The notes beneath the pieces are model-generated. The model was not told the DNA's origin, ran no database searches, and was given only the letters and a program-made list of their open reading frames with translations. Below are positions 1-64,000 of a DNA stretch of 64,000 bases, piece after piece (the first letter of the stretch is position 1; the number at the start of each line of letters is the position of its first letter). The translations under genes and the position numbers were made by a program. Origin of the DNA: Rhodospirillales bacterium (GTDB lineage: Bacteria > Pseudomonadota > Alphaproteobacteria > Acetobacterales > Acetobacteraceae); contig JANXSM010000143.1 in NCBI GenBank assembly GCA_025352665.1, forward strand, positions 1 through 64,000. Reading direction: 5' to 3'.

Positions 1-3133
<3,133 letters not shown>

Positions 3134-3181
3134 TCACGTTCATATTTCATCGGGCATCTCTGGTCGGACACGTCGAGCGGA

Positions 3182-6100
3182 TCACGCAGGGCGCATGTCC
3201 AGCTCGACGTTCAGGCCCAGCGACTTCAGTTCTTTGACAAGAACGTTGAAACTCTCCGGGATGCCCGCTTCGAAATTATCCTGCTCGCGCACAATCGCCT
3301 CGTAGACCTTGGTGCGGCCAGACACGTCGTCCGACTTCACTGTCAGCATCTCCTGCAAGGTGTAAGCCGCGCCATACGCCTCAAGCGCCCAAACCTCCAT
3401 CTCGCCGAAGCGCTGGCCACCGAACTGCGCCTTGCCACCCAACGGCTGCTGGGTCACCAGAGAATACGGTCCGATCGAACGCGCATGGATCTTGTCGTCC
3501 ACCAGATGGTGCAGCTTGAGCATGTAGATAATGCCCACCGTCACCTTGCGCTCGAACGGCTCACCGGTCCGGCCGTCGGTCAGCACCACTTGGCCTGACG
3601 TCGCCAAGCCGGCCTTGGTCAGCATTCCCTCAATGTCTGCCATCCGGGCACCGTCAAACACCGGTGTCGCGATCGGCACGCCTTTTTTGAGGTTGTCGCA
3701 TAGCTCAGTCAGCTGCGCGTCATCCATCGGGGCGATCTGCGCGTCGAAGATCTCGTCGCCATAGACGTCCTTGAGCTTGTCGAGCAGCTCCTGGCGCGCC
3801 TGTCCGGTCCGACGATATTCCTCAACCAACTCACCGATCTGCTTGCCGAACGCGGCACATGCCCAACCCAGATGGGTCTCCAGGATCTGTCCAACGTTCA
3901 TGCGCGACGGCACGCCCAGCGGGTTCAGCACGATGTCGACATGCGTGCCGTCTTCGAGGAACGGCATGTCCTCTACCGGGGTCACGCGAGAGACCACGCC
4001 CTTGTTGCCATGGCGACCAGCCATCTTGTCGCCTGGCTGCAGCTTGCGCTTCACCGCGACGAACACTTTGACCATCTTCATGACGCCGGGAGGCAGCTCA
4101 TCGCCGCGCTGCAGTTTCTCAACCTTCTGCTCAAACCGCGCCTGCAGCTTCGCCACTGCGGCGTCGTACTCCCGCTTCAGAACCTCGAACTCGGCCATGA
4201 CGGCATCGTCCTGAACGGCGATGTTGCGCCATGCCCCGCGCGGATGTTCGGCCAGGATCTCCTCAGTGATGACGGTGCCAGCCTTCAGCCCCTTGAAGCC
4301 ACCGGCCGCCTTAGCGCCCAACAGCTTCTCGCGCATCCGGTTGAGGAACGAGCGCTCCTGAATGGCCTTCTCGTCGTCGCGGTCCTTGGCAAGACGCTCG
4401 ATCTCCGACCGCTCGATCGCCATGGCACGCTCGTCCTTGTCCACGCCACGACGGCTGAACACGCGGACATCGACGATCGTGCCGGTCGTGCCTGGCGGCA
4501 GCTTCAGCGACGTGTCGCGCACGTCGGACGCCTTCTCACCAAAGATCGCGCGAAGCAGCTTCTCTTCCGGTGTCATCGGGCTCTCGCCCTTCGGCGTCAC
4601 CTTCCCGACCAGAATGTCGCCGGGATTCACCTCGGCACCGATGTAGACGATGCCCGCCTCGTCGAGGTTCTTGAGTGCTTCCTCGCCGACGTTGGGGATA
4701 TCGCGGGTGATCTCCTCCTGCCCCAGCTTGGTGTCCCGCGCCATCACTTCGAATTCTTCGATGTGAATGGAGGTGAACACGTCATCGCGCGCGATGCGCT
4801 CGCTGATCAGGATCGAATCCTCGAAGTTGTAACCAGACCAGGGCATGAACGCGACAAGCACGTTCCGCCCCAACGCCAGCTCACCAAGCTCCGTCGACGG
4901 GCCGTCGGCGATGATATCGCCCTCGGCGACCCGATCTCCCACGCGCACCAGCGGACGCTGGTTGATGCAGGTGGATTGGTTGGAGCGCATGAACTTGCGC
5001 AGCCGGTAGATGTCCACGCCCTTGGTCGTGCCATCTTCCGCCGAGGCCCGAACCACAATACGGGCACCGTCAATCTGGTCGACGACACCGGGACGTTTCG
5101 CCACAATCGTAGCGCCCGAATCGCGCGCAACAGCAGCTTCCATGCCGGTCCCAACCAACGGAGCGTCAGCGCGTACCAGCGGCACCGCTTGGCGCATCAT
5201 GTTGGAGCCCATCAACGCACGGTTCGCGTCATCGTTCTCAAGGAACGGGATCAACGCGGCAGCGACTGACACCAGCTGCTTCGGCGAAACGTCGATTGCC
5301 GTCACGTCCTCAGGCTTCACCAGGCGGAAGTCGCCCTGCTTCCGCACGGAGACCAGGTCGCTGGTCAGACGACCATCGGCATCCATCTTCGCGTCGGCCT
5401 GCGCCACCACGAGCTTCTCTTCCTCCATAGCCGAAAGATAGCGCGGCTCACGCTGCACCACGCCGTCCTTCACCAGCATGTAGGGCGTTTCGATGAACCC
5501 GTACTTGTTGACCTTGGCGAAGGTCGCCAACGAGTTGATCAGGCCGATATTCGGGCCTTCCGGCGTCTCGATCGGGCAGATACGGCCGTAATGCGTCGGA
5601 TGCACGTCGCGCACCTCGAAGCCCGCACGCTCGCGGGTCAGACCGCCTGGGCCAAGTGCGGACAGGCGACGCTTGTGCGTCACTTCCGACAACGGATTGG
5701 TCTGGTCCATGAACTGCGACAGCTGGCTGCTGCCGAAGAACTCGCGCACCGCGGCCGCGGCCGGTTTCGCGTTGATCAGGTCGTGCGGCATCACAGTGTC
5801 GATATCCACCGACCCCATCCGCTCGCGAATGGCCCGCTCCATGCGCAGCAGACCCAGCCGATACTGGTTCTCCATCAGCTCGCCGACCGAGCGAACGCGG
5901 CGGTTGCCGAGATTGTCGATGTCGTCGATCTGGCCGCGCCCGTCTTTGAGCTCGCACATGATCTTGACGGTCTTGAGGATGTCTTCCTTGCGCAAAATGC
6001 GCACGGTGTCCTCGGCATCCATCCCCAAACGCATGTTCATCTTCACCCGGCCCACAGCCGAAAGATCATAACGATCCGGATCGAAGAACAGCCCGCGGAA

Positions 6101-7354
6101 CAAGGCTTCCGCAGTCTCCGGGGTCGGCGGCTCGCCAGGGCGCATGACACGATAGATATCGATCAATGCGTCGTCGCGGCCGGTGTTCTTGTCCACTGCA
6201 AGGGTGTTGCGGATCCAGGGGCCGGTCGACTGGTCGACCGCCAAGGTCGGCAGACGATCGATCCCAGCCGCTTCCAAGGCGGCAAGACGCGCCTCGGCCA
6301 GCTCTTCACCGGCCTCGGCATAGATCTCGCCGGTCTCTTCGTTAACCATATCGACGGCCACATAACGGCCCAGTAGATCGGCGCGGCCGACCAGCACTTC
6401 ACTGGTCTTCTCGGCGATCTTGCGTGCGGCGCGCTGCGTCAGCTTGGTCTCGGCGTCGGCAACGACCTCACCCGTCTGCGCATCGACCAAGGGTTCAAGC
6501 AGCTTGATGCCGCGGAACGCCTCAGGGTCGAACGGACGCGCCCAACCCTTGGCGGTGTTGGTGAACAACACCTGACCGTAGAAGATCGAAAGGATCTCCT
6601 CCGCATCCATGCCGCGGATCTCGCTGATCTCGATCGGCTCCTGCTTGGCTTCACGCGCGGCACGAAGCGCCTCAGTGTGGATGCTGTCGAGCGCATACAG
6701 CAGCGTCGTCACCGGCAGCTTCCGCTTCCGGTCGATGCGCACATAGACGAGGTCCTTGGAATCGAATTCAAAATCGAGCCATGAGCCGCGATAGGGGATC
6801 ACCCGGGCGGCGAACAGATACTTGCCGGAGGAGTGGGTCTTGCCCTTGTCATGGTCGAAGAACACGCCCGGCGAGCGATGCATCTGGGAGACGATGACGC
6901 GCTCGGTGCCGTTGATGATAAAGGTGCCGTTGTCGGTCATGAGCGGCATGTCGCCCATGTAGACCGGCTGCTCCTTGATGTCGCGGATCGACCGCGCACC
7001 CGTGTCCTCGTCGAGATCCCACACGATCAGGCGCAGGATCACCTTGAGCGGGGCCGCGAAGTTCAGCCCACGCTGAATGCATTCCTCGACGTCGTATTTC
7101 GGCTCTTCCAGCTCATAATAGACGAATTCGAGGCGCCCGCGCCCGGCGAAATCATCGATCGGAAACACGGATTTAAACACTTCCTGCAGCCCGGTGTTGG
7201 TCCGGCTGTCATGCGGTGTCGCCATCTGCAGGAACGCCTCATAACTGGCGCGCTGCACGTCGATCAAGTTCGGCATCTGCGCCACTTCTGGGATCCGCCC
7301 GAAGCTCTTGCGGATGCGCTTTTGGCCGGTGAAGGACCTCGTGATCGCGTTCAT
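3182..7354 (-). CDS. rpoB: RNA polymerase beta subunit
   Basis: This 1390-residue subunit has the usual length for alphaproteobacterial RpoB. The N-terminus ([20 protein letters not shown]) is typical. The rifampicin-binding cluster spans about residues 538-565 and includes [30 protein letters not shown] and, downstream, [11 protein letters not shown]. The positions equivalent to E. coli D516, H526 and S531 carry D, H and S, which is the drug-sensitive form. The C-terminus carries the conserved [24 protein letters not shown] segment. The gene sits between rplL and rpoC in the standard operon order. Nothing in it looks truncated or shifted. Confidence 0.98.
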
Positions 7355-7449
7355 GGCTGATGCCCCGTTCTATGAAACGTCAAATTATTCAAGTCGTTAG
7401 CCATCCAACCACCGAGCCCTGGCCGGGAAGGGCCGCAAAACGAAGAATT

Positions 7450-7508
7450 GGGCGGAAACCACGCTGGTTTCCGCCCGCTCCATTCTCAAAGCGGCGCGAA
7501 AGCGCCGC
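7450..7508 (-). terminator. Hairpin pair between rplL and rpoB (partial terminator/attenuator)
   Basis: Just downstream of the rplL stop are two strong stem-loops. The first has a 7-bp GCGGCGC stem with a GAAA loop (7491-7508). The second has a perfect 12-bp stem GGGCGGAAACCA with a CGC loop (7450-7476). A short run of mixed T/C follows, but no clean T-tract. In many bacteria an attenuator at this place lowers rpoBC output relative to the ribosomal proteins. The hairpins are seen directly; the attenuator role is inferred from position. Confidence 0.6.
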
Positions 7509-7513
7509 GCAGC

Positions 7514-7894
7514 TCACTTGATCTCGACTGTCGCACCGTTGTCTTCGAGCACCTTCTTGATCTTCGCGGCTTCGTCCTTCGTCGCGGACTCCTTCACCAC
7601 TTTCGGGGCGCCCTCGACCAGGTCCTTGGCTTCCTTCAGCCCAAGACCGGTGATCGTGCGGATCTCCTTAATGACGTTGATCTTCTTGTCGCCGGCGGTC
7701 GCCAGGATCACCTGGAATTCGGTCTGTTCCTCAACCGGGGAGGCAGGAGCGGAGGCAGCAGCGGCGGGGCCGGCGGCAGCCGCGGGAGCGGCTGCAGAAA
7801 CGCCCCACTTCTCTTCGAGCAGCTTGCTCAGCTCAGCGGCTTCAAGAACCGTCAGCGCCGAGAGCTCGTCAACCAATTTTGCCAGATCGGCCAT
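7514..7894 (-). CDS. rplL: 50S ribosomal protein L7/L12
   Basis: This is the acidic stalk protein of the large ribosomal subunit, which recruits translation GTPases. It has 126 residues. The N-terminal dimerisation helix [16 protein letters not shown] is followed by an Ala/Pro hinge (about residues 37-55) and the conserved C-terminal domain with [16 protein letters not shown]. Two ATGs lie six bases apart; the inner one (7894) is chosen because AGGA sits eight bases upstream of it, whereas it is too close to the outer one at 7900. It follows rplJ by 112 bp on the same strand. Confidence 0.97.
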
Positions 7895-8006
7895 GTTCAT
7901 CTTCCTGTAAATATACTCTGGTCAGTTCCATGCAAGAGAGGGAATTCAACCCTGCCCTGCGGCTTGTGGTCAGGTATGTGCTTGCGGGTGCATTCGCACC
8001 GCAGGG

Positions 8007-8540
8007 TCACGCAGCCTCGGCTGTCTCTGCCTTGTCCTTGTCTGCGAACGCAGCCAAAACCCGCGCGATCTGTTCGCCTGGCGCCTGCAAGATACTGGCG
8101 ATCCGAGTTGCAGGGGTGTTGAGCATCCCCAGCAGTCCGGCACGCAAGTTATCCAGGCTTGGCAGCTCGGAAAGCGCCTTGATCCCATCCGCATCGAGCG
8201 TCTGGGTTCCAAGCGCGCCGCCGAGCACGACGAACTTATCGTTGGTCTTGGCGAACTCGATGGCAGCTTTCGCGACCGCGACTGCATCGCGCGACCACGC
8301 AAGCGCGGTCGTGCCCTTCAGCAGCGGTCCAATGCCATCGAATTTGGTTCCGTCCAAGGCAAGCAGGGTCAGCCGGTTCTTCGCGACCTTGTAGTCCGCC
8401 CCAGCCGCCCGCATTTTGACGCGCAGTTTGGTGACATCGGCGACCGTCATGCCCTTGTTCTGGGTCACGACAACCATCGACGTCTCTGCGAACACGTCTG
8501 CGAGCAAGGCGACGAACGCCCGCTTCTCCGTCCGGTCCAA
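8007..8540 (-). CDS. rplJ: 50S ribosomal protein L10
   Basis: L10 anchors the L7/L12 dimers to 23S rRNA and, in complex with L12, represses its own mRNA. The protein has 177 residues. It begins MDRTEKRAFVALLADVF and carries the conserved NKGMTVADVTKLRVKMR and FKVAKN-like (YKVAKNRL) segments. The first codon is TTG, with a GGAGACGGGA ribosome-binding site just upstream. No in-frame ATG lies close to the conserved N-terminus, so the rare start looks genuine. A weak start would fit a translationally controlled gene, but that link is inference. Confidence 0.95.
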   Translation of the reverse strand: MDRTEKRAFVALLADVFAETSMVVVTQNKGMTVADVTKLRVKMRAAGADYKVAKNRLTLLALDGTKFDGIGPLLKGTTALAWSRDAVAVAKAAIEFAKTNDKFVVLGGALGTQTLDADGIKALSELPSLDNLRAGLLGMLNTPATRIASILQAPGEQIARVLAAFADKDKAETAEAA

Positions 8541-8837
8541 ATCCCGTCTCCGTCGGTGGCCTGACGCGTGTGGACCGCATCAGACCGGTTTGCCCAAATG
8601 GACCAGCACGAACACCCAATTCCAGGCGCCCGGGTTGGCCCGGTTCGCCTGTCCATGCCCACTCCGTTGCCGGAGCCGGCCAGCCGGAACCGCCAAAGGA
8701 TCTAAATCCTTGGGCATCCCCGTCTTCCATGCGCGGGCCAAGCGCCCATTAAATCACCAAAGTGATACGAAAGGTCTCGGACAGGATCGGGGGCTCCCGC
8801 CCCCTGCTCGCCCGGCATCACTGCCGGGCGAATTTCT
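8541..8837 (-). promoter_or_regulatory. Long rplA-rplJ spacer, candidate L10 leader
   Basis: Almost 300 bases without a gene separate rplA from rplJ. Reading the minus strand, the region starts just after rplA with a 9-bp stem CGCCCGGCA / TGCCGGGCG closing a GTGA loop. A GGGGGC / GCCCCC stem-loop comes next. The remaining leader has further self-complementary GC blocks running up to the rplJ ribosome-binding site. In bacteria this spacer normally holds the binding site for the L10-L12 repressor complex and often a promoter. The hairpins are visible; the regulatory assignment rests on synteny. Confidence 0.55.
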
Positions 8838-9530
8838 TCAGCCGCCTAGCGTTGCGACATCCACGCGAACGCCAGGGCCCATGGAGGAGCTGACCGCAGC
8901 CTTCTGCACATAATTGCCTTTGGCACCGGTCGGCCGCGCCTTAATGATCGCATCGGCAAACGCCTTGGCGTTCTCAAGCAGCTTTTCCTCGGTGAAGCTC
9001 GCCTTGCCGATGCCGGCATGCACAATGCCCGCCTTCTCGGCGCGGAACTCTACCTGGCCGGCCTTGGCAGCGGTGATGGCTCCCTTGACGTCCATGGTCA
9101 CGGTGCCGAGGCGTGGGTTAGGCATCAAACCACGAGGGCCCAGAATTTTTCCAAGCCGTCCAACCAGCGCCATCATGTCGGGGGTCGCAATGCAGCGGTC
9201 AAAATCAATCTCACCGGCTTGAATCTTCTCACCAAGATCCTCGGCGCCCACCACATCGGCACCCGCGGCACGTGCCTCATCGGCCTTCGCTCCGCGAGCG
9301 AACACCCCGACGCGCAGTGTCTTGCCGGTTCCGTTTGGCAAGCCTACCAGGCCACGCACCATCTGATCGGCGTGACGGGGGTCAATGCCCAGGTTCATCG
9401 TCAATTCGATTGTTTCGTCGAACTTGGCCTTCGCATTCGACTTCGCCAGCGCGATCGCTTCGCTCAACGCGTAAGACTTGTTCAGATCGACCGTTGTATA
9501 GGCAGCCGCCAGACGCTTGTTATGTGACAT
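8838..9530 (-). CDS. rplA: 50S ribosomal protein L1
   Basis: L1 forms the mobile stalk near the ribosomal exit site and is also a translational repressor of the L11 operon. At 230 residues it has normal length. It begins [11 protein letters not shown] and contains [24 protein letters not shown], plus the L1 signature around [30 protein letters not shown] (about residues 115-145). The start lies four bases after the rplK stop, so the two are tightly coupled. Confidence 0.98.
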
Positions 9531-9533
9531 GAT

Positions 9534-9968
9534 TCAGCCCTCCACCACGGTGATACCCATCGAACGGGCAGAGCCGGCGAGCATGCTGACCGCACCCTCG
9601 ACGGTGTTGGCGTTCATGTCCTTCATCTTGATCGCTGCGATGTCGCGCAGCTGCGCAGTCGTCACCTTGCCGACCGGCGCGCCCTTGCCCGGCGTCGTGG
9701 TGCCGGCGCTGATGCCTGCAGCCTTCTTGAGGAAGTAGGTGTTCGGCGGAGTCTTTGTGATGAACGTGAACGTCCTGTCACCAAACGCGGTAATGACGAC
9801 GGGAACCGGCATCCCGGGCTCCATCTGCGCCGTCAAAGCGTTGAATTCCTTGACGAACGACATGATATTCAGCCCACGCTGGCCGAGTGCGGGACCTACC
9901 GGCGGCGACGGGTTTGCTTTGCCCGCCGGAATCTGCAGCTTAATATAGCCGACAATCTTTTTAGCCAT
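9534..9968 (-). CDS. rplK: 50S ribosomal protein L11
   Basis: L11 is part of the GTPase-associated centre of the large subunit. It has 144 residues starting [36 protein letters not shown]. The reading frame stays open upstream, but the conserved N-terminus fixes the start at 9968. It is the first gene of the rplKAJL-rpoBC cluster here. The usual upstream partners secE and nusG are not adjacent: a divergent eutB lies upstream instead, so the operon is split from nusG in this genome or the genes lie elsewhere. Confidence 0.97.
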
Positions 9969-10103
9969 GATCCCAGGCACCTTCCCAGGGACCGCGGTGC
10001 ACACGACCTCCCACGCACAGCGCGTGGCCCGAGATCTCCCGCGTTCCGAATGAGCGCGGGTTGCTAGAGGATACGACCACATATGTCCAGAAGATTCTGA
10101 TCC
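9969..10103. promoter_or_regulatory. Divergent promoter region between rplK and eutB
   Basis: These 135 bases must hold the promoter of the ribosomal/RNA polymerase operon on the minus strand and the start of eutBC on the plus strand. An imperfect palindrome CGCGTTCCGAATGAGCGCGG lies in the middle. No clean -10/-35 pair stands out. No cobalamin riboswitch is recognisable upstream of eutB, although its product needs adenosylcobalamin. Confidence 0.4.
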
Positions 10104-11468
10104 ATGGCCTATCGCCACACCCTGCGCGGCACCGTCTATCACTTCCCGACGTTGCGAGAGCTGCTCGCTGTCGCAACGCCCTTACGCTCGGGCGACCAAC
10201 TCGCAGGCATCGCCGCACCGACCAATACCGCACGCGTGGCCGCCCAACTCGCCTTGGCCGACGTTCCGCTGCGCCGGTTCCTGACCGAGACCGTCATCCC
10301 CTACGAGGTCGATGACATCACTCGCCTCATTATCGACACCCATGACAACGCAGCATTCGCCCCCATCGCCCATCTCACCGTCGGCGGCTTCCGGGACTGG
10401 CTCCTGGCCACGAACGAGGATCTCCGCACCCTCCGGTCTGGGCTTACGCCGGAAATGGTCGCAGCCGTCAGCAAGATCATGCGCCTGCAGGACCTGATGT
10501 CGGTCGCGGCACGCTGTCAGGTCACCTCGGCATTTCGGAACACGATCGGCCTGCCAGGCCGTCTATCCGTCCGCCTGCAGCCCAATCACCCAACGGATGA
10601 TCTGCAAGGCATCGCCGCCAGCACGTTGGACGGCCTTCTGCTCGGCGCAGGCGATGCCGTGATCGGCGTTAACCCCGCGACCGACAGCCCCACCCAGACA
10701 CATCGCCTGCTCGATATGCTGGCAACCGTCATCGAGCGGTACGAAATCCCGACGCAAAGCTGCATCTTGGCTCACGTAACAACCACCCTCCGCTGCATCG
10801 AGGCGGGTGCGCCGGTCGATCTCGTGTTTCAGTCGATCGGGGGCACGCAGGCCACCAACGAAAGCTTCGGCATCACCCTCGCCCTGCTCGCCGAGGCGCA
10901 GGATGCGGCCCTGTCGCTCAACCGGGGCACCATCGGTCGCAACGTGATGTATTTTGAAACCGGCCAGGGCAGCGCGCTTTCGGCCAACGCCCACCACGGC
11001 GTGGATCAGCAGACCATCGAGGCCCGGGCCTACGCCGTCGCGCGCGCTTTCCCGCCGCTATTGGTCAACTCCGTCGTGGGTTTCATCGGCCCGGAATACC
11101 TCGCAAACGGCAAACAGATCACGCGCGCCGGGCTGGAAGACCATTTCTGCGCCAAGTTGCTCGGCCTGCCGATGGGGGTAGACGTCTGCTACACCAACCA
11201 TGCCGACGCGGATCAGGACGACATGGATGCGCTGCTCACCCTGCTCGGCGTCGCCGGCTGCACCTATATCATGGGCGTACCCGGCGCCGACGATGTGATG
11301 CTTTCATATCAAAGTACGTCCTTCCACGACGCGCTTTATCTGCGAGCGGCCCTCCGCCTGCGTCCCGCCCCGGAGTTCGAAGCCTGGCTCGACCGCATGA
11401 ACCTCACCGGCCGCATGTCCGATCACCTACCCCCCAACCTTGCCCCCGACGTGATTGGCCTGACATGA
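10104..11468 (+). CDS. eutB: Ethanolamine ammonia-lyase large subunit
   Basis: EutB is the catalytic subunit of the adenosylcobalamin-dependent enzyme that converts ethanolamine to acetaldehyde and ammonia. The 454-residue length matches the family. Conserved stretches include [32 protein letters not shown] (about residues 136-167), [49 protein letters not shown] and [31 protein letters not shown]. The start codon of eutC overlaps its stop by four bases. No reactivating factor (eutA), aldehyde dehydrogenase or microcompartment shell gene is in the window, which suggests nitrogen scavenging rather than a full eut organelle; that is inference. Confidence 0.97.
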
Positions 11469-12175
11469 CAGTGCCTCGCGTATGGACCGATCTGCGCCGT
11501 TTTACCCCGGCCCGGGTTGGCCTCGGGCGCGTGGGCAACGCGCAACCGACAGCAGCACATCTTGCCTTCGCCGCCGACCACGCCGCCGCCCGCGATGCCG
11601 TATGGAAGGAACTCGACGCAAAGGCCCTGGAGCAGGCTCTGGCTCAACCGGTCACTGTGGTCGCGAGTGCTGCCCCAAACCGCGAGACCTACTTGCTGCG
11701 CCCGGATCTAGGCCGCACACTTGCACCTGGAACCCAACTCTCCCCCGCCATTGGCTGCCTTGCCATCATGATCGCCGACGGTCTGAGCGCTACCGCAGCG
11801 CAAAATCATGCGGCACCTCTGATCGCAGCGCTGGCTCTTCCGGCCCAGGTCGTCATTGCCACCCAGGCACGGGTAGCCCTTGGCGATCAGGTTGGCTTCG
11901 CTCTCCAGGCCGAAGCCGTTCTGGTGCTGATAGGTGAACGGCCGGGTCTATCAAGCTCAGACAGCCTTGGCGCCTATCTGACTTGGCGCCCACGCCCCGG
12001 TCTAACGGATGCTGCCCGCAACTGCGTATCCAACATTCGGCCCAACGGTCTGCCAATCCCTGAAGCTGCCCGCAAGTTGCGCTGGCTGATCGCTGAGTCG
12101 CGCCGCCTGCGCCTTACCGGCGTCGAGCTCAAAGACAATGAATCAGCTTACGATAAGTCAATCTCGGTGGACTGA
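11465..12175 (+). CDS. eutC: Ethanolamine ammonia-lyase small subunit
   Basis: EutC is the cobalamin-binding small subunit that assembles with EutB. The product is 236 residues, slightly short of enterobacterial EutC. It contains WTDLRRFTPARVGLGRVGNAQPTAAHLAFAADHAAARDAV near the N-terminus. Family motifs IADGLSATAAQNHAAPL and SLGAYLTWRPRPGLTDAARNCVSNIRPNGL follow. It is translationally coupled to eutB through an ATGA overlap. Its last 28 bases overlap, tail to tail, the end of the next gene on the opposite strand. Confidence 0.96.
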   Translation: MTVPRVWTDLRRFTPARVGLGRVGNAQPTAAHLAFAADHAAARDAVWKELDAKALEQALAQPVTVVASAAPNRETYLLRPDLGRTLAPGTQLSPAIGCLAIMIADGLSATAAQNHAAPLIAALALPAQVVIATQARVALGDQVGFALQAEAVLVLIGERPGLSSSDSLGAYLTWRPRPGLTDAARNCVSNIRPNGLPIPEAARKLRWLIAESRRLRLTGVELKDNESAYDKSISVD

Positions 12176-12885
12176 ACAAAGCCCGACACTCCCCCGACTT
12201 CAATCTCCGACCACTGCATAAGCGCCCGCCAAACCACCTGCCGGACGTGTACCTGTGTACCGCCACGCAGCTGCGTTACGATGTGTGCTGAACGATCAGG
12301 CTCGCGCATCAGGGCCGCCCCCGATGGCCGCACCAACGCAGAGCGCAAGAACGGCGAACCGGCTGGCCGCTCGCTGCGCGGTTCAACCGCGAGCCGAAGC
12401 GTCGGCCCCTCGAAAATAACGGCGGCGCCGAGAATGGCCGCCGCCAATGCTGCCCCGCCCACAAACTTGCGCACCTGTGAAGCAGAACGTGCACGGTCCA
12501 GCGTGTCGTGCAGAACCCCATTCTCCACGCGAAGCGCATCACGCTCACGCTGGGCGTTGCGCGCCTGCACCTCGGTCAGCTTCATGCTGTGACGGAGTGC
12601 GGAAAGCTCCCGCGCAAGCCGGTCCACTTCGGCGCCCGCATCCATATCGCGTCGGTCCACGCGCGGTACGCGCACGCCCTGGGTAGCGCCCGCCAGAAAG
12701 AAGGCTTTCAGTTGCCCACCGGAAAGACCCAGTCGGCGTGCCAGCGCGGCCACCGCGCGTCCGGCGTTGTCCGCCTCCCCCGGCTCCGAGACCAGCATCG
12801 CCATCCGGCTGGCCAGTCGCTCCAGATCCTCATCACTGACCTCAGCCACTTCCGCCCCCGACGCCACGCGCGGTGCAATATGCAT
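12148..12885 (-). CDS. Single-pass membrane protein with C-terminal SH3-like domain
   Basis: This 245-residue protein is not assigned to a named family. The N-terminal third resembles a small helical domain. Residues about 85-130 form a charged heptad-rich stretch (VDRLARELSALRHSMKLTEVQARNAQRERDALRVEN) likely to be a coiled coil. One membrane segment follows at about 140-160 (FVGGAALAAAILGAAVIFEG). The last 60 residues look like a bacterial SH3 domain (SGAALMREPDRSAHIVTQLRGGTQVHV...WSEIEVGGVSGFVQSTEIDLS). The layout suggests an inner-membrane protein with its SH3 domain in the periplasm, possibly wall-associated. It is convergent with eutC, with which its 3' end overlaps. Confidence 0.75.
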   Translation of the reverse strand: MHIAPRVASGAEVAEVSDEDLERLASRMAMLVSEPGEADNAGRAVAALARRLGLSGGQLKAFFLAGATQGVRVPRVDRRDMDAGAEVDRLARELSALRHSMKLTEVQARNAQRERDALRVENGVLHDTLDRARSASQVRKFVGGAALAAAILGAAVIFEGPTLRLAVEPRSERPAGSPFLRSALVRPSGAALMREPDRSAHIVTQLRGGTQVHVRQVVWRALMQWSEIEVGGVSGFVQSTEIDLS

Positions 12886-13016
12886 CCAATTAAGTGTGGT
12901 AGAGCAATATCAAGCAGACTGGAATGCGGAGGTTCAGGCGAACACGTGCTATGTGCATGAGGGAGCGGACGTCAGGGTGCAAGCAGTGGCCGGTTCGGGA
13001 TACGTATAAAAAGCAG

Positions 13017-13560
13017 TCACAGGGCGGGTGGCGGAGTTGTCTGAGCACCCTTGGTGATCTTTCTGACGATCCCCCGGCTTGCCCGGCCGTCAATCCGCTT
13101 TTGAATGTCACGAGTGCTGAGGTCGGTGGCGGTGGCGAGCGCTTCGACCTCGCTGGCGATGGACTGTGAGATGCGCGGACGTCCCAGGTACCCGTCGCGC
13201 TCCTGAGCGGCCCGCATCCCCGCGGTCACGCGCTCGCTGATGAGCAAGGACCCCAATTCGGCCATGGCACCGATGATGGTGAAAATCGCGCGTTCCACCG
13301 GGCTATCGGTGTCGATGTGGTCGAACTTACACACCAATACGCAGTCGATCTCCCGATTGCGGGCCGCCGCCATCAGCGCGTTGAGCTGCGCCCCGCCCTC
13401 CCGGCGGCCGGAGAGGAATTCACGTATTTCGTCCAAGCCCCCATCGACGGCCAAGAGAGAGAGGCGCGCGAGCTCGCGTCCTGGCGGGACAAATCCCGGG
13501 CACGAGCCGCACAGCCGTAGGCTGGCGGATCATCCCGACGAATGTCGCGACCATAGGCCC
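13017..13560 (-). pseudogene. Serine recombinase (resolvase/invertase) remnant
   Basis: The open part reads LAVDGGLDEIREFLSG, AQLNALMAAARNREIDCVLVCKFDHIDTDSPVERAIFTIIGAMAEL, then SERVTAGMRAAQERDGYLGRPR and a short helix-turn-helix tail. It matches the resolvase fold, but about 30 residues are missing between CKFD and IDTDSP, where intact members have a helix and strand. The N-terminal segment with the catalytic serine is also absent: upstream the frame runs on as PGRELARLSLL with no clear YARVS motif. The only convenient start is a TTG at 13454. It is best read as a decayed element next to other transposon remains. Confidence 0.75.
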
Positions 13561-14067
13561 GATTCCTGCGGGCAATGCGACGGCGCGTTTTCATTTGGCG
13601 AGACGCTCGATCTGGTCGGTGAATACGACGAGATCGAGATACCGCTGGTGAGACCGTATGTCGTGCGTCATCGCCGCTCTTCGTGCCGCCCACGTCGTCG
13701 CCAGCAAACAAACCGGCGTTCGGATCGAGGGCACGAGCACATATCATTGGTGTTCCACTGCAAGGATGCGGTGGCGCATCAGCCCGATTATTCCCGCGCC
13801 GCCCGCGTCGCGACCGAGGCCTTGTAGGCCAAGATCCGGCGCGGCCGAGATCAGCTTCTGACGTTTTGCAACTATCCGGGTGAAGTCGACATCACCAACA
13901 ACACCTCCGAGCGCAAGCTCCGTGCCTGCATGATTCAGCGCAAGGTCACCAACGGCACCCGCGCCATATGCGCAGCAGACGCAGAAGCGGACCTGCGAAC
14001 CACAATCGATACCGCGCGGTTCAAGGGTCCTAGTCCTTTTGACGTCATCGTCAGAGCCCGTGCATAG
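13490..14067 (+). pseudogene. IS66-family transposase (TnpC) remnant
   Basis: Two pieces of an IS66 transposase survive in the same reading frame. The first (about 13500-13720) is the N-terminal zinc-finger region: HRPDSCGQCDGAFSFGETLDLVGEYDEIEIPLVRPYVVRH. The second (about 13790-14067) is the C-terminus: LLTFCNYPGEVDITNNTSERKLRACMIQRKVTNGTR, ending FDVIVRARA. The whole catalytic middle (several hundred residues in intact IS66) is deleted, and an in-frame TAG interrupts the second piece at about 13825. It overlaps the end of the resolvase remnant on the other strand. Confidence 0.8.
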
Positions 14068-14174
14068 CCGCAGCGCGGGCCACGAAATCCCAAATCGATA
14101 AACTGCGAGAGTAATTACAGCTTCGCCAGCCAAGTACAATCATTACCTGCACCAAATTTGCGGAAGGGCTCAAA

Positions 14175-14490
14175 TTGGCGCATGTGATCCTCGACAACTA
14201 CACCACCCGCAAACATCCGAAGGTTGTGGAGTGGCTGGCGCGGCATCCCCGTTTTACATTCCACTTCACGCTCATCTCGGCGTCGTGCGTCATCGCCGTC
14301 GAGGGCTTCTTCGCTAAGCTGACCAAGCGGCGACTGAAGCGCGGCGTGTTCCATTCCCCCGCCGCCTTGCAGGCCGTCATCAAACGCTTCCTCACCGAGG
14401 CAACGAAAACCCTCGCCCCTTCCGTTGGACCAACGACCCCGACAAGATCATTGCAGCCGCCAGGAGAAGGGGCGCGTCAAGCGTTAGGTT
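14175..14490 (+). pseudogene. IS630-family transposase C-terminal remnant
   Basis: The translation MAHVILDNYTTRKHPKVVEWLARHPRFTFHFT...AVEGFFAKLTKRRLKRGVFHS is the C-terminal DDE region of an IS630 transposase, with the final catalytic acidic residue in VEGFF. The normal ending (NENPRPFRWTNDPDKIIAAARRRG) is still present but lies in a different frame after about 14400, so there is a frameshift. The N-terminal two thirds are missing. No terminal inverted repeats could be defined. It sits directly outside the end of the phage lysis module. Confidence 0.8.
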
Positions 14491-14504
14491 CGATCCACCT
14501 AAAA

Positions 14505-15050
14505 TCAGTCTGGTTTACTTCGATATAGCATTTCAGTTTTCTGAACGCTTCCCGCAGAAGAGCCGACCCAGTAGCTAACCACTGAAGTTGCCATCGCAGC
14601 GAGAGAGCCAAGCAGCATGTTGAGCAGGGTCTCACTGCCAGAAGGCAAGGCCCGTGTTAGCGCCAGAAACATCACCGTACCAAATGTTCCAAGAACAGTT
14701 ATTGAAATGGCGGGCGCAGCCCATTGAACCGACGAGTGGCTCTGCGCAAGCCCAACGGTCTGCGCGCGCGCACTCGCGATGTCCGCCAGTTGCGCAGCCA
14801 ACAACGAAGCAGCGGCATCATCATGTGACTTTTCGCGTTCTGCAGCGATTTGCGCGAGTTTTACTCGAAGATCGGCTGCAATCGAGGGATTGGAGGACAG
14901 GATTTGGCTGGCAGCGGCTTCATCGGATGTTCCAGTCACCGCCTGCACGACGGCGGCCACCGCTGTTGCCGTTTTTTCGCCAGAATCCCCGAACAGCCAT
15001 TTTCCAATCTCAGGCGCCAAAGAGATTGCAAGGGGAATGAGTGGCAACAT
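14505..15050 (-). CDS. Phage holin, 3-TM type
   Basis: The 181-residue protein begins MLPLIPLAISLAPEIGKWLFG, a hydrophobic N-terminal segment. A helical, Ala/Glu-rich middle region follows. Two membrane segments lie near the C-terminus (ISITVLGTFGTVMFLALT and LLNMLLGSLAAMATSVVSYWVG), ending in the SYWVGSSAGS motif that I associate with the 3TM holin family. It would permeabilise the inner membrane for the endolysin encoded just upstream. The frame is open well beyond the ATG at 15050, but GGGAG lies just upstream of this ATG. It is the last gene of the late operon. Confidence 0.75.
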   Translation of the reverse strand: MLPLIPLAISLAPEIGKWLFGDSGEKTATAVAAVVQAVTGTSDEAAASQILSSNPSIAADLRVKLAQIAAEREKSHDDAAASLLAAQLADIASARAQTVGLAQSHSSVQWAAPAISITVLGTFGTVMFLALTRALPSGSETLLNMLLGSLAAMATSVVSYWVGSSAGSVQKTEMLYRSKPD

Positions 15051-15051
15051 T

Positions 15052-15630
15052 TTAACTGTCTCCCATGGTGATCGACTGATATGGCAGCGCACACAGTCGA
15101 CGAGCCCACCCAAGGCCGAATACGCGCCAGGTCGGCAAGCCGGCCATGAATGCAAGGCGCTGTGCTTGAAACTCTGCGCAGATCGCCGCGCCACCGATTT
15201 TATTCGCAGAAGAAGTGACGGCAGCTATAGTAATGGGACCGATCTGACCATCCAGATGCGCTTGTACAGTGCATTGAAGCCACAGGGCGGCGCGACCGAC
15301 ACCGTTATTAACCGCAGCATCAAAAACCAGTAACGCCAAAGGGGCCGGAAGCGCATCGCCCATGATCCGATCCCAATAGGCCGCCCGGTAAATCTCACGG
15401 GCCTGTTCCAAAGTTAAATCGCTAACACGTGTTGGCAACGAGGCGCGTACTACCTCGGGAGTCATTCGCTTCTCGTCCTCGTAGGCCGAGCTCGCGAGTC
15501 CCCAATTCGTTCCTTGTAGTTCCCCCACCCCCACCGACGCCCCTGTCCAGTTGCCGGGGTCCTCGCGGCTCAAATCAAAACCGCCCTCATGACCGATGAC
15601 AAAGGCGAACGCCTTTTCGAATGTACTCAC
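15052..15630 (-). CDS. Endolysin, glycoside hydrolase family 108 (N-acetylmuramidase)
   Basis: This enzyme should cleave peptidoglycan glycan strands during lysis. The GH108 signature is clear near the N-terminus: FEKAFAFVIGHEGGFDLSREDPGN, with the catalytic glutamate at residue 15 in HEGG. Further family features are TNWGLASSAY and AYWDRIMGDALPAPLALLVFDAAVNNG. The GTG start overlaps the stop of the preceding gene (GTGA), giving a 192-residue protein of normal family length. No signal peptide is seen, so release depends on the holin. Confidence 0.88.
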   Translation of the reverse strand: MSTFEKAFAFVIGHEGGFDLSREDPGNWTGASVGVGELQGTNWGLASSAYEDEKRMTPEVVRASLPTRVSDLTLEQAREIYRAAYWDRIMGDALPAPLALLVFDAAVNNGVGRAALWLQCTVQAHLDGQIGPITIAAVTSSANKIGGAAICAEFQAQRLAFMAGLPTWRVFGLGWARRLCALPYQSITMGDS

Positions 15631-15875
15631 CCGCTTTTTCCAGGCCAAAGATGTGAAGCGAAATAGCCCAGCAAAGTCAGGAGCGCGCCGCCTATCCAAT
15701 GAGCGAGTTGCAGGCCTCCCATCCCCTGACTCAATGTGCTGGTCAGCTTGTCCAGCTTCACCTCGATCGCTTCCAGTCGAGCCGCTGCGGTGAGTTCGTT
15801 TCTATCCATTCGGTCCTCGAGGGCGACAACTCGTCCCTCCAGTTGCCCGATCAGACGTGGAGCCCCTTCGTGCAT
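15627..15875 (-). CDS. XhlA-like lysis accessory membrane protein
   Basis: The 82-residue product has an N-terminal amphipathic helix rich in E, R and L (RLIGQLEGRVVALEDRMDRNELTAAARLEAIEVKLDKL). A single C-terminal membrane segment follows (LAHWIGGALLTLLGYFASHLW). This layout is that of XhlA/hemolysin-type proteins found in lysis cassettes. The start at 15875 is preferred to an upstream one at 15953 because GGGAGG sits just ahead of it. It overlaps the endolysin start by four bases, forming a lysis module with the endolysin and holin. Confidence 0.65.
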   Translation of the reverse strand: MHEGAPRLIGQLEGRVVALEDRMDRNELTAAARLEAIEVKLDKLTSTLSQGMGGLQLAHWIGGALLTLLGYFASHLWPGKSG

Positions 15876-15949
15876 GGTGCTGCCCTCCCTGGCGATGGCC
15901 GGCGGAACTGCTCTTCGCCTTTTGCCCTGACGCAGTTCCGGAGTTGAAC

Positions 15950-18900
15950 TCACAGGCTTCCCCTCACGCTAGCACCTGCGCCACCGGTTGCTCCGGCAGG
16001 GTTTACGGCGATGCCACCGGCGCTACCCCCGGCGTTGAAGCTACCAACGGTGAATGATGGCGCACCTAGATTCAGAACCTGGCAATTGCCACCATTTCCG
16101 CCGGCGCCACCCGATCCGCCCTTGCCAGTACCCGAGCCCCCACCGCCCGCGCCGCCGGCGCCGCCCGAGACGTCAATCGAATTGGGGATTATCGAGCCAA
16201 GCAGACTGTCAGTAACGATGTAAACGAAGCCGCCACCCGACGCGCCGCCGCCACCGCCGCCTGCTGCGTTGCCACCGGCAGCATTGCCGCCGCTGCCTGC
16301 TGCACCACCACGAGCCTGGAAAATTCCAATGCTCGTGTTAATACCTCGCTGGATAGACCTTGCATAAACCGCAACGAAGCCACCGGGCGCACTGCCACCG
16401 CCACCCCCACCGCCGGCATTGGTCCCATCGCCGCCGCCGCCGCCGCCGCCAGGGCCACCGCAAATTGCGGTAGAGAGCGGCACTAGCGTGCCATTCCCCC
16501 CCTGGACCACTTGAAACACGGTTGTGGGCGTATTGAATTGCGCTGTGCTCAAATACGGGACTGCCGTGACAGCACCCCCTGCACCACCTACAGAAACGCC
16601 CGCCCCACCGGCCCCGGCCGCGCCAGCAACGCCACCGATCAGGAAGGCAGTCGTATTCCAGTTGGATGAGGCTGTGCCAGGGGATCCGACACCTGTGGAA
16701 CCACCACCTCCTGCAAAGCCCACCCACCCACCTAGCAGGCTGGTGGCGGCTCCCGTTGGTGGCTGAGTGTTGCCCACAAGTGGGCCCGCTGTCGCCCCGG
16801 CTGCGTTATTCCCGTTGGAACCGTTGTATTGTATTGCGCCAGCCGGTGCGGAGGAAATGTCGAGCGTGCCAGATATGAAAACCCTGAAGCCGGCTGTAAC
16901 GAGCTTCGCAGTACCCGCGATAGTCAAGTTGGCATAGTGCATGTCGCGGCTGAGCGTGGTCGTGCCGCTAGAGAGAGACACGCTGCCGTCCACACCCGTG
17001 CCGTATGCGGGGTTCAAGGCTGGTCGATTGAGAAGGTCCAGGTAACTGCCACTATTGGCAACCGGCGCGAGGTTTGCGAGGCGACTATCGTTACCTGACT
17101 GACAGACCCATCGCGCCGCAGCCGATTGGAACTGGAACGCCACTTCAACATAAGCAGGAAGCGTACTTGGAGCGCCGGCAATCGTCTGACCAGGGCTCGC
17201 AATGAAGCTGCAGCTCGTAACCGAGGCGGTAGAACACACCAACAACCATTGACCGTTAACCGGACCTGTTGGCATTGTAATACTGCCGTTGGCAAGCGTT
17301 CCCGACGGCATTAATTGAAGTGTCGAGACCCCGAGGGCAACCGTGATGGTGAAACCGGTTGAGGGGGTTTGCAAGCTATAGCTTGCGTCGGCAATGCCGC
17401 CGTTGAAGCTAGCAACACCCATCGCCTTCAGCGACGTAACCGTGGTTGTGCCCGTACCCGCAGGCGCCAGAACAATATCCTGATTGACGCCCGTGCCGAC
17501 CGACTTAATGGACGCCGTGGACGTTCCGGTCGACCAGGCGACCGCCTGGCCCGCCGCCATCGTGAGAGCTGCTCCATCCTGAAACGTTGCAGTGGTCGTC
17601 CGCAACCCGTGAAGCCAGGTTAGATTAACCTCCAGCGGAGCATAAGGTATCTGCGCCGCAACACCGGTCACGTCTCCATTTATATAGATCGCACGCCCGA
17701 CAGCTCCAACGATGCAATTCGGCTCGTAGAGTGATGCGTTATAAAAACGGGACGGAAGCCCTGATGAATTGTTTGCAGCGGACTGACCGAATAGTTCGGC
17801 AAACAGTAAGTTTTTACCTTCACCAGGTTGACCCAAGCCAGTGGCTTCTGGGGAATAGTTAACGATCCCCGTTATCTGCTGAGGACCCACGATATTGTTG
17901 ACAGGGTCGTTACGGTATGCCTTCCAACCCATGTCTAGACCGCGGTTGACGACATTGTATTCCTCAACCACGTGAGTCCAGTTGTGGGTCGTATCCTGAG
18001 GCGTGATTCCAACGGTCCAACGCACAAGTTCCGCACCCATATTGGCGCCGCTAACGTTTGTCGGATTGTAGATCCCAATTAGCGTCTGTGCATTGTCGAC
18101 GCTGTCCGCGTTACCCGCAGCACTAAAATAACTGAACTTTTCAGCCTGGGCACAATACGGGCCGTTATTATACACGTTGGTGAGTGGGCCAATTACGCCC
18201 GCACTAGGAACCGATCCGGTAAAATTCCATTGAAAGGCACCGTTTCCGGGGTTTCCCGACGTCCAGGTACTATTGAAGCTACTCAACGTTCCTCCACTCA
18301 ACGCAAGCGAACGAAACTGCGCATTTCCATTCGAATCTATTAAGGCGGGCGTTGTGGAGGGATAGGTTGAGAGATCACGCAGGACGAAAGCGTTCCGGCT
18401 CACGGAATCCTTCAACACAGTAACTCCGTCGAACCAAGAGCCTCCACCATTGGAAACAATGATGCCGTTTGTTCCCGCACTGGGACCCAAGTTAACAACG
18501 CTCAAGCCATTTTTGGTGTTCCAACGGCTATTTTCGGGCTGAGAAGCCCCGTTGTTGACGAGGTCCACCTCAATTCCAGTGGCGGTTCCGTCCGACCCCG
18601 ATCTGACAGTTGCCTGGGCAGCGATCCCCCAGGCACGGCCCCTCGTGTTGCCGGGCATCATTGTGCCAGTGGCCTGAAGACCGACGATGTCCTTAAACGT
18701 CGTTGCCGTATCGTACGAGGTGCCCAGTGTGTAGGTTGACCGATCGTAGGACCCCGCAGTGGCATAAATCGCCGCTTTTTCGTATGATGTTGTGCCGTTG
18801 GTGGTCGCTGCAACTTGGGACGCATAGATCGTCCAAGAATTTCCGTCCACGGATCCGACGCGCATAAATGTCTTCGCGGCTTGTTGACCCTCGAGGACCG

Positions 18901-20329
18901 AATTATCGACATCAGTGTTGAACCGCCCGATGCCGACGAATGTGACACCGGCGTCGATCTCGAGTAGGGCCTTATCCTGAACATAAACTGCGTTATCGAA
19001 ACGATACACACCTCGAGGAAAGCGAATCGTTGCACCCGACCCCGCCATTCCCGCAGCCAGCGTCTGAAAGATCGCGCTGAAATCAGCAGCACCCGTAGGA
19101 TCAGCGCCGTAATCCAACACATTCAAGGTTTCGGCGTGGCGGTTGGCAAGTAAGCGAGCGGCGCTGCTGCCCGTGGCGACAGTCGTCGTTGCAGATACGT
19201 CCATCCCAACTGGCGAGACCGACAGCGTCCCATCCACCAAAACAGAAAGATTGGTGCCAGATTTCACGCCTCCCAAGCTCGCCGGCGATGCTGGCGGCAA
19301 GCTATAGGTCGTCGGCCTGTTCGACAGGTCTGCATAGCTTCCTGTGGTCGCCACAGCAGCCAGGCCGGCAACGTCGGTCGCAGAAAGCGCGACGGATCCA
19401 GTGCGTCCCGCCACCGCGGTGACAGGGGGAGATGCGACGCTTAGTGTGCCGTCGCTCGCGACACTGACATTCGCACCAGCTTTGATGCCTCCCAGGAAAG
19501 TCGAGTTGGCGACTGGAAGACTGTAGGGGAGCGGCCTGTTCGCGAGATCACCAAAGCTGCCACTGGTTGCGACCGCGGCCAAACCAGAAATATCGCTCGA
19601 TGAAAGTGCAATCGCTCCTGTGCGGCCAGCAACTGTGCTAACGGGGGCCGCCGCTGCGTTGAGAGTGCCATCTGCTGCAATCGAGAGATTGCTACCCGGC
19701 TTTACACCTCCGAGCGAAATCGCGGTCGCCATCGGTAAAGTATACGGTGAGGGTTTGTTGGACAGGTCAGCATAATTTCCCGTCGTAGCAACAGCAGCAA
19801 GACCAACCACATCAGCCGGCGAAAGGACCACCGTTCCGCTTGTGACCTGCCCCTTGGAGTTAACGCTTACCTTACTGTATATACCTGGCGTTGCAATGTT
19901 TGGAAGGGAAGTAGAGATTGTTGTCGATCCCGTACCAGTTAAATCCCCGGTCAGGGTAACCGTCTTAAAATATTTCTGCTGCACAAACGCAGTTGTCGCG
20001 ACGGCATTGCTGCTATCGGATTGCGGTGGTGTCGGTGCGGTTGGGTGCCCGGAAAAAGTCGGCGAACTAAGGGGAGCGATTTGGGTCGTGTCCACCATTA
20101 TCGCGCCGGCGGCCATTTGCAAACCGGCTCCAACGCCAACTGACTCAGGCTGGCCTGGAACGGTACTAACCCTGCCGAGCAAGGCACCTTGGCCGAGAAC
20201 CAATGCGGGCTGAAGGCCTTGATGCAGCAGAGCAACCGATGTGGAAGCTGAAATGCCCCCTTGATCGATCAAAATTCGATCGGTCGAATTGACGACCGCC
20301 GTTTGCGGTAGCTGCGGGATGGTGGTCAT
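15950..20329 (-). CDS. Large tail fibre/spike protein with repeats, beta-helix start and glycine-rich C-terminus
   Basis: This is a 1459-residue receptor-binding candidate, the largest protein of the phage. Residues about 20-75 form an adaptor module (ILIDQ...GLQPALVLGQGALLGRVS...PESVGVGAGL) that is also found in the next gene upstream. Three repeats of about 70 residues follow at about 167-375 (LAAVATTGxYADLSNRP...LGGVKxGxNLSVxxDGTLSV). A pectate-lyase-like beta-helix entry (LNVLDYGADPTGAADFSAIFQTL) comes next near residue 405. The last 300 residues are extremely Gly/Ala-rich. The ATG at 20329, with GGGGAGA ahead of it, is chosen over a longer open frame. The host receptor cannot be told. 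Confidence 0.8.
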   Translation of the reverse strand: MTTIPQLPQTAVVNSTDRILIDQGGISASTSVALLHQGLQPALVLGQGALLGRVSTVPGQPESVGVGAGLQMAAGAIMVDTTQIAPLSSPTFSGHPTAPTPPQSDSSNAVATTAFVQQKYFKTVTLTGDLTGTGSTTISTSLPNIATPGIYSKVSVNSKGQVTSGTVVLSPADVVGLAAVATTGNYADLSNKPSPYTLPMATAISLGGVKPGSNLSIAADGTLNAAAAPVSTVAGRTGAIALSSSDISGLAAVATSGSFGDLANRPLPYSLPVANSTFLGGIKAGANVSVASDGTLSVASPPVTAVAGRTGSVALSATDVAGLAAVATTGSYADLSNRPTTYSLPPASPASLGGVKSGTNLSVLVDGTLSVSPVGMDVSATTTVATGSSAARLLANRHAETLNVLDYGADPTGAADFSAIFQTLAAGMAGSGATIRFPRGVYRFDNAVYVQDKALLEIDAGVTFVGIGRFNTDVDNSVLEGQQAAKTFMRVGSVDGNSWTIYASQVAATTNGTTSYEKAAIYATAGSYDRSTYTLGTSYDTATTFKDIVGLQATGTMMPGNTRGRAWGIAAQATVRSGSDGTATGIEVDLVNNGASQPENSRWNTKNGLSVVNLGPSAGTNGIIVSNGGGSWFDGVTVLKDSVSRNAFVLRDLSTYPSTTPALIDSNGNAQFRSLALSGGTLSSFNSTWTSGNPGNGAFQWNFTGSVPSAGVIGPLTNVYNNGPYCAQAEKFSYFSAAGNADSVDNAQTLIGIYNPTNVSGANMGAELVRWTVGITPQDTTHNWTHVVEEYNVVNRGLDMGWKAYRNDPVNNIVGPQQITGIVNYSPEATGLGQPGEGKNLLFAELFGQSAANNSSGLPSRFYNASLYEPNCIVGAVGRAIYINGDVTGVAAQIPYAPLEVNLTWLHGLRTTTATFQDGAALTMAAGQAVAWSTGTSTASIKSVGTGVNQDIVLAPAGTGTTTVTSLKAMGVASFNGGIADASYSLQTPSTGFTITVALGVSTLQLMPSGTLANGSITMPTGPVNGQWLLVCSTASVTSCSFIASPGQTIAGAPSTLPAYVEVAFQFQSAAARWVCQSGNDSRLANLAPVANSGSYLDLLNRPALNPAYGTGVDGSVSLSSGTTTLSRDMHYANLTIAGTAKLVTAGFRVFISGTLDISSAPAGAIQYNGSNGNNAAGATAGPLVGNTQPPTGAATSLLGGWVGFAGGGGSTGVGSPGTASSNWNTTAFLIGGVAGAAGAGGAGVSVGGAGGAVTAVPYLSTAQFNTPTTVFQVVQGGNGTLVPLSTAICGGPGGGGGGGDGTNAGGGGGGGSAPGGFVAVYARSIQRGINTSIGIFQARGGAAGSGGNAAGGNAAGGGGGGASGGGFVYIVTDSLLGSIIPNSIDVSGGAGGAGGGGSGTGKGGSGGAGGNGGNCQVLNLGAPSFTVGSFNAGGSAGGIAVNPAGATGGAGASVRGSL

Positions 20330-20402
20330 GCGTGTTCTCCCCGCCCTGTTAGAATGGGCTGGTGATGGGTGCGCGAAGCGACAACGGTATGAGGGGACGT
20401 TG

Positions 20403-22961
20403 CTAGCCGAGCGCGAACCAACCGGTGTTCGCGTTCCCAGCACGCTTGACATAGAAACTTGTCCCGGCGCCCCCGTTAAGGTTGCGATAAGTGGACCCGG
20501 GCGGAGCTACCACCACACCTTCAGGAGCCCCTCGACCGATCGCCGAGAGGCAGCCGGTGGCCTCGGCATCAGTGGTCAGGCGGAGCCGCCCGCTCCCATT
20601 CGGATGGATTTGGACGTCTCCATTTGCAACACTTCGCAGGCTGGCACCTCCGGCGCCGTCGGGAGCGAGGTAGTCCGCGGTAGCGAAACGGCTCGCTCGC
20701 CAGGTTCCCCATGTGCCGATCCACTCAACATCGGCCGCGGCAGGAACATTAAGGTCATTATAGGACCAGTTTTCCTGCAGCGGCGTCGAGCCGATCCGCG
20801 AGAATTTGACCGCAGAATTGCACCGAACCAAAAGGCGCCGTTCTTCAGGGACCGGCAGGCCAGACCAAGCGGTTGCAACCGCACCACTCCCGTCACCAGT
20901 AATGGTGACCGACACCTGCGTGCCGGTTGCGCCATAGCCTGTGCCAGTCGCAGTTACGACTGCACCAATAATGGCGCCAGCCGATAGGATCGTTCGGGCA
21001 GAGGCACCGGCACCCAATCCGCCAATACTTATCGTTGCATTTGTGTAATTCGTCCCGGGAGACTGGATCCGAACAAACGTAATTCCTCCGGCAGACTGGG
21101 CCTGGTACATCGAAATCATCGACTGAACGCCCCCAGGAGCAGTTGTAATCATGATGTTGTCGGCGATATCGGGAACAAGCAGTGTTTGCAAACCCGAGAC
21201 CGCCGTTGGATTGACAACGCAACGTTGCGTAAGGTTCCAGCGATTGCCCTCGATGATGATGCTGTCGGTGTTTGCCCACAGCGCGTTGGACAACTGGCCG
21301 CCGTTGGTTCCAACCAAACTGTTCCGAGCCACGATTACGTTCTGCGGGCCGTCACGCAAAAGAATACCCCCGGCAAGCGAAGAGGTCAGAGCGATCCAGT
21401 TGCCAGAGATGGAAAGGACACTTGTCGCCTGTCCAAAGCTCAATCCTTGCGCGTCAGTCTCCACGTTGTTTGCAACCATGGCCCACGAAGAGCAATCCTG
21501 AAGGTAATTCCCGTCAACTCGGATATTAATTCCGCCGCCACAATTGATACCGAAGGTGGACCCTTGAACTTGATTGGCGCTGATGTCGGAGCATAGCGAG
21601 CCGCCGCAGTCGATACCGTAGAGCCCTGGGCCGGTCACCATGTTCGATGTGACCCGCGAGTAAGATATGTTGGCGAGGATGCCGGCGCCTGAATTCAGGA
21701 CGTTACCATTGTTGGACAGCAGATTTCCATGAATCAAAAGCGCCCGCCCAGACACCGAAATTCCGTAAATCAGATTGTCGTGACAGATGTTGCTGGCGAC
21801 AACAATCGATAGAGCATCAGGATTGGCATTGCCCCAGGTCGGCGGGACCAGGTTCGTCGCGTTGTAATTTCCAATCGCAATGCCGCGTTGATTGCTCCAA
21901 CACCGATTACCGAGCACCTGGGCCAGATGCACCTTCTTCACGTAGCTCGCATCGTTGTAATCGAGGCAAATTCCGTATTGCCCGTTATCGTGCGCCCGGC
22001 ACCCTTCGATCAACAGGCCCGCACACGCCTGCGCCCATAAACCGTGGACCGCGTTGTTGGAGAACTCACAGTCCCGCACGACATGCTGGCAATTTAGCGG
22101 GTCGGATGCAAGTATTGTTAGGCCATTACCCAATACAGTTCCGAATGCATTCAAAAACGTACACCGATGGAAGTCAGTTGTCGCGCAGTTGGTCCCGACC
22201 AGGACATTCCAGCTATCGGTTACGATAGCGGTCTTATTCGCATCGAAAGTAATGCCATCTGCCCGAAACGCAGCACCTTGGATTGCAATCCAGGCCCCGC
22301 CCCCGGTCTGGTGCGCCCTGCGCAAGATCGTTTGCCCCGGCATTCCCAACAGCACGGCCGAATTGGCCGTTATTGTAAACTGCCCGTTGACCACATAGGT
22401 CTTTGCAGCCAGCCGAACTGGTCGCCCCGATTGAAGCGCGTTCGTAAGCGCGTCACTATCATCGGTCACCCCGTCGCCCACAGCTCCGAAGTCCTCAATT
22501 GCAACGCTCGTGGAAAAGTGGTCAGCAAGCGACCTCGCCACAGTAGCCCCTTGCGCTTTGGTCTGGAGGGTAGACAGATCGATATTAGGCAAGCCGCCGA
22601 GCCCAGCCATAAACTGACCATACGGGACCGATTTGTTCACCCCAGCCTGTGCCATAGCGATGAGATCGACTGCCGATGGTGAATTAGCAGCGGGTAAGTT
22701 CGCGACGTTGAACTGACTCGCGGTTGCAGATAATGTTCCGTTTGAGAGACTGAGATTGGCCCCGATTGCAATAGACTCAGGCGTTCCACTGCCTGCCGAA
22801 ATGCGGCCGAGCACCTGGCCCGATCCTAGAGCCAGAGTTGGTTGCAGCCCAGCAGTGATCTGCGCAATCGTCGCACGGCGAAGAACTCCGTTCTGGCTGA
22901 CTGGAACCTCGTCGTCAGTTGTGGTGGCAATGGCCGCGGCGAGTTGGTCGATTGTGGGCAT
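20403..22961 (-). CDS. Tailspike-like protein with pectate-lyase (right-handed beta-helix) fold
   Basis: The 852-residue protein starts with the same adaptor module as the following fibre gene (GLQPTLALGSGQVLGRISAGSGTPESIAIGANL, residues 38-70). Residues from about 155 read VAIEDFGAVGDGVTDDSDALTNAL, the classic entry of phage pectate-lyase-superfamily spikes. A long series of parallel beta-helix rungs follows (repeated GNxxSNN, VRDCEFSNNAVHGLWAQ, GISVSGRALLIHGNLLSNNG). Such proteins often degrade or bind surface polysaccharide. No catalytic residues can be assigned from sequence alone. The C-terminus ends TSFYVKRAGNANTGWFALG. Confidence 0.82.
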   Translation of the reverse strand: MPTIDQLAAAIATTTDDEVPVSQNGVLRRATIAQITAGLQPTLALGSGQVLGRISAGSGTPESIAIGANLSLSNGTLSATASQFNVANLPAANSPSAVDLIAMAQAGVNKSVPYGQFMAGLGGLPNIDLSTLQTKAQGATVARSLADHFSTSVAIEDFGAVGDGVTDDSDALTNALQSGRPVRLAAKTYVVNGQFTITANSAVLLGMPGQTILRRAHQTGGGAWIAIQGAAFRADGITFDANKTAIVTDSWNVLVGTNCATTDFHRCTFLNAFGTVLGNGLTILASDPLNCQHVVRDCEFSNNAVHGLWAQACAGLLIEGCRAHDNGQYGICLDYNDASYVKKVHLAQVLGNRCWSNQRGIAIGNYNATNLVPPTWGNANPDALSIVVASNICHDNLIYGISVSGRALLIHGNLLSNNGNVLNSGAGILANISYSRVTSNMVTGPGLYGIDCGGSLCSDISANQVQGSTFGINCGGGINIRVDGNYLQDCSSWAMVANNVETDAQGLSFGQATSVLSISGNWIALTSSLAGGILLRDGPQNVIVARNSLVGTNGGQLSNALWANTDSIIIEGNRWNLTQRCVVNPTAVSGLQTLLVPDIADNIMITTAPGGVQSMISMYQAQSAGGITFVRIQSPGTNYTNATISIGGLGAGASARTILSAGAIIGAVVTATGTGYGATGTQVSVTITGDGSGAVATAWSGLPVPEERRLLVRCNSAVKFSRIGSTPLQENWSYNDLNVPAAADVEWIGTWGTWRASRFATADYLAPDGAGGASLRSVANGDVQIHPNGSGRLRLTTDAEATGCLSAIGRGAPEGVVVAPPGSTYRNLNGGAGTSFYVKRAGNANTGWFALG

Positions 22962-22963
22962 TT

Positions 22964-23449
22964 TCAGCTCCCGATCAGAATGGGATTGCCGCTCTGGTCT
23001 GTGACAATCAGTCCGGTATCACTGGTCAATGCATTTGGTGGCGGACTTGCCTGCGCTAGAGACTGCACGGGAAGCAGGATAACTCGGCTGACAGTCCGGC
23101 CATCGACAGTACCGATCGTTATCTGCACACTGTAGACTGTGCCGACCTGGCCGCCGTCGAGCCAAACGACTGCGATTGCTCCGTCGGCGCCTGTACTCGT
23201 CACACTGAGGTCCCCCGTAGCATTCGGGGTTATCGAGACATCAAGTGTGGCGATACTGTCGCCACGATTCGAAAGCAACGCTGCCGAAATATCGAATTCA
23301 TAGTCGAGTATGTCTACGGGATCTTTCGCCGGCCAGACTAGCGGGGCCGGCGTTGCCGGGATGCTACCGCGCGGCACGGGAACGAAGCCATCCAGAACGG
23401 CGCGCCGCGCGCCACTGGGCCGCCAGACATGCTGGGCAATAGTGGGCAT
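22964..23449 (-). CDS. Putative fibre-tail adaptor protein
   Basis: The 161-residue product has a mainly beta composition: DPVDILDYEFDISAALLSNRGDSIATLDVSITPN, then VVWLDGGQVGTVYSVQITIGTVDGRTVSRVILLPV, which resembles an Ig/fibronectin-like sandwich. It matches my recollection of phage proteins labelled fibre-tail adaptor. It lies two bases before the spike gene, so the two are probably made together. A structural link between baseplate and spike is the likely role, but is not demonstrated. Confidence 0.6.
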   Translation of the reverse strand: MPTIAQHVWRPSGARRAVLDGFVPVPRGSIPATPAPLVWPAKDPVDILDYEFDISAALLSNRGDSIATLDVSITPNATGDLSVTSTGADGAIAVVWLDGGQVGTVYSVQITIGTVDGRTVSRVILLPVQSLAQASPPPNALTSDTGLIVTDQSGNPILIGS

Positions 23450-23463
23450 TTTGGAGCTCCGTT

Positions 23464-23733
23464 TCAGCTATGGGGCGTCAGTGCCGCGATCTGAGCGGAG
23501 AGTTTGGCGAGCTCTGCCTGGAGTTGGATAAGCGTTGGGATAGCAATGACGACGGTTGCCACTGCAGGCGGCGGCTGAAAGCCGTCGGATACCAAAACAT
23601 ATCCAACCTGAACGGAAGGCTGCGCCGTCACGTCGACCCACTGGAGCGAGGGATAGAACAGGTCAGACGGATCCATCTCGGTCATCAGCAATTCAGCAAC
23701 AACGTTGTTGCTGATTCTGGCGTAGGTTTTCAT
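23464..23733 (-). CDS. Small phage tail-associated protein
   Basis: This 89-residue protein begins MKTYARISNNVVAELLMTEMDPSDLFYPSLQWVDVT and ends with a short helix (LIQLQAELAKLSAQIAALTPHS). The N-terminal half resembles the small proteins, often annotated as fibre assembly or fibre-associated, found next to tail fibres. It lies between two fibre genes with gaps of 14 and 3 bases. A chaperone or fibre-tip role is possible; function is unknown. Confidence 0.6.
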   Translation of the reverse strand: MKTYARISNNVVAELLMTEMDPSDLFYPSLQWVDVTAQPSVQVGYVLVSDGFQPPPAVATVVIAIPTLIQLQAELAKLSAQIAALTPHS

Positions 23734-23736
23734 AAC

Positions 23737-24996
23737 TTAAAACTCCACGATCATAATGCCGCTTCCGCCGGCGCCGCCGGGAGCTCCGACCCCAGATCCG
23801 GTGGTGCTGTTTGAGCCGCCGCCGCCGCCGCCGCCGCCGTAGCCAGGCGCGCTGATCCCGGTGACATAGCCAGTGGTGCCCCGACCGTTGCCCGGCCCGC
23901 CACCGTCACCACCGCGCGCCGCCGGAATAATGCTGTCGGTGCCGATCGCGCCTGCCAAGTTGACGTCGCCGCCAACCCCACTACCGCCGGCACCGCCAGC
24001 GGCGGTTGTTGAGCCCGCCCCCCCTCCGCCGCCTTGACCGCCTGTGGCTGAGACGTAAACACCGAAGCTTGAGGTACTGCCGGCACCACCGTTGCCGGTG
24101 TTCCCGCCGGTAAGAGCGGCACCACCAACGCCCACCGTAACGGGAACAACGCTGCCCGGGACGATACCGGATAGAATGCGGATCGCCTGACCCGCCGCTC
24201 CGCCGCCGCCGCTTGGAATGCTCGCATGCGTTCCCCCCGCGCCACCGCCACCGATAACGGTTAACCGCAGCCGGCTAACGCCCTGTGGGACAACGAAATA
24301 TCCGGAGGCAGTGAATGTCTGAATCTGTGAGAATCCAGGGCGTAACTGGGGAAGCTTGAACGGAATGATAGGCGCTTGCGGGCACGGAGTGATGCTGCTC
24401 GCAGTGATCTGTGTCTGCCCGTAGTTGACGGTGACGACAGCAAGACCGGACCAGCCGGAGTCTACGGTCGGCGTTGGCTGAGTACCGACAATGGCTGGCG
24501 ACCCCGCCTTTAGCTGCAATTGCACACGCTGAGTTCGTTGCGTCGCCTGAGCAACACCAGTGTTGTTCGGGCCGAGGTACGGTTGCACTGGGTTTGCTGC
24601 ATTGTAGTAAGGCAAGACGACTGGGTTCGCGTCCGCCTCCTGAAACGCGGCCTCGATGAGATAGTTGATTGCTTGGCCACTGGTCGTCGGTGCGGCGAGT
24701 GTGAGGGTCGCGCCTGTGAGATTGACACCCATCTTGACCAGGCCATCGGACGTATCGGCAGAGAGCGAGCCGTATGCGTTCTGGTCCACGGTTGTGAACT
24801 GGGTGATGCTCCCTGGTGCCACTACCACTGCCATGCTGGCCGGAACCGACGGAGTGACGGTGAGGCCATCCACGACCTGCGGCATACCAAGCGTGGCAGA
24901 AAGCAAGGCACCGAGCGCGACCATGGCGTTGCGGTTGGTTGCCAGCAAATCGGTATCAAGGGGAATGCTGCCGGGATAGACGATGGAGCGATCCAT
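23737..24996 (-). CDS. Tail fibre protein with glycine-rich C-terminal domain
   Basis: The 419-residue protein has an N-terminal region (MDRSIVYPGSIPLDTDLLATNRNAMVALGALLSATLG) of a type common in phages of this group. A beta-rich middle region (to about residue 250) follows. From about residue 265 the sequence is dominated by glycine blocks (VIGGGGAGGTHAS, GGQGGGGGAGST, GYGGGGGGGGSN) and it closes GGSGIMIVEF. Glycine-rich tips of this style occur in phage adhesins, where they can form packed polyglycine helices. The open frame extends upstream to 25287, but that part overlaps the next gene and has no phage-like sequence, so the ATG at 24996 is used. Confidence 0.72.
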   Translation of the reverse strand: MDRSIVYPGSIPLDTDLLATNRNAMVALGALLSATLGMPQVVDGLTVTPSVPASMAVVVAPGSITQFTTVDQNAYGSLSADTSDGLVKMGVNLTGATLTLAAPTTSGQAINYLIEAAFQEADANPVVLPYYNAANPVQPYLGPNNTGVAQATQRTQRVQLQLKAGSPAIVGTQPTPTVDSGWSGLAVVTVNYGQTQITASSITPCPQAPIIPFKLPQLRPGFSQIQTFTASGYFVVPQGVSRLRLTVIGGGGAGGTHASIPSGGGGAAGQAIRILSGIVPGSVVPVTVGVGGAALTGGNTGNGGAGSTSSFGVYVSATGGQGGGGGAGSTTAAGGAGGSGVGGDVNLAGAIGTDSIIPAARGGDGGGPGNGRGTTGYVTGISAPGYGGGGGGGGSNSTTGSGVGAPGGAGGSGIMIVEF

Positions 24997-25019
24997 GTTC
25001 GGGCCTCGGGCTTTTGGGT

Positions 25020-25673
25020 TCAGTTTGAAATTCGGGTCCAGGCGATCGCGGCGGTTGGCATAACCCCCGCGATGGTCGCCATGATCTCCTGGTCGGTAAT
25101 CTGGCCGGTTAACATGGCGAGTGAGGCGTATTGAATAGCGCCGTTGCCGTAGCCGGCCGGACCGCCGTAGCCGGCTATGCTGGCGATGCCGCCGCCCTGA
25201 GCGCGATAGGCGGTAACGAAGCACTGGAACGGTAGCATCAGGCTGCCCCAACCACCGGCCACGCCGTACCCCAATTGGCCGTTCCAAGCACCGGTATCTG
25301 CAGGCCGGGCTGGTTCGAGAACGATTGGGATTCGCCCGGTCAAATCGGTGAGTACCGCGACTAAAGCAGCACGTGTTCCGCGTTCACGGAGAAGTTCACG
25401 GCTGATACGGGACCGGTATCTCGCGTCCGGCTCCTCCACACGGCGGGGCAACCGGTCGGCCAGAAAGTCCATTGCAATTTGGTCAAGGAAGCTGTCGGTG
25501 GCCGTTGCGAGTCTGGTCTGAAGCCTCGTGTAAATCAGCAACTGATAGAGCCACGACCAACCCCACGCGATGCCGGAGAGCATGCCGTTTAGGATTGGTG
25601 AGGTATCGGCGAACCAACGCGATGGCAGGGTCGATTTCAGCCGCGCCAGCATATCATTCTGATCGCCAGTCAT
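25020..25673 (-). CDS. Tail/baseplate protein, gp48 / tail protein I type
   Basis: The 217-residue product follows baseplate J, the place of P2 gpI or Mu gp48. It contains DMLARLKSTLPSRWFADTSPILNGMLSGIAWGWSWLYQLL and YTRLQTRLATATDSFLDQIAMDFLADRLPRR, which is typical of this baseplate wedge group. A Gly/Tyr-rich segment (GYGGPAGYGNGAIQYASL) lies near the C-terminus. Its start is one base past the stop of baseplate J. It is probably a wedge component that attaches the fibres encoded next. Confidence 0.75.
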   Translation of the reverse strand: MTGDQNDMLARLKSTLPSRWFADTSPILNGMLSGIAWGWSWLYQLLIYTRLQTRLATATDSFLDQIAMDFLADRLPRRVEEPDARYRSRISRELLRERGTRAALVAVLTDLTGRIPIVLEPARPADTGAWNGQLGYGVAGGWGSLMLPFQCFVTAYRAQGGGIASIAGYGGPAGYGNGAIQYASLAMLTGQITDQEIMATIAGVMPTAAIAWTRISN

Positions 25674-25674
25674 C

Positions 25675-26799
25675 TCAATTAACCTGAACCAGGCCGGCCT
25701 TGATGAGACCCGAGCTCGCCGGAATTAGATCCGCTGTTCCGCCGTTCAGCAGAACCGCCGTGACATTGATTACATTGGGGTCAGTTGCATAGGCGATCTG
25801 CGCCAAGCGGGTGACGGGAAGTGCTGCGCCGATCGCAAGCTGATTGATGGCCGCTGCGATACTTTGGACGACACTGGCAGCGGTTGCATTGTGGAAGGCT
25901 GCATTCGCGGTCGTTATTGCCATCGACACGTTCGCCGCAACCAAGCTTGGTGGCTGCACCGAGTACAGACTGCCGACCGGTCGCATCTGCTCGATGGCTG
26001 ACGCCACACTCGTCAGCAAACTTGCCGATGGTGCTCCAGATCCATCGTCGATGGTGACGACGAAGCTGCCAATCCGAACAGACCCATCAGGCGCGATATT
26101 CTCCTGAAGCGTGTAGCGCAGCCCCTGGCGAACCGAAAGAATAGCGAACCCGATCGCGAGCGGGGTTGCGCGCGCTCGACTGGCTAGGTAGCTCGAAAAG
26201 CGGTTTCGAAGGGCTGTGTCGCTCTCCGCGCCCTGGCCGCCGGACAGAGACGTGCCGTTGGTCACGCTGTCGACACCGGGTATCGCCGTGGCGAGCAGCG
26301 TTATGGACCCGGGCTGCACATTTCCAGCTGTGCCTGACCCGCTGGCGGTGATCGGCAAGATGGCACTCGCGACGCCGGCCCCGAGCGTGTAGCTCGCCAA
26401 CGCTGCATTCCAGTCGGGATTGGTGGGGTCTGCATTGACGATGAAGCTTTGGCTTCCATCAGAGGTGCGGACAGAGATTCCAGCAGGGATCAGGGCTGCC
26501 TGCGAAGGTGTGAAGCGGCTGAAGGTGGCCTGTCCCGTTGCCGAGGAGGCGGGCAGACGGGTGAGCGAGAAATCCGCCGTCCAGCTATCCAGATCTGCGT
26601 CATTGCTGGTGGCCGCGCGAGTGGTTGCCAGCACCTGGAGGATCAGCCACTGCATCCATAAGGCAATTGCCGCGTTGGCCTCGAGGACTGCCCGCAGCGT
26701 GCTTCCAACCGTAAGGTCCAGCAATTGCCGTGCGGAGCCCTGGACCGCCGCTGCGGCGTTGCTGACCAGTGTATTGAAGCTTTGAAGTTGGAGTTGCAT
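25675..26799 (-). CDS. Baseplate assembly protein J-like
   Basis: This 374-residue protein forms part of the baseplate wedge of contractile tails. It has the J-family features: an N-terminal helical region (LLDLTVGSTLRAVLEANAAIALWMQWLILQVLATTRAATSNDADLDSWTADFSLTRLPAS), then beta-rich ATFSRF...IPAGISVRTSDG and a C-terminal VTIDDGSGAPS region. It ends one base before the preceding W gene frame begins and is part of the W-J-I baseplate block. Confidence 0.85.
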   Translation of the reverse strand: MQLQLQSFNTLVSNAAAAVQGSARQLLDLTVGSTLRAVLEANAAIALWMQWLILQVLATTRAATSNDADLDSWTADFSLTRLPASSATGQATFSRFTPSQAALIPAGISVRTSDGSQSFIVNADPTNPDWNAALASYTLGAGVASAILPITASGSGTAGNVQPGSITLLATAIPGVDSVTNGTSLSGGQGAESDTALRNRFSSYLASRARATPLAIGFAILSVRQGLRYTLQENIAPDGSVRIGSFVVTIDDGSGAPSASLLTSVASAIEQMRPVGSLYSVQPPSLVAANVSMAITTANAAFHNATAASVVQSIAAAINQLAIGAALPVTRLAQIAYATDPNVINVTAVLLNGGTADLIPASSGLIKAGLVQVN

Positions 26800-27171
26800 T
26801 TACGATGTTCCCGCCGAGAAGGAGAGGAGCTGGGTCTGGCCTGTTGCGGTATCGGCGTAACGGATGTGCACGTAGACCGTGCCGGCATGATCGAACGACA
26901 CGTCGATAATCGGCTCGGGGCTGCGGGCCACGGCAGCCTCCTTGAAGATCTGGCTCCGGACCGTCGCTCTGATCCGGGAGATTTCGGCTGGCTGCCCGAT
27001 GAATTGCGCAAGGCCTGCCCCGAAATCGGGCTGCCAGATATAATCACCAGGGTTGGTGAGCAGTCGCCTCAGGACGCGCTGCTGCCCAAGGATTGCGTCG
27101 GTTGCGATTGCAATGTCGCCGGTCGGTGAAGGCGCGAGATCGGAGCCGAAGCTGTGGAAGATATCGGCCAT
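26800..27171 (-). CDS. Baseplate protein W (gp25-like lysozyme-fold)
   Basis: At 123 residues this matches the GPW/gp25 family, the conserved wedge core protein of contractile injection machines. Recognisable parts are MADIFHSFGSDLAPSPTGDIAIATDAILGQQRVLRRLLTNPGDYIWQPDFGAGLAQFIGQP and the EISRIRATVRSQIF helix. It is directly adjacent to baseplate J. Catalytic lysozyme residues are not expected in this family. Confidence 0.88.
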   Translation of the reverse strand: MADIFHSFGSDLAPSPTGDIAIATDAILGQQRVLRRLLTNPGDYIWQPDFGAGLAQFIGQPAEISRIRATVRSQIFKEAAVARSPEPIIDVSFDHAGTVYVHIRYADTATGQTQLLSFSAGTS

Positions 27172-27179
27172 GATATGTC

Positions 27180-27785
27180 CTAATCGGGCTGGTCGGTGCC
27201 GCCGGTGACGCCGCCCTGGGGATCGTGGTGGATGTGGCCGTTGTAGTGACTGCGCAGGCTGGAGAGAGCGCCGTGGCCGTCCAGAACTTCGCCTGTTGCC
27301 CGGACGTCACCGGCGATGGTGACATTGCCGGGAAGGGAGGCGCTGCCCGTCGTGGTGATGTCGCCGGCCACTTCCAAATTACCGATGATGAAAGTGTTGC
27401 CGAGGATACGGATTGTGCCGTCATTCATCAGCTTGAGGTAGCTGCCAGACTGGTGAGTGATCCAGAGTTCACCAACGGGAGCGCTCGGTGTTCTCGCAGT
27501 GTCCGACCAGGCGCGGCCGACGACGACGCCATGCTCGGCGTCGCCTTCCTGCGGAAGGACGAAGACCTGGTCGCCAGGACTCGGAGGACACGAGAGCCCC
27601 CAACCTTCGCCGACCCATGGGCTTAGGATCGGAAGCCATCCCGTCAGGACGCCTTCAGGCTGAAGCATAACCCGCACTGCAGGGCGGTTTGGGTCAACGC
27701 TGCTGACAATGCCAAAGCGGGGTTGACCCGCGGCGCGATCCATTGCGCCCGATTGCGCCTTCAAGGCGTTCAAAAACCGCTCCAT
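27180..27785 (-). CDS. Baseplate assembly protein V (tail spike/puncturing device)
   Basis: The 201-residue protein has an N-terminal OB-fold-like part (RFGIVSSVDPNRPAVRVMLQPEGVLTGWLPIL) and GDQVFVLPQEGDAEHGVVVGRAWSDT, followed by repeated beta-strands (GNLEVAGDITTTGSASLPGNVTIAGDVRATG). It ends in a His-rich tip HYNGHIHHDPQGGVTGGTDQPD. This is the gpV/gp45-type spike that pierces the outer membrane; the HxH near the tip fits metal-binding apices of such spikes. The ATG at 27785 overlaps the end of the late control D gene by 16 bases. Confidence 0.85.
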   Translation of the reverse strand: MERFLNALKAQSGAMDRAAGQPRFGIVSSVDPNRPAVRVMLQPEGVLTGWLPILSPWVGEGWGLSCPPSPGDQVFVLPQEGDAEHGVVVGRAWSDTARTPSAPVGELWITHQSGSYLKLMNDGTIRILGNTFIIGNLEVAGDITTTGSASLPGNVTIAGDVRATGEVLDGHGALSSLRSHYNGHIHHDPQGGVTGGTDQPD

Positions 27786-28900
27786 GGGGAACCTCCCGTA
27801 CCGGTGCCGATCGGATCGGCCGGTGAAGTGGCCTGGCTGGTGGCTGACTCGTTGCGCGCTCGCAGGCTTTGGGTAAATCCTCGCTCCACACTGATACGAC
27901 GGATAATTTCGTCGATCCAATAGACCTGGTCGAAATCCGTGGCGGTGCTTTCCAAAACGATCTGCTGTCGTGGGGCGAGGTAAAGTTCGCCGGGCATTTC
28001 GACATGAATCACACGCTCGTGGCGGCTTAGCTCGGCAAGTCGTGTTTGCGCGATCTTCAACGCGGCGTCCGGTGTGAGATTCGGAATGACGTAGACATAG
28101 CGATGAGACTTCGAATTCGAAGTTCCCTTTGCGGATCCGCGGCTCGCATGAGCGGTCTGTGAGAAGGCATGCGCCTGGCGGCTGTTCCAGCTCTTGACGA
28201 TGACTTCGATATCGCGGGCCAGGGTGAGCGACCGTTCGAGGTGAAGTGAAAGCACGTTGGCCAAGCCCGCCTGGGTGGCGACAGGGCGTAAGGCGTTTGT
28301 GCCGCCCACGCTGCTCGGCTGCGTTCGAAAATGCAGGGTCGTTCCGCTGACCCAGACGTCGAAGCCCTCATGCCCAGCCAGAGTAACCAACAGGTCCCAT
28401 TCTGTAATCGCACGGCCGAAGCTATCGAGAGTGATGCGATCGTGCTCAAGCTGCCAGTAGGCGCCCACAGGAGTGAAGGTGGACGTAATGTCCTTCGACA
28501 ATCCGTGACGATCGGCCAGGAGCTCGGCGATTTCGCTACTGGTACGGTTCGCAAAGGTTTCCTGCGTCCGTGTCTCCACCAGACCTGCGGTCAGGTCTCT
28601 ACCTTCGAGAATCAGGAGTCGCGAACGTGGATCAAGCTGTAGCTGGTCCACTTGGCCCTGTATGAGGCTGGTCCAGTCAGTCTCGTCGAGAGCGACCTGG
28701 ATATCGATTAGAGCTTCGGTGGTGGATGCCCACGTCGACAGTTCCGGAATGGTGAGATGGGCGCTGACCCGGAAACGATCTGCCGCGTAGTGATTGTTGC
28801 TTGTTACATCCGCGGACAGAGCGGCGGCTAGAGGTTGCCCGTCAGCCAGCACGCGTAACCTGGGGCGACGGAGCTGGAGATCATTGCGTGGCAATGCCAC
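27770..28900 (-). CDS. Phage late control D / baseplate hub protein
   Basis: The 376-residue protein corresponds to P2 gpD and Mu gp44, the trimeric hub that joins tube and spike. Hub features are LRVLADGQPLAAALSADVTSNNHYAADRFRVSAHLTIP, then RSRLLILEGRDLTAGLVETRTQETFANRTSSEIAELLADRHGL and HVEMPGELYLAPRQQIVLESTATDFDQVYWIDEIIRRIS. It overlaps tail X at its start and the V gene at its end, consistent with coupled translation of the central spike complex. Confidence 0.82.
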   Translation of the reverse strand: MALPRNDLQLRRPRLRVLADGQPLAAALSADVTSNNHYAADRFRVSAHLTIPELSTWASTTEALIDIQVALDETDWTSLIQGQVDQLQLDPRSRLLILEGRDLTAGLVETRTQETFANRTSSEIAELLADRHGLSKDITSTFTPVGAYWQLEHDRITLDSFGRAITEWDLLVTLAGHEGFDVWVSGTTLHFRTQPSSVGGTNALRPVATQAGLANVLSLHLERSLTLARDIEVIVKSWNSRQAHAFSQTAHASRGSAKGTSNSKSHRYVYVIPNLTPDAALKIAQTRLAELSRHERVIHVEMPGELYLAPRQQIVLESTATDFDQVYWIDEIIRRISVERGFTQSLRARNESATSQATSPADPIGTGTGGSPWSGF

Positions 28901-29066
28901 CTCCCGCGTTGGGATCGCGGTCTGGCAGTGTCAAGCTGACGACACCGCGCAACTGCGGATCCGAAATGTCATTAAGCTGGGCAATGCGGATCCATTGGGT
29001 GGCATCGCCCAGCTCTCTTGCGGCGATGTGGAACAGGGTGCCGCTCGCCGTGATCAATGTGCGCAT
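28881..29066 (-). CDS. Tail protein X-like (LysM-type) small protein
   Basis: At 61 residues this matches the short LysM-like tail X proteins: TASGTLFHIAARELGDATQWIRIAQLNDISDPQLRGVVSLTLPDRD. In contractile-tail phages it lies before the hub gene and probably helps assemble the hub or binds the cell wall. The 3' end overlaps the hub gene start by 20 bases. Confidence 0.8.
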   Translation of the reverse strand: MRTLITASGTLFHIAARELGDATQWIRIAQLNDISDPQLRGVVSLTLPDRDPNAGGGIATQ

Positions 29067-29078
29067 GGTGTGTGCCTC

Positions 29079-29777
29079 TCAGCTGCTGGCATTCGTTAGG
29101 TTGACGCCGGCGCGTTGGAGATATCCGCGCGTGGCGGCGCGCTGAGCCGATTGGCCCGCGAGGCTGGTGGCCTGGCTCAGGCTAGATGCATTCGTCAGCT
29201 GGGAACCCGCATCCGCGAGTTCGACATCGTTCGTGGTTGACGCCAAGGAGATCTGACGCTGCGTTGTGCTGTATGCTGCCGTTCCTCGGGTCGTTGCACC
29301 AGCAAGTGCGAGAGCCATCGTAGGTCCTGTCAGATCTAGCCCTGTGTCGAAGCCGGCGGCGGCAGTGAGGTCGGCGAGCACGCTGGCTCCGGTCGATATG
29401 GCGGATCGCACGACCGCCTCGGCCTCGTCGCGCAGGACTGTGCAGGCGATGCGGTAGGGGATCCAGTTGGGGCGCCGGTAGTCAGCCTCGAACCGTGAAA
29501 CGACGACGCTGTAAAAATAACTATCCCATGTGAGCGGCCAGAGCGCGCCTTCGCCCCGCATAAGATCGACCGCACGGGCGCGCAGACCGGCGTCGCTGCC
29601 GCTGAAGACGCCCGTCCAACCTATTTCGGCATCATCGCGCCCCATCGCATCGATGACGCGACCTCCACCAGGCAGGCGGTGGATCGTAAGCGCGTGGGTA
29701 CCGCCCCAACTTATCGATGCCGGAAGCTCAAAATCTTGGAAGAGAACCGGTCCCAGCAGGAGGTAGGAATAAGCCAT
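29079..29777 (-). CDS. Tail/baseplate protein of the Mu gp43 'DNA circularisation' type
   Basis: The 232-residue protein occupies the slot between tape measure and tail X, where Mu gene 43-like proteins (historically named DNA circularisation N-terminal) lie. Supporting sequence is LLGPVLFQDFELPASISWGGTHALTIHRLPGGGRVIDAMGRDDAEIGWTGVFSG followed by RARAVDLMRGEGALWPLTWDSYFYSVVVSRFEADYRRPNWIPYRI. The C-terminal third is Ala/Ser/Thr-rich. It is more likely a structural tail protein than a DNA enzyme. Confidence 0.68.
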   Translation of the reverse strand: MAYSYLLLGPVLFQDFELPASISWGGTHALTIHRLPGGGRVIDAMGRDDAEIGWTGVFSGSDAGLRARAVDLMRGEGALWPLTWDSYFYSVVVSRFEADYRRPNWIPYRIACTVLRDEAEAVVRSAISTGASVLADLTAAAGFDTGLDLTGPTMALALAGATTRGTAAYSTTQRQISLASTTNDVELADAGSQLTNASSLSQATSLAGQSAQRAATRGYLQRAGVNLTNASS

Positions 29778-29780
29778 CGT

Positions 29781-31040
29781 TCAGCCTCCTTGCTGGGTTC
29801 CTGGCCATGCGATGCCCATTCGGGGGTCAAAGCCTGTGGTGCCGGATGGCGGCCGGCTCGCCTCGCGCGTTAGATGTCGGGCCATCCAGGTGCCGAGTTG
29901 CGTGCCATCGAGATATACATCGCCGCTTGTGGGCCCATTGGCCGTTTGCGGCGTTTGTGGCGCGACGGAGGGCAGCGTGGCCGGGGGGGCCGCGGGTTGC
30001 GATGGAGTCTTGGGCGTGGCCGCATCAGCGTTGGCCTGTGGCGCTGCTGAGACTGGCATGGTGGCGGGCAGTTGTGATGGTGATGGTCGGTCCCGTTCGT
30101 CCCGTGTGGGCGCGGAAACAGATGCCGCAGGGGAAGGTCGATGGCTGGACCGAGATTGCGCTTCGTTGCGTGAGCCGGCACCCGGTGCTGCAGGCACAGT
30201 CGAGACCACAGGTAGTGAGACCGGCCGGGCTTTGGTCGGTTCCCCGCCGGGAACCTTAGCGGGCGGGGGCGCCACCTGCGCAGGCGGTGGAGAGGTTATC
30301 CGGATGATCGGGGCTTGCTGCGATTGTGGAGGCGGCGAAGGACCCTTCGCATGAACCGGTTGGAAGGCCTGCGTTGGCGGTTCACCGCGGTCAGCAGGGG
30401 CTGCCGCCGGAGAGGGCTGCGACCAGGTGGAGATGTGAATCGGTGAGACCGTTGCAGCACGTTGTGTGGGCGTGGGAGGCGCCGGAGCCTGCGGCGCTGG
30501 AGAGAGCCTGTTAGGGGGGATGACTGGTGCCGCCACGGCAGCCGAAGGCCGCGCTCCCGGGTGGGCCGGAGAGGCGACAGCAGGAGCAACGACGTTGACA
30601 GAGACAAGCGGCTGCGGCGTTGGTGCGGCAGGGGGCGTGGGCGGTGGGGGCGAAGGAGCCGGTGCCAGGATTTGCGATACTGGGCTCCGCGGCGGCTCGG
30701 GTTTCGCGGCTGTGGGAGGCGCGGCGGGCGGGATCGCTGGGGACACGGGCGGAACCGTTTCGGCGCGCCGCGCCAAAGACTGGTTGTCACCGGCCAGAGG
30801 AGGATCAAGCAGCGCTGGCGCCGATTGACTGGGGCGCGACGGAATCTGGTTCAATCGCTTGAGATCGCCCAGCGCAGCCGCAGAGGCGGTTGCGGAAACT
30901 TCAGCCAGCCGCTGCAGGGCGGTAACGGAGCTCGCAATTTGGCCATCTAGGCTCGAAAGATCTTGCCTGATGGTGGCAACGCCGGCGCTGACGCCGTTCT
31001 CTAGCGCAAGGCGGATGCCGATGACGTAGGCGTCTTCCAT
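29781..31040 (-). CDS. Proline-rich protein in the tape-measure slot
   Basis: The gene sits where the tape-measure protein is expected, but encodes only about 419 residues. The N-terminus (MEDAYVIGIRLALENGVSAGVATIRQDLSSLDGQIASSVTALQRLAEVS) is helical and tape-measure-like. Residues about 75-350 are extremely Pro/Ala-rich (for example PVSPAIPPAAPPTAAKPEPP). The C-terminus is ordered again (TSGDVYLDGTQLGTWMARHLTREASRPPSG). No membrane helices are seen. Two adjacent ATGs exist; the inner one has the better-spaced AGGAG and gives a TGATG overlap like its neighbours. A length rule of about 1.5 angstrom per residue would imply a tail of roughly 60 nm, if it is a true tape measure. Confidence 0.6.
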   Translation of the reverse strand: MEDAYVIGIRLALENGVSAGVATIRQDLSSLDGQIASSVTALQRLAEVSATASAAALGDLKRLNQIPSRPSQSAPALLDPPLAGDNQSLARRAETVPPVSPAIPPAAPPTAAKPEPPRSPVSQILAPAPSPPPPTPPAAPTPQPLVSVNVVAPAVASPAHPGARPSAAVAAPVIPPNRLSPAPQAPAPPTPTQRAATVSPIHISTWSQPSPAAAPADRGEPPTQAFQPVHAKGPSPPPQSQQAPIIRITSPPPAQVAPPPAKVPGGEPTKARPVSLPVVSTVPAAPGAGSRNEAQSRSSHRPSPAASVSAPTRDERDRPSPSQLPATMPVSAAPQANADAATPKTPSQPAAPPATLPSVAPQTPQTANGPTSGDVYLDGTQLGTWMARHLTREASRPPSGTTGFDPRMGIAWPGTQQGG

Positions 31041-31402
31041 CATGCACTCCTGATCGCCTGGGTGATTGTTATCGCGATAGCCGCAGCGATCGCCTCGCCC
31101 TGCTCCGCTGCGATTGGACCGAAGGTGGGCCGCGGAGGCACGGTGGGGGTACCGTGCTCCTGATAGAGAGCGACATCCGATGCGCTGCCGATCACGACGT
31201 CCTCGCCATCAGCTAAGCAGCCAATGCTGTCGTGCAGGGCGCCAGTCTGCCGCCAAGGATGATCATGCGAACCGCCGGGACCGGTCGACAGAGCGACGCG
31301 CACCTGTTCAGCGAGCTTGTCCCCCTGTTGCTGCAGGCTTGCCCGAGCGATCGTGTCGATGTCGAGAGCGGCCAGGCGAGCGACAAGGTCTGACAGGATC
31401 AT
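31040..31402 (-). CDS. HK97 gp10-like tail completion/connector protein
   Basis: The 120-residue product fits small head-tail or tail-terminator proteins: SLQQQGDKLAEQVRVALSTGPGGSHDHPWRQTGALHDSIGCLADGEDVVIGSASDVALYQEHGTPTVPPRPTFGPIAAE. The GPGGxHxxPWRQTGALxxS and YQEHGT..PPRPTF motifs recur in this group. Such genes usually lie before the sheath; here it lies after the tail chaperone. The ATG is preceded by GGAAGGAG and overlaps the stop of the frameshifted chaperone product by four bases. Confidence 0.68.
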   Translation of the reverse strand: MILSDLVARLAALDIDTIARASLQQQGDKLAEQVRVALSTGPGGSHDHPWRQTGALHDSIGCLADGEDVVIGSASDVALYQEHGTPTVPPRPTFGPIAAEQGEAIAAAIAITITQAIRSA

Positions 31403-31910
31403 TGACGCTCCTTCCAACTCATTGTTGCGAAGTCGAACTCGCCACCATCTAGCCTGCCAAGGGCGACGACCCAGGCGAGGCGGTCTTCGGGGGCGAGCGA
31501 GAAAGCGACGTCGAACGGCACCCCGTTCCGGCACAGATAAAGACTGTCAACCAGATCGGGGTGCCGACTCAGTTTCCCGCGTGGTCTGCCATATCGATCG
31601 GGTCGGGCGGCACCAAGGCGCTGGCGATAGCGTTAATGCCAGCGTCACCCAGACGCGACACCAGCGCCTCGATCTGGGCTTCGTTGATCGGAGCTGGAAC
31701 CGGAACGTCATCTATTGCGGCAACGGAATACGCGAGTGTGGCCATACCCAACCACAAATGGTTCTGCGCCAGCGCGGGGCCGGCTGCCTTGAACAAACGA
31801 AGCTTGTCCAACGCGGTCAAGCGACGCAGAGCGAGAACACGACCATCCGAATCGATCGTCGTCGGGGCAGCCTGCGCCGCTGCGATTAGCCGGGCGGAGG
31901 GCGTGTCCAT
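31399..31910 (-). CDS. Tail assembly chaperone, -1 frameshift fusion form
   Basis: After slipping at GGGAAAC the ribosome would add 57 residues, beginning LSRHPDLVDSLYLCRNGVP and ending LGRLDGGEFDFATMSWKERQ, then TGA. The composition is normal for a phage protein, and the (F/W)D..TM.W ending recurs in such extensions. The fusion stops at a TGA overlapping the ATG of the next gene (ATGA), which leaves no unexplained gap in an otherwise tightly packed operon. In lambda, the G and GT forms act on the tape measure. The slip event itself is not observed here, only predicted. Confidence 0.72.
31569..31910 (-). CDS. Tail assembly chaperone, short form
   Basis: The zero-frame product has 113 residues and is helical (LRRLTALDKLRLFKAAGPALAQNHLWLGMATLAYSVAAIDD...INEAQIEALVSRLGDAGI). 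It lies between tail tube and tape-measure slot, the place of the gpG-type chaperone. The ATG at 31910 overlaps the tube stop by one base (TGATG). The stop codon directly follows a G GGA AAC heptamer, and the next 57 codons in the -1 frame are open and protein-like, so a longer frameshifted form is expected. Confidence 0.82.
   Translation of the reverse strand: MDTPSARLIAAAQAAPTTIDSDGRVLALRRLTALDKLRLFKAAGPALAQNHLWLGMATLAYSVAAIDDVPVPAPINEAQIEALVSRLGDAGINAIASALVPPDPIDMADHAGN
31572..31578 (-). promoter_or_regulatory. Slippery heptamer G GGA AAC for -1 frameshifting
   Basis: In the chaperone frame the mRNA reads GCG GGA AAC TGA. GGGAAAC fits the X XXY YYZ rule for tandem -1 slippage, and the zero-frame stop comes immediately after. 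The efficiency and any downstream stimulating structure cannot be judged from the sequence. Confidence 0.72.
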
Positions 31911-32338
31911 CAAACGCGAACGCGCGTGGCCGCGAAGAAGTCGAGCTTCTGCTTGACGCTTTGGTCACCGCGCCAGGTGCCGGCCTGGCTGAGCTTGAAA
32001 ACCACACTGCCGAATTGGTAGGTGCTGGTGCTGCCGTCGACCTCCTGGACGTATTGGTAGAGACTTCCCGACGGCACAGCGCCGTTACTGAGATAGGTGC
32101 TCTCGATCCGGGCGATGAAATCATCGACGGCGGAGCTGCCGCGTTCGATTTCAAAATAGCCCTCCCAGCCTTTCGGCAGCTCGGCTGCGAGCTGGGTTCC
32201 GTCGATCCGATCGATGCGGATCGGGGTCGTGAGCTGATGACTTTCGAAGCCTGTGACATGGCTGAGATCGACACGGCCGAATGGGCCCATGACGACAATC
32301 TGGCAGTCGCGGCCGAGCGAGAATGTGTTGCTGGGCAT
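31910..32338 (-). CDS. Tail tube protein
   Basis: The 142-residue protein directly follows the sheath gene, the standard place of the inner tube. It begins MPSNTFSLGRDCQIVVMGPFGRVDLSHVTGFESHQLTTPIRIDRIDGTQLAAELPKGWEGYFEIERG, which is typical of short-tube proteins of Mu- and P2-related phages. It ends FFAATRVRV. Spacing to the sheath stop is 12 bases and AGGAGAA lies ahead of the ATG. Confidence 0.82.
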   Translation of the reverse strand: MPSNTFSLGRDCQIVVMGPFGRVDLSHVTGFESHQLTTPIRIDRIDGTQLAAELPKGWEGYFEIERGSSAVDDFIARIESTYLSNGAVPSGSLYQYVQEVDGSTSTYQFGSVVFKLSQAGTWRGDQSVKQKLDFFAATRVRV

Positions 32339-32350
32339 TGAATTTTCTCC

Positions 32351-33922
32351 TTACGCGGACAACGAGCCGGGCGCACCCGGAAGCGTCTGGCGCTGCACCT
32401 GAACGGTCTGGCCGCCCTCCATGTTCACGATGAATTTCTCGTTGATGGCCTGGTACTGGATCTGTGCGTCTGACTGCACGTAGCCGAGACCGGTGCGGTT
32501 CGCAGGATTGTTTGTAAGATCGCAGATGACGCTGAAAGGAAGCTTCCCGTCAGTGCTGCCAAGCAGACCTTGGCCCAGCATCGCCTGGAGAAAACTCAGC
32601 TGGGTGGCGCGGATGCGACGGAAGAGAGACTGGTTGATAACCTGGCCAACATATTGGCCCATACCGGCCGAGAGCGTGGCGGCGATGTAGTTGGTCAAAC
32701 GGGTATAATTGTCACCGCTGGTGGCTGCGTTGGAGCTGCTGTTATGCCCCCCGCGAACACCCCAGAACGCACCGGCGGGCTGCGGGTTGGCGATGACATC
32801 GATACCTGCGCCGAGCAAGACCGCAAGTTCCGCGGCAGAATAGCTCGTGGTCTGGTTGGAGCCGGGCGTGCCCGACTTCTGGCTGCCGATCACGCCGAAC
32901 AACGGCTTGTTGAGGCTGGATTGTTCGGGCGACAGATTGGCCAGGCGGCCAGCGACGAAGCCTTGGGGGCTCACCAGGCGCATGCTGGCGTTGACCTGAT
33001 CATTCCACCAGATCCAGTCACCGAACATCAGCTTGGCAGCGTAGCTATCCAGACCTACCGCTTGCTTGGTGCCGACAACATTGGTGATGCTATCACCGGC
33101 GGGAGAGGTGAGGATCATGTAGACACCTTCAGCAAGCCCGAATGCTACCTGTGTGGTCCACTGCGTGGCGTCGTCACCATCGGCGAGCAGGGCGATGGAG
33201 CAGCCTTGCCCACGCAGCGCGTAGAGGCCTTTGCGAGGAATGGTGTCGACGCCGACGAGCGTGGCCGCGGTGGCGCCGCTCGCGCCATCGGTGCCGGGTG
33301 TGCCGGTGGAGAATGAGAGATTCATCGCCGAAGGCGTTAGCGACGTGCCACCGGAAGTGGTGACGACGATCTGGCTCGGTCCACGCTGGGGGCCGGTGCC
33401 GGCATTGATTGCGCTCGCAAGATTGATCCAGAACTGCGCACCGCCGCCGGCCACATTGTCGAACACCTCGGGCTGGAGGCCAGGCAGCACAACCGTTGCA
33501 CGCCAGGTCCCCCCGCGACTGCCGGCGGCGAGGGTAAAGCTGACCTGGTTGCCGAGGCTACCGGTATACAGAGCCGCCAGTTGGAATGCTGTGCCAGGCA
33601 CCGTGAGGCTTGCTGCCGTGTCGGTCCCGTCGGAGGCGCGGACGCAGCGGAAGTTGCTGGCGCCCTGCTGCACGGCGGTTGCGATCTGGGTGCCCATATC
33701 ATATTTGCGCGGCATCACCGGGCCGAACATCTTGGCGAAATCGGCCATTGAACTGGCGATAACCGGAAGGCCCACAGGACCCCAACTTGAAGTGCCTACA
33801 ACGCCGAGGACGTTGGTCGGTACGCCGTTGAGGACCAGATTCTGCGGAGAGACAATCTGGACATAGAGATCGGGCACCACGAGAGCGGTGGTGTTGATGT
33901 TGCCTTGCTGGACAATGGGCAT
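32351..33922 (-). CDS. Tail sheath protein
   Basis: This 523-residue protein forms the contractile sheath. Sheath-family parts include the start (PDLYVQIVSPQNLVLNGVPTNVLGVVGTSSWGPVGLPVIASSMADFAKMFG), a surface-exposed Gly/Ala/Thr-rich domain in the middle and the C-terminal core AAFWGVRGGHNSSS-like (AGAFWGVRGGHNSSSNA), then TRLTNYIAATLSAGMGQYVGQVINQSLFRRIRATQLSFLQAML. Its presence makes the particle contractile. It precedes the tube gene. Confidence 0.9.
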   Translation of the reverse strand: MPIVQQGNINTTALVVPDLYVQIVSPQNLVLNGVPTNVLGVVGTSSWGPVGLPVIASSMADFAKMFGPVMPRKYDMGTQIATAVQQGASNFRCVRASDGTDTAASLTVPGTAFQLAALYTGSLGNQVSFTLAAGSRGGTWRATVVLPGLQPEVFDNVAGGGAQFWINLASAINAGTGPQRGPSQIVVTTSGGTSLTPSAMNLSFSTGTPGTDGASGATAATLVGVDTIPRKGLYALRGQGCSIALLADGDDATQWTTQVAFGLAEGVYMILTSPAGDSITNVVGTKQAVGLDSYAAKLMFGDWIWWNDQVNASMRLVSPQGFVAGRLANLSPEQSSLNKPLFGVIGSQKSGTPGSNQTTSYSAAELAVLLGAGIDVIANPQPAGAFWGVRGGHNSSSNAATSGDNYTRLTNYIAATLSAGMGQYVGQVINQSLFRRIRATQLSFLQAMLGQGLLGSTDGKLPFSVICDLTNNPANRTGLGYVQSDAQIQYQAINEKFIVNMEGGQTVQVQRQTLPGAPGSLSA

Positions 33923-33925
33923 AGC

Positions 33926-34105
33926 TCAGGCCTCCGATGCTGTGGCGATGGTCCAGTTGGGAACGGCGACGTCCGGGGCGCTTAGCCGCACAACTTTGTC
34001 GGAGTTCTCTCCTGCAAGGATAACGGCAATGTCTGTGGCGTCGGTGATGCGGTCGCCTTTGGCGTGCGGGCCGAAGCTCCGCACGACGGCCAGGTGGATG
34101 TTCAT
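33926..34105 (-). CDS. Small phage protein before the sheath
   Basis: The 59-residue product (MNIHLAVVRSFGPHAKGDRITDATDIAVILAGENSDKVVRL...) starts at an ATG with AAGGATC ahead of it and ends three bases before the sheath ATG. It was isolated from a longer open frame with unrelated upstream sequence. A small protein at this position is common in Mu-like tails. Its function is not known. Confidence 0.6.
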   Translation of the reverse strand: MNIHLAVVRSFGPHAKGDRITDATDIAVILAGENSDKVVRLSAPDVAVPNWTIATASEA

Positions 34106-34116
34106 GGTGGGATCCT

Positions 34117-34947
34117 TCAACCGAGGAGAGACTGGGTGGCGGGACCGCCATTCGGCGCGATGCGGGCGTCGACGGCGATGAGGGACGGCAGGGTTTGGGT
34201 GACCGTGGTGGCGTATTCGACGGTGAACAGCAGATCGCGGCGGAACAGATTGGCGTTCTGGCTCTGGTCGAAGGTGATTGTGCCCGATAGGCGCAAGCGG
34301 CCCTGGGCGGTGTCGGGCAAGGCGATGAAGGCTTGTTGGCTGAGAGCGGCGTCGAGCAGCGAGACGATGCTGTCGCGACTGGCGGGCGTGGGGCACCAAC
34401 ACGCGACGCGAAAGCCTTGCGCCTGCCTACGGGTCTCGGTGAGCACGTTCTGGTCGGCCGTAATCCGCCCGATGATGCTGCCGGCACCGGGGATGGTGAT
34501 CGTGGCACCGCTGACCAGAACGACACGACGGGTGCGGATGTAGTTCGCGAGGATGGCTGCCACCAGGACGGGCGTGTCTGCCGCCACAGTGCGATGGACA
34601 TAGGCCGCGTTATCGACAAGCAGGCCGGCAAGCTGCCCTGGCGCCGCCGTTCCGGAAATCGTCGCCGTCTGCCCGGCGGCGGTGATGATGAGGGTCGGTT
34701 GAACAAAGGCCCGGGGCGACGGCGGATCGATATAGCGAGTGGTATTCCGAAACTTAGCGGCGTCAGAGGTGATCGAGATGTTTATGACGGAAGCAGCAAG
34801 ATCCGCATCGAGAGCGGCGCTGTTGGGCCAGCCGCGAAAGATGCGGCAGACGCTGCCGATGACGGAGGACGCCTGCGAACCCTGTGGATAGAGAATGGCG
34901 GTTACAAGGCCTGCAAGGGTCGCCTCGACATCGGATTGATCTGCCAT
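34117..34947 (-). CDS. Phage tail protein of unknown function before the sheath
   Basis: The 276-residue protein begins MADQSDVEATLAGLVTAILYPQGSQASSVIGSVCRIFRGWPN and has many beta-strand-like stretches (PTLIITAAGQTATISGTAAPGQLAGLLVDNAAYVHRTVAADTPVLVAAIL). It resembles structural proteins placed between neck connectors and sheath, where tail terminator or collar proteins occur. No firm family is recognised. The ATG at 34947 is taken because sequence upstream in the same frame belongs to the overlapping gene region. Confidence 0.6.
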   Translation of the reverse strand: MADQSDVEATLAGLVTAILYPQGSQASSVIGSVCRIFRGWPNSAALDADLAASVINISITSDAAKFRNTTRYIDPPSPRAFVQPTLIITAAGQTATISGTAAPGQLAGLLVDNAAYVHRTVAADTPVLVAAILANYIRTRRVVLVSGATITIPGAGSIIGRITADQNVLTETRRQAQGFRVACWCPTPASRDSIVSLLDAALSQQAFIALPDTAQGRLRLSGTITFDQSQNANLFRRDLLFTVEYATTVTQTLPSLIAVDARIAPNGGPATQSLLG

Positions 34948-34988
34948 TTTGATTTCCAACGATGCGAGTTCAGTAAACGGCGCGTCGC

Positions 34989-35639
34989 TCAGGTGCTCGC
35001 CTGCCGCGCCTGGATTCTCCAACCGAGCTCCGTGAGTTCGGTCGAAGCGATCACGCCGATGCGGCCCAGGTCGTCGGTCAGGCGGTCGCCACCACGCAAA
35101 TTGATGTTGAGGCTGACGGGCAGGAGCACCTGCCAAGCGCCAAGCGACAGGTCAGCCGCGATCCCTGATAGACCCGTCCCCTGCCCTCCTTGTGTCAGGA
35201 TCGAGGCCGGCCAGCCGGTTGCCAGGGTAGTATCGGTTGCAGTAACGGTGCCGCCATAAACGTTCAGGCCCGCAGCGGTCGCAGCGGCCGGCCGGGTTAT
35301 GCCAACCAAGCGGGGCGCGCGAACGCATAGGACCGGCAGCAGCTTTTGCTGGGCCGCGACGAAGTATATGGTTTGGGTATCACGGTCCCTAAGTAGATCT
35401 CCGGGCTTTGTGTAGGCTGCATCAAAGACGCCTTGCCAGAGTGCTTCGCCAAAGCCGACGGCTCGAGTAATTCTGCCGCCCATTGGCAGAAAAGCTGCGT
35501 TTAAGCGTAGGATCCGGCCGGAGGGTTCCAGTGGATTAAGCAGGGCTGCGGGTCGGAACAGGTCATGGGGAGCGCCGATCACCGCGGCGGATCGGCCACC
35601 TGCGCGGTTCAGTCGGTCCTGAAGGATTGCCGCGTCCAT
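34989..35639 (-). CDS. Phage structural protein, neck region
   Basis: The 216-residue protein begins MDAAILQDRLNRAGGRSAAVIGAPHDLFRPA, with repeated R/D/L-rich strands (LLPVLCVRAPRLVGITRPA). It starts at an ATG that overlaps the preceding stop by one base (TGATG). Position between capsid-proximal connector genes and tail genes suggests a head-tail joining role. I do not recognise a named family. Confidence 0.6.
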   Translation of the reverse strand: MDAAILQDRLNRAGGRSAAVIGAPHDLFRPAALLNPLEPSGRILRLNAAFLPMGGRITRAVGFGEALWQGVFDAAYTKPGDLLRDRDTQTIYFVAAQQKLLPVLCVRAPRLVGITRPAAATAAGLNVYGGTVTATDTTLATGWPASILTQGGQGTGLSGIAADLSLGAWQVLLPVSLNINLRGGDRLTDDLGRIGVIASTELTELGWRIQARQAST

Positions 35640-36016
35640 CACACAACAATCCTGGTGCCGCCATCGCCCAACACGGGGCCAGCGGGAATGCCCAGGAAGC
35701 CGCAGAGGCGCCGTCGCCAGTCGTCGAAGAGACGCGTACGCTCGGTGACTTCGCGCGTGTTGCGTGTCCATGCCGCGGCCGTGTCAGTGTCGAGCATGGC
35801 GCCGGCGTCAGTGACAGCGCGTTCGAGTGTGGCAAGCGTCGACAGGTAAGTGCGCGCAACCGTCTCCTCGGCGCCGGATAGGCGCTGCAGGCGATACTCG
35901 AGTTGACCGTAGGCCTGATAGAAACGCCAGTTGCTGAAGCCACCATTGCCCAAGCCATAGGCGGGATAGCCGCAATGACGTCTGAGATCCGTACGCTCGG
36001 TGTCGGTAAACGGCAT
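35639..36016 (-). CDS. Putative head-tail connector protein
   Basis: At 125 residues this small helical protein (MPFTDTERTDLRRHCGYPAYGLGNGGFSNWRFYQAYGQLEYRLQRLSGAEETVARTYLSTLATLERAVTD) has the size and place of gp15/gp6-like neck adaptors. The stop overlaps the next ATG. The short YGQLEYRLQRLS helix and the long paired helices fit a ring-forming adaptor. The assignment rests mainly on synteny. Confidence 0.6.
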   Translation of the reverse strand: MPFTDTERTDLRRHCGYPAYGLGNGGFSNWRFYQAYGQLEYRLQRLSGAEETVARTYLSTLATLERAVTDAGAMLDTDTAAAWTRNTREVTERTRLFDDWRRRLCGFLGIPAGPVLGDGGTRIVV

Positions 36017-36038
36017 TGGCTGCTCCCTTGGCTCATGT

Positions 36039-36290
36039 TCAGGCCGCGGTCATCGGGGCGCCGGCTGCGAGCAGGGCCGCCTTGAGCGCGGGATCGAGGT
36101 GGTAGGACTGGCCGCGGTGGAACTGCAGGAGACTGCGCCCTGAATGCCAAGTGAAGGTTTTCGCGAACGAGTAGACGCTGCCCATGGGGTGGGTCGCCTT
36201 CATTGTCGCTGCTGTCATCTGCGTCATTTTACCGTTGGCCATACCGTAGGTGGTGGTTCGCATCTGGTCGTCGGGCTCGTCCGTGGGCAT
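36039..36290 (-). CDS. Small phage head-region protein
   Basis: The 83-residue product (MPTDEPDDQMRTTTYGMANGKMTQMTAATMKATHPMGSVYSFAKTFTWHSGRSLLQFHRGQSYHLDPALKAALLAAGAPMTAA) is Met/Thr-rich in the first half and has no recognised domain. It lies 58 bases after the capsid gene and 22 before the connector gene. A decoration or completion role is possible, but nothing in the sequence proves it. Confidence 0.55.
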   Translation of the reverse strand: MPTDEPDDQMRTTTYGMANGKMTQMTAATMKATHPMGSVYSFAKTFTWHSGRSLLQFHRGQSYHLDPALKAALLAAGAPMTAA

Positions 36291-36348
36291 GGCGTCCTCG
36301 TTGTTGGCGGGTCTGGCGGAAGCCTGGGCTGCCGCCAGACCAACTGGA

Positions 36349-37671
36349 TCAGCCGACGTGTTCGACCATCACGGCGCGCTTGAAGGCGGCGCTGGTGGCC
36401 GTCGGTACCGTGGTGGGGTTGGTGGTCGTATCGGACGGAGCACAGAAGCCGCCGATCCAGTACCAGCTTTGTGCAATGATCTGCTGCAAGCGGTCGATCG
36501 GCTCGCGCGTGACCATGGCGACGCCGTCAACCACCGAGATCAGGCTGTCGTCCGGCGCCACATCGGCCTCGGCCATACCGGCAAAGTCACCTTCGATGAG
36601 CGCGCCCTTGCCCACGATGATCGGACGCCGGATGACCGCGCCGCCAATGGTCGGATGCGCCTGCACATAGGCTTCGGTGGTGGGGATGAACCGCAGCCCA
36701 AGGAAGTCGTTGATCATGCCACTTTTGAACACCTGGTTCGCCGAAGTGGCCCCTTGGAACAGCTGGCGAAAATCGTTATCGGCGAAAAGCTGACGCGCGC
36801 TCACCGGGTCAAGATAGCAATTGTAAACCCCGTCAATTTCCGGCACCGCGTTGAGGCGCAGCTGGGCGACGGCATTGAGGAGCGAGGCCATGGTGAGCAC
36901 GTCCGTGGCCTGGAGCAGCGAGGTATTGCTGCGGCCATTGGGGCGCATGATCGTGCTGGCGGTGCCAGCAGTGACTGTGTTGCCAGCCGTGGCGTCTGCG
37001 ATCTGAACCGAGGTGTTGAATGCGAGCACGCCCGAAATTCCGTTTGGGGCAGACGACGTGTTGACCGTATCCGGCGAAGCACCCACCAGCGTGTAACTGG
37101 TGGAACCGATGACGACAGGCAGCGATGCGCTGCCGCCGACGGGCGTCTGCACGCCATTGACGAAGACGGTCTGGAAACCGCGCACATCGTCCACGCTTAC
37201 ATTCGGTCCAACCGCGGCGAGCGTTGTACGCACGCGGGTGTTGCCGCCGAAATACGGTGCGAACAGCGCATTGCGGGCGAGTTCGTCAAGACTGCGGGCC
37301 GCCTGTTCACCGTTGATGGCTGCGTTCAGCAGAAACTGCGACGCGATACCGACGCGCGAGGTGACCATGTTGAGGTCGGTGGTTGCAGCGTAATGGTTCA
37401 GCGTGATGGTGAACTGCTCGACGCCGAAGGTGGCCGCCGTCAGGCCGTTGTCGAGATTGGTATTGGTGGCCGGCGCAGTTGGCGTGGTGACGGACGGCTT
37501 CAGACCGGCACGGGTTTTGGTGAGGGTTTCACCGATGCCGACCGCGAAGTCCTGTCGGTCCGCACACATGCGGTAGCCGAGACGCGAGGTCAGCGCCGCT
37601 TCGAATTCGCGTTCCAGAAAGCCGTTCTGAATGATCGGCTGGAGCGCTGCGGGGAAGTTCTGGATGCCCAT
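36349..37671 (-). CDS. Major capsid protein
   Basis: The 440-residue protein is the best capsid candidate by size and place, after portal and scaffold. It starts MGIQNFPAALQPIIQNGFLEREFEAALTSRLGYRMCADRQDFAVGIGETLTKTRAGLKP and carries FTITLNHYAATTDLNMVTSRVGIASQFLLNAAINGEQAARSLDELARNALF. A beta-rich insertion lies at about 150-250. The end reads MVTREPIDRLQQIIAQSWYWIGGFCAPSD. The fold is probably HK97-like, with a P22 coat or N4-gp56 type flavour; I cannot decide between these. AAGGA precedes the ATG. No head protease gene is near, which fits a capsid without a cleaved delta domain. Confidence 0.8.
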   Translation of the reverse strand: MGIQNFPAALQPIIQNGFLEREFEAALTSRLGYRMCADRQDFAVGIGETLTKTRAGLKPSVTTPTAPATNTNLDNGLTAATFGVEQFTITLNHYAATTDLNMVTSRVGIASQFLLNAAINGEQAARSLDELARNALFAPYFGGNTRVRTTLAAVGPNVSVDDVRGFQTVFVNGVQTPVGGSASLPVVIGSTSYTLVGASPDTVNTSSAPNGISGVLAFNTSVQIADATAGNTVTAGTASTIMRPNGRSNTSLLQATDVLTMASLLNAVAQLRLNAVPEIDGVYNCYLDPVSARQLFADNDFRQLFQGATSANQVFKSGMINDFLGLRFIPTTEAYVQAHPTIGGAVIRRPIIVGKGALIEGDFAGMAEADVAPDDSLISVVDGVAMVTREPIDRLQQIIAQSWYWIGGFCAPSDTTTNPTTVPTATSAAFKRAVMVEHVG

Positions 37672-37799
37672 GATAATGGTCCTTGAAGCACGGCGCGCGC
37701 TGCCCGCGGTTGCGGGAGGCTGGCCAGATGGATGAGGAGAAAACTTGGGTTAGGCCGCTACAGCCGGACCTCACCGGTTGGGAAACATCGGCGTCTGGA

Positions 37800-38183
37800 T
37801 CAGCGTCGTTTCAGCAATTCGTTGCGTGCAGCCTGCCACTCGGCGTGGCTCATTTCGGTCGCGCGTTTTGCGCTCGGCTGACTCGCGGGCGGAACCACAG
37901 CGGCGCTTGAGGAACTGGCACCCTGGAACAGCCATGGTTTGGCACGCCTGAGGTCCGCCATCAGCCTTGTGGCGCCGTCGACCTCACCTTTTTCATTGAG
38001 TTTGAGGCCGCTGGTTTCGACCAGCTTCAAGCCATCGAGGTCGATCATTCCGGCCTTGGTGGCATGAGCCTTCAGTTCCGACTGCAGCAATCGCGCCGCT
38101 GTGGTGGCTTCGAGATCCGCGAGGCGGCGCTCCAATTCAAGGACGCGCGGGTCTTCGTTCGGAGGAGAGGCTTCGTCCGTCAT
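37800..38183 (-). CDS. Putative scaffold protein
   Basis: The 127-residue product has an N-terminal coiled-coil stretch (RVLELERRLADLEATTAARLLQSELKAHATKAG), a central TDGTMIDLDGLKL-like part (MIDLDGLKLVETSGLKLNEKGEVDGATRLMADLRRAKPWLFQ) and a disordered Ser/Pro/Ala segment before MSHAEWQAARNELLKRR. Charged, coiled-coil-rich proteins between portal and capsid are usually internal scaffolds. It overlaps the portal stop by four bases (ATGA). Confidence 0.7.
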   Translation of the reverse strand: MTDEASPPNEDPRVLELERRLADLEATTAARLLQSELKAHATKAGMIDLDGLKLVETSGLKLNEKGEVDGATRLMADLRRAKPWLFQGASSSSAAVVPPASQPSAKRATEMSHAEWQAARNELLKRR

Positions 38184-39580
38184 GTTGACTCCGTTTTGAT
38201 ACGTTCCCGCTCCTGCGCGATGTCGGAGACGCCGTAGATGTCCGCGACACTGCGAAGGGCAGATTCAGGGGAGAGGAGCTTGCTGCTGGTGAGGGTTGCC
38301 AGGGTCTGTGCATCCGCCGAGCGGTCTTCGGCGGTGGGTGCGAACCAGCGTGGCCACACAAGACGCAAGCGGGTGGTGGGGTCGATCGGTTCGATCGGAG
38401 CACCCTGCACGATGAGACGGTAGCGATTGCTCGCCTGCAGGATCATCCGGGCGAGATCGAGGACGGCGGCGCCGTAGCTGATGCGCAGGTTGTCTGCCAA
38501 AAGGACGAGACCCTGGTTCATCATTTCGAGAGCGCGGCCGGATTGTGCGGCGGCCAGGCGATCGGCGCTGGCGCGGTTGCCATGCACACCTTCGAGGGCC
38601 ATTTCGCGAAGCGTCCTGACATACTCGATGACAGCGGCGGATGCGGTGCCGTTGATTTCGAGCAGCCTGGCGTCACCGTGCTCACTGACGACGAGGGCGT
38701 TGCCGCCGCCACGAACGAGGTCGCGGCCGTCGGCTGCGGGCTCACGGATCAGAAGAGTGGGGTCCGAACTGTATTTCAGGCCTCGGCCAGCCTGGCTGAG
38801 CTGGTAGTCGATCTCGATGGAGGTTTCGATGGCCGGGCGGAAGGTGCAGGCCCCGTCGATACCTTCTGCACCATCTGGGCCGCCTGGCAGATTGCGGATC
38901 CAAACAATTGGAACAAAGCCCAGACCGTGGGTGATTGTGCGGGCCGGATCGATCTGCGGCACGTGTGCGCCGGTGACGGGCCACGGTTGGAACCAGGTTT
39001 CCTGCTGGGTGTCCCAGCTGCGCATGAACCAATACTGGCTGGCGGGATCGGCGATATCGTAGCCCATGGCAGCGAGCGTGGCGCCAAAGACCTTGTAGCG
39101 TTCCGACACGAAGGCCAGACGATCTGGTTGCTCGGGGTCCCAGCTAGGTGTCAACGTGAGGGTCTCGAGAACCCGGAGGAAGACACGGCCCTTCAGGACG
39201 CGTAGCAGAATGGCGACCGAGCCGATCGAACCGCGCAGGGCGGCTTCCTGCATGACGCCGTTAAGGTTCGCTTCGGCTGCAACATCAGCCAAGGTGGCGC
39301 GGACGGCCACATCGGAAGTGTCGATGGTTGGAAAATGCCCCTCGCCGAACAGCATTGAAATGCTGTCGTCAACAACGATGCGTGCCAGTGGATAGCGGAC
39401 GGAAGGACGCCGTTGGCGAAGCGGAATGTACTCGCCTGATGCGGTGCGCTCATCCTGAAAGGCGTAAGGCAGCACGTCGTAAAAGCTTCCTTCGAGGACG
39501 CGCTTGAAAATCGAGAGGCGCGCCGTTCTGGCGGGATAGTCGGGATCGGGGGGGACGAGGGAGGCAATGGTGTCGAACAT
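38180..39580 (-). CDS. Portal protein
   Basis: The 466-residue protein would form the dodecameric DNA entry ring at one capsid vertex. Supporting sequence includes LSIFKRVLEGSFYDVLPYAFQDERTASGEYIPLRQRRPSVRYPLARIVVDDSISMLFGEGHFP, and in the second half the clip/stem-like IEIDYQLSQAGRGLKYSSDPTLLIREPAADGRDLVRGGGNALVVSEHGDARLLEINGTASAAVIEYVRTLREMALEGVHGNRASADRLAAAQSGRALEMMNQGLVLLAD. The GRALEMMNQ region is typical of portal C-terminal helices. It follows terminase by 20 bases. Confidence 0.85.
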   Translation of the reverse strand: MFDTIASLVPPDPDYPARTARLSIFKRVLEGSFYDVLPYAFQDERTASGEYIPLRQRRPSVRYPLARIVVDDSISMLFGEGHFPTIDTSDVAVRATLADVAAEANLNGVMQEAALRGSIGSVAILLRVLKGRVFLRVLETLTLTPSWDPEQPDRLAFVSERYKVFGATLAAMGYDIADPASQYWFMRSWDTQQETWFQPWPVTGAHVPQIDPARTITHGLGFVPIVWIRNLPGGPDGAEGIDGACTFRPAIETSIEIDYQLSQAGRGLKYSSDPTLLIREPAADGRDLVRGGGNALVVSEHGDARLLEINGTASAAVIEYVRTLREMALEGVHGNRASADRLAAAQSGRALEMMNQGLVLLADNLRISYGAAVLDLARMILQASNRYRLIVQGAPIEPIDPTTRLRLVWPRWFAPTAEDRSADAQTLATLTSSKLLSPESALRSVADIYGVSDIAQERERIKTEST

Positions 39581-39600
39581 GCGGTCTCACCTCTGGTCGG

Positions 39601-41082
39601 TTATCGCTCCAGGAGTGGAACGTTCAGCCGGCGTGGTTGGGTTTGAGTCTCTGACAGCATCGCGAAGGCACGACTCAGGGCATCGACCTGATCGTCCTTA
39701 CGGCCGTTGGGAAAGTCCCTAAGTTCGTCAAGAAATGAGCGGTTCCAGGCAGCTCTGTTGAGCGACATGAGGCCCGCTTCAGCTTGGGCGGCCGCGGGAG
39801 TTGCGCGAGTAAGTTTGGCACCGGTTTCCGGGGAAGCCTTGACACGGTAGCCAGCCAGCCGATTGGCCAGCCAGGCAACTTGTTGCTTGCCGGCCTGGCC
39901 GGGGTCCTGGGGCAGCCCGACCATTACGTCGGCGCCGTCTTGGCTCGCGGTCGCAACGATAGCGTCTGCCACTTCCGCGGGGCCGGCGCGGAGACGGACG
40001 ATATCGGTGACGATGATCGCACCGGTTGGGATTCGAGCCAGCTTGAGGCCGACGGTCCAGTCTGGATCACGGCCTTCGCCCGATGGTGTGGCTGCAAGAT
40101 CCCAGGCGCGGACTTCACGACTGCCGTGTGGCAAAGGGACCGCTTCAGTGATCTGAATACGGTTGGTGACGAACAAGGCGTTGCTGTCTGGCGCTGGATC
40201 CTGCTGATAGAGCGCCCGCCAGACACGCCCACCAACGGATTGTCGCTTGCGCTCGAGTGCTGCTAGGTTTTCCCACTCGGGCCAAAGGGCATCGCCGGCA
40301 GCGCGGCCCATGGGGTCGCCAGGCTCGGCAATGGCTGGCAGACGTAGTACCTTCCAGGTTGGGTCGGCATCGATGAGGCGTCCGCCGAGGTCATCCTCGT
40401 GCCAGCGTGTCATGATCAGGACAATCCTGCCACCGGGCTTAAGGCGCGTTGCGAGGTCCGATCGATACCAATTCCAGAGCGCATCGCGGGCGCCGGGGCT
40501 GTCGGCCTCGGCGTGGGATTTGACCGGATCGTCGATCAGGACAAGATCGGCCCGGCGGCCCGTGATGGGCCCGCGAACGCCGGACGCGAAGTATTCTCCT
40601 CGCTGGGTGGTGCGCCAGCGTGCGCTAGCGCGGTCTCCTTTTGCCAAAGAGTATCCGAGGAGCGGGCCGTGCTCCTCGATGAGGCTTCGGACGCGACGAG
40701 CGAAATGCTCGGCAAGATCCGCCGTATGGCAGGCGGTGATCACTGAGCTTGCGGGGTGTCTGGTGAACCACCACGCGGGGAACAGCACCGAGGCGTAGGT
40801 CGACTTGGCGTGACCGGGCGGCAGAAGCAACATTAGGCGATCGATTTCGCCGGTGGCGACGCGATCCAATGCGGCCAGCATGTGGCGGTGGACTGCGGCT
40901 GGCTTTTGGTCCCAATCGGCGAGCGCGTTTTCTGCCCATTGAGTGAGCGACAATGAAGATTGTATTGCCGACGGTTCTGGCAGGGAATCCTGCTCCAAAT
41001 TGTCACCCTCTCCTGTCTTCACAGCGGCGGGAGCGTGATGCAGCGACGGCCTGACACAGCCGCAGCTGGCAGGGAGATCCAT
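39601..41082 (-). CDS. Terminase large subunit (packaging ATPase/nuclease)
   Basis: This 493-residue motor pumps DNA into the capsid. The Walker A-like loop is LLLPPGHAKST (residues about 86-95); the Walker B is LVLIDDP (about 180-186). MTRWHEDDLGGRL and an RNase H-type nuclease domain beginning AWDLAATPSG (D328) follow, with a late acidic GRKDDQVDALSRAF. The ATG at 41082 has a poor ribosome-binding site; an in-frame TTG at 40998, preceded by GGAGAGGGT, is a plausible alternative start. It is the first gene of the late operon. No classical small subunit gene lies directly upstream. Confidence 0.92.
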   Translation of the reverse strand: MDLPASCGCVRPSLHHAPAAVKTGEGDNLEQDSLPEPSAIQSSLSLTQWAENALADWDQKPAAVHRHMLAALDRVATGEIDRLMLLLPPGHAKSTYASVLFPAWWFTRHPASSVITACHTADLAEHFARRVRSLIEEHGPLLGYSLAKGDRASARWRTTQRGEYFASGVRGPITGRRADLVLIDDPVKSHAEADSPGARDALWNWYRSDLATRLKPGGRIVLIMTRWHEDDLGGRLIDADPTWKVLRLPAIAEPGDPMGRAAGDALWPEWENLAALERKRQSVGGRVWRALYQQDPAPDSNALFVTNRIQITEAVPLPHGSREVRAWDLAATPSGEGRDPDWTVGLKLARIPTGAIIVTDIVRLRAGPAEVADAIVATASQDGADVMVGLPQDPGQAGKQQVAWLANRLAGYRVKASPETGAKLTRATPAAAQAEAGLMSLNRAAWNRSFLDELRDFPNGRKDDQVDALSRAFAMLSETQTQPRRLNVPLLER

Positions 41083-41642
41083 CGTTCAGGTGGCGGTGCT
41101 CTTCGCGGTGCAGCGTGGAAGCCGCTGGGTGCTTCACACAAACCGGCAATGATGAAGAGATCTATACAGAATTCTGGGGCGGATGGGAAGGAAAAAATTC
41201 CATGGTGGGTGTTTTTTCCTTTTTGTTGGCGCAGGAGGGGAGCCGAGTGGGAAAAGTGAATTGTGGCGTGATAATGGCAACTCTGTTGACGGCGCGGCGC
41301 AATAGCGCGATAAGTCCCTATAATACAGAGGTTTACTGGATAATTCTAAGTCCAATTACTCGATGCGCAACAGTCATGATGCTCAGATTCCGCAGCAATA
41401 CGATTTTCTGCGCGAGGATTGGGGGTTGATCTCGCTCCTTTGTATTGGCTCTATAACGTTGAGCGTGAGCGCTTGTTAGCCGCCATCCGGCGTTGCCTGG
41501 TTGGCGTTCATTTGGTCGAGGGACATTGCATCAGCAGCCGGAATTGGGCTGGGCTGTGAGCTTCTCGACTGGAACTTTGGGTTTAGGCGCTGTCCGTAGG
41601 TCTTCTAAATACCGGGATCGCCTCGTGTGAATTGGAGCGTTG
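41083..41642. promoter_or_regulatory. Intergenic region between terminase and rlpA-like gene
   Basis: About 560 bases separate the divergent terminase and RlpA-like genes. The base composition is less GC-rich than the neighbours. A TATAAT hexamer lies at 41319-41324 on the plus strand, but the nearest TTGAC is 27 bases upstream, too far for a standard promoter. The late promoter of the phage operon should lie here on the minus strand; no clear consensus is seen. A possible 38-codon frame lies within. Confidence 0.4.
41362..41478 (+). CDS. Possible small protein with hydrophobic C-terminus
   Basis: An ATG-started frame encodes 38 residues: MRNSHDAQIPQQYDFLRED, then WGLISLLCIGSITLSVSAC. The end could be a short membrane segment. 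It lies 37 bases after a TATAAT hexamer, but has no convincing ribosome-binding site. It is listed as a weak candidate only. Confidence 0.22.
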
Positions 41643-42353
41643 ATGATCGCATGTGCCAGAAGGGCATTCCCGGGCATGGTGATGTCGTTGGCTTTGAGTG
41701 CCTCGCTGTTGAGCGCGCACGCAATGGCCGCCACACCACGCACTGAGAAGACTGCAACGACGGCGCATCACGCACCGGGAGCTTCCCATCCAGCTCTGGG
41801 GTCAAGGCCGGCGATGCGACCAAGTTTGGCTCGGACAAACGGGCTCCCATCCGCCGAACATCGTCTTGTCGTGCCTCGATCACACTCGACTGGCGTAGGG
41901 CACGGGCCAACGATCCGGCTGATTTCAACCAGGTCGAGCGCGCGGAGCACATCGGTGCATAAGGCAACATCCACCGATCAGGTAGTCCATAGACCGGTGG
42001 GGAACGCGCCTGCGCTTATAGACGACGGAACTCTTTGGCGCGAACAGGGTGGCCTTGCAACCTGGCAGCAGACCGGTGTGGCATCATGGTATGGTGGTTC
42101 GCGCTGGCACGGCCGACAGACCACCTCGGGCTCGCGTTACGATCAGAACGAATTGACCGCGGCTCATGCGACTTTGCCAATTGGAACGCGAGTACGTGTG
42201 ACTTTGCATGACAACGCAGCGCGATTCGTTATCGTGACAATAAACGACCGGCCAGGAACACGCTCGCGCATCATCGATCTTTCGCGCGAGGCAGCAGCCG
42301 CGCTCGGCATTCTCAGTCGGGGTGTCGCGATGGTGACGTTGACCCCTTTGTAG
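41643..42353 (+). CDS. RlpA-like secreted double-psi beta-barrel protein
   Basis: The 236-residue protein starts with a signal peptide (MIACARRAFPGMVMSLALSASLLSAHAMAA). A low-complexity Ser/Thr/His-rich linker spans about residues 30-130. The RlpA-type barrel follows: GVASWYGGSRWHGRQTTSGSRYDQNELTAAHATLPIGTRVRVT, then VTINDRPGTRSRIIDLSREAAAALGI. RlpA proteins bind or cleave denuded peptidoglycan glycan strands at division or entry sites. It lies between the terminase and the repressor region on the opposite strand to both phage operons, so it may be a lysogen-expressed cargo gene or a host gene enclosed by the locus. The ATG has GGAGCG ahead of it; a TTG three bases earlier is less likely. Confidence 0.78.
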   Translation: MIACARRAFPGMVMSLALSASLLSAHAMAATPRTEKTATTAHHAPGASHPALGSRPAMRPSLARTNGLPSAEHRLVVPRSHSTGVGHGPTIRLISTRSSARSTSVHKATSTDQVVHRPVGNAPALIDDGTLWREQGGLATWQQTGVASWYGGSRWHGRQTTSGSRYDQNELTAAHATLPIGTRVRVTLHDNAARFVIVTINDRPGTRSRIIDLSREAAAALGILSRGVAMVTLTPL

Positions 42354-42404
42354 GCTCCAGGCACCCAGATCAGGCGCTGCGGGCCAAAATGAGGTTGGAA
42401 ACGC

Positions 42405-42433
42405 CAACGACGAGGGAATTACCCTCGCCGTTG
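42405..42433. terminator. Bidirectional hairpin between rlpA-like gene and small operon
   Basis: A 12-bp stem CAACGACGAGGG / CCCTCGCCGTTG with one mismatch (a G-U pair on the minus-strand RNA) closes a five-base loop. It lies between the converging ends of the RlpA-like gene and the small membrane protein gene. No long T-run follows on either side, so its strength is uncertain. Confidence 0.5.
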
Positions 42434-42438
42434 TCGTT

Positions 42439-42537
42439 TCAGCCTCCGGTAAATGCCACCACGATGAGCGCAACCATACAGCCGATGGCTAGAACGGCGC
42501 TGGCGCGATAGGCGGCCTCGAACATTGTTTGCAGCAT
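42439..42537 (-). CDS. 32-residue single-pass membrane protein
   Basis: The frame encodes MLQTMFEAAYRASAVLAIGC followed by MVALIVVAFTGG, essentially one membrane helix after a short amphipathic start. GAGGGGAATT lies just ahead of the ATG, a good ribosome-binding site. It is the last frame of the minus-strand operon divergent from the repressor and is followed by the hairpin at 42405. Small holin-like or regulatory membrane peptides of this size occur in phages; the function here is unknown. Confidence 0.5.
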   Translation of the reverse strand: MLQTMFEAAYRASAVLAIGCMVALIVVAFTGG

Positions 42538-42609
42538 TTCAATTCCCCTCACGGACGAGATGCGAAGAAGAGTGCATCTGCCATGCCGCGGTAAGAGGAT
42601 AGAATCGCG

Positions 42610-43161
42610 CTACGATCGGGCAAAAAGCGGGATTTTATTGCAAATTGCAACGCGGTTTTCGCTGACCGCTGGAAAGTTGTTCAAGCTCGCGACCAAGAGG
42701 TCAATGCCTTGTGCGTGCCAGCGTTGGATCGCCTTGTGATCAGCGCCGAGAAGGATGCCGAGGCGGCGCCATGTGAATAGATGTCGCTCTGTAATTGGGC
42801 TGACGAGCGCTCTGCTGCCGATGATGCGACGTAGAACGTATCGATCTAGTGGTATCATGGGTATCCAATCAAGGGCCTCGTCCATACGGGTCACGTGCGC
42901 CGCGGACGGGACGGCTGGCCGGAGACGGGCATCCATCTTCGTCCAGCCATAAGAGTCTGCCGCCGACTGGACGATGTCATGGCGGCTGGTCTTCAGGCGG
43001 GTTGAATAGCCGGCGTGAGGTAGCGCCAAAAGCGTACGACCGGCCTCCTCGAGACGATAGATGACGTATTCCGGATCCACCCGCGGGTGCGTTCCAACTT
43101 GGCCCGCGCGAGCCATTGCGGCGGAAACGAGCGGCCGTGTTGACCTGGCAACGTATGTCAT
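42610..43161 (-). CDS. DUF6362-like phage protein with possible helix-turn-helix
   Basis: The 183-residue protein contains HPRVDPEYVIYRLEEAGRTLLALPHAGYSTRLKTSRHDIVQSA, AAHVTRMDEALDWIPMIPLDRYVLRRIIGSRALVSPITERHLFTWRRLGILLGADHKAIQRWHAQGIDLLVASLN. I recognise this as the DUF6362 pattern seen in alphaproteobacterial phages. The LGADHKAIQRWHAQGID part looks like a DNA-binding helix pair. It could be a packaging (small terminase-like) or regulatory protein; this is inference from place and fold. The start follows GGAG and overlaps the previous gene by four bases (ATGA). The frame is open upstream, but that part is the other gene's antiframe. Confidence 0.68.
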   Translation of the reverse strand: MTYVARSTRPLVSAAMARAGQVGTHPRVDPEYVIYRLEEAGRTLLALPHAGYSTRLKTSRHDIVQSAADSYGWTKMDARLRPAVPSAAHVTRMDEALDWIPMIPLDRYVLRRIIGSRALVSPITERHLFTWRRLGILLGADHKAIQRWHAQGIDLLVASLNNFPAVSENRVAICNKIPLFARS

Positions 43162-43622
43162 GGCTGCTCCTTTGGCGTTGTGGGTCGTGCCTTGATCGCG
43201 GGCGGCACCGATGTGAGCGGCCGGATTCGGCACTTCAGGCGCACGCGGAGGTGGCGCGCGATCTCGCAGGTCGTGAGGTCTTCGATTTCCCTCAGGCAGA
43301 GTTGGGGGAAAGCAGCTGCAACCGCGGCGGGACGAAGGGTGTGGCGCGGGGCCTGGCGTTCCAACAGAGCTGCGACGGCCGTTCTCGCGGCGAGTGCTGC
43401 GGCACCGCGCGACAGCGGAACCAGTTTTGTCACCGGATCGGCGGCAACGCCCAAGCTTCGCGATCCGCAGGTCTGCCGGCCGGAGGAACTGACTGCGACG
43501 GTGGCTACCGCATTGAGGAAGGCAGACAGGGCCTCGGCGCGGCCGACCAAACCACTGGCGATGAGTGCCGCCAATAGGGGGGTAGCGCTGTGAGCGGAGA
43601 GCTGGGACGGAGGGAGCCGCAT
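43158..43622 (-). CDS. Phage protein of unknown function, early operon
   Basis: The 154-residue product begins MRLPPSQLSAHSATPLLAALIASGLVGRAEALSAFLNAVATVAVSSSG and is Ala/Leu-rich and helical. It ends with a basic segment (TCEIARHLRVRLKCRIRPLTSVPPAIKARPTTPKEQP). Cysteines are scattered without a zinc-site spacing. Start and stop both overlap neighbours (TAATG upstream, ATGA downstream), which supports it as a real gene of a translationally coupled three- or four-gene unit. Confidence 0.55.
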   Translation of the reverse strand: MRLPPSQLSAHSATPLLAALIASGLVGRAEALSAFLNAVATVAVSSSGRQTCGSRSLGVAADPVTKLVPLSRGAAALAARTAVAALLERQAPRHTLRPAAVAAAFPQLCLREIEDLTTCEIARHLRVRLKCRIRPLTSVPPAIKARPTTPKEQP

Positions 43623-43786
43623 TAGAGTCGGCCTGACGGCGCGTCACGGCCTAGTGTTGGGACCTCATATAGAGTGCCATCGAGAACGGTGCCTGCTGTG
43701 ATGGCCTGCCATGTGATCGGATGGCCGGGGGCAAGAGAGTCTCGGTTGGGGTCCTGCTCAGGCGAATTTGGGTCGAATGTGATCAT
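43622..43786 (-). CDS. Small early phage protein
   Basis: The 54-residue frame (MITFDPNSPEQDPNRDSLAP, then GHPITWQAITAGTVLDGTLYEVPTLGRDAPSGRL) has an AGAGGAA site upstream of its ATG and ends in a TAATG overlap with the next gene. It is first in the operon transcribed away from the repressor, the place of a Cro- or antirepressor-type gene, but no helix-turn-helix is visible. Function unknown. Confidence 0.5.
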   Translation of the reverse strand: MITFDPNSPEQDPNRDSLAPGHPITWQAITAGTVLDGTLYEVPTLGRDAPSGRL

Positions 43787-43823
43787 CTGTCGATTTCCTC
43801 TCTGGCGGATAGGGATGACGGAT

Positions 43824-43865
43824 GTTAGTTTTTCTGACGCATATGTGTCAATATGAATGACATAT
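43824..43865. promoter_or_regulatory. Operator candidate between repressor and early operon
   Basis: The 128-base gap between the divergent repressor and early genes is AT-rich in its middle. It holds TGTCA-N7-TGACA (43846-43862) inside a longer ATATGT...ACATAT palindrome (43841-43865). An overlapping near-palindrome GACGCATATGTGTC lies at 43836-43849. Two GTTAGTTTT direct repeats (43824 and 43870) lie on either side. Such symmetric sites at this place are typical binding sites of an XRE repressor. Binding is inferred. Confidence 0.55.
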
Positions 43866-43914
43866 CTTTGTTAGTTTTAATCACCTATGACTGGGGTCTC
43901 GTTGAGCAAGTGAG

Positions 43915-44277
43915 GTGAACGTGAATTTGGGGGAGATCGGACGCCGAGTCCGCGAGTCGCGAGAGGCGCGTGGCCTCACTCAGTCCAGCTTGGCTGCTTT
44001 GGTGGGCGTGTCGCGATCGGCGGTCGCCCAGTGGGAGACGGGGCGGTCCGGGCAAGTCGGCGCGAACCTCGCGCTGGTGGCCGAGGCACTGGGCGTCGGC
44101 GTCTCGTATCTTCTCCTGGGCGAACCGGGTTCGCCGGCGGATCGTTCCGAGCCTCCCCAGATCACCGGCAACGAACTTGCACTAGTGCGTCTTTATCGCC
44201 GGTGCGGGCCGGCAGATCAGGCTGCACTCGTCCGTCTGGCGCACAGATTCGCAGTGGGCCAAGCATCGCCCACGTAA
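43915..44277 (+). CDS. XRE-family phage-type repressor
   Basis: The 120-residue protein has an N-terminal helix-turn-helix (LGEIGRRVRESREARGLTQSSLAALVGVSRSAVAQWETGRSGQVGANLALVAEALGVGVSYLLLGE). A short tail follows with no peptidase domain of the LexA/cI type. It starts at a GTG eleven bases after AGCAAG/TGAGG. It is divergent from the early operon and faces a palindromic operator candidate, so it is likely to hold the phage genes silent. Without an autocleavage domain, induction would need an antirepressor or another signal. Confidence 0.85.
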   Translation: MNVNLGEIGRRVRESREARGLTQSSLAALVGVSRSAVAQWETGRSGQVGANLALVAEALGVGVSYLLLGEPGSPADRSEPPQITGNELALVRLYRRCGPADQAALVRLAHRFAVGQASPT

Positions 44278-44345
44278 TCTATGTATTAAACTTTCTAAAT
44301 TAGTAATTCATAAATTATACGAAGTATTATCTCTTCTTTTCTGCT

Positions 44346-44371
44346 AAACCTCCAGGTTTTTTAATACTTCG
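44346..44371 (+). terminator. Weak terminator downstream of the repressor
   Basis: An AAACC / GGTTT stem with a TCCA loop is followed by a short T-run (44346-44362). It sits inside a larger inverted repeat CGAAGTATTA (44320-44329) / TAATACTTCG (44362-44371). The region is clearly AT-rich compared with the rest of the window. Confidence 0.45.
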
Positions 44372-44881
44372 CTACTGCAGCAATTTTCTGGTTTACGCTT
44401 GGCGTTTGCGCCGCGGTGGTGGAATTTTCGGGTGTCTTTGCCCACCCCGCAAACTACCGGCGCTCGCGTTTGACACGTGAGAGTAAGCGGAATGATTGCC
44501 TTCACAAACACGTTGCAGGTCCCAATGGAAAGTCGCCCTGACCCGAGGAATCTGGCGGAGTAACCTGCTCAACCAGATCACGGAAAAGTTCAGGGTGAAG
44601 GGCGGGAACTACTGGGGTCACGACAAATTGCACATTTTTTGTGCACTTGCTCATGCTCCTTGCAGCGTTGGGAGCATCCCCGAAGCTCTTTTCGAGACTC
44701 TGGTTACAGACTGCGTCTGCCAGAACGATCTCGCTGAGATTGCCCATCCGGATTGTGGCAACGAACGCAGTTTTAGCGTTTTTGTCATTTGTTATCTCGT
44801 ATTTACGCTTGCTCTTTCTTCGCGCTGTGCCCTAAGAACCTATTAACGACGGCTAACGCATCAGTTTAAGGATTAGGGTCG
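44372..44881. other. Gene-poor region between repressor and RTX-like gene
   Basis: I see no convincing gene here. A short minus-strand frame (44502-44747) lacks a ribosome-binding site and has no recognisable protein character. The stretch is less GC-rich than the flanks, which fits transferred DNA or a promoter region for the next gene. This could hold the right phage attachment site, but no matching direct repeat was found on the left side. Confidence 0.4.
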
Positions 44882-46192
44882 ATGGCAACGGTTACCGGGG
44901 CAACGAGTGGCGTCACAACCATTCCGCAGAACTCATCGGGCAATGGTGCGATGGCTCAGACCCTGCTGAATGGTATCAGCACCATCAACGGTGGCGCCCA
45001 GACCGACGGCAGCACCCTGACGGCAACGTCAACCTTGCTGACTCCGACCATCACGGTCGTAGGCATCGGTGGGACAAACCCGACCAACCTTGGCCCGATC
45101 AACGTGGGCACGTTGCTGCCGAACGTGGTTGCCGTGGTCATCAATAACAGCAGCACGACCACCCTTGCGAACACGTCGTTCAGCGGCAACGAGACGATCG
45201 TTGGCGGCAACGGTGGCTTGTTCGTGACAGACAACGGCGCGTTTGACACCATCAACGTGGGAGGCGGCACAAACAGCGCGACTCTCAACGGTACGGGTGG
45301 TACGTTCTCTGGCGACGGTTTGAACACCATCACGCTCACCGCGCCGAACAAGGGCGCGACGACGACCGTGATCGGGACGTCCGGCTCATCTGACACAATC
45401 AAGGGTGCGGTCGGCGCAACCGGAAACCTGTCCTACACTGATGGCGGCGGAGCCGCGATGATCAACCCGACTGCTGGCAATGTCACCATACTTGGCGGCA
45501 GCGGTGGGTCTCAGACCGTGTTCGGTGGCGCTGCTTTTGTCGGCGGAACGCTGGTGACCACGAATTCCTTCACTGGTTCGCTGACCGTCACAAACGGCAC
45601 CGGATACTTCGGTGGTGGCGCGGCCGGCAATAACAGCATTGGCTCCTCTTCGGTGGGCGGTTCCACGCTGCTCGGCGGCGGCGCAAACGATACCCTGCGG
45701 GCCGGCGGCATTGGCGACGTCCTGATTGCGGGTAACGGCATTGCGACACTCGATGCTTCCACTTCTGCCGGCAAAGACACGTTGTTCTCTTCGAGCAACT
45801 CGCTGACCTACATGTATGGCTCAAAGACACAGGGCGACACGTTCTTCTTTGGTACATCCACCGTGAGCGGTTCGACCGTCGGCTTCACTGGCAGCACGTT
45901 CATCGCGGCACACACCGCACCGAACTCTGCCCTGTACAGTTTGAATACCTCGGTCTCGAACACATTCGCCATCAACGGCGGCGCCGAGTTGGGCACAGTT
46001 TATGACTTTGTTTCTGGCAAGGACATCTTGTCGCTGAGCTCCGCGCAAGGCGGAACGGCTACGCTGTACACGCCGGCGACGGGTAGTGGTCAATCGGTCC
46101 TGACCACCACGACGGGCACAACCATCGCATTCTTCACGAAGATTGCGGCCAGCGATATCCAGGGCGCCGTGGTGACGACGAAGACTTTCTAA
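44882..46192 (+). CDS. Secreted RTX / S-layer-like Gly-Thr-Asn-rich protein
   Basis: The 436-residue product lacks cysteine, has no N-terminal signal peptide and is dominated by Gly, Thr, Ser, Asn and Val. Degenerate calcium-binding nonapeptides occur at about residues 263-300 (LLGGGANDTLRAGG, then GDVLIAGNGIATLDA). The C-terminal 70 residues (VYDFVSGKDILSLSSAQGG...TTGTTIAFFTKIAASDIQGAVVTTKTF) resemble the end of type I-secreted proteins. This composition is that of RTX surface proteins and S-layer proteins such as Caulobacter RsaA. No secretion ATPase is nearby. A strong terminator follows, fitting a highly expressed single gene. Confidence 0.65.
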   Translation: MATVTGATSGVTTIPQNSSGNGAMAQTLLNGISTINGGAQTDGSTLTATSTLLTPTITVVGIGGTNPTNLGPINVGTLLPNVVAVVINNSSTTTLANTSFSGNETIVGGNGGLFVTDNGAFDTINVGGGTNSATLNGTGGTFSGDGLNTITLTAPNKGATTTVIGTSGSSDTIKGAVGATGNLSYTDGGGAAMINPTAGNVTILGGSGGSQTVFGGAAFVGGTLVTTNSFTGSLTVTNGTGYFGGGAAGNNSIGSSSVGGSTLLGGGANDTLRAGGIGDVLIAGNGIATLDASTSAGKDTLFSSSNSLTYMYGSKTQGDTFFFGTSTVSGSTVGFTGSTFIAAHTAPNSALYSLNTSVSNTFAINGGAELGTVYDFVSGKDILSLSSAQGGTATLYTPATGSGQSVLTTTTGTTIAFFTKIAASDIQGAVVTTKTF

Positions 46193-46210
46193 AACCACCA
46201 ACTATCAAAA

Positions 46211-46246
46211 GGCCATGCCAGAAAAATCTGGCATGGCCTTTTTTTT
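46211..46246. terminator. Strong rho-independent terminator
   Basis: A perfect 12-bp stem GGCCATGCCAGA / TCTGGCATGGCC with an AAAA loop is followed by eight Ts. It is the cleanest terminator of the window. It ends the RTX-like gene 18 bases after its stop; on the other strand the A-rich flank (TTTTGA) can also serve the convergent gene. Confidence 0.92.
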
Positions 46247-46302
46247 GCTCGTCTGCATCAGCGGGCAGTTCCCGCCTGTTTAACCGGAACCGCATTTGTC
46301 GC

Positions 46303-47199
46303 TCATAAAACAAGCATCAGGTGCCAATCGGTGATGCCGACAGATAGGATCTGCTCAGAGGGGCGGGGGGGCAGAATCAGCAAGGCCTCGCCATCTGTCC
46401 ACCGCCATGTGAGGTCCTGCCCCGTCTCTGCTCGGTGGAAACCTCGTACAAGGGCTGGGCTGTCGAGCGGGATTGGGGTTTCATCCATCACCAAGCGGTA
46501 AATGGCAATTCCGAGGTGCCGGGGGTCTCCATCCGGCTGTCTGCTGTGGCTGGACAGGCGGATCGTTGTGGTCCTCGGCGGCACGGTGAAACGCCATGTG
46601 GTCAAAATACCACTCCGGTCGCCGTATTGGGCTGGGAGTTCGCGCAGGCCAGCGTGCGCCTTTAAAGGCGGGGCATCGATAGCGCCCGGCGACCCGGACG
46701 AAGGAGCGGACCTGGGTTCGGGCTGCAGTTCCGGTGCGGCCGCCGGCTCGGAGATGTCTCGCGCAGGTTCGGACGCGAGAGGTCCGGTGGCCTGCCGCAG
46801 ACCCTCGACGACGAACGCTTCGGCGTCTTCGACGGTAATCGCGATCCAGTGGCCGCTGGCGTCACCCACCATTGCTCCGCTTATTTCCTCCGCTGGGACC
46901 GTCGCAATGTCGAGAGGGAAGGCAATCGCCAACTTCTGCCGCGACGCAATCTCGATTCTACGTAGCGGGACCCCAGGGGAAAGACAGCCTGGCTCAAAGG
47001 CAACCGTCGTCTGTGGCGGGGCTGCCGGCGCAGCTTGAGCAATTTGGCGATAGCACGGCCGGCCGCCGGCGATGACCAGGACTTCATCCTTTGCGTGGAG
47101 TTCCTCGGCCGGCCGCTCGACTGGTCCCATCGCGGGATCCATCACCTGTAGATTGGTGCGTGCGGCCAGGAGCGTGGTGAACGGCGCGACCTGCGTCAT
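46303..47199 (-). CDS. Hint-like (Hedgehog/intein) protein
   Basis: The 298-residue protein starts MTQVAPFTTLLAARTNLQVMDPAMGPVERPAEELHAKDEVLVIAGG, whose ERPAEELxxxDxVLV part resembles the entry of Hint domains (RPVEDLRPGDRV). The usual catalytic Cys/Ser at the cleavage junction is not visible, so self-processing may be lost. The C-terminal 110 residues (SGILTTWRFTVPPRTTTIRLSSHSRQPDGDPRHLGIAIYRLVMDETPIPLDSPALVRGFHRAETGQDLTWRWTDGEALLILPP) match the domain I associate with Hint proteins of the Acetobacteraceae. AGGAATC precedes the ATG at 47199. It converges on the RTX-like gene. Confidence 0.6.
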   Translation of the reverse strand: MTQVAPFTTLLAARTNLQVMDPAMGPVERPAEELHAKDEVLVIAGGRPCYRQIAQAAPAAPPQTTVAFEPGCLSPGVPLRRIEIASRQKLAIAFPLDIATVPAEEISGAMVGDASGHWIAITVEDAEAFVVEGLRQATGPLASEPARDISEPAAAPELQPEPRSAPSSGSPGAIDAPPLKAHAGLRELPAQYGDRSGILTTWRFTVPPRTTTIRLSSHSRQPDGDPRHLGIAIYRLVMDETPIPLDSPALVRGFHRAETGQDLTWRWTDGEALLILPPRPSEQILSVGITDWHLMLVL

Positions 47200-47317
47200 G
47201 AGATTCCTGCATATTTTGATCGAAGATTCAGGCGCCAATCCAACCCGAAAAAGGGGTTTGGGCAAGCGGTGACTTGGAACATTTGCAATGTCTATTCATG
47301 ATGGTAACAATGATTGA

Positions 47318-47929
47318 ATGAAGGTTGATCGAAATACCCAGGAGGTCCACCGCACGCGCCTGCTGGCCGAAGGATCGAGGCTGTTCCGTGCCAGGGGCGT
47401 TGATGGTGTCAGCATCGCACAGATTAGTTGTGCTGCTGGGCTCACACATGGCGCCTTCTACGGCCATTTTGTGTCCAAGGCAGCTTTCGCCAAGGCAGCC
47501 TGCGAGACCGCGACCGAGCGGTCGTTGCAACGCTGGCGGGGGATAGCCGAGCAGGCGCGGTCAATCGACGCCTTACCTCTGGATGCTCTGATCGACGGCT
47601 ATCTAACGCTCGCACACTGCGAAGATCCAGGTAGCGGATGCATCCTATCCGCAATGAGCGGCGATGCATGCCGGCATGATCAGAATTATCTCGCAAAGGC
47701 CTTAACGCACATGCTCGATACACTCGTGGGCGTACTTACGGAGGAGCTTGCCCACGCGCGTCCCGATATGACGGTCGGAGAGCGGGTGACCGCCGCCGAG
47801 GGTGCATTCGCCGCAATGCATGGCGGTCTTGTCCTGGCACGCACCGTGCGCCGGGCCAGCGGGGAGAATACCGCCGCACAGAGGGTTCTCGATTCAGCTC
47901 GTCGGGCCGCACGGCGAGCGCTTGGTTGA
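47318..47929 (+). CDS. TetR-family transcriptional regulator
   Basis: The 203-residue regulator has the typical N-terminal DNA-binding domain: HRTRLLAEGSRLFRARGVDGVSIAQISCAAGLTHGAFYGHFVSKAAFAKAACE (helix-turn-helix about residues 33-52). The C-terminal ligand domain contains SGCILSAMSGDACRHD. Closest in style to AcrR/NemR-type regulators that control transporters. The MFS transporter gene follows on the same strand after a 65-bp intergenic repeat, and it is the likely target. Inducer unknown. Confidence 0.88.
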   Translation: MKVDRNTQEVHRTRLLAEGSRLFRARGVDGVSIAQISCAAGLTHGAFYGHFVSKAAFAKAACETATERSLQRWRGIAEQARSIDALPLDALIDGYLTLAHCEDPGSGCILSAMSGDACRHDQNYLAKALTHMLDTLVGVLTEELAHARPDMTVGERVTAAEGAFAAMHGGLVLARTVRRASGENTAAQRVLDSARRAARRALG

Positions 47930-47941
47930 ACAAAAGCTAGG

Positions 47942-48006
47942 GCAATACCGCCTGAGGTTGGATCAACCGCGCGGTAAAATTCCTCATTCAAACAAAAGGC
48001 TAGAGC
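47942..48006 (+). repeat. 65-bp intergenic repeat, copy A
   Basis: The element starts GCAATACCGCCTGAGG and ends ACAAAAGGCTAGAGC. It begins twelve bases after the TetR stop. It aligns without gaps to the copies near 49402 and 53886 (about 77-82 percent identity by eye counting). Just before it, ACAAAAGCTAGG resembles the element's own end. Confidence 0.8.
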
Positions 48007-48038
48007 CTTATAAAATACCGAAGGGGCAGGATTAGTTC

Positions 48039-49307
48039 ATGTTGGCTCATATATTGGCGCCGGCATTGGCGCGGCGCGGCATCCATTACGGGTGGGTGAT
48101 GGTCGTGCTCGTCTTCCTTACCATGCTGTCGACGGCGGCAACCATGGGCTTGCCAGGGGTGCTGATCGCCCCCCTTCAAGCCGAATATGGCTGGCAGACG
48201 GGTGAGATTTCAAATGCGCTCTCGCTTAGACTGGCGCTCTATGGCCTGGTCGCACCCTTCGCCGCGGCCTTCATCATCCGTTTCGGGGTGCAACGGGTCG
48301 TCGCTGCGGGCCTTGTCTTGATTGTCGCTGGCGTAGGACTCGCGACACAGATGCACGCGCTCTGGGAGCTTTGGGCCAGTTGGGGCCTTATGGTTGGACT
48401 GGGGACCGGGCTGACCGCACTGGTTCTGGGTGCCACTGTTGCGAACCGTTGGTTCACGCGGCATCGAGGTCTGGTGGTCGGTATCCTCACTGCGAGCTCT
48501 GCCACCGGACAGTTACTTTTTCTGCCGGCCGGAGCGTGGATGGTAGAACATATCGGGTGGCGTGCGGCCGTGGTGCCGCCACTGATCGCCTGTGCTGTCG
48601 CATGGCTGCTCATGGTATTACTCGGGCGCGACTTTCCCGCTCAGGTGGGCTTGGCCCCGCTGGGGGAACGCGAGGTGATGGCAGTGCCTCCGCGGCCGCG
48701 CGGCAATCCGTTCGCGGCAAGCTTGGTGGTGTTGCGCGAGGCTTCGGCGACGCGGATCTTTTGGATCCTGTTCGGCACATTCTTTGTATGCGGGCTGTCA
48801 ACGAATGGGCTGATTCAAAGCCATTTTATTCCGCTATGCCACGATTTTGGTATGGACGCGGTGACGGGAGCAAGTGTGTTGGCGATGATGGGAGCTTTCG
48901 ATTTCATCGGCACGATTGGGTCCGGCTGGCTTTCAGATCGTTACGACAATAGATTGCTTCTGTTCATGTATTACGGATTGCGGGGGCTGAGCCTTATTTT
49001 TCTGCCGTATTCCTCGTTCACCTTCGTCGGTCTAACCCTGTTTGCCGTATTCTACGGGCTGGACTGGATCGCCACTGTGCCGCCGACAGTGAAGTTGGCC
49101 GCAGCCCATTTTGGTCGCGAGCGGGCCGCTATGGTGTTCGGCTGGGTGTTCGCTGGCCATCAACTGGGCGCAGCGGTCGCGGTCGCAGCAGCTGGAATCG
49201 TGCGCGACGGTGTCGGCAGCTATCTGCCTGCGTTCTTTGTTGCGGGAGTTGCCTGTATCATTGCGGCATTTGCAGCGTTGGGAGTCAGAAGGCCGGCATT
49301 TGCCTGA
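48039..49307 (+). CDS. MFS transporter, OxlT/monocarboxylate-like
   Basis: The 422-residue protein has about twelve membrane segments. The N-terminal motif HYGWVMVVLVFLTMLSTAATMGLPGVLIAPLQAEYGW is typical of the oxalate/monocarboxylate-type major facilitator group. RRGIHYG and WFTRHRGLVVGILTASSATGQLLFLPAG are further signatures, as is GSGWLSDRYDNR in loop 8-9. Transport of a small organic acid is likely; the substrate is not determinable. It is probably controlled by the TetR gene upstream. Confidence 0.85.
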   Translation: MLAHILAPALARRGIHYGWVMVVLVFLTMLSTAATMGLPGVLIAPLQAEYGWQTGEISNALSLRLALYGLVAPFAAAFIIRFGVQRVVAAGLVLIVAGVGLATQMHALWELWASWGLMVGLGTGLTALVLGATVANRWFTRHRGLVVGILTASSATGQLLFLPAGAWMVEHIGWRAAVVPPLIACAVAWLLMVLLGRDFPAQVGLAPLGEREVMAVPPRPRGNPFAASLVVLREASATRIFWILFGTFFVCGLSTNGLIQSHFIPLCHDFGMDAVTGASVLAMMGAFDFIGTIGSGWLSDRYDNRLLLFMYYGLRGLSLIFLPYSSFTFVGLTLFAVFYGLDWIATVPPTVKLAAAHFGRERAAMVFGWVFAGHQLGAAVAVAAAGIVRDGVGSYLPAFFVAGVACIIAAFAALGVRRPAFA

Positions 49308-49364
49308 CTGTGTTGGGGTGAGCTCTGTTTTGCTCCTGGTGATACCATCCGCCCCTGCCACGTT

Positions 49365-49408
49365 CTAGAGCTTGATCGCTTCTGGAAGGCGAAGCGATCA
49401 GGCTCTAG
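49365..49408 (+). terminator. Long hairpin with T-rich tail downstream of the MFS gene
   Basis: An 18-bp stem with one mismatch (CTAGAGCTTGATCGCTTC / GAAGCGATCAGGCTCTAG) encloses an eight-base loop, followed by TCTTTTGTTTT. It can act as the MFS gene's terminator. Its right arm is the end of a dispersed repeat (copy C), so the structure is partly repeat-derived. Confidence 0.7.
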
Positions 49409-49466
49409 TCTTTTGTTTTAACGAGCAATTTCATCGCGCGGTTGACTGAACCTTAGGCGATATAGC
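49402..49466 (-). repeat. 65-bp intergenic repeat, copy C (inverted)
   Basis: On the minus strand this reads GCTATATCGCCTAAGG to ACAAAAGACTAGAGC. It aligns without gaps to copies A and B and is followed, like B, by a TGAT...CGCC stretch. It lies directly downstream of the peptide-binding protein stop (minus strand). Confidence 0.8.
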
Positions 49467-49467
49467 T

Positions 49468-50967
49468 TTAGGGACGCATCGAAACCCCGGTAAGGCGGAT
49501 CAGGCCATCCGGTAGGACCTTGTACCCGTTGATTTTGCTGCTGGCGCCGATAATGTAGCTGGGAGTGTAGAGATAGATAATAGGCAGATCGGCGCGTTCC
49601 TGCTGCCACATCTGGTTGTAGAGCGTGCGACGTTTTGCGGTATCCGTCTCGATCCGCGCCTGGTCCAACAGAGTGTCGACCTGCGAATTGCTGTATTTTG
49701 TGATGTCGAGCGGACTGCCCGTATGGAGGAAGCTGTAGATGTTGCTGTCAGCGTCCAACAGGCCGGACCAGCCGATCAGGAAAGCGCCGTAGTCTCCGCC
49801 CTCGGTGGTGGCGAGCGCCGTGCCGAAGTCCATGGTGGTGACACGCACATCGAAGCCGGCTTCGCGGGTGAGCGACTGGATGACTTCGGCGACCTGGATG
49901 CTCTGAGGGCTGTTGGGTACGATGAGTGAGACAACAACGGGCAAGGTGACACCTGCGTCGGCGAGCAGTTTCTTGGCGGCATCGATATCACGCGCAGGGG
50001 GCTTGATATCGGGCGCGTTGAGCGGGCTGAGAGCGGATATGGATTGGGCGGTCGGCGTGTAGAATCCGTTGAACACCACCTGGACAATCACATTCCGATC
50101 GATGGCGAGCTCGAACGCATGACGAACGCGCGAGTCGCGGCCGATTGGCGTGTTGGCGAGGGGGTTCGGTCCGACGTTGATGCTGATGCCGAGATAGCCG
50201 AGGCCTGGCGAACTCAGCAGTTGGAGCTTGGGGTCACGTTTTACCGCGTCCGCGTCGGTGGGGACGATGTCGGCCATGTCGACTGCGCCGGCTTGGAGGT
50301 TGGCCAGGCGCACCGCACTGTCGGGCATTGGGCGATAGACGATGCGGTCAAAATGGATATTGGCCGCGTCCCAGTAGCCTGGGTAGCGGTCGAGCGTGAT
50401 GTGGTCCTGGGCAACGCGCTCGGTGAATTTGAACGGACCGGCGCAGACCGGGTGGAGGCCGAAATCCTTGCCCGACGCCTCGGCGGCTTTGGGCGACACC
50501 ATCATGCCCGCGCGGTCAGTGAAGGCTGCGAGAAAGGGAGACGAGGGCTGCTTGAGGGTGATCTTAATGGTTTCGGGGTCGATCACGTCGACGTGATCCA
50601 TGGCTGAGAGCTCAGGGCGGCGGAAGCTGGTGGGCAACGTGGCGTGGCGGACAAGTGAGTATTTGACCGCGGCGGCGTCGAGCTTTTCACCGTCGTGGAA
50701 GGTGACGCCCGGGCGGATCTTTAGGACCACGGTCTTGGGATCGGTCCACTCGTAGGAGGCTGCGAGGCGGGGAACCAGGTTAAGATCAGTGTCGAAGTCG
50801 AACAGCTTGTCGCACAGGGCGGTCATCACGGCGGTGCCGACGAAGGTGCGGCTGGTTGAAGGATCGAGCAGATCCGGGTCGTTGTTGAGGCCGAAGCGCA
50901 AGGTTTGGGCAGACGCCGGCGCGGCTATGGCGACCGCCGCGAGGCTTGCGAGCAGAATCCTGTGCAT
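49468..50967 (-). CDS. ABC transporter substrate-binding protein, family 5 (peptide/nickel type)
   Basis: The 499-residue protein has a signal peptide (MHRILLASLAAVAIAAPASAQ). Family 5 features follow: LRFGLNNDPDLLDPSTSRTFVGTAVMTALCDKLFDFDTDLNLVPRLAASYEWTDPKTVVLKIRPGVTFHDGEKLDAAAVKYSL and the end TLLDQARIETDTAKRRTLYNQMWQQERADLPIIYLYTP. It would bind oligopeptides or a similar solute in the periplasm. The permease and ATPase genes are not in the window, so it is an orphan here. The start is set at the signal peptide rather than the longer open frame. Confidence 0.88.
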   Translation of the reverse strand: MHRILLASLAAVAIAAPASAQTLRFGLNNDPDLLDPSTSRTFVGTAVMTALCDKLFDFDTDLNLVPRLAASYEWTDPKTVVLKIRPGVTFHDGEKLDAAAVKYSLVRHATLPTSFRRPELSAMDHVDVIDPETIKITLKQPSSPFLAAFTDRAGMMVSPKAAEASGKDFGLHPVCAGPFKFTERVAQDHITLDRYPGYWDAANIHFDRIVYRPMPDSAVRLANLQAGAVDMADIVPTDADAVKRDPKLQLLSSPGLGYLGISINVGPNPLANTPIGRDSRVRHAFELAIDRNVIVQVVFNGFYTPTAQSISALSPLNAPDIKPPARDIDAAKKLLADAGVTLPVVVSLIVPNSPQSIQVAEVIQSLTREAGFDVRVTTMDFGTALATTEGGDYGAFLIGWSGLLDADSNIYSFLHTGSPLDITKYSNSQVDTLLDQARIETDTAKRRTLYNQMWQQERADLPIIYLYTPSYIIGASSKINGYKVLPDGLIRLTGVSMRP

Positions 50968-51026
50968 TTTGGGCTCCCGAATTGGACGAGGTCGATCGAT
51001 GCCTCGCAAGACGGATGCCAGCTTCG

Positions 51027-51431
51027 TCAGGGGCGCCTGGGATCACGCACATAGATGGCTGTTATCACCAGTCGCAGGCGCGCATGGGTTGCGGGGTAGG
51101 GCTTGGCGGTCAGCAGGAGATGCGTGCTGTCGTTGCCAGGCCCGACCACGATCTGGGCATAGCTGCCGATCGCCGCGAGATTGTCATAGGGCTGCCAGTT
51201 TGCATCGAGCAGTTTGAAGCCGATTGGGGCGGCAGCGACTTCCAGACTGATCGTAGCGCCGTCGGTGGGGATTTCGTATTCGTTGCGGGTGGTGAAACCC
51301 ATGCCCTGGGTGAAGATGACCGGATAGAGCTTCACGACCGAGAGATCGCCGATCGTGGTGGCGAATTCGCTGGGTTGGGCGTGCAATGCAGTCGGCAGCA
51401 GAAGGAACAGGAGGAACGCGAGCCGGATCAT
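51027..51431 (-). CDS. Secreted protein of unknown function
   Basis: The 134-residue protein has a clear signal peptide (MIRLAFLLFLLLPTALHA). The mature part is beta-rich (ATTIGDLSVVKLYPVIFTQGMGFTTRNEYEIPTDGATISLEVAAAPIGFKLLDANWQPYDNLAAIGSYAQIVVGPGNDSTHLLLTAKPYPATHARLRLVITAIYV) and contains no cysteine, suggesting a small periplasmic or secreted sandwich fold. No family is recognised. It lies between the binding protein and ndk. Confidence 0.65.
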   Translation of the reverse strand: MIRLAFLLFLLLPTALHAQPSEFATTIGDLSVVKLYPVIFTQGMGFTTRNEYEIPTDGATISLEVAAAPIGFKLLDANWQPYDNLAAIGSYAQIVVGPGNDSTHLLLTAKPYPATHARLRLVITAIYVRDPRRP

Positions 51432-51453
51432 GCGTCCCTCCCCTTTTCCCGGA

Positions 51454-51876
51454 TCAGCCGACGATTTCGGTGCCGGCGAAGAAATAGGCGATCTCGATCG
51501 CGGCGTTCTCTTCGCTATCGGAGCCGTGGACCGAGTTGGCTTCGATGCTCTCGGCGAATTCTTTGCGGATGGTGCCGGCCGCGGCGTTGGCGGGATTGGT
51601 GGCGCCCATGACATCGCGGTGGGCGAGGACCGCGTTCTCGCCTTCCAGCACCTGGACGACGACGGGGCCGGACGTCATGAAGGTGACGAGGTCGCGGAAG
51701 AAGCCGCGTTCTTTGTGAACGCCGTAGAAAGACTCGGCCTGGGCGGTGCTCATATGGATGCGCTTCTGGGCGACGATGCGCAGGCCGGCAGCCTCCAACT
51801 TGGCGTTGATCGCGCCGGTCAGGTTGCGGCGCGTGGCGTCGGGCTTGAGGATCGAGAAGGTGCGCTGAATGGCCAT
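51454..51876 (-). CDS. ndk: Nucleoside diphosphate kinase
   Basis: This 140-residue enzyme transfers phosphate between nucleoside tri- and diphosphates. It begins [24 protein letters not shown] and holds the active-site histidine at residue 117 in [25 protein letters not shown] is the conserved nucleotide-binding region. Length and motifs are complete. Confidence 0.98.
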
Positions 51877-51982
51877 GATGTTGCGATTTCCTGTGCAGGC
51901 TTGGTTTCGCGGGCTTTAGAGGAGACGCCGCAACGCAGCAACCCCTTCCCCCAGGAGCCTGCAACCTTGTAAACCCCCGGCT

Positions 51983-53884
51983 ATGAGCCTCCTGACCCTT
52001 TCCGACATTACGATCCGCATGGCGGGCCGTACCCTTATGAGCAATGCCGAGCTGACGGTGGACCCCGGGCGGCGGATCGGTCTTGTCGGGCGCAATGGCG
52101 CCGGCAAGTCGACCCTGTTGAAGGCGATCACCGGCACCGTGGCGCTGGATGGCGGCGAAATCCGCCTCGCCAACCGGGCCAGGATGGCGCAGGTGAAGCA
52201 GGAGGCGCCCTCCGGGCCGCAGTCGCTGCTCGACACCGTGCTCGAAGGCGATGAGGAGCGCAGCGCGCTGATGGCAGAGGCGGAGGATCCGACCACGGAG
52301 CCGATGCGACTCGCCGAGGTGCATGACCGGCTGCATGCGATCGGAGCGGATGTGGCTCCGTCGCGGGCGGCAACCATTCTGGCCGGACTGGGGTTCGACG
52401 CGGCGACGCAGCTTCGCGCAGTCGATGAGTTCTCCGGTGGGTGGCGGATGCGCGTGGCGTTGGCCACAGCACTGTTCGCCAATCCGGATCTGCTGCTGCT
52501 CGACGAGCCGACCAACCATCTGGATCTTGAGGCGACGCTGTGGCTGGAGACGTGGCTCGCGAAATTTCCAGGTGCCTGCCTGTTGGTCTCGCATGATCGC
52601 GGGTTGCTGGATCGGTGCGTCGACAGCATCGCCCATCTGGATGGCGGCAAGATCAGCGTGACGCCAGGCGGCTATGACGAATTTGTTCGTATCCGCACCG
52701 AGCGCGCGATGCAGTTGAAGAGCCAGGCCGGGAAAGTCGCCGATCAGAAGGCGCATCTGCAAGCGTTCGTGGACCGGTTTCGCGCCACGGCCAGCAAGGC
52801 CAAGCAGGCGCAGGCGCGTATCAAGGCGATCGCCAAGCTGCCACAGATCGAAAGCGTGATTGAGGATACCGTCACGCGTTTCAATTTCCCCGAGCCTGCG
52901 ATGATGTCGCCGCCCATCCTTTCGATGGAGCAGGTGTCGTGTGGTTACGACGGCAAGGCGATCCTGAAGAACGTCTCGATCCGCATCGACATGGAGGATC
53001 GGATCGCGCTGCTGGGAGCCAACGGCAACGGCAAATCGACCCTGGCCAAGCTGATCGCCGGGCGAATGGATGTGATGGGGGGACAGCTGCGGCGCGGGCC
53101 GAAGCTGCGCGTGGGGTATTTCGCGCAGCACCAGGAGGAGGAGTTGATCGACTACGAGACGCCGATCGACCATATGCAGCGGGCCTTGCCAGGAGCGACG
53201 TTGCAGCAGGTGCGGGCGCAGTTGGCGCGGTTCGGGCTGGATGCGGACCGGGCAAACAATCAGGTTTTGGCGTGTTCGGGGGGCGAGAAGGCGCGATTGT
53301 TGCTGGCGCTGGCAACCCGGGATGCGCCCCAGTTGCTTATCCTGGATGAGCCGACGAACCATCTGGATATCGATGCGAAGGATGCGCTGGTGCGGGCGCT
53401 GGGGAATTTCTCGGGCGCGGTGCTGCTGATCACCCATGATCCGAATCTGGTGGAACTGGTGGCGGATCAGCTGTGGCTGGTGGCCGATGGCACGGTGAAG
53501 CCTTACGACGGAGATATGGACGAGTATCGCGTGTTCCTGGCCGAGCGGGCGCGGATTTCGGGGCGTCCGGCAGGGCGCGGCGATGCCACGGGGATGGCCG
53601 GCAATCACAAGAAGAAGCAGGTCGATACCAAGGCGATACTGGCGCCTCTAAAGAAGCAGGCGAAGGCCGCGGAGGCGAAGCTGGCCAAGCTGTCTGAGGA
53701 GCGGGTGAAGGTGGAGGCGCTGCTGGCCAATCCAGCACTTTATACGCCGCATAGGATGGCAGACATGATTACCGCGAAGACGCGGATGTCGGACGTGGTG
53801 CGAGAGATCAAGGCAGCTGAGGCGGAGTGGCTGGCAGCCGAGGAGGCCTTGGAGGCGGCGGCCGAAGGACAGAAGGTTTATTAA
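51983..53884 (+). CDS. ABC-F family ATPase (Uup/EttA-like)
   Basis: The 633-residue protein has two ABC domains and no membrane segments. Domain 1: GLVGRNGAGKST, then EFSGGWRMRVALATALFANPDLLLLDEPTNHLD. Domain 2: LLGANGNGKSTLAKL, CSGGEKARLLLALATRDAPQLLILDEPTNHLD. A linker and a C-terminal coiled coil (KKQAKAAEAKLAKLSEERVKVEALLANPALY) follow. ABC-F proteins act on stalled or resting ribosomes or protect from antibiotics; this arrangement fits the housekeeping Uup/YheS group. The exact subgroup is uncertain. Confidence 0.93.
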   Translation: MSLLTLSDITIRMAGRTLMSNAELTVDPGRRIGLVGRNGAGKSTLLKAITGTVALDGGEIRLANRARMAQVKQEAPSGPQSLLDTVLEGDEERSALMAEAEDPTTEPMRLAEVHDRLHAIGADVAPSRAATILAGLGFDAATQLRAVDEFSGGWRMRVALATALFANPDLLLLDEPTNHLDLEATLWLETWLAKFPGACLLVSHDRGLLDRCVDSIAHLDGGKISVTPGGYDEFVRIRTERAMQLKSQAGKVADQKAHLQAFVDRFRATASKAKQAQARIKAIAKLPQIESVIEDTVTRFNFPEPAMMSPPILSMEQVSCGYDGKAILKNVSIRIDMEDRIALLGANGNGKSTLAKLIAGRMDVMGGQLRRGPKLRVGYFAQHQEEELIDYETPIDHMQRALPGATLQQVRAQLARFGLDADRANNQVLACSGGEKARLLLALATRDAPQLLILDEPTNHLDIDAKDALVRALGNFSGAVLLITHDPNLVELVADQLWLVADGTVKPYDGDMDEYRVFLAERARISGRPAGRGDATGMAGNHKKKQVDTKAILAPLKKQAKAAEAKLAKLSEERVKVEALLANPALYTPHRMADMITAKTRMSDVVREIKAAEAEWLAAEEALEAAAEGQKVY

Positions 53885-53885
53885 A

Positions 53886-53950
53886 GCAATCTCACCTGAG
53901 GTCGCGCCAACCGTGCGATAAAATTGCGCCCCAAAACAAAAGGCTAGAGC
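53886..53950 (+). repeat. 65-bp intergenic repeat, copy B
   Basis: The element starts GCAATCTCACCTGAGG and ends ACAAAAGGCTAGAGC, then GTGATTACGTCGCC. It begins two bases after the ABC-F stop codon. It aligns without gaps to copies A and C. Confidence 0.8.
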
Positions 53951-54066
53951 GTGATTACGTCGCCTATCAGACGCCATCCGTGATGGAGGGCGGTTCGCAG
54001 CCGAGCCACGTGACCTTCATCCAGTAACCGCGTTGCCCGAATGGAGCGGAGCGGTATTGGGTCATG

Positions 54067-54969
54067 TCAAGCGGCGCGGTCCTGGCGACGCATGTCGACG
54101 GCGAAGGTGTCGGTGATGTGGCGAGCCAGCATGTCGGTGACGGGCTGGGCCGGGTCGGCGCCCTTCAGCAACAGGATGCGGAAATCCGGCAGTTCGGGCA
54201 GGCCTTCCTCGGGGCGGACCAGGCGCAGGCCTTCGGGAAGCCATGACATGGTCGAAACGGTAACGGCGAGACCGGCCATGACGGGGGCATGGGTGCCGAT
54301 CTGGGTGGCGCTCGTGTAAGCCACACGGTAGCGAAGGTCGGCGCGCTCAAGTGCTCCGATCGCGGCCTGGCGCCAGGCGCAGTCTTGGGCTGCGAGAGCA
54401 ACCGGCAACGGAGTTTGGCGGTGCGGCGTGTAGCGGTCTGAGGTGATCCAGCACAGGCGGCCGCGCCATAGTTCCTCGGCCGGCCAAAGGCGAGGTTCGT
54501 GGCCCTCCGAAATCACCGCAAGGTCGAGTTCAGCTTCCTTCAGCTTGTGAACGAGATCTGACGAGGGGAGGCACAGCACATCGACCTCAACCGCCGGATG
54601 CGTGTCGGCGAAGCGGCGGAGCATGCTGGGCAGGTATCGTAGGGCGTAGTCGTCGGGCATGCCGAGGCGGACGACGCCCCGGGTTGCCGGTTGTTGAAAG
54701 TTGCTCCAGATCGAGTCGTTGAGGGCGAGCATTTCGCGGGCACGGTCCAGCAAATAGCTGCCATGCGACGTAAGACTGACCGAGCCACCTTTCCCGCGCA
54801 CCAGGATCTTCTGGCCGAGCAACTGCTCCAGACGCTGAATCTGCATGGAAACAGCGGATTGGGTGCGTCCGATGCGCTCTGCGGCACGGGTGAAGCTGCC
54901 TTCTTCGGCGATATACGCGAAGGCGCGCAGAAGATCGGGGTCGAGGGAGACGTGCTGGCTCATGCCCAT
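54067..54969 (-). CDS. LysR-family transcriptional regulator
   Basis: The roughly 300-residue regulator has a N-terminal LysR domain: LDPDLLRAFAYIAEEGSFTRAAERIGRTQSAVSMQIQRLEQLLGQKILVRGKGGSVSLTSHG. The effector domain follows (RGVVRLGMPDDYALRYLPSMLRRFADTHPAVEVDVLCLPSSDLVHKLKEAELDLAVISEG). Two ATGs lie six bases apart (54969 and 54963); either is possible. It is divergent from a DUF1127 gene, a pairing I know from other alphaproteobacteria. The inducer is unknown. Confidence 0.9.
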   Translation of the reverse strand: MGMSQHVSLDPDLLRAFAYIAEEGSFTRAAERIGRTQSAVSMQIQRLEQLLGQKILVRGKGGSVSLTSHGSYLLDRAREMLALNDSIWSNFQQPATRGVVRLGMPDDYALRYLPSMLRRFADTHPAVEVDVLCLPSSDLVHKLKEAELDLAVISEGHEPRLWPAEELWRGRLCWITSDRYTPHRQTPLPVALAAQDCAWRQAAIGALERADLRYRVAYTSATQIGTHAPVMAGLAVTVSTMSWLPEGLRLVRPEEGLPELPDFRILLLKGADPAQPVTDMLARHITDTFAVDMRRQDRAA

Positions 54970-55062
54970 CAATATCGTTGATGCATACCATCTTGGCAAT
55001 TCGTTTCCCTTATTCCGACGGTAAGTTGATGTTGCGGCAACAATCATCGTCAGGAGGCCGCA

Positions 55063-55275
55063 ATGGCCATCACACGTTCGCTTGGAGTTTCTGCTCCCCG
55101 CTGGTCGACCCGCGCCGGGGCCGGTTTCGCGCAGTTGTTCGCCATGGCTTGGCGCGTCGTCACAACGCGGCGGGATCTGGCGGAGATGGATGACCGGATG
55201 CTGCAAGATCTCGGCATCTCGCGCGCGCAGGCACAGTTCGAGGTCTCGCGTCCGGTCTGGAAACTGTTTTCCTGA
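55063..55275 (+). CDS. DUF1127 domain protein
   Basis: This 70-residue basic protein ends with the DUF1127 motif: WRVVTTRRDLAEMDDRMLQDLGISRAQAQFEVSRPVWKLFS. Some DUF1127 proteins affect RNA maturation and phosphate or stress responses in alphaproteobacteria. AGGAGG sits ahead of the ATG, so it is likely well translated. The LysR gene is divergent and may control it. Confidence 0.85.
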   Translation: MAITRSLGVSAPRWSTRAGAGFAQLFAMAWRVVTTRRDLAEMDDRMLQDLGISRAQAQFEVSRPVWKLFS

Positions 55276-55289
55276 CCCCACCGCTGCAG

Positions 55290-55736
55290 TCAGGCCATCT
55301 TCTCCCAGCCTCGCAGGGTCTGCTGCCAGTAGGTGAGTGCGTGACCACCGTCCTTGCCCGCTTTCCATCGGGTCCGTGCGGTGGCCACGGCTTTTTCGTC
55401 GTTCCCGTCGAACAGGTCGAAGACGCGGTCGAACTGGTCGAGCCGGACGCTGCCGGCGCCGTCGATCAGAAACAGGAAGCGGGCACCGTTCGGTGCCTCG
55501 TCGTCGGTCGTGAGCCAGATCGGCTGCAAGTCGGCTTCACCGGTGGCGACCGAGCCATGCGGGAGCCAGTCGGGCTCCGGACAAAGCCAGAGGGCGGCAT
55601 CCAGCGCCGCCACGCGATCACTGCTGCCGCAGATAACGACGGCGCGCTGGCCGGCGGCGAGGGTGCGGCCGAGCAGGGCTGGCAGCGCCTGATCCGAACC
55701 TGAGCGCGTGAGGTGGTAAAAGCCGATTTCCGCCAT
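55290..55736 (-). CDS. holC: DNA polymerase III chi subunit
   Basis: The 148-residue protein matches the clamp-loader-associated chi subunit that binds SSB. Recognisable are MAEIGFYHLTRSGSDQALPALLGRTLAAGQRAVVICGSSDRVAALDAALW, WLPHGSV and RFLFLIDGAGS...FDRVFDLFDGND. It ends three bases... downstream of, and in the same direction as, the two M17 aminopeptidase genes, as in many alphaproteobacteria where holC follows pepA. Confidence 0.92.
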   Translation of the reverse strand: MAEIGFYHLTRSGSDQALPALLGRTLAAGQRAVVICGSSDRVAALDAALWLCPEPDWLPHGSVATGEADLQPIWLTTDDEAPNGARFLFLIDGAGSVRLDQFDRVFDLFDGNDEKAVATARTRWKAGKDGGHALTYWQQTLRGWEKMA

Positions 55737-55739
55737 CTG

Positions 55740-57164
55740 CTACGCCCGGTGCGGATCTTCGAAGCGCTGCGACACCAACCTGTCGAGCAGGCGAACGCCC
55801 CAGCCGGTGGCACCCGCGGCGTGTGCATCATCGGCAGTTTCAATGCTTTCGACGCCGGCGATGTCCAGATGCACCCAGGGAGTTCCCGTTACGAACTCGC
55901 GGAGGAATGCCGCTGCCTGGCAGGCGTCGGGCTGGCCGCGGCCGGGCACGCAATGGCGGATATCGGCGATATCGCTATTGAGATCGCGGCGGTGCTGGTC
56001 GCTGATCGGCATGCGCCACACACGCTCGCCGACGGCTTCACCGGAGGCTGCGACATGGGCTGCAAGGTCAGGGTCGTTGCTGAACAGGCCGGCCATATGG
56101 TGGCCGAGTGCTGTGACGATGCTGCCCGTAAGCGTCGCGAGATCGATGATCGCGGCGGGTCTGTGGCGGCGGATTGTCCAGGCAAGTGCATCGGCCAGGA
56201 CCAAACGACCTTCGGCGTCGGTGTCAATGACCTCGATGGTGCGACCGGAGAAACTATGCAGGACGTCGCCGGGGCGGTAGCTGTCGGCACCGATGGCATT
56301 TTCGGCGAGCACGAGCACCGCGATGGCCGGAGCCGGTGAGCCACGCAATGCCAGGCTGAAGATGGCGCCCGCACAGGCGGCAGCGCCCGCCATGTCTGCT
56401 CGCATTTCCCACATGCGGTCAGCGGGTTTGATGCTGATACCGCCGGTGTCGAAGGTAATGCCCTTGCCCACGAAAGCGATCGGCGGGATCTCAAGTGCCC
56501 CTGGCCACCGCAGCAGGACGAGGCGGGGACGATGCTGTGACGCATTGCCGACGGCGAGCAAGGCGCCGAGCCCCTGGTGCTCAAGTTCATGCCGCTTCAG
56601 GACGGTGATCTGCACGCCGGCGCGTTCGAGGGGGGCGAGGCGTTCGATGAAATCATCGGGAGTGAGCAGATTGGCAGGCTCGGTCACGAGATCGCGCGCG
56701 AAGGCGGTGCCGCGCAGCACCGCAGAAGTGGTGTGCCAGGCGGCCTCGATCCCTGGCGCGTCGCTCAGCAGGTGCAGGGTTTTGAGCCAGGCTGCGCCCT
56801 CATCGGGCTTCGTTTTAAGGCCGGTGGTGTGCCAGGCCCGGTGGATGGCGCCGGCGGCAAAGGCTACGGCAAGAGTCGGCAGGAGGCGCATGCCGTCGAG
56901 CGCGAGGCTGGGGACGTGGCTCAGACGCGCCACCGCCAGGGCACCCGCGGCACGAAAGCTTGCTTCGGTGGGATTGCTCCCGACACCGACGAGCATTAGG
57001 CGGCCCGATGGCGCGAAGATTTCGCAGCTTTGCTGGAGCTTTCCCGTGAAGCCGGCCGCTGCTGCGGCCGGCTGCGCCGGCTCGGGAATGACGGCTCCCT
57101 CGGCAATCGGGATGATCGTCACCGCCGCTTTGGGGGCGGAGGTGCCGATCCGGAGCTTCAGCAT
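55740..57164 (-). CDS. M17 leucyl aminopeptidase, divergent paralogue
   Basis: The 474-residue protein is a second M17 aminopeptidase. The active site is intact: FVGKGITFDTGGISIKPADRMWEMRADMAGA and IDTDAEGRLVLADAL. The signature Asn of NTDAEGR is Asp here. The N-terminal domain is shorter and more Ala/Pro-rich than that of the neighbour. Its ATG overlaps the neighbour's stop by one base (TGATG), so it is translationally coupled. It is likely a gene duplication product with a shifted substrate range. Confidence 0.9.
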   Translation of the reverse strand: MLKLRIGTSAPKAAVTIIPIAEGAVIPEPAQPAAAAAGFTGKLQQSCEIFAPSGRLMLVGVGSNPTEASFRAAGALAVARLSHVPSLALDGMRLLPTLAVAFAAGAIHRAWHTTGLKTKPDEGAAWLKTLHLLSDAPGIEAAWHTTSAVLRGTAFARDLVTEPANLLTPDDFIERLAPLERAGVQITVLKRHELEHQGLGALLAVGNASQHRPRLVLLRWPGALEIPPIAFVGKGITFDTGGISIKPADRMWEMRADMAGAAACAGAIFSLALRGSPAPAIAVLVLAENAIGADSYRPGDVLHSFSGRTIEVIDTDAEGRLVLADALAWTIRRHRPAAIIDLATLTGSIVTALGHHMAGLFSNDPDLAAHVAASGEAVGERVWRMPISDQHRRDLNSDIADIRHCVPGRGQPDACQAAAFLREFVTGTPWVHLDIAGVESIETADDAHAAGATGWGVRLLDRLVSQRFEDPHRA

Positions 57165-58654
57165 CAACCTTCGTAATACGTCGACACGAGCCGATCGAGC
57201 AGGCGCACACCGTATGCGGTGGCGCCTTTCGGAGTCGTGGCAGTGTCTTTAGAACTCCAGGCGAGCCCGGCGATGTCCAGATGCGCCCATGTCTTGCCGT
57301 TGACGAAACGCTGGATGAACTGGGCGGCGGTGATGGCGCTGCCAGGGCGGCCGGTGATGTTCTTCATGTCAGCGATGTCGGACTTCAGCTGCTTGTCGTA
57401 GCAATCAGCGAGCGGCATGCGCCACAGTTTTTCCCCAGTTTCCTCGGCGACGGCGAACAGCTGGGCGGCCAGCGTGTCATCGTTGCTGAAATAACCGGCG
57501 TATTCATGCCCGAGGCTGACGATCATGGCGCCAGTGAGGGTGGCGAGATCGACCATGAACTTCGGGTCGTATTTTTGCTGGCAGTAATACAGCACGTCGG
57601 CCAGGACCAGGCGGCCTTCGGCGTCTGTGTTCAGTACCTCGATCGTTTGGCCGGAGTACGACTTTACCACGTCGCCCGGGCGCATGGCGGTGCCACTCGG
57701 CATGTTCTCCACCAGACCGACCAGGCCGATGGCGTCGACCTTGGCGTTACGGCCGGCAAGCGTTGCCATCAGCCCCACCACGGTGCCGGCGCCGGCCATG
57801 TCCCATTTCATGTCTTCCATCCCACCGGCGGGTTTGATGCTGATGCCGCCGGTGTCGAAGGTGACGCCTTTGCCGACGAAGGCGATCGGTTGTGCGCGAC
57901 CTGTCTTTTTGCCCTTGGTCGAAGTGCCGGATGCGCCGTTCCAATGCATCACGACCACGCGGGGCTCGCGGGCACTACCCTGAGAGACGCCCAGGAGGGC
58001 TCCGAAGCCGAGTTTGGTGAGTTCCTTGGGGCCGAGGACCTCGACCTTGAGGCCCAGCGCTTCGAGTGCGCGGCAACGCTCCGCCATTTCGGCAGGGAAG
58101 AGAATGTTCGGTGGCTCGCTGACCAGATCGCGGGAGACGAAAACACCGTCTGCAGTGGCCTTGAGCGGCGCCCAGGCCTCCTTGGACTTCGCAACATTGG
58201 CGACGAGCATCGAAAGCTTGGTCAGGCGCGGCTTGTCCTCGGCCCTCTCGGTCGTGCGGTAGCGATCGAAGCGGTAGGCGCGCAGCGTGGCGCCGAGGGC
58301 GACGGCGGCCCCGAGTTCGGCGGAAATGCCGCCTGTGGCGAAGGCAGCAGCGGGATCGCGGGCCAGGGCGACGCAGGCGTGGCCACCGGCTTCTTCGGCC
58401 ACCCGCTGGGTCAGCGCGTCGTGCTGGCCGATGCCGATGGCAACCACGCGCGACAGGCCGGCGCCAGGGGCTAGAATAGTACAGGTTGTGCCCGGCTTGC
58501 CTTTGAACTCGGCCGCGGCGAGTGCACGCGAGATGGCACCCCCCGTTGCTTCATCGGCTCCTGCCAGCAAATCCGCCCCACCATCCTCGCCGACCAGCAG
58601 CACGAGGGCGCCAGATTTGGGGAGTGCGGATTTGGAGAAGCTGATGTCGATCAT
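57164..58654 (-). CDS. pepA: Leucyl aminopeptidase (M17)
   Basis: This 496-residue enzyme removes N-terminal residues from peptides, using two metal ions. Metal and substrate motifs are FVGKGVTFDTGGISIKPAGGMEDMKWDMAGAG and VLNTDAEGRLVLADV. The family ending GATAYGVRLLDRLV is present. It is the first gene of the pepA, M17 paralogue, holC run on the minus strand. The canonical length and signature make this the standard PepA. Confidence 0.96.
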   Translation of the reverse strand: MIDISFSKSALPKSGALVLLVGEDGGADLLAGADEATGGAISRALAAAEFKGKPGTTCTILAPGAGLSRVVAIGIGQHDALTQRVAEEAGGHACVALARDPAAAFATGGISAELGAAVALGATLRAYRFDRYRTTERAEDKPRLTKLSMLVANVAKSKEAWAPLKATADGVFVSRDLVSEPPNILFPAEMAERCRALEALGLKVEVLGPKELTKLGFGALLGVSQGSAREPRVVVMHWNGASGTSTKGKKTGRAQPIAFVGKGVTFDTGGISIKPAGGMEDMKWDMAGAGTVVGLMATLAGRNAKVDAIGLVGLVENMPSGTAMRPGDVVKSYSGQTIEVLNTDAEGRLVLADVLYYCQQKYDPKFMVDLATLTGAMIVSLGHEYAGYFSNDDTLAAQLFAVAEETGEKLWRMPLADCYDKQLKSDIADMKNITGRPGSAITAAQFIQRFVNGKTWAHLDIAGLAWSSKDTATTPKGATAYGVRLLDRLVSTYYEG

Positions 58655-58763
58655 GGCTGATCCTCGACGGATTGAGAGCGAAGCGGCGATTGTAGCAGTG
58701 CGGCCCGGCTTGACCAGGGTTGAACGCTTGGCGTCGGGGCGGCTGGGCCTGTAAAGATGCGGG

Positions 58764-59528
58764 ATGAACGATATCGCATTGCTCGACCTTGCTTTTTCAC
58801 TCGCCCATCAGGCGGGTGCCTTGATTCTGGCTGTCCGCGCGCGGGGGTTCGAAACTGTGAGCAAACAGGATCTGTCGCCGGTGACCGAAGCCGATCACGC
58901 CGCGGAAGCCTTGATCGTGGCAGCACTTCGGACCGCTACTCCGGACATTCCCGTCGTGGCGGAGGAGGAGATGGCGGCCGGGTATGTGCCGCGCGAGGCG
59001 GAAACGTTCTGGCTGGTCGATCCGTTGGACGGAACGCGCGAGTTTGCCGCCTCGCGGGACGATTTTGCCGTCTGCATCGGACTTGTTCGGCACGGCAAAC
59101 CGGTGCTGGGCGTGGTGGGAGCGCCGGCCTACGGGGAGATGTTTGGTGGCATCGTCGGCGGCCATGCGGTCAAGCGCGACGGCGCCGGCGAGCGAGTGGT
59201 CAACGCACGGTTGCCACCGGCGGCCGGGCTCACCATGATCGCCTCGCGCTCCTCGGCGCAGCATCCCAAGGTCGCGCCCTATTTGGCCGGCCGAGAGATC
59301 GCCGAGACGATGCATATGGGCTCCGCACTGAAGTTCTGCCGAATTGCCGAAGGTCTTGCCGATCTCTATCCGCGGTTCGGACGGACCATGGAGTGGGACA
59401 CGGCTGCGGCGCAGGCCGTGTTGGAAGCGGCAGGTGGGCATGTGCTCGATGCAGATACCGGCCACGTTCTAGGGTACGGCAAGCCGAGATACGAAAACCC
59501 GCATTTCATCGCGACGGGACGCCGGTGA
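58764..59528 (+). CDS. cysQ: 3'(2'),5'-bisphosphate nucleotidase, CysQ-like
   Basis: The 254-residue protein is an inositol monophosphatase superfamily member. Metal-binding motifs are EEE (residues 67-69), WLVDPLDGTREF (about 84-94) and a C-terminal MEWDTAAAQAVLEAAGG. CysQ recycles adenosine 3',5'-bisphosphate formed in sulfate assimilation. It overlaps the next gene by four bases (GTGA). Distinguishing CysQ from other superfamily members by eye is fairly safe because of TEADHAAE and REF. Confidence 0.87.
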   Translation: MNDIALLDLAFSLAHQAGALILAVRARGFETVSKQDLSPVTEADHAAEALIVAALRTATPDIPVVAEEEMAAGYVPREAETFWLVDPLDGTREFAASRDDFAVCIGLVRHGKPVLGVVGAPAYGEMFGGIVGGHAVKRDGAGERVVNARLPPAAGLTMIASRSSAQHPKVAPYLAGREIAETMHMGSALKFCRIAEGLADLYPRFGRTMEWDTAAAQAVLEAAGGHVLDADTGHVLGYGKPRYENPHFIATGRR

Positions 59529-60490
59529 CCGAACGTCTGAGCGACACGCCCGCAGGTGTGGCGCGTGCTGTGGCCTTGCTTGTGGCGGGTGAACTGGTCG
59601 CGTTCGGCACGGAGACGGTCTATGGGCTGGGCGCCGATGCTACCAATATAAAAGCGGTCGGGCGGGTGTTCGAAGCGAAGGGGCGGCCGCATTTCAACCC
59701 GCTGATATGCCACTATCCGGATGCCGCCGCGGCATTTGCCGACGTGGAGGCAAGCGACCTGGCACGGGCGTTGGCGACGGCCTTCTGGCCCGGACCGCTG
59801 ACCCTCGTGTTGCGCCGGCGCGTGACCTGTAAGGTGGCCCTGCTGGCTGGGGCCGGGCTCGACACACTTGCGGTTCGGGTGACGGCTCACCCGACCGCGC
59901 AGGCTTTGCTGCGCGCGGCCGGGCGAGCGATTGCAGCCCCATCCGCCAATCGGTCGGGACAGGTGAGCCCGACCACAGCCGCCCATGTTCTGGACGGCCT
60001 TGACGGCCGGATCGCAGCGGTCCTCGACAGCGGGGCGTGTCGTGTTGGGGTAGAGTCGACGGTGCTCGATCTATCGGAGGCGCGTCCGTTTCTGCTGCGG
60101 CCAGGGGGCGCGACACGCGAGGCGATCGAGGCGGTCGTCGGTCCGGTGGGGAGGGGCCTGACACCCGCCGCGGCCGAGGTCACGCGCAGCCTGCGGTCGC
60201 CCGGCCTGCTGGTGTCGCATTATGCACCAAATCTGCCGGTGCGGCTGAATGCTTGTGATGTCGGACGGGATGAAGCGCTGCTGGCCTTTGGAGCGCCACT
60301 TTCAGGAGCCGGGGCAATCTATCAGCTCAGTGCCTCGCGAGACCTGGCGGAAGCCGCGTCTCGCCTGTTCGAGGGGCTGCGGAGTCTGGATCGTGAGAAT
60401 TTTCGCGGCATCGCCGCGATGGCGATTCCGCAAGCCGGACTCGGCGCGGCCATCAACGATCGGCTGGAGCGAGCATCGGCACCGCGCTGA
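59525..60490 (+). CDS. L-threonylcarbamoyladenylate synthase (Sua5 type)
   Basis: The 321-residue enzyme makes threonylcarbamoyl-AMP for the t6A tRNA modification. The YrdC domain is seen as GELVAFGTETVYGLGADATNIKAVGRVFEAKGRPHFNPLICHYPD, FWPGPLTLVLRRR, LAVRVTAHPTAQALL and AAPSANRSGQVSPTTAAHVLDGLDGRI. The C-terminal Sua5 domain starts after SPGLLVSHYAPNLPVRL. The start is a GTG overlapping the cysQ stop; the much longer open frame upstream is a shadow of cysQ. Confidence 0.93.
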   Translation: MTERLSDTPAGVARAVALLVAGELVAFGTETVYGLGADATNIKAVGRVFEAKGRPHFNPLICHYPDAAAAFADVEASDLARALATAFWPGPLTLVLRRRVTCKVALLAGAGLDTLAVRVTAHPTAQALLRAAGRAIAAPSANRSGQVSPTTAAHVLDGLDGRIAAVLDSGACRVGVESTVLDLSEARPFLLRPGGATREAIEAVVGPVGRGLTPAAAEVTRSLRSPGLLVSHYAPNLPVRLNACDVGRDEALLAFGAPLSGAGAIYQLSASRDLAEAASRLFEGLRSLDRENFRGIAAMAIPQAGLGAAINDRLERASAPR

Positions 60491-60554
60491 CCAGACCTCG
60501 CAAGCCCATCACGGTATCGTGCTGTATTGCATCGCACGAAAGCCGATCGTTGTT

Positions 60555-60881
60555 TTACCGTGCCTGGGCGAGGATGATGGTGGCGCCGATCAGACTGGCA
60601 GCACCGCCCAGGAGGTCGAGGCGCGTGGGCATCTGGCCTTCGACCAGCCACAGCCACAGCAGGGAGACTGCAATATACACGCCGCCATAGGCCGCGTATG
60701 CGCGGCCGGCGAATGCGGCGTCACTGCGGGCGAGGAGCCAGGCGAAAGCGGCCAGGCAGGCGGCGGCACCCAGAAGTAGCCAGGGCGAGACGCCGCGGCG
60801 CAGGACCGACCAGACTGCAAAGCAGCCCCCAATCTCCGCGGTGGCGGCCAGGAGATAGATTGCCGCGTTGGAGTACATCAT
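60555..60881 (-). CDS. YnfA/UPF0060 small membrane protein
   Basis: About 108 residues with four hydrophobic segments: [66 protein letters not shown] and [18 protein letters not shown]. This is the UPF0060 pattern, a four-helix protein related to small drug exporters; its own function is poorly defined. Adjacent ATGs at 60881 and 60878 cannot be told apart. Its 5' end is close to that of the divergent FAD oxidase gene. Confidence 0.88.
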
Positions 60882-60945
60882 GCTTCCCATTGACCGCGGC
60901 ACACCGCCGGATAGTTTGGCGTCCCAGTCACCTCATCAGACAAGC

Positions 60946-62394
60946 ATGCCAGACCAGAATCAGACCAGCCCTGCCGAGCGCCTGCTTCCCAAGCTGCGCG
61001 CCATTCTCGGGGATCGCGGCATGCTGACGGATGCCAGCGACACAGCCCCTTATGCGGAGGACTGGCGCCGCCTGTATCAGGGCAAGACGCCGGCCGTGCT
61101 GCGGCCGGCCGATACCGCGGAAGTGGCCCGCGTCGTGGTGGCCTGCGCCGAGGCGGGTGTGGCGCTGGTGCCGCAGGGAGGCAACACGTCGATGGTCGGT
61201 GGGGCCACGCCTTCGCCCGATGGCCGCGCGCTTGTGCTCAGCCTGTCGCGGCTGAACCGGGTGAGATCGATCGACCCCATCGATCTGACGGTGACACTGG
61301 AGGCTGGTGTGATCCTGAAGGCTGCTCAGAACGCGGCGGCAGAGGCAGGGTGCCTGCTGCCGTTGTCGATCAGTTCGGAAGGCACGGCACAGATCGGGGG
61401 GGTGCTTGCGACCAATGCCGGCGGCAACAACACCGTCCGCTACGGCAACGCACGCGACCTCGTGCTGGGGCTGGAGGTGGTGCTGCCGGATGGTCAGGTG
61501 TGGAACGGGCTGCGGCGGCTGCGGAAGGACAACACCGGATATTGCCTGCGTCAGCTGTTCGTCGGCAGCGAGGGTACGCTTGGGGTGATCACGGCAGCCG
61601 TGCTGAAGCTGGTGCCGCAGCCGCGCGAGCGTGAGGTGGCATTGTGCACGGTGGCCAGTGTCCAGGGCGCGTTGGATCTCTATACCCGTTTCAATCGCTC
61701 TGACCCGGCTGCGATCCAGGCGTTCGAGTACATGTCCGGTGCGGGCGTGGACTTTGTTTTGCGGCATATCCCTGGGGTGAGCCTGCCGTTCGAGCCGGCG
61801 TCGCATTATGTGCTGGTGGAGCTGGCGACACCGCGGATCGGAGCCGGGCTGCGCGCCAGCATGGAGGCCGTGCTGACGGGGGCGATGGAGGAGGACATGG
61901 TCAGCAACGCCGTCATCGCGGAGAGCGAGGCGCAGCGGGCCAATCTGTGGAAACTCCGCGAGGAGCATGCCGAGGCGCAGAAGCGCGAGGGTGCCAGCGT
62001 GAAGAACGACGTGTCGGTGCCGGTTTCAAAGGTGCCGGAACTGCTGGAACGGGCTCAGGCTGCAGCTGCACTGCTGATGCCCGGCATGCGGATGGTGCCG
62101 TTTGGCCATATGGGCGATGGCAACATCCACCTTAATTTCGAACAGCCGGAGGCCATGGACGCGGCGGTATTCTTGGCCCAGGACCATGCCATCATGGATA
62201 TGGTCGGCGAGATCGTGCAGTCGCTCGACGGGAGTTTTTCGGCGGAGCACGGGGTCGGCATGCTAAAACCTTACATGATGCCCTCGTGGCGAGGCGGCGC
62301 TGAGCTCGACGCGATGCGGCGGATCAAGCAGGCACTGGACCCCCGCGGCATCATGAACCCCGGCAAGGTTTTGCCTGACGCGGCAACCCGCTGA
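60946..62394 (+). CDS. FAD-binding oxidase, D-2-hydroxyacid dehydrogenase type
   Basis: The 482-residue flavoprotein belongs to the GlcD/D-2-hydroxyglutarate dehydrogenase group. The FAD-binding part shows [49 protein letters not shown] and the glycine loop [42 protein letters not shown]. The C-terminal part carries [12 protein letters not shown] and [16 protein letters not shown] at 60946 is taken as start; an ATG at 60868 in the same frame would overlap the divergent gene. The substrate is a 2-hydroxy acid, not further defined. Confidence 0.88.
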   Translation: [482 protein letters not shown]

Positions 62395-62472
62395 GGCCAT
62401 CCGCCAGACCTGAGTGGCCTCCTGGTCACGAGGTGGTTAGAGTGGTCCGGCCGTCAGGAGTATCCCCACCAC

Positions 62473-63585
62473 GTGCCGATTGCCGCGACCCTTTCCCTCT
62501 ATATATCTCGCGTGTTCGTGCTGGCGGTGCTGGCGATGCTGGCGGGATTATCTGCCTTGGTCGGCTTGTTCGATTTCATCGAACTGCTGCGCCGGTCGGC
62601 CACGCGGCCGGAGGCGACGTTCGGGATTGTGACGACGATCGCAGCTTTGCGGCTGCCTTGGGTCAGCATGCAGATCCTGCCGTTCGCCGTGCTGCTGGGG
62701 GGAATTCTGGCGTTCTGGCGGTTGACCCGTTCCTCCGAACTGGTGGTGGCGCGCGCCGCCGGCGTGTCGGCGTGGCAATTCCTTGCGGCGCCGGTTCTGT
62801 GCGCGATGGCGCTCGGCGCGCTGGCGACTGGGGCAGTCAGCCCGTTGTCTGCGGTGATGCGGGCGCGGGCCGAGGCGATGGACATCACCTATCTTCGCGG
62901 CGGCGGAGGACCATTGACGCTGGCAGGCGGGCAGCTGTGGTTGCGCCAGGCGGACCGGGAACTTGATCCGCAGGGCGTGGCCATTCTTCACGCCGCCCGT
63001 GTTTCAGTGGAGAACGGCCGCATCGAGGCGGAACAGATGAGCGTGTTCCGGCTCGACAGCCAGGACCGCCTGCTGGAGCGGGTGGAGACACCGCATGCGA
63101 CCCTGGGTCTGCAGGGCTGGGATCTCAACGATGCCCGCACCGTCAAGCCCGGCCAGTTGCCTGGTCCTCCAGCTCTGCGACGGCTGCCGAGCGATTTGAC
63201 CGTGGACCGCGTGCAGGAGAGCTTTGCTCCGCCTGATACGTTGAGCTTCTGGGCTTTACCGGGTTTTATTAAGTTGCTGGATCGATCTGGATTTTCGTCC
63301 ATCCGGCATCGGCTGCATTTCCAGTCGCTGCTGGCGTTGCCGCTGCTGGCGGGCACGATGTCGTTGCTGTCGGCTGGATTCTCCATGCGTCAGACCAGGC
63401 GCGGTGGTGTGGCCCAGATGATCGGCTCCGGTGTGGCCGCGGGTTTTGCGCTGTTCGTGGTGTCGAAGGTGGCCGAAGAATTCGGACAGTCCGGTGCCGT
63501 GCCACCGGTGCTGGCGGCCTGGGCGCCGGCGGTGTCGGGTTTGATGTTATCGGTCGCACTGCTGTTGCACCTGGAAGACGGTTGA
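62473..63585 (+). CDS. lptG: LPS export permease LptG
   Basis: LptG is one of two membrane subunits of the LptB2FG transporter that moves lipopolysaccharide out of the inner membrane. The 370-residue protein has N-terminal helices LSLYISRVFVLAVLAMLAGLSALVGLFDFIELLRR and LPFAVLLGGILAFWRLTRSSELVVARAAGVSAWQFL. A periplasmic beta region and three C-terminal helices (FQSLLALPLLAGTMSLLSAGFS...GFALFVVSKVAEEFGQSG) follow. It starts at a GTG. Placement directly before lptD favours LptG over LptF. No lptF gene lies beside it. Confidence 0.88.
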   Translation: MPIAATLSLYISRVFVLAVLAMLAGLSALVGLFDFIELLRRSATRPEATFGIVTTIAALRLPWVSMQILPFAVLLGGILAFWRLTRSSELVVARAAGVSAWQFLAAPVLCAMALGALATGAVSPLSAVMRARAEAMDITYLRGGGGPLTLAGGQLWLRQADRELDPQGVAILHAARVSVENGRIEAEQMSVFRLDSQDRLLERVETPHATLGLQGWDLNDARTVKPGQLPGPPALRRLPSDLTVDRVQESFAPPDTLSFWALPGFIKLLDRSGFSSIRHRLHFQSLLALPLLAGTMSLLSAGFSMRQTRRGGVAQMIGSGVAAGFALFVVSKVAEEFGQSGAVPPVLAAWAPAVSGLMLSVALLLHLEDG

Positions 63586-63587
63586 GC

Positions 63588-64000
63588 ATGCGGCGCGCCC
63601 TGTTGGCACTGGCCTTGGCCGGTGCCGCGGCCTCGCCTGCGTTCGCGCAGGATCGCAATGCACCGGTGACGTTCACCGCCGATGATGTTCAGTACGATCG
63701 CGACGCCGGCATCGTGACGGCGAGCGGCCATGTGGAGGCATGGCAGAACGACCGTACCTTGCGAGCCGACAGGATCGTGTTCAACCGCAACACGGGGGTA
63801 GCGGCCGCCACCGGCCATGTGGTGCTGCAGGAGCCGGACGGCCAAGTGGTCTTTTCAGACTATGCCGAGCTGACCCAGGACATGAAGGACGGCGTGCTGG
63901 CGGGCATGCGCGCGCAGCTTTCTCAGAACGGTCGGCTGGCGGCAAATGGCGCGAAGCGGACCGATGCACGGATCAACGAGTTGTCGCGCGCGGTCTACAG
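63588..64000 (+). CDS. lptD: LPS-assembly protein LptD (5' part, runs off the window)
   Basis: Only the first 137 codons are present. A signal peptide (MRRALLALALAGAAASPAFA) is followed by the OstA-like periplasmic domain (VTFTADDVQYDRDAGIVTASGHVEAWQNDRTLRADRIVFNRNTGVAAATGHVVLQEPDGQVVFSDYAELTQDMKDGVLAG). LptD is the outer-membrane barrel that inserts LPS with LptE. The gene starts three bases after lptG ends, so they are co-transcribed. An LptA/LptC-like protein is less likely, because of the position after LptG. Confidence 0.85.
   Translation, partial: MRRALLALALAGAAASPAFAQDRNAPVTFTADDVQYDRDAGIVTASGHVEAWQNDRTLRADRIVFNRNTGVAAATGHVVLQEPDGQVVFSDYAELTQDMKDGVLAGMRAQLSQNGRLAANGAKRTDARINELSRAVY

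Follow-up and report, generated by a model that had tools for sequence, protein, structure and literature searches.

The putative tail assembly chaperone gene of the window (here the whole 64,000-nt stretch analysed, on contig 36 of a 5.27 Mb, 177-contig assembly) very probably gives two proteins from one start codon, through programmed -1 frameshifting of ribosomes at a site with a putative RNA stimulator. Since slip site and hairpin are both kept in relatives, the mechanism, known from other phages, can be regarded as well supported here; what is unusually strong, at the level of sequence comparison, is the comparative evidence for the hairpin. A sequence-only reading of the same DNA had already proposed a frameshifted chaperone made in two forms, and this is supported by the conservation of the heptamer and the persistence of the extension. 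All of the sequence features it described are present in the window: the chaperone frame ends GCG GGA AAC TGA, the G GGA AAC heptamer lies at 31578-31572, exact to the base, and 57 codons are open in the -1 frame, to a TGA (31401-31399) that overlaps the ATG of the next gene (31402-31400) as ATGA. It omitted the hairpin, as well as the Neck1-like gene ahead of the tape-measure position.

Table 1. Features of the chaperone locus in window coordinates.
Feature	Positions	Strand	Remarks
Tail sheath protein	32351..33922	minus	PHROG 23 tail sheath, E 1.4e-39
Upstream gene, putative tail tube	31910..32338	minus	PHROG 12993 (unknown function)
Chaperone zero-frame ORF, 113 aa	31569..31910	minus	ATG at 31910, TGA 31571-31569
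Slippery heptamer G_GGA_AAC, abuts chaperone stop	31572..31578	minus	read from sequence
Zero-frame TGA stop, adjoins heptamer	31569..31571	minus	read from sequence
Hairpin 5' arm (GGCACCCCG)	31557..31565	minus	6 nt past heptamer
Hairpin 3' arm (CGGGGTGCC)	31517..31525	minus	31-nt loop separates arms
-1 frame extension, AAA codon to TGA 31401-31399	31399..31575	minus	predicted fusion product 170 aa
Next gene, tail completion / Neck1-like	31040..31402	minus	PHROG 5, E 2.7e-7
Tape-measure-position gene, 420 aa, proline-rich	29781..31043	minus	putative role, from position

As envisaged here, most ribosomes would decode GGA AAC and stop at the adjacent UGA, giving the short chaperone. A minority, delayed by the hairpin five to six bases downstream, would slip one base back on G_GGA_AAC, re-pairing in the P site (GGA to GGG) and in the A site (AAC to AAA); these ribosomes would pass the UGA and translate the 57 further codons of the fusion. 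The host encodes tRNA-Lys(UUU) and (CUU), tRNA-Gly(UCC), (CCC) and (GCC), and tRNA-Asn(GUU), a set that includes tRNA-Gly(UCC) and so makes GGA to GGG re-pairing by this tRNA plausible. By analogy with lambda gpG/gpGT, the commoner short form may be the partner of the tape-measure protein, with recruitment of tube subunits left to the rarer fusion. We infer the occurrence and efficiency of the slip, its stimulation by the hairpin and these roles in assembly.

Flanking genes match terminase, portal, major head, scaffold and baseplate families, and the locus is apparently a contractile-tailed prophage. The chaperone gene, whose ATG has one base in common with the stop of the upstream gene, follows the sheath and putative tube genes and precedes the Neck1-like gene and then the tape-measure position. 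It would thus lie between tail tube/sheath and tape measure, the tube and tape-measure roles being suggested by gene order. No Pfam or PHROG family match was obtained for the tape-measure-position gene (29781-31043). Among 55 complete copies with its N-terminal motif, 51 are of 450 aa or less, and the short relatives contain 7.6-22.5% Pro (median 14.9%). The gene at this position is 522-760 aa long with 3-7% Pro in the divergent L046, L047, L060, L231, L255 and L299, and 742 aa with 6% Pro in phiKX1. A tape measure reduced to such a length and so rich in proline would be out of the ordinary.

The window chaperone matches PHROG 20383 (unknown function; E 5.8e-21), as do all 71 members of the family. 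PHROG 508, annotated as tail assembly chaperone, is matched weakly by 15 of the 71 (best E 0.0012), the window protein not being one of them; in a class sample phrog_508 was found in 2 of 240 genomes, again not including the window's host. The window chaperone has no Pfam family match, and PF10109 (Phage_TAC_7) is not among the eight families matched by any of the 71 members (E 0.1). A PF10109 set built from relatives was also tried and gave no convincing alignment (hhalign prob 20.8). An AlphaFold2 model of the chaperone (pLDDT 89.5) was compared with viral models by Foldseek. Rank 1 was an uncultured phage protein (E 2.6e-6) and rank 3 was Mu FS-gp41 (P0DJY4; prob 0.97, TMq 0.53, E 0.025); all ranks below the first had E above 0.01, annotated tail assembly chaperones had E 0.08 and above, and baseplate-annotated proteins were intermixed with chaperones in the ranking. 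Among solved structures, no convincing match was found by sequence, Foldseek or VIA-align (best Z 3.5). Identification as a tail assembly chaperone is based on gene order, on the weak PHROG 508 matches and on the modelled fold's weak match to Mu FS-gp41. Neighbouring PF10109 matches occur elsewhere in the host genome (G000), on contig 67 at 33436-33678 and 33724-33972 (L303, L315), and are perhaps a second tail locus.

Chaperone matches were found at 60 places in 53 of 195 genomes, counting the window's own; a class-wide sample of 385 genomes gave two, the window's genome and one of its family. The contig search contributed the best 80 of 113 relatives. Most are MAGs of Acetobacteraceae or Rhodospirillales, but outliers under the labels Limnoglobus roseus and Rhizobium lusitanum also occur. 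IMG/VR contributed the best 80 of 410 relatives and 33 more with a divergent set, while 50,697 phage records gave matches only in phiKX1 and phiKX2. Removal of copies identical over about 300 bases reduced the resulting 254 loci to 200 distinct regions. Most of the loci were fetched by extension-protein patterns, of which the KLS.. pattern itself favours AAA-CTN, so the 60 chaperone-fetched loci (59 distinct) are the unbiased test. For heptamer counts, the junction was located via the extension.

The heptamer sits in the X_XXY_YYZ register of the zero frame, as G_GGA_AAC or A_AAA_AAC. At the 60 chaperone-fetched loci there are 32 GGGAAAC, 25 AAAAAAC, one AAAAAAA, one GGGAAAT and one with none (L047), i.e., an exact heptamer at 57 and, counting one-base variants, something at the same spot in 59. 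The 200 distinct regions from all sources give 124 GGGAAAC, 70 AAAAAAC, one each of AAAAAAA and GGGAAAT, and four others, so that 194 are exact. The sequence-only reading had proposed a search of homologues for the heptamer, and its conservation at the junction in these sequences is beyond chance. A pattern fixing AAACT and the stem, with the three preceding bases left open, had 78 distinct hits among those listed, 62 of them not previously collected: 62 GGG, 15 AAA and one CGG. The CGG hit is an unrelated chance match, leaving 77 of 78 with GGG or AAA; one of the AAA hits (L392) resembles the extension in its first part only. The GGG and AAA forms are three substitutions apart, with no intermediate among the 200 regions. 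A quickly built tree of 120 members (from 154 thinned rows out of 183, heptamer codons excluded), run without a shuffled control, shows at least six switches between them, to which DNA exchange between phages could have contributed.

A stop codon directly follows the heptamer in 173 of the 200 distinct regions; in others it comes 2, 7, 8 or 14 codons later. For comparison with this direct adjacency, the PRFect paper gives, in the part concerned, mean distances of 26 nt for SEA-PHAGES and 36 nt for the Xu phages (PMC10885494). Four of the 200 regions (L047, L209, L259 and L299) lack the heptamer. L259 has G_GGG_GAA ahead of a TAG, L209 seems degenerate, and L299 has neither heptamer nor clear extension start. 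L047 is a natural unlinked version: its extension starts with a dedicated ATG behind a GGAG motif and overlaps the 3' end of the chaperone gene. In L292-L295 the heptamer is present and the stem of the family missing, and the genome of L038 (G029) has a chaperone match with one in-frame stop.

Starting with the AAA codon at 31575 and read in the -1 frame, the extension translates as KLSRHPDLVDSLYLCRNGVPFDVAFSLAPEDRLAWVVALGRLDGGEFDFATMSWKERQ up to its stop. By tblastn it is matched at all 60 chaperone-found loci, the weakest at E 0.005 (L060). Decay of the extension in relatives, which would have spoken against the sequence-only reading, was looked for and is absent: besides the 60 matches, the codon pattern is protein-like, with variable third positions except in the hairpin part. 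The window extension has no Pfam or PHROG family match; phrog_21699 is matched by three of 31 extension members, at E 0.023 or worse. It had also been predicted that gene finders would leave a 166-base gap here (31568-31403). The size is right, but a gap is not always what annotation gives: for phiKX1 (LC644975.1, L061 4405-4584) the public record has a separate CDS that begins at an internal ATG and covers the distal part of the extension.

Downstream of the heptamer, the two arms in Table 1 (31565-31557 and 31525-31517) form nine base pairs, and in the window a tenth (31566-31516) extends the hairpin to 10 bp, beginning five to six bases past the heptamer. Taking the first base of the heptamer as 0, positions 13-21 pair with 53-61, leaving a spacer of 6 nt, which falls inside the 5-9 nt range studied for -1 sites according to the relevant part of one paper (PMC5009743). 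Of the 59 distinct regions found with the chaperone, 45 have the full nine pairs and 11 have eight; the other three have seven, six and five, respectively. Across 175 sequences (those of the 200 with a profile score of 40 or more, untruncated and distinct, which leaves most of the exceptions outside), each pair is formed in 95-100%. RNAalifold predicts the same stem minus its outermost pair, and nothing else. A pseudoknot was considered and rejected: at 70% pairing, the listed helices of at least four pairs other than the stem all overlap its arms. The predicted fold of the window is more stable than 200 of 200 shuffles (z -5.59), and four relatives folded alongside it have z from -5.56 to -1.98.

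Covariation within the hairpin is thin. In 92 ungapped sequences (an alignment made from 120 thinned ones, leaving out L047, L209, L259, L299 and 24 further rows), 96.3% of hairpin cells are paired, vs. 38-50% in slid versions; for covariation the score is 0.116 vs. 0.035-0.079. Because the stem hardly varies, shuffled partners still pair in 95.3% of cells, and each observed value was reached by 0 to 3 of 500 shuffles. Pairs with changes on both sides number four, which one slid version equalled, and one of the seven two-sided cells comes from L293, a stemless relative.

The freezing of synonymous sites is better evidence for the hairpin than covariation. The codon register of the two arms is antiparallel, so that the third bases of one arm lie opposite coding bases of the other, and it is precisely these third bases that are frozen. 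The third base of codon 4 is G in 175 of 175 sequences; the stem Gly codon is GGG in 172 of 175 (27% in the same genes) and the stem Val codon GTG in all 175 (51% in the same genes), while the Pro third base is C or T in 159 of 164 (background 34%). A Pro codon just beyond the stem varies freely by comparison (CCG 87, CCC 49, CCA 28, CCT 11). Stem codons have a third-base entropy of 0.00-0.65, whereas for codons 2, 3, 7-16 and 20-27 the value is 0.99-1.81. The chaperone-found regions agree, with Gly GGG and Val GTG in 59 of 59 each. The alignments show RNA-level selection acting on both heptamer and hairpin.

Could the frameshift be real and the hairpin incidental, with constraint acting only on the protein, at the H-P and G-V-P residues? 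The paired bases do lie mostly within these conserved residues, and the near-equal pairing of shuffled partners agrees with such a reading. It leaves unexplained, however, why the pairing third bases (14, 20, 56 and 59) are frozen when those of residues just as conserved, but located outside the stem, vary, and why slid controls pair so much less. Substitutions that keep the pairing also run against it: at 18-56, C-G has become T-A in L278, L281, L287 and L300, with Pro changed to Ser, and there are compensating changes from G-C to A-T at 21-53 (L044) and from G-C to C-G at 14-60 (L052). An incidental hairpin is accordingly judged highly improbable. Slippage by RNA polymerase, gaining or losing a base in a run of A so that part of the mRNA is in frame, draws on the six-A run of AAAAAAC in 70 of the 200 regions. 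The 124 regions with GGGAAAC, however, have no run beyond three, the two forms interchange, and a hairpin at ribosomal distance is retained with both of them, which makes transcriptional slippage extremely unlikely.

A separate gene for the extension, reached by coupled re-initiation at the stop (for instance on the CUG of AAC UGA) or from an internal start, accounts for some of the observations. AACTGA yields a CTG in the extension frame, the phiKX1 annotation begins at an internal ATG, and an extension-frame ATG, GTG or TTG is found between codons -12 and +19 in 190 of 190 regions tested, because Val-19 of the extension is GTG; an ATG lies in this interval in 30 of them. An SD-like motif precedes an extension-frame ATG or GTG in 44 of the 190, and all 40 listed of these 44 concern the Val-19 GTG, 3' of conserved residues. 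The sequence-only reading had pointed to a start codon and ribosome-binding site of the extension's own in homologues as contrary evidence; these were looked for, with one clear case, the divergent L047 with its ATG and GGAG. On the other side, in six of the 59 distinct regions found with the chaperone the heptamer is followed by TAA, which leaves no CTG, and the extension is still kept; the residues KLSRHPDL, upstream of the internal starts, are conserved as protein; and re-initiation has no need for GGGAAAC or AAAAAAC. We consider it very unlikely. On these points, re-initiation, internal starts, slippage of the polymerase and purely protein-level constraint were all rejected after testing.

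Within the frameshifting interpretation, a more speculative and rather doubtful idea is that the family represents a distinct sub-design, in which an AAC-type heptamer set against a stop is rescued by a strong, near-invariant hairpin, in a retroviral- or coronaviral-like manner. A_AAA_AAC is less shifty than A_AAA_AAG in E. coli. The sub-design may have been adopted because a dedicated tRNA-Lys(CUU) in the host makes AAG a poor slip codon, and a stop codon in the next A site could offer a second opportunity to slip. IS3-type overlaps in the related genomes give a mixed picture: five of 11 have a heptamer (AAAAAAC in two, AAAAAAG in two, AAAAAAA in one). The IS3-type transposase overlaps at L324, L327, L329 and L348 contain AAAAAAC as well as AAAAAAG. 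A DNA search with the tRNA gene does not discriminate tRNA-Lys from the tRNAs for other amino acids.

These results fill a hole in annotation, given a window extension without a Pfam or PHROG family and a phiKX1 gene split into two hypothetical proteins. With about 200 natural variants, the family would be well suited to asking how a frameshift ratio in alphaproteobacteria depends on heptamer, stop codon and hairpin; for comparison, nature supplies L047, in which chaperone and extension are unlinked. In the literature searched, no paper was found on the frameshift or hairpin of this chaperone family; a survey of alphaproteobacterial phages has no word beginning "frameshift".

Lambda gpG/gpGT and P2 E/E+E' were reportedly described as frameshifted tail assembly chaperones by Xu, Hendrix and Duda in 2004. 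Both resemble the window in having the gene between tube/sheath and tape measure, a -1 slip close to its 3' end and an extended minority form. Mu FS-gp41 (P0DJY4), from an Escherichia phage, has a weak fold likeness to the window chaperone, with no shared sequence family found. The window locus presumably has a Mu-like tail gene order; the Mu frameshift reportedly differs in detail. P2 differs in its TTTTTTG heptamer (PMC3091744, in the part on P2-like phages), whereas the window family has the hairpin and a stop directly after the heptamer. In the same part of that paper, three Burkholderia P2-like relatives had no hairpin found and none was expected from P2, and downstream structures are called rare in phages.

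Frameshifted tail chaperones, which the sequence-only reading calls common in long-tailed phages, are well known, and in certain tailed phages the shift seems to occur without stimulators (both from PMC5009743). The passage on frameshifting in the Burkholderia phage KL1 paper instead has downstream structures often found (PMC3483164). Among known phages of alphaproteobacteria, the Caulobacter phages phiCbK and Colossus have AAAAAAC and GGGAAAC, respectively, in their pre-tape-measure chaperones (PMC3556154), so that the same two heptamers swap between related phages there too; phiCbK differs in being a siphophage, and its description, in the portion on this gene, mentions neither hairpin nor stop adjacency (PMC3556154).

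The Komagataeibacter phage phiKX1 has AAAAAAC TGA and the same stem, and the particles obtained from its lysogen strain have a contractile tail of 98.9 nm (PMC8566455, section 7); it differs in being annotated as two separate hypothetical proteins, and the main text of that paper has no word beginning "frameshift" or "chaperone". The siphophage KL1 resembles the window in having an extra gene ahead of the tape measure, and its gp18/gp19 have GGGAAAC directly before TGA with a stem-loop downstream, a single-genome prediction in the portion of the KL1 paper concerned (PMC3483164). KL1 gp18 has no BLASTP similarity to the window chaperone, and its RNA folds otherwise, with a 6-bp hairpin one base past the heptamer and another further on.
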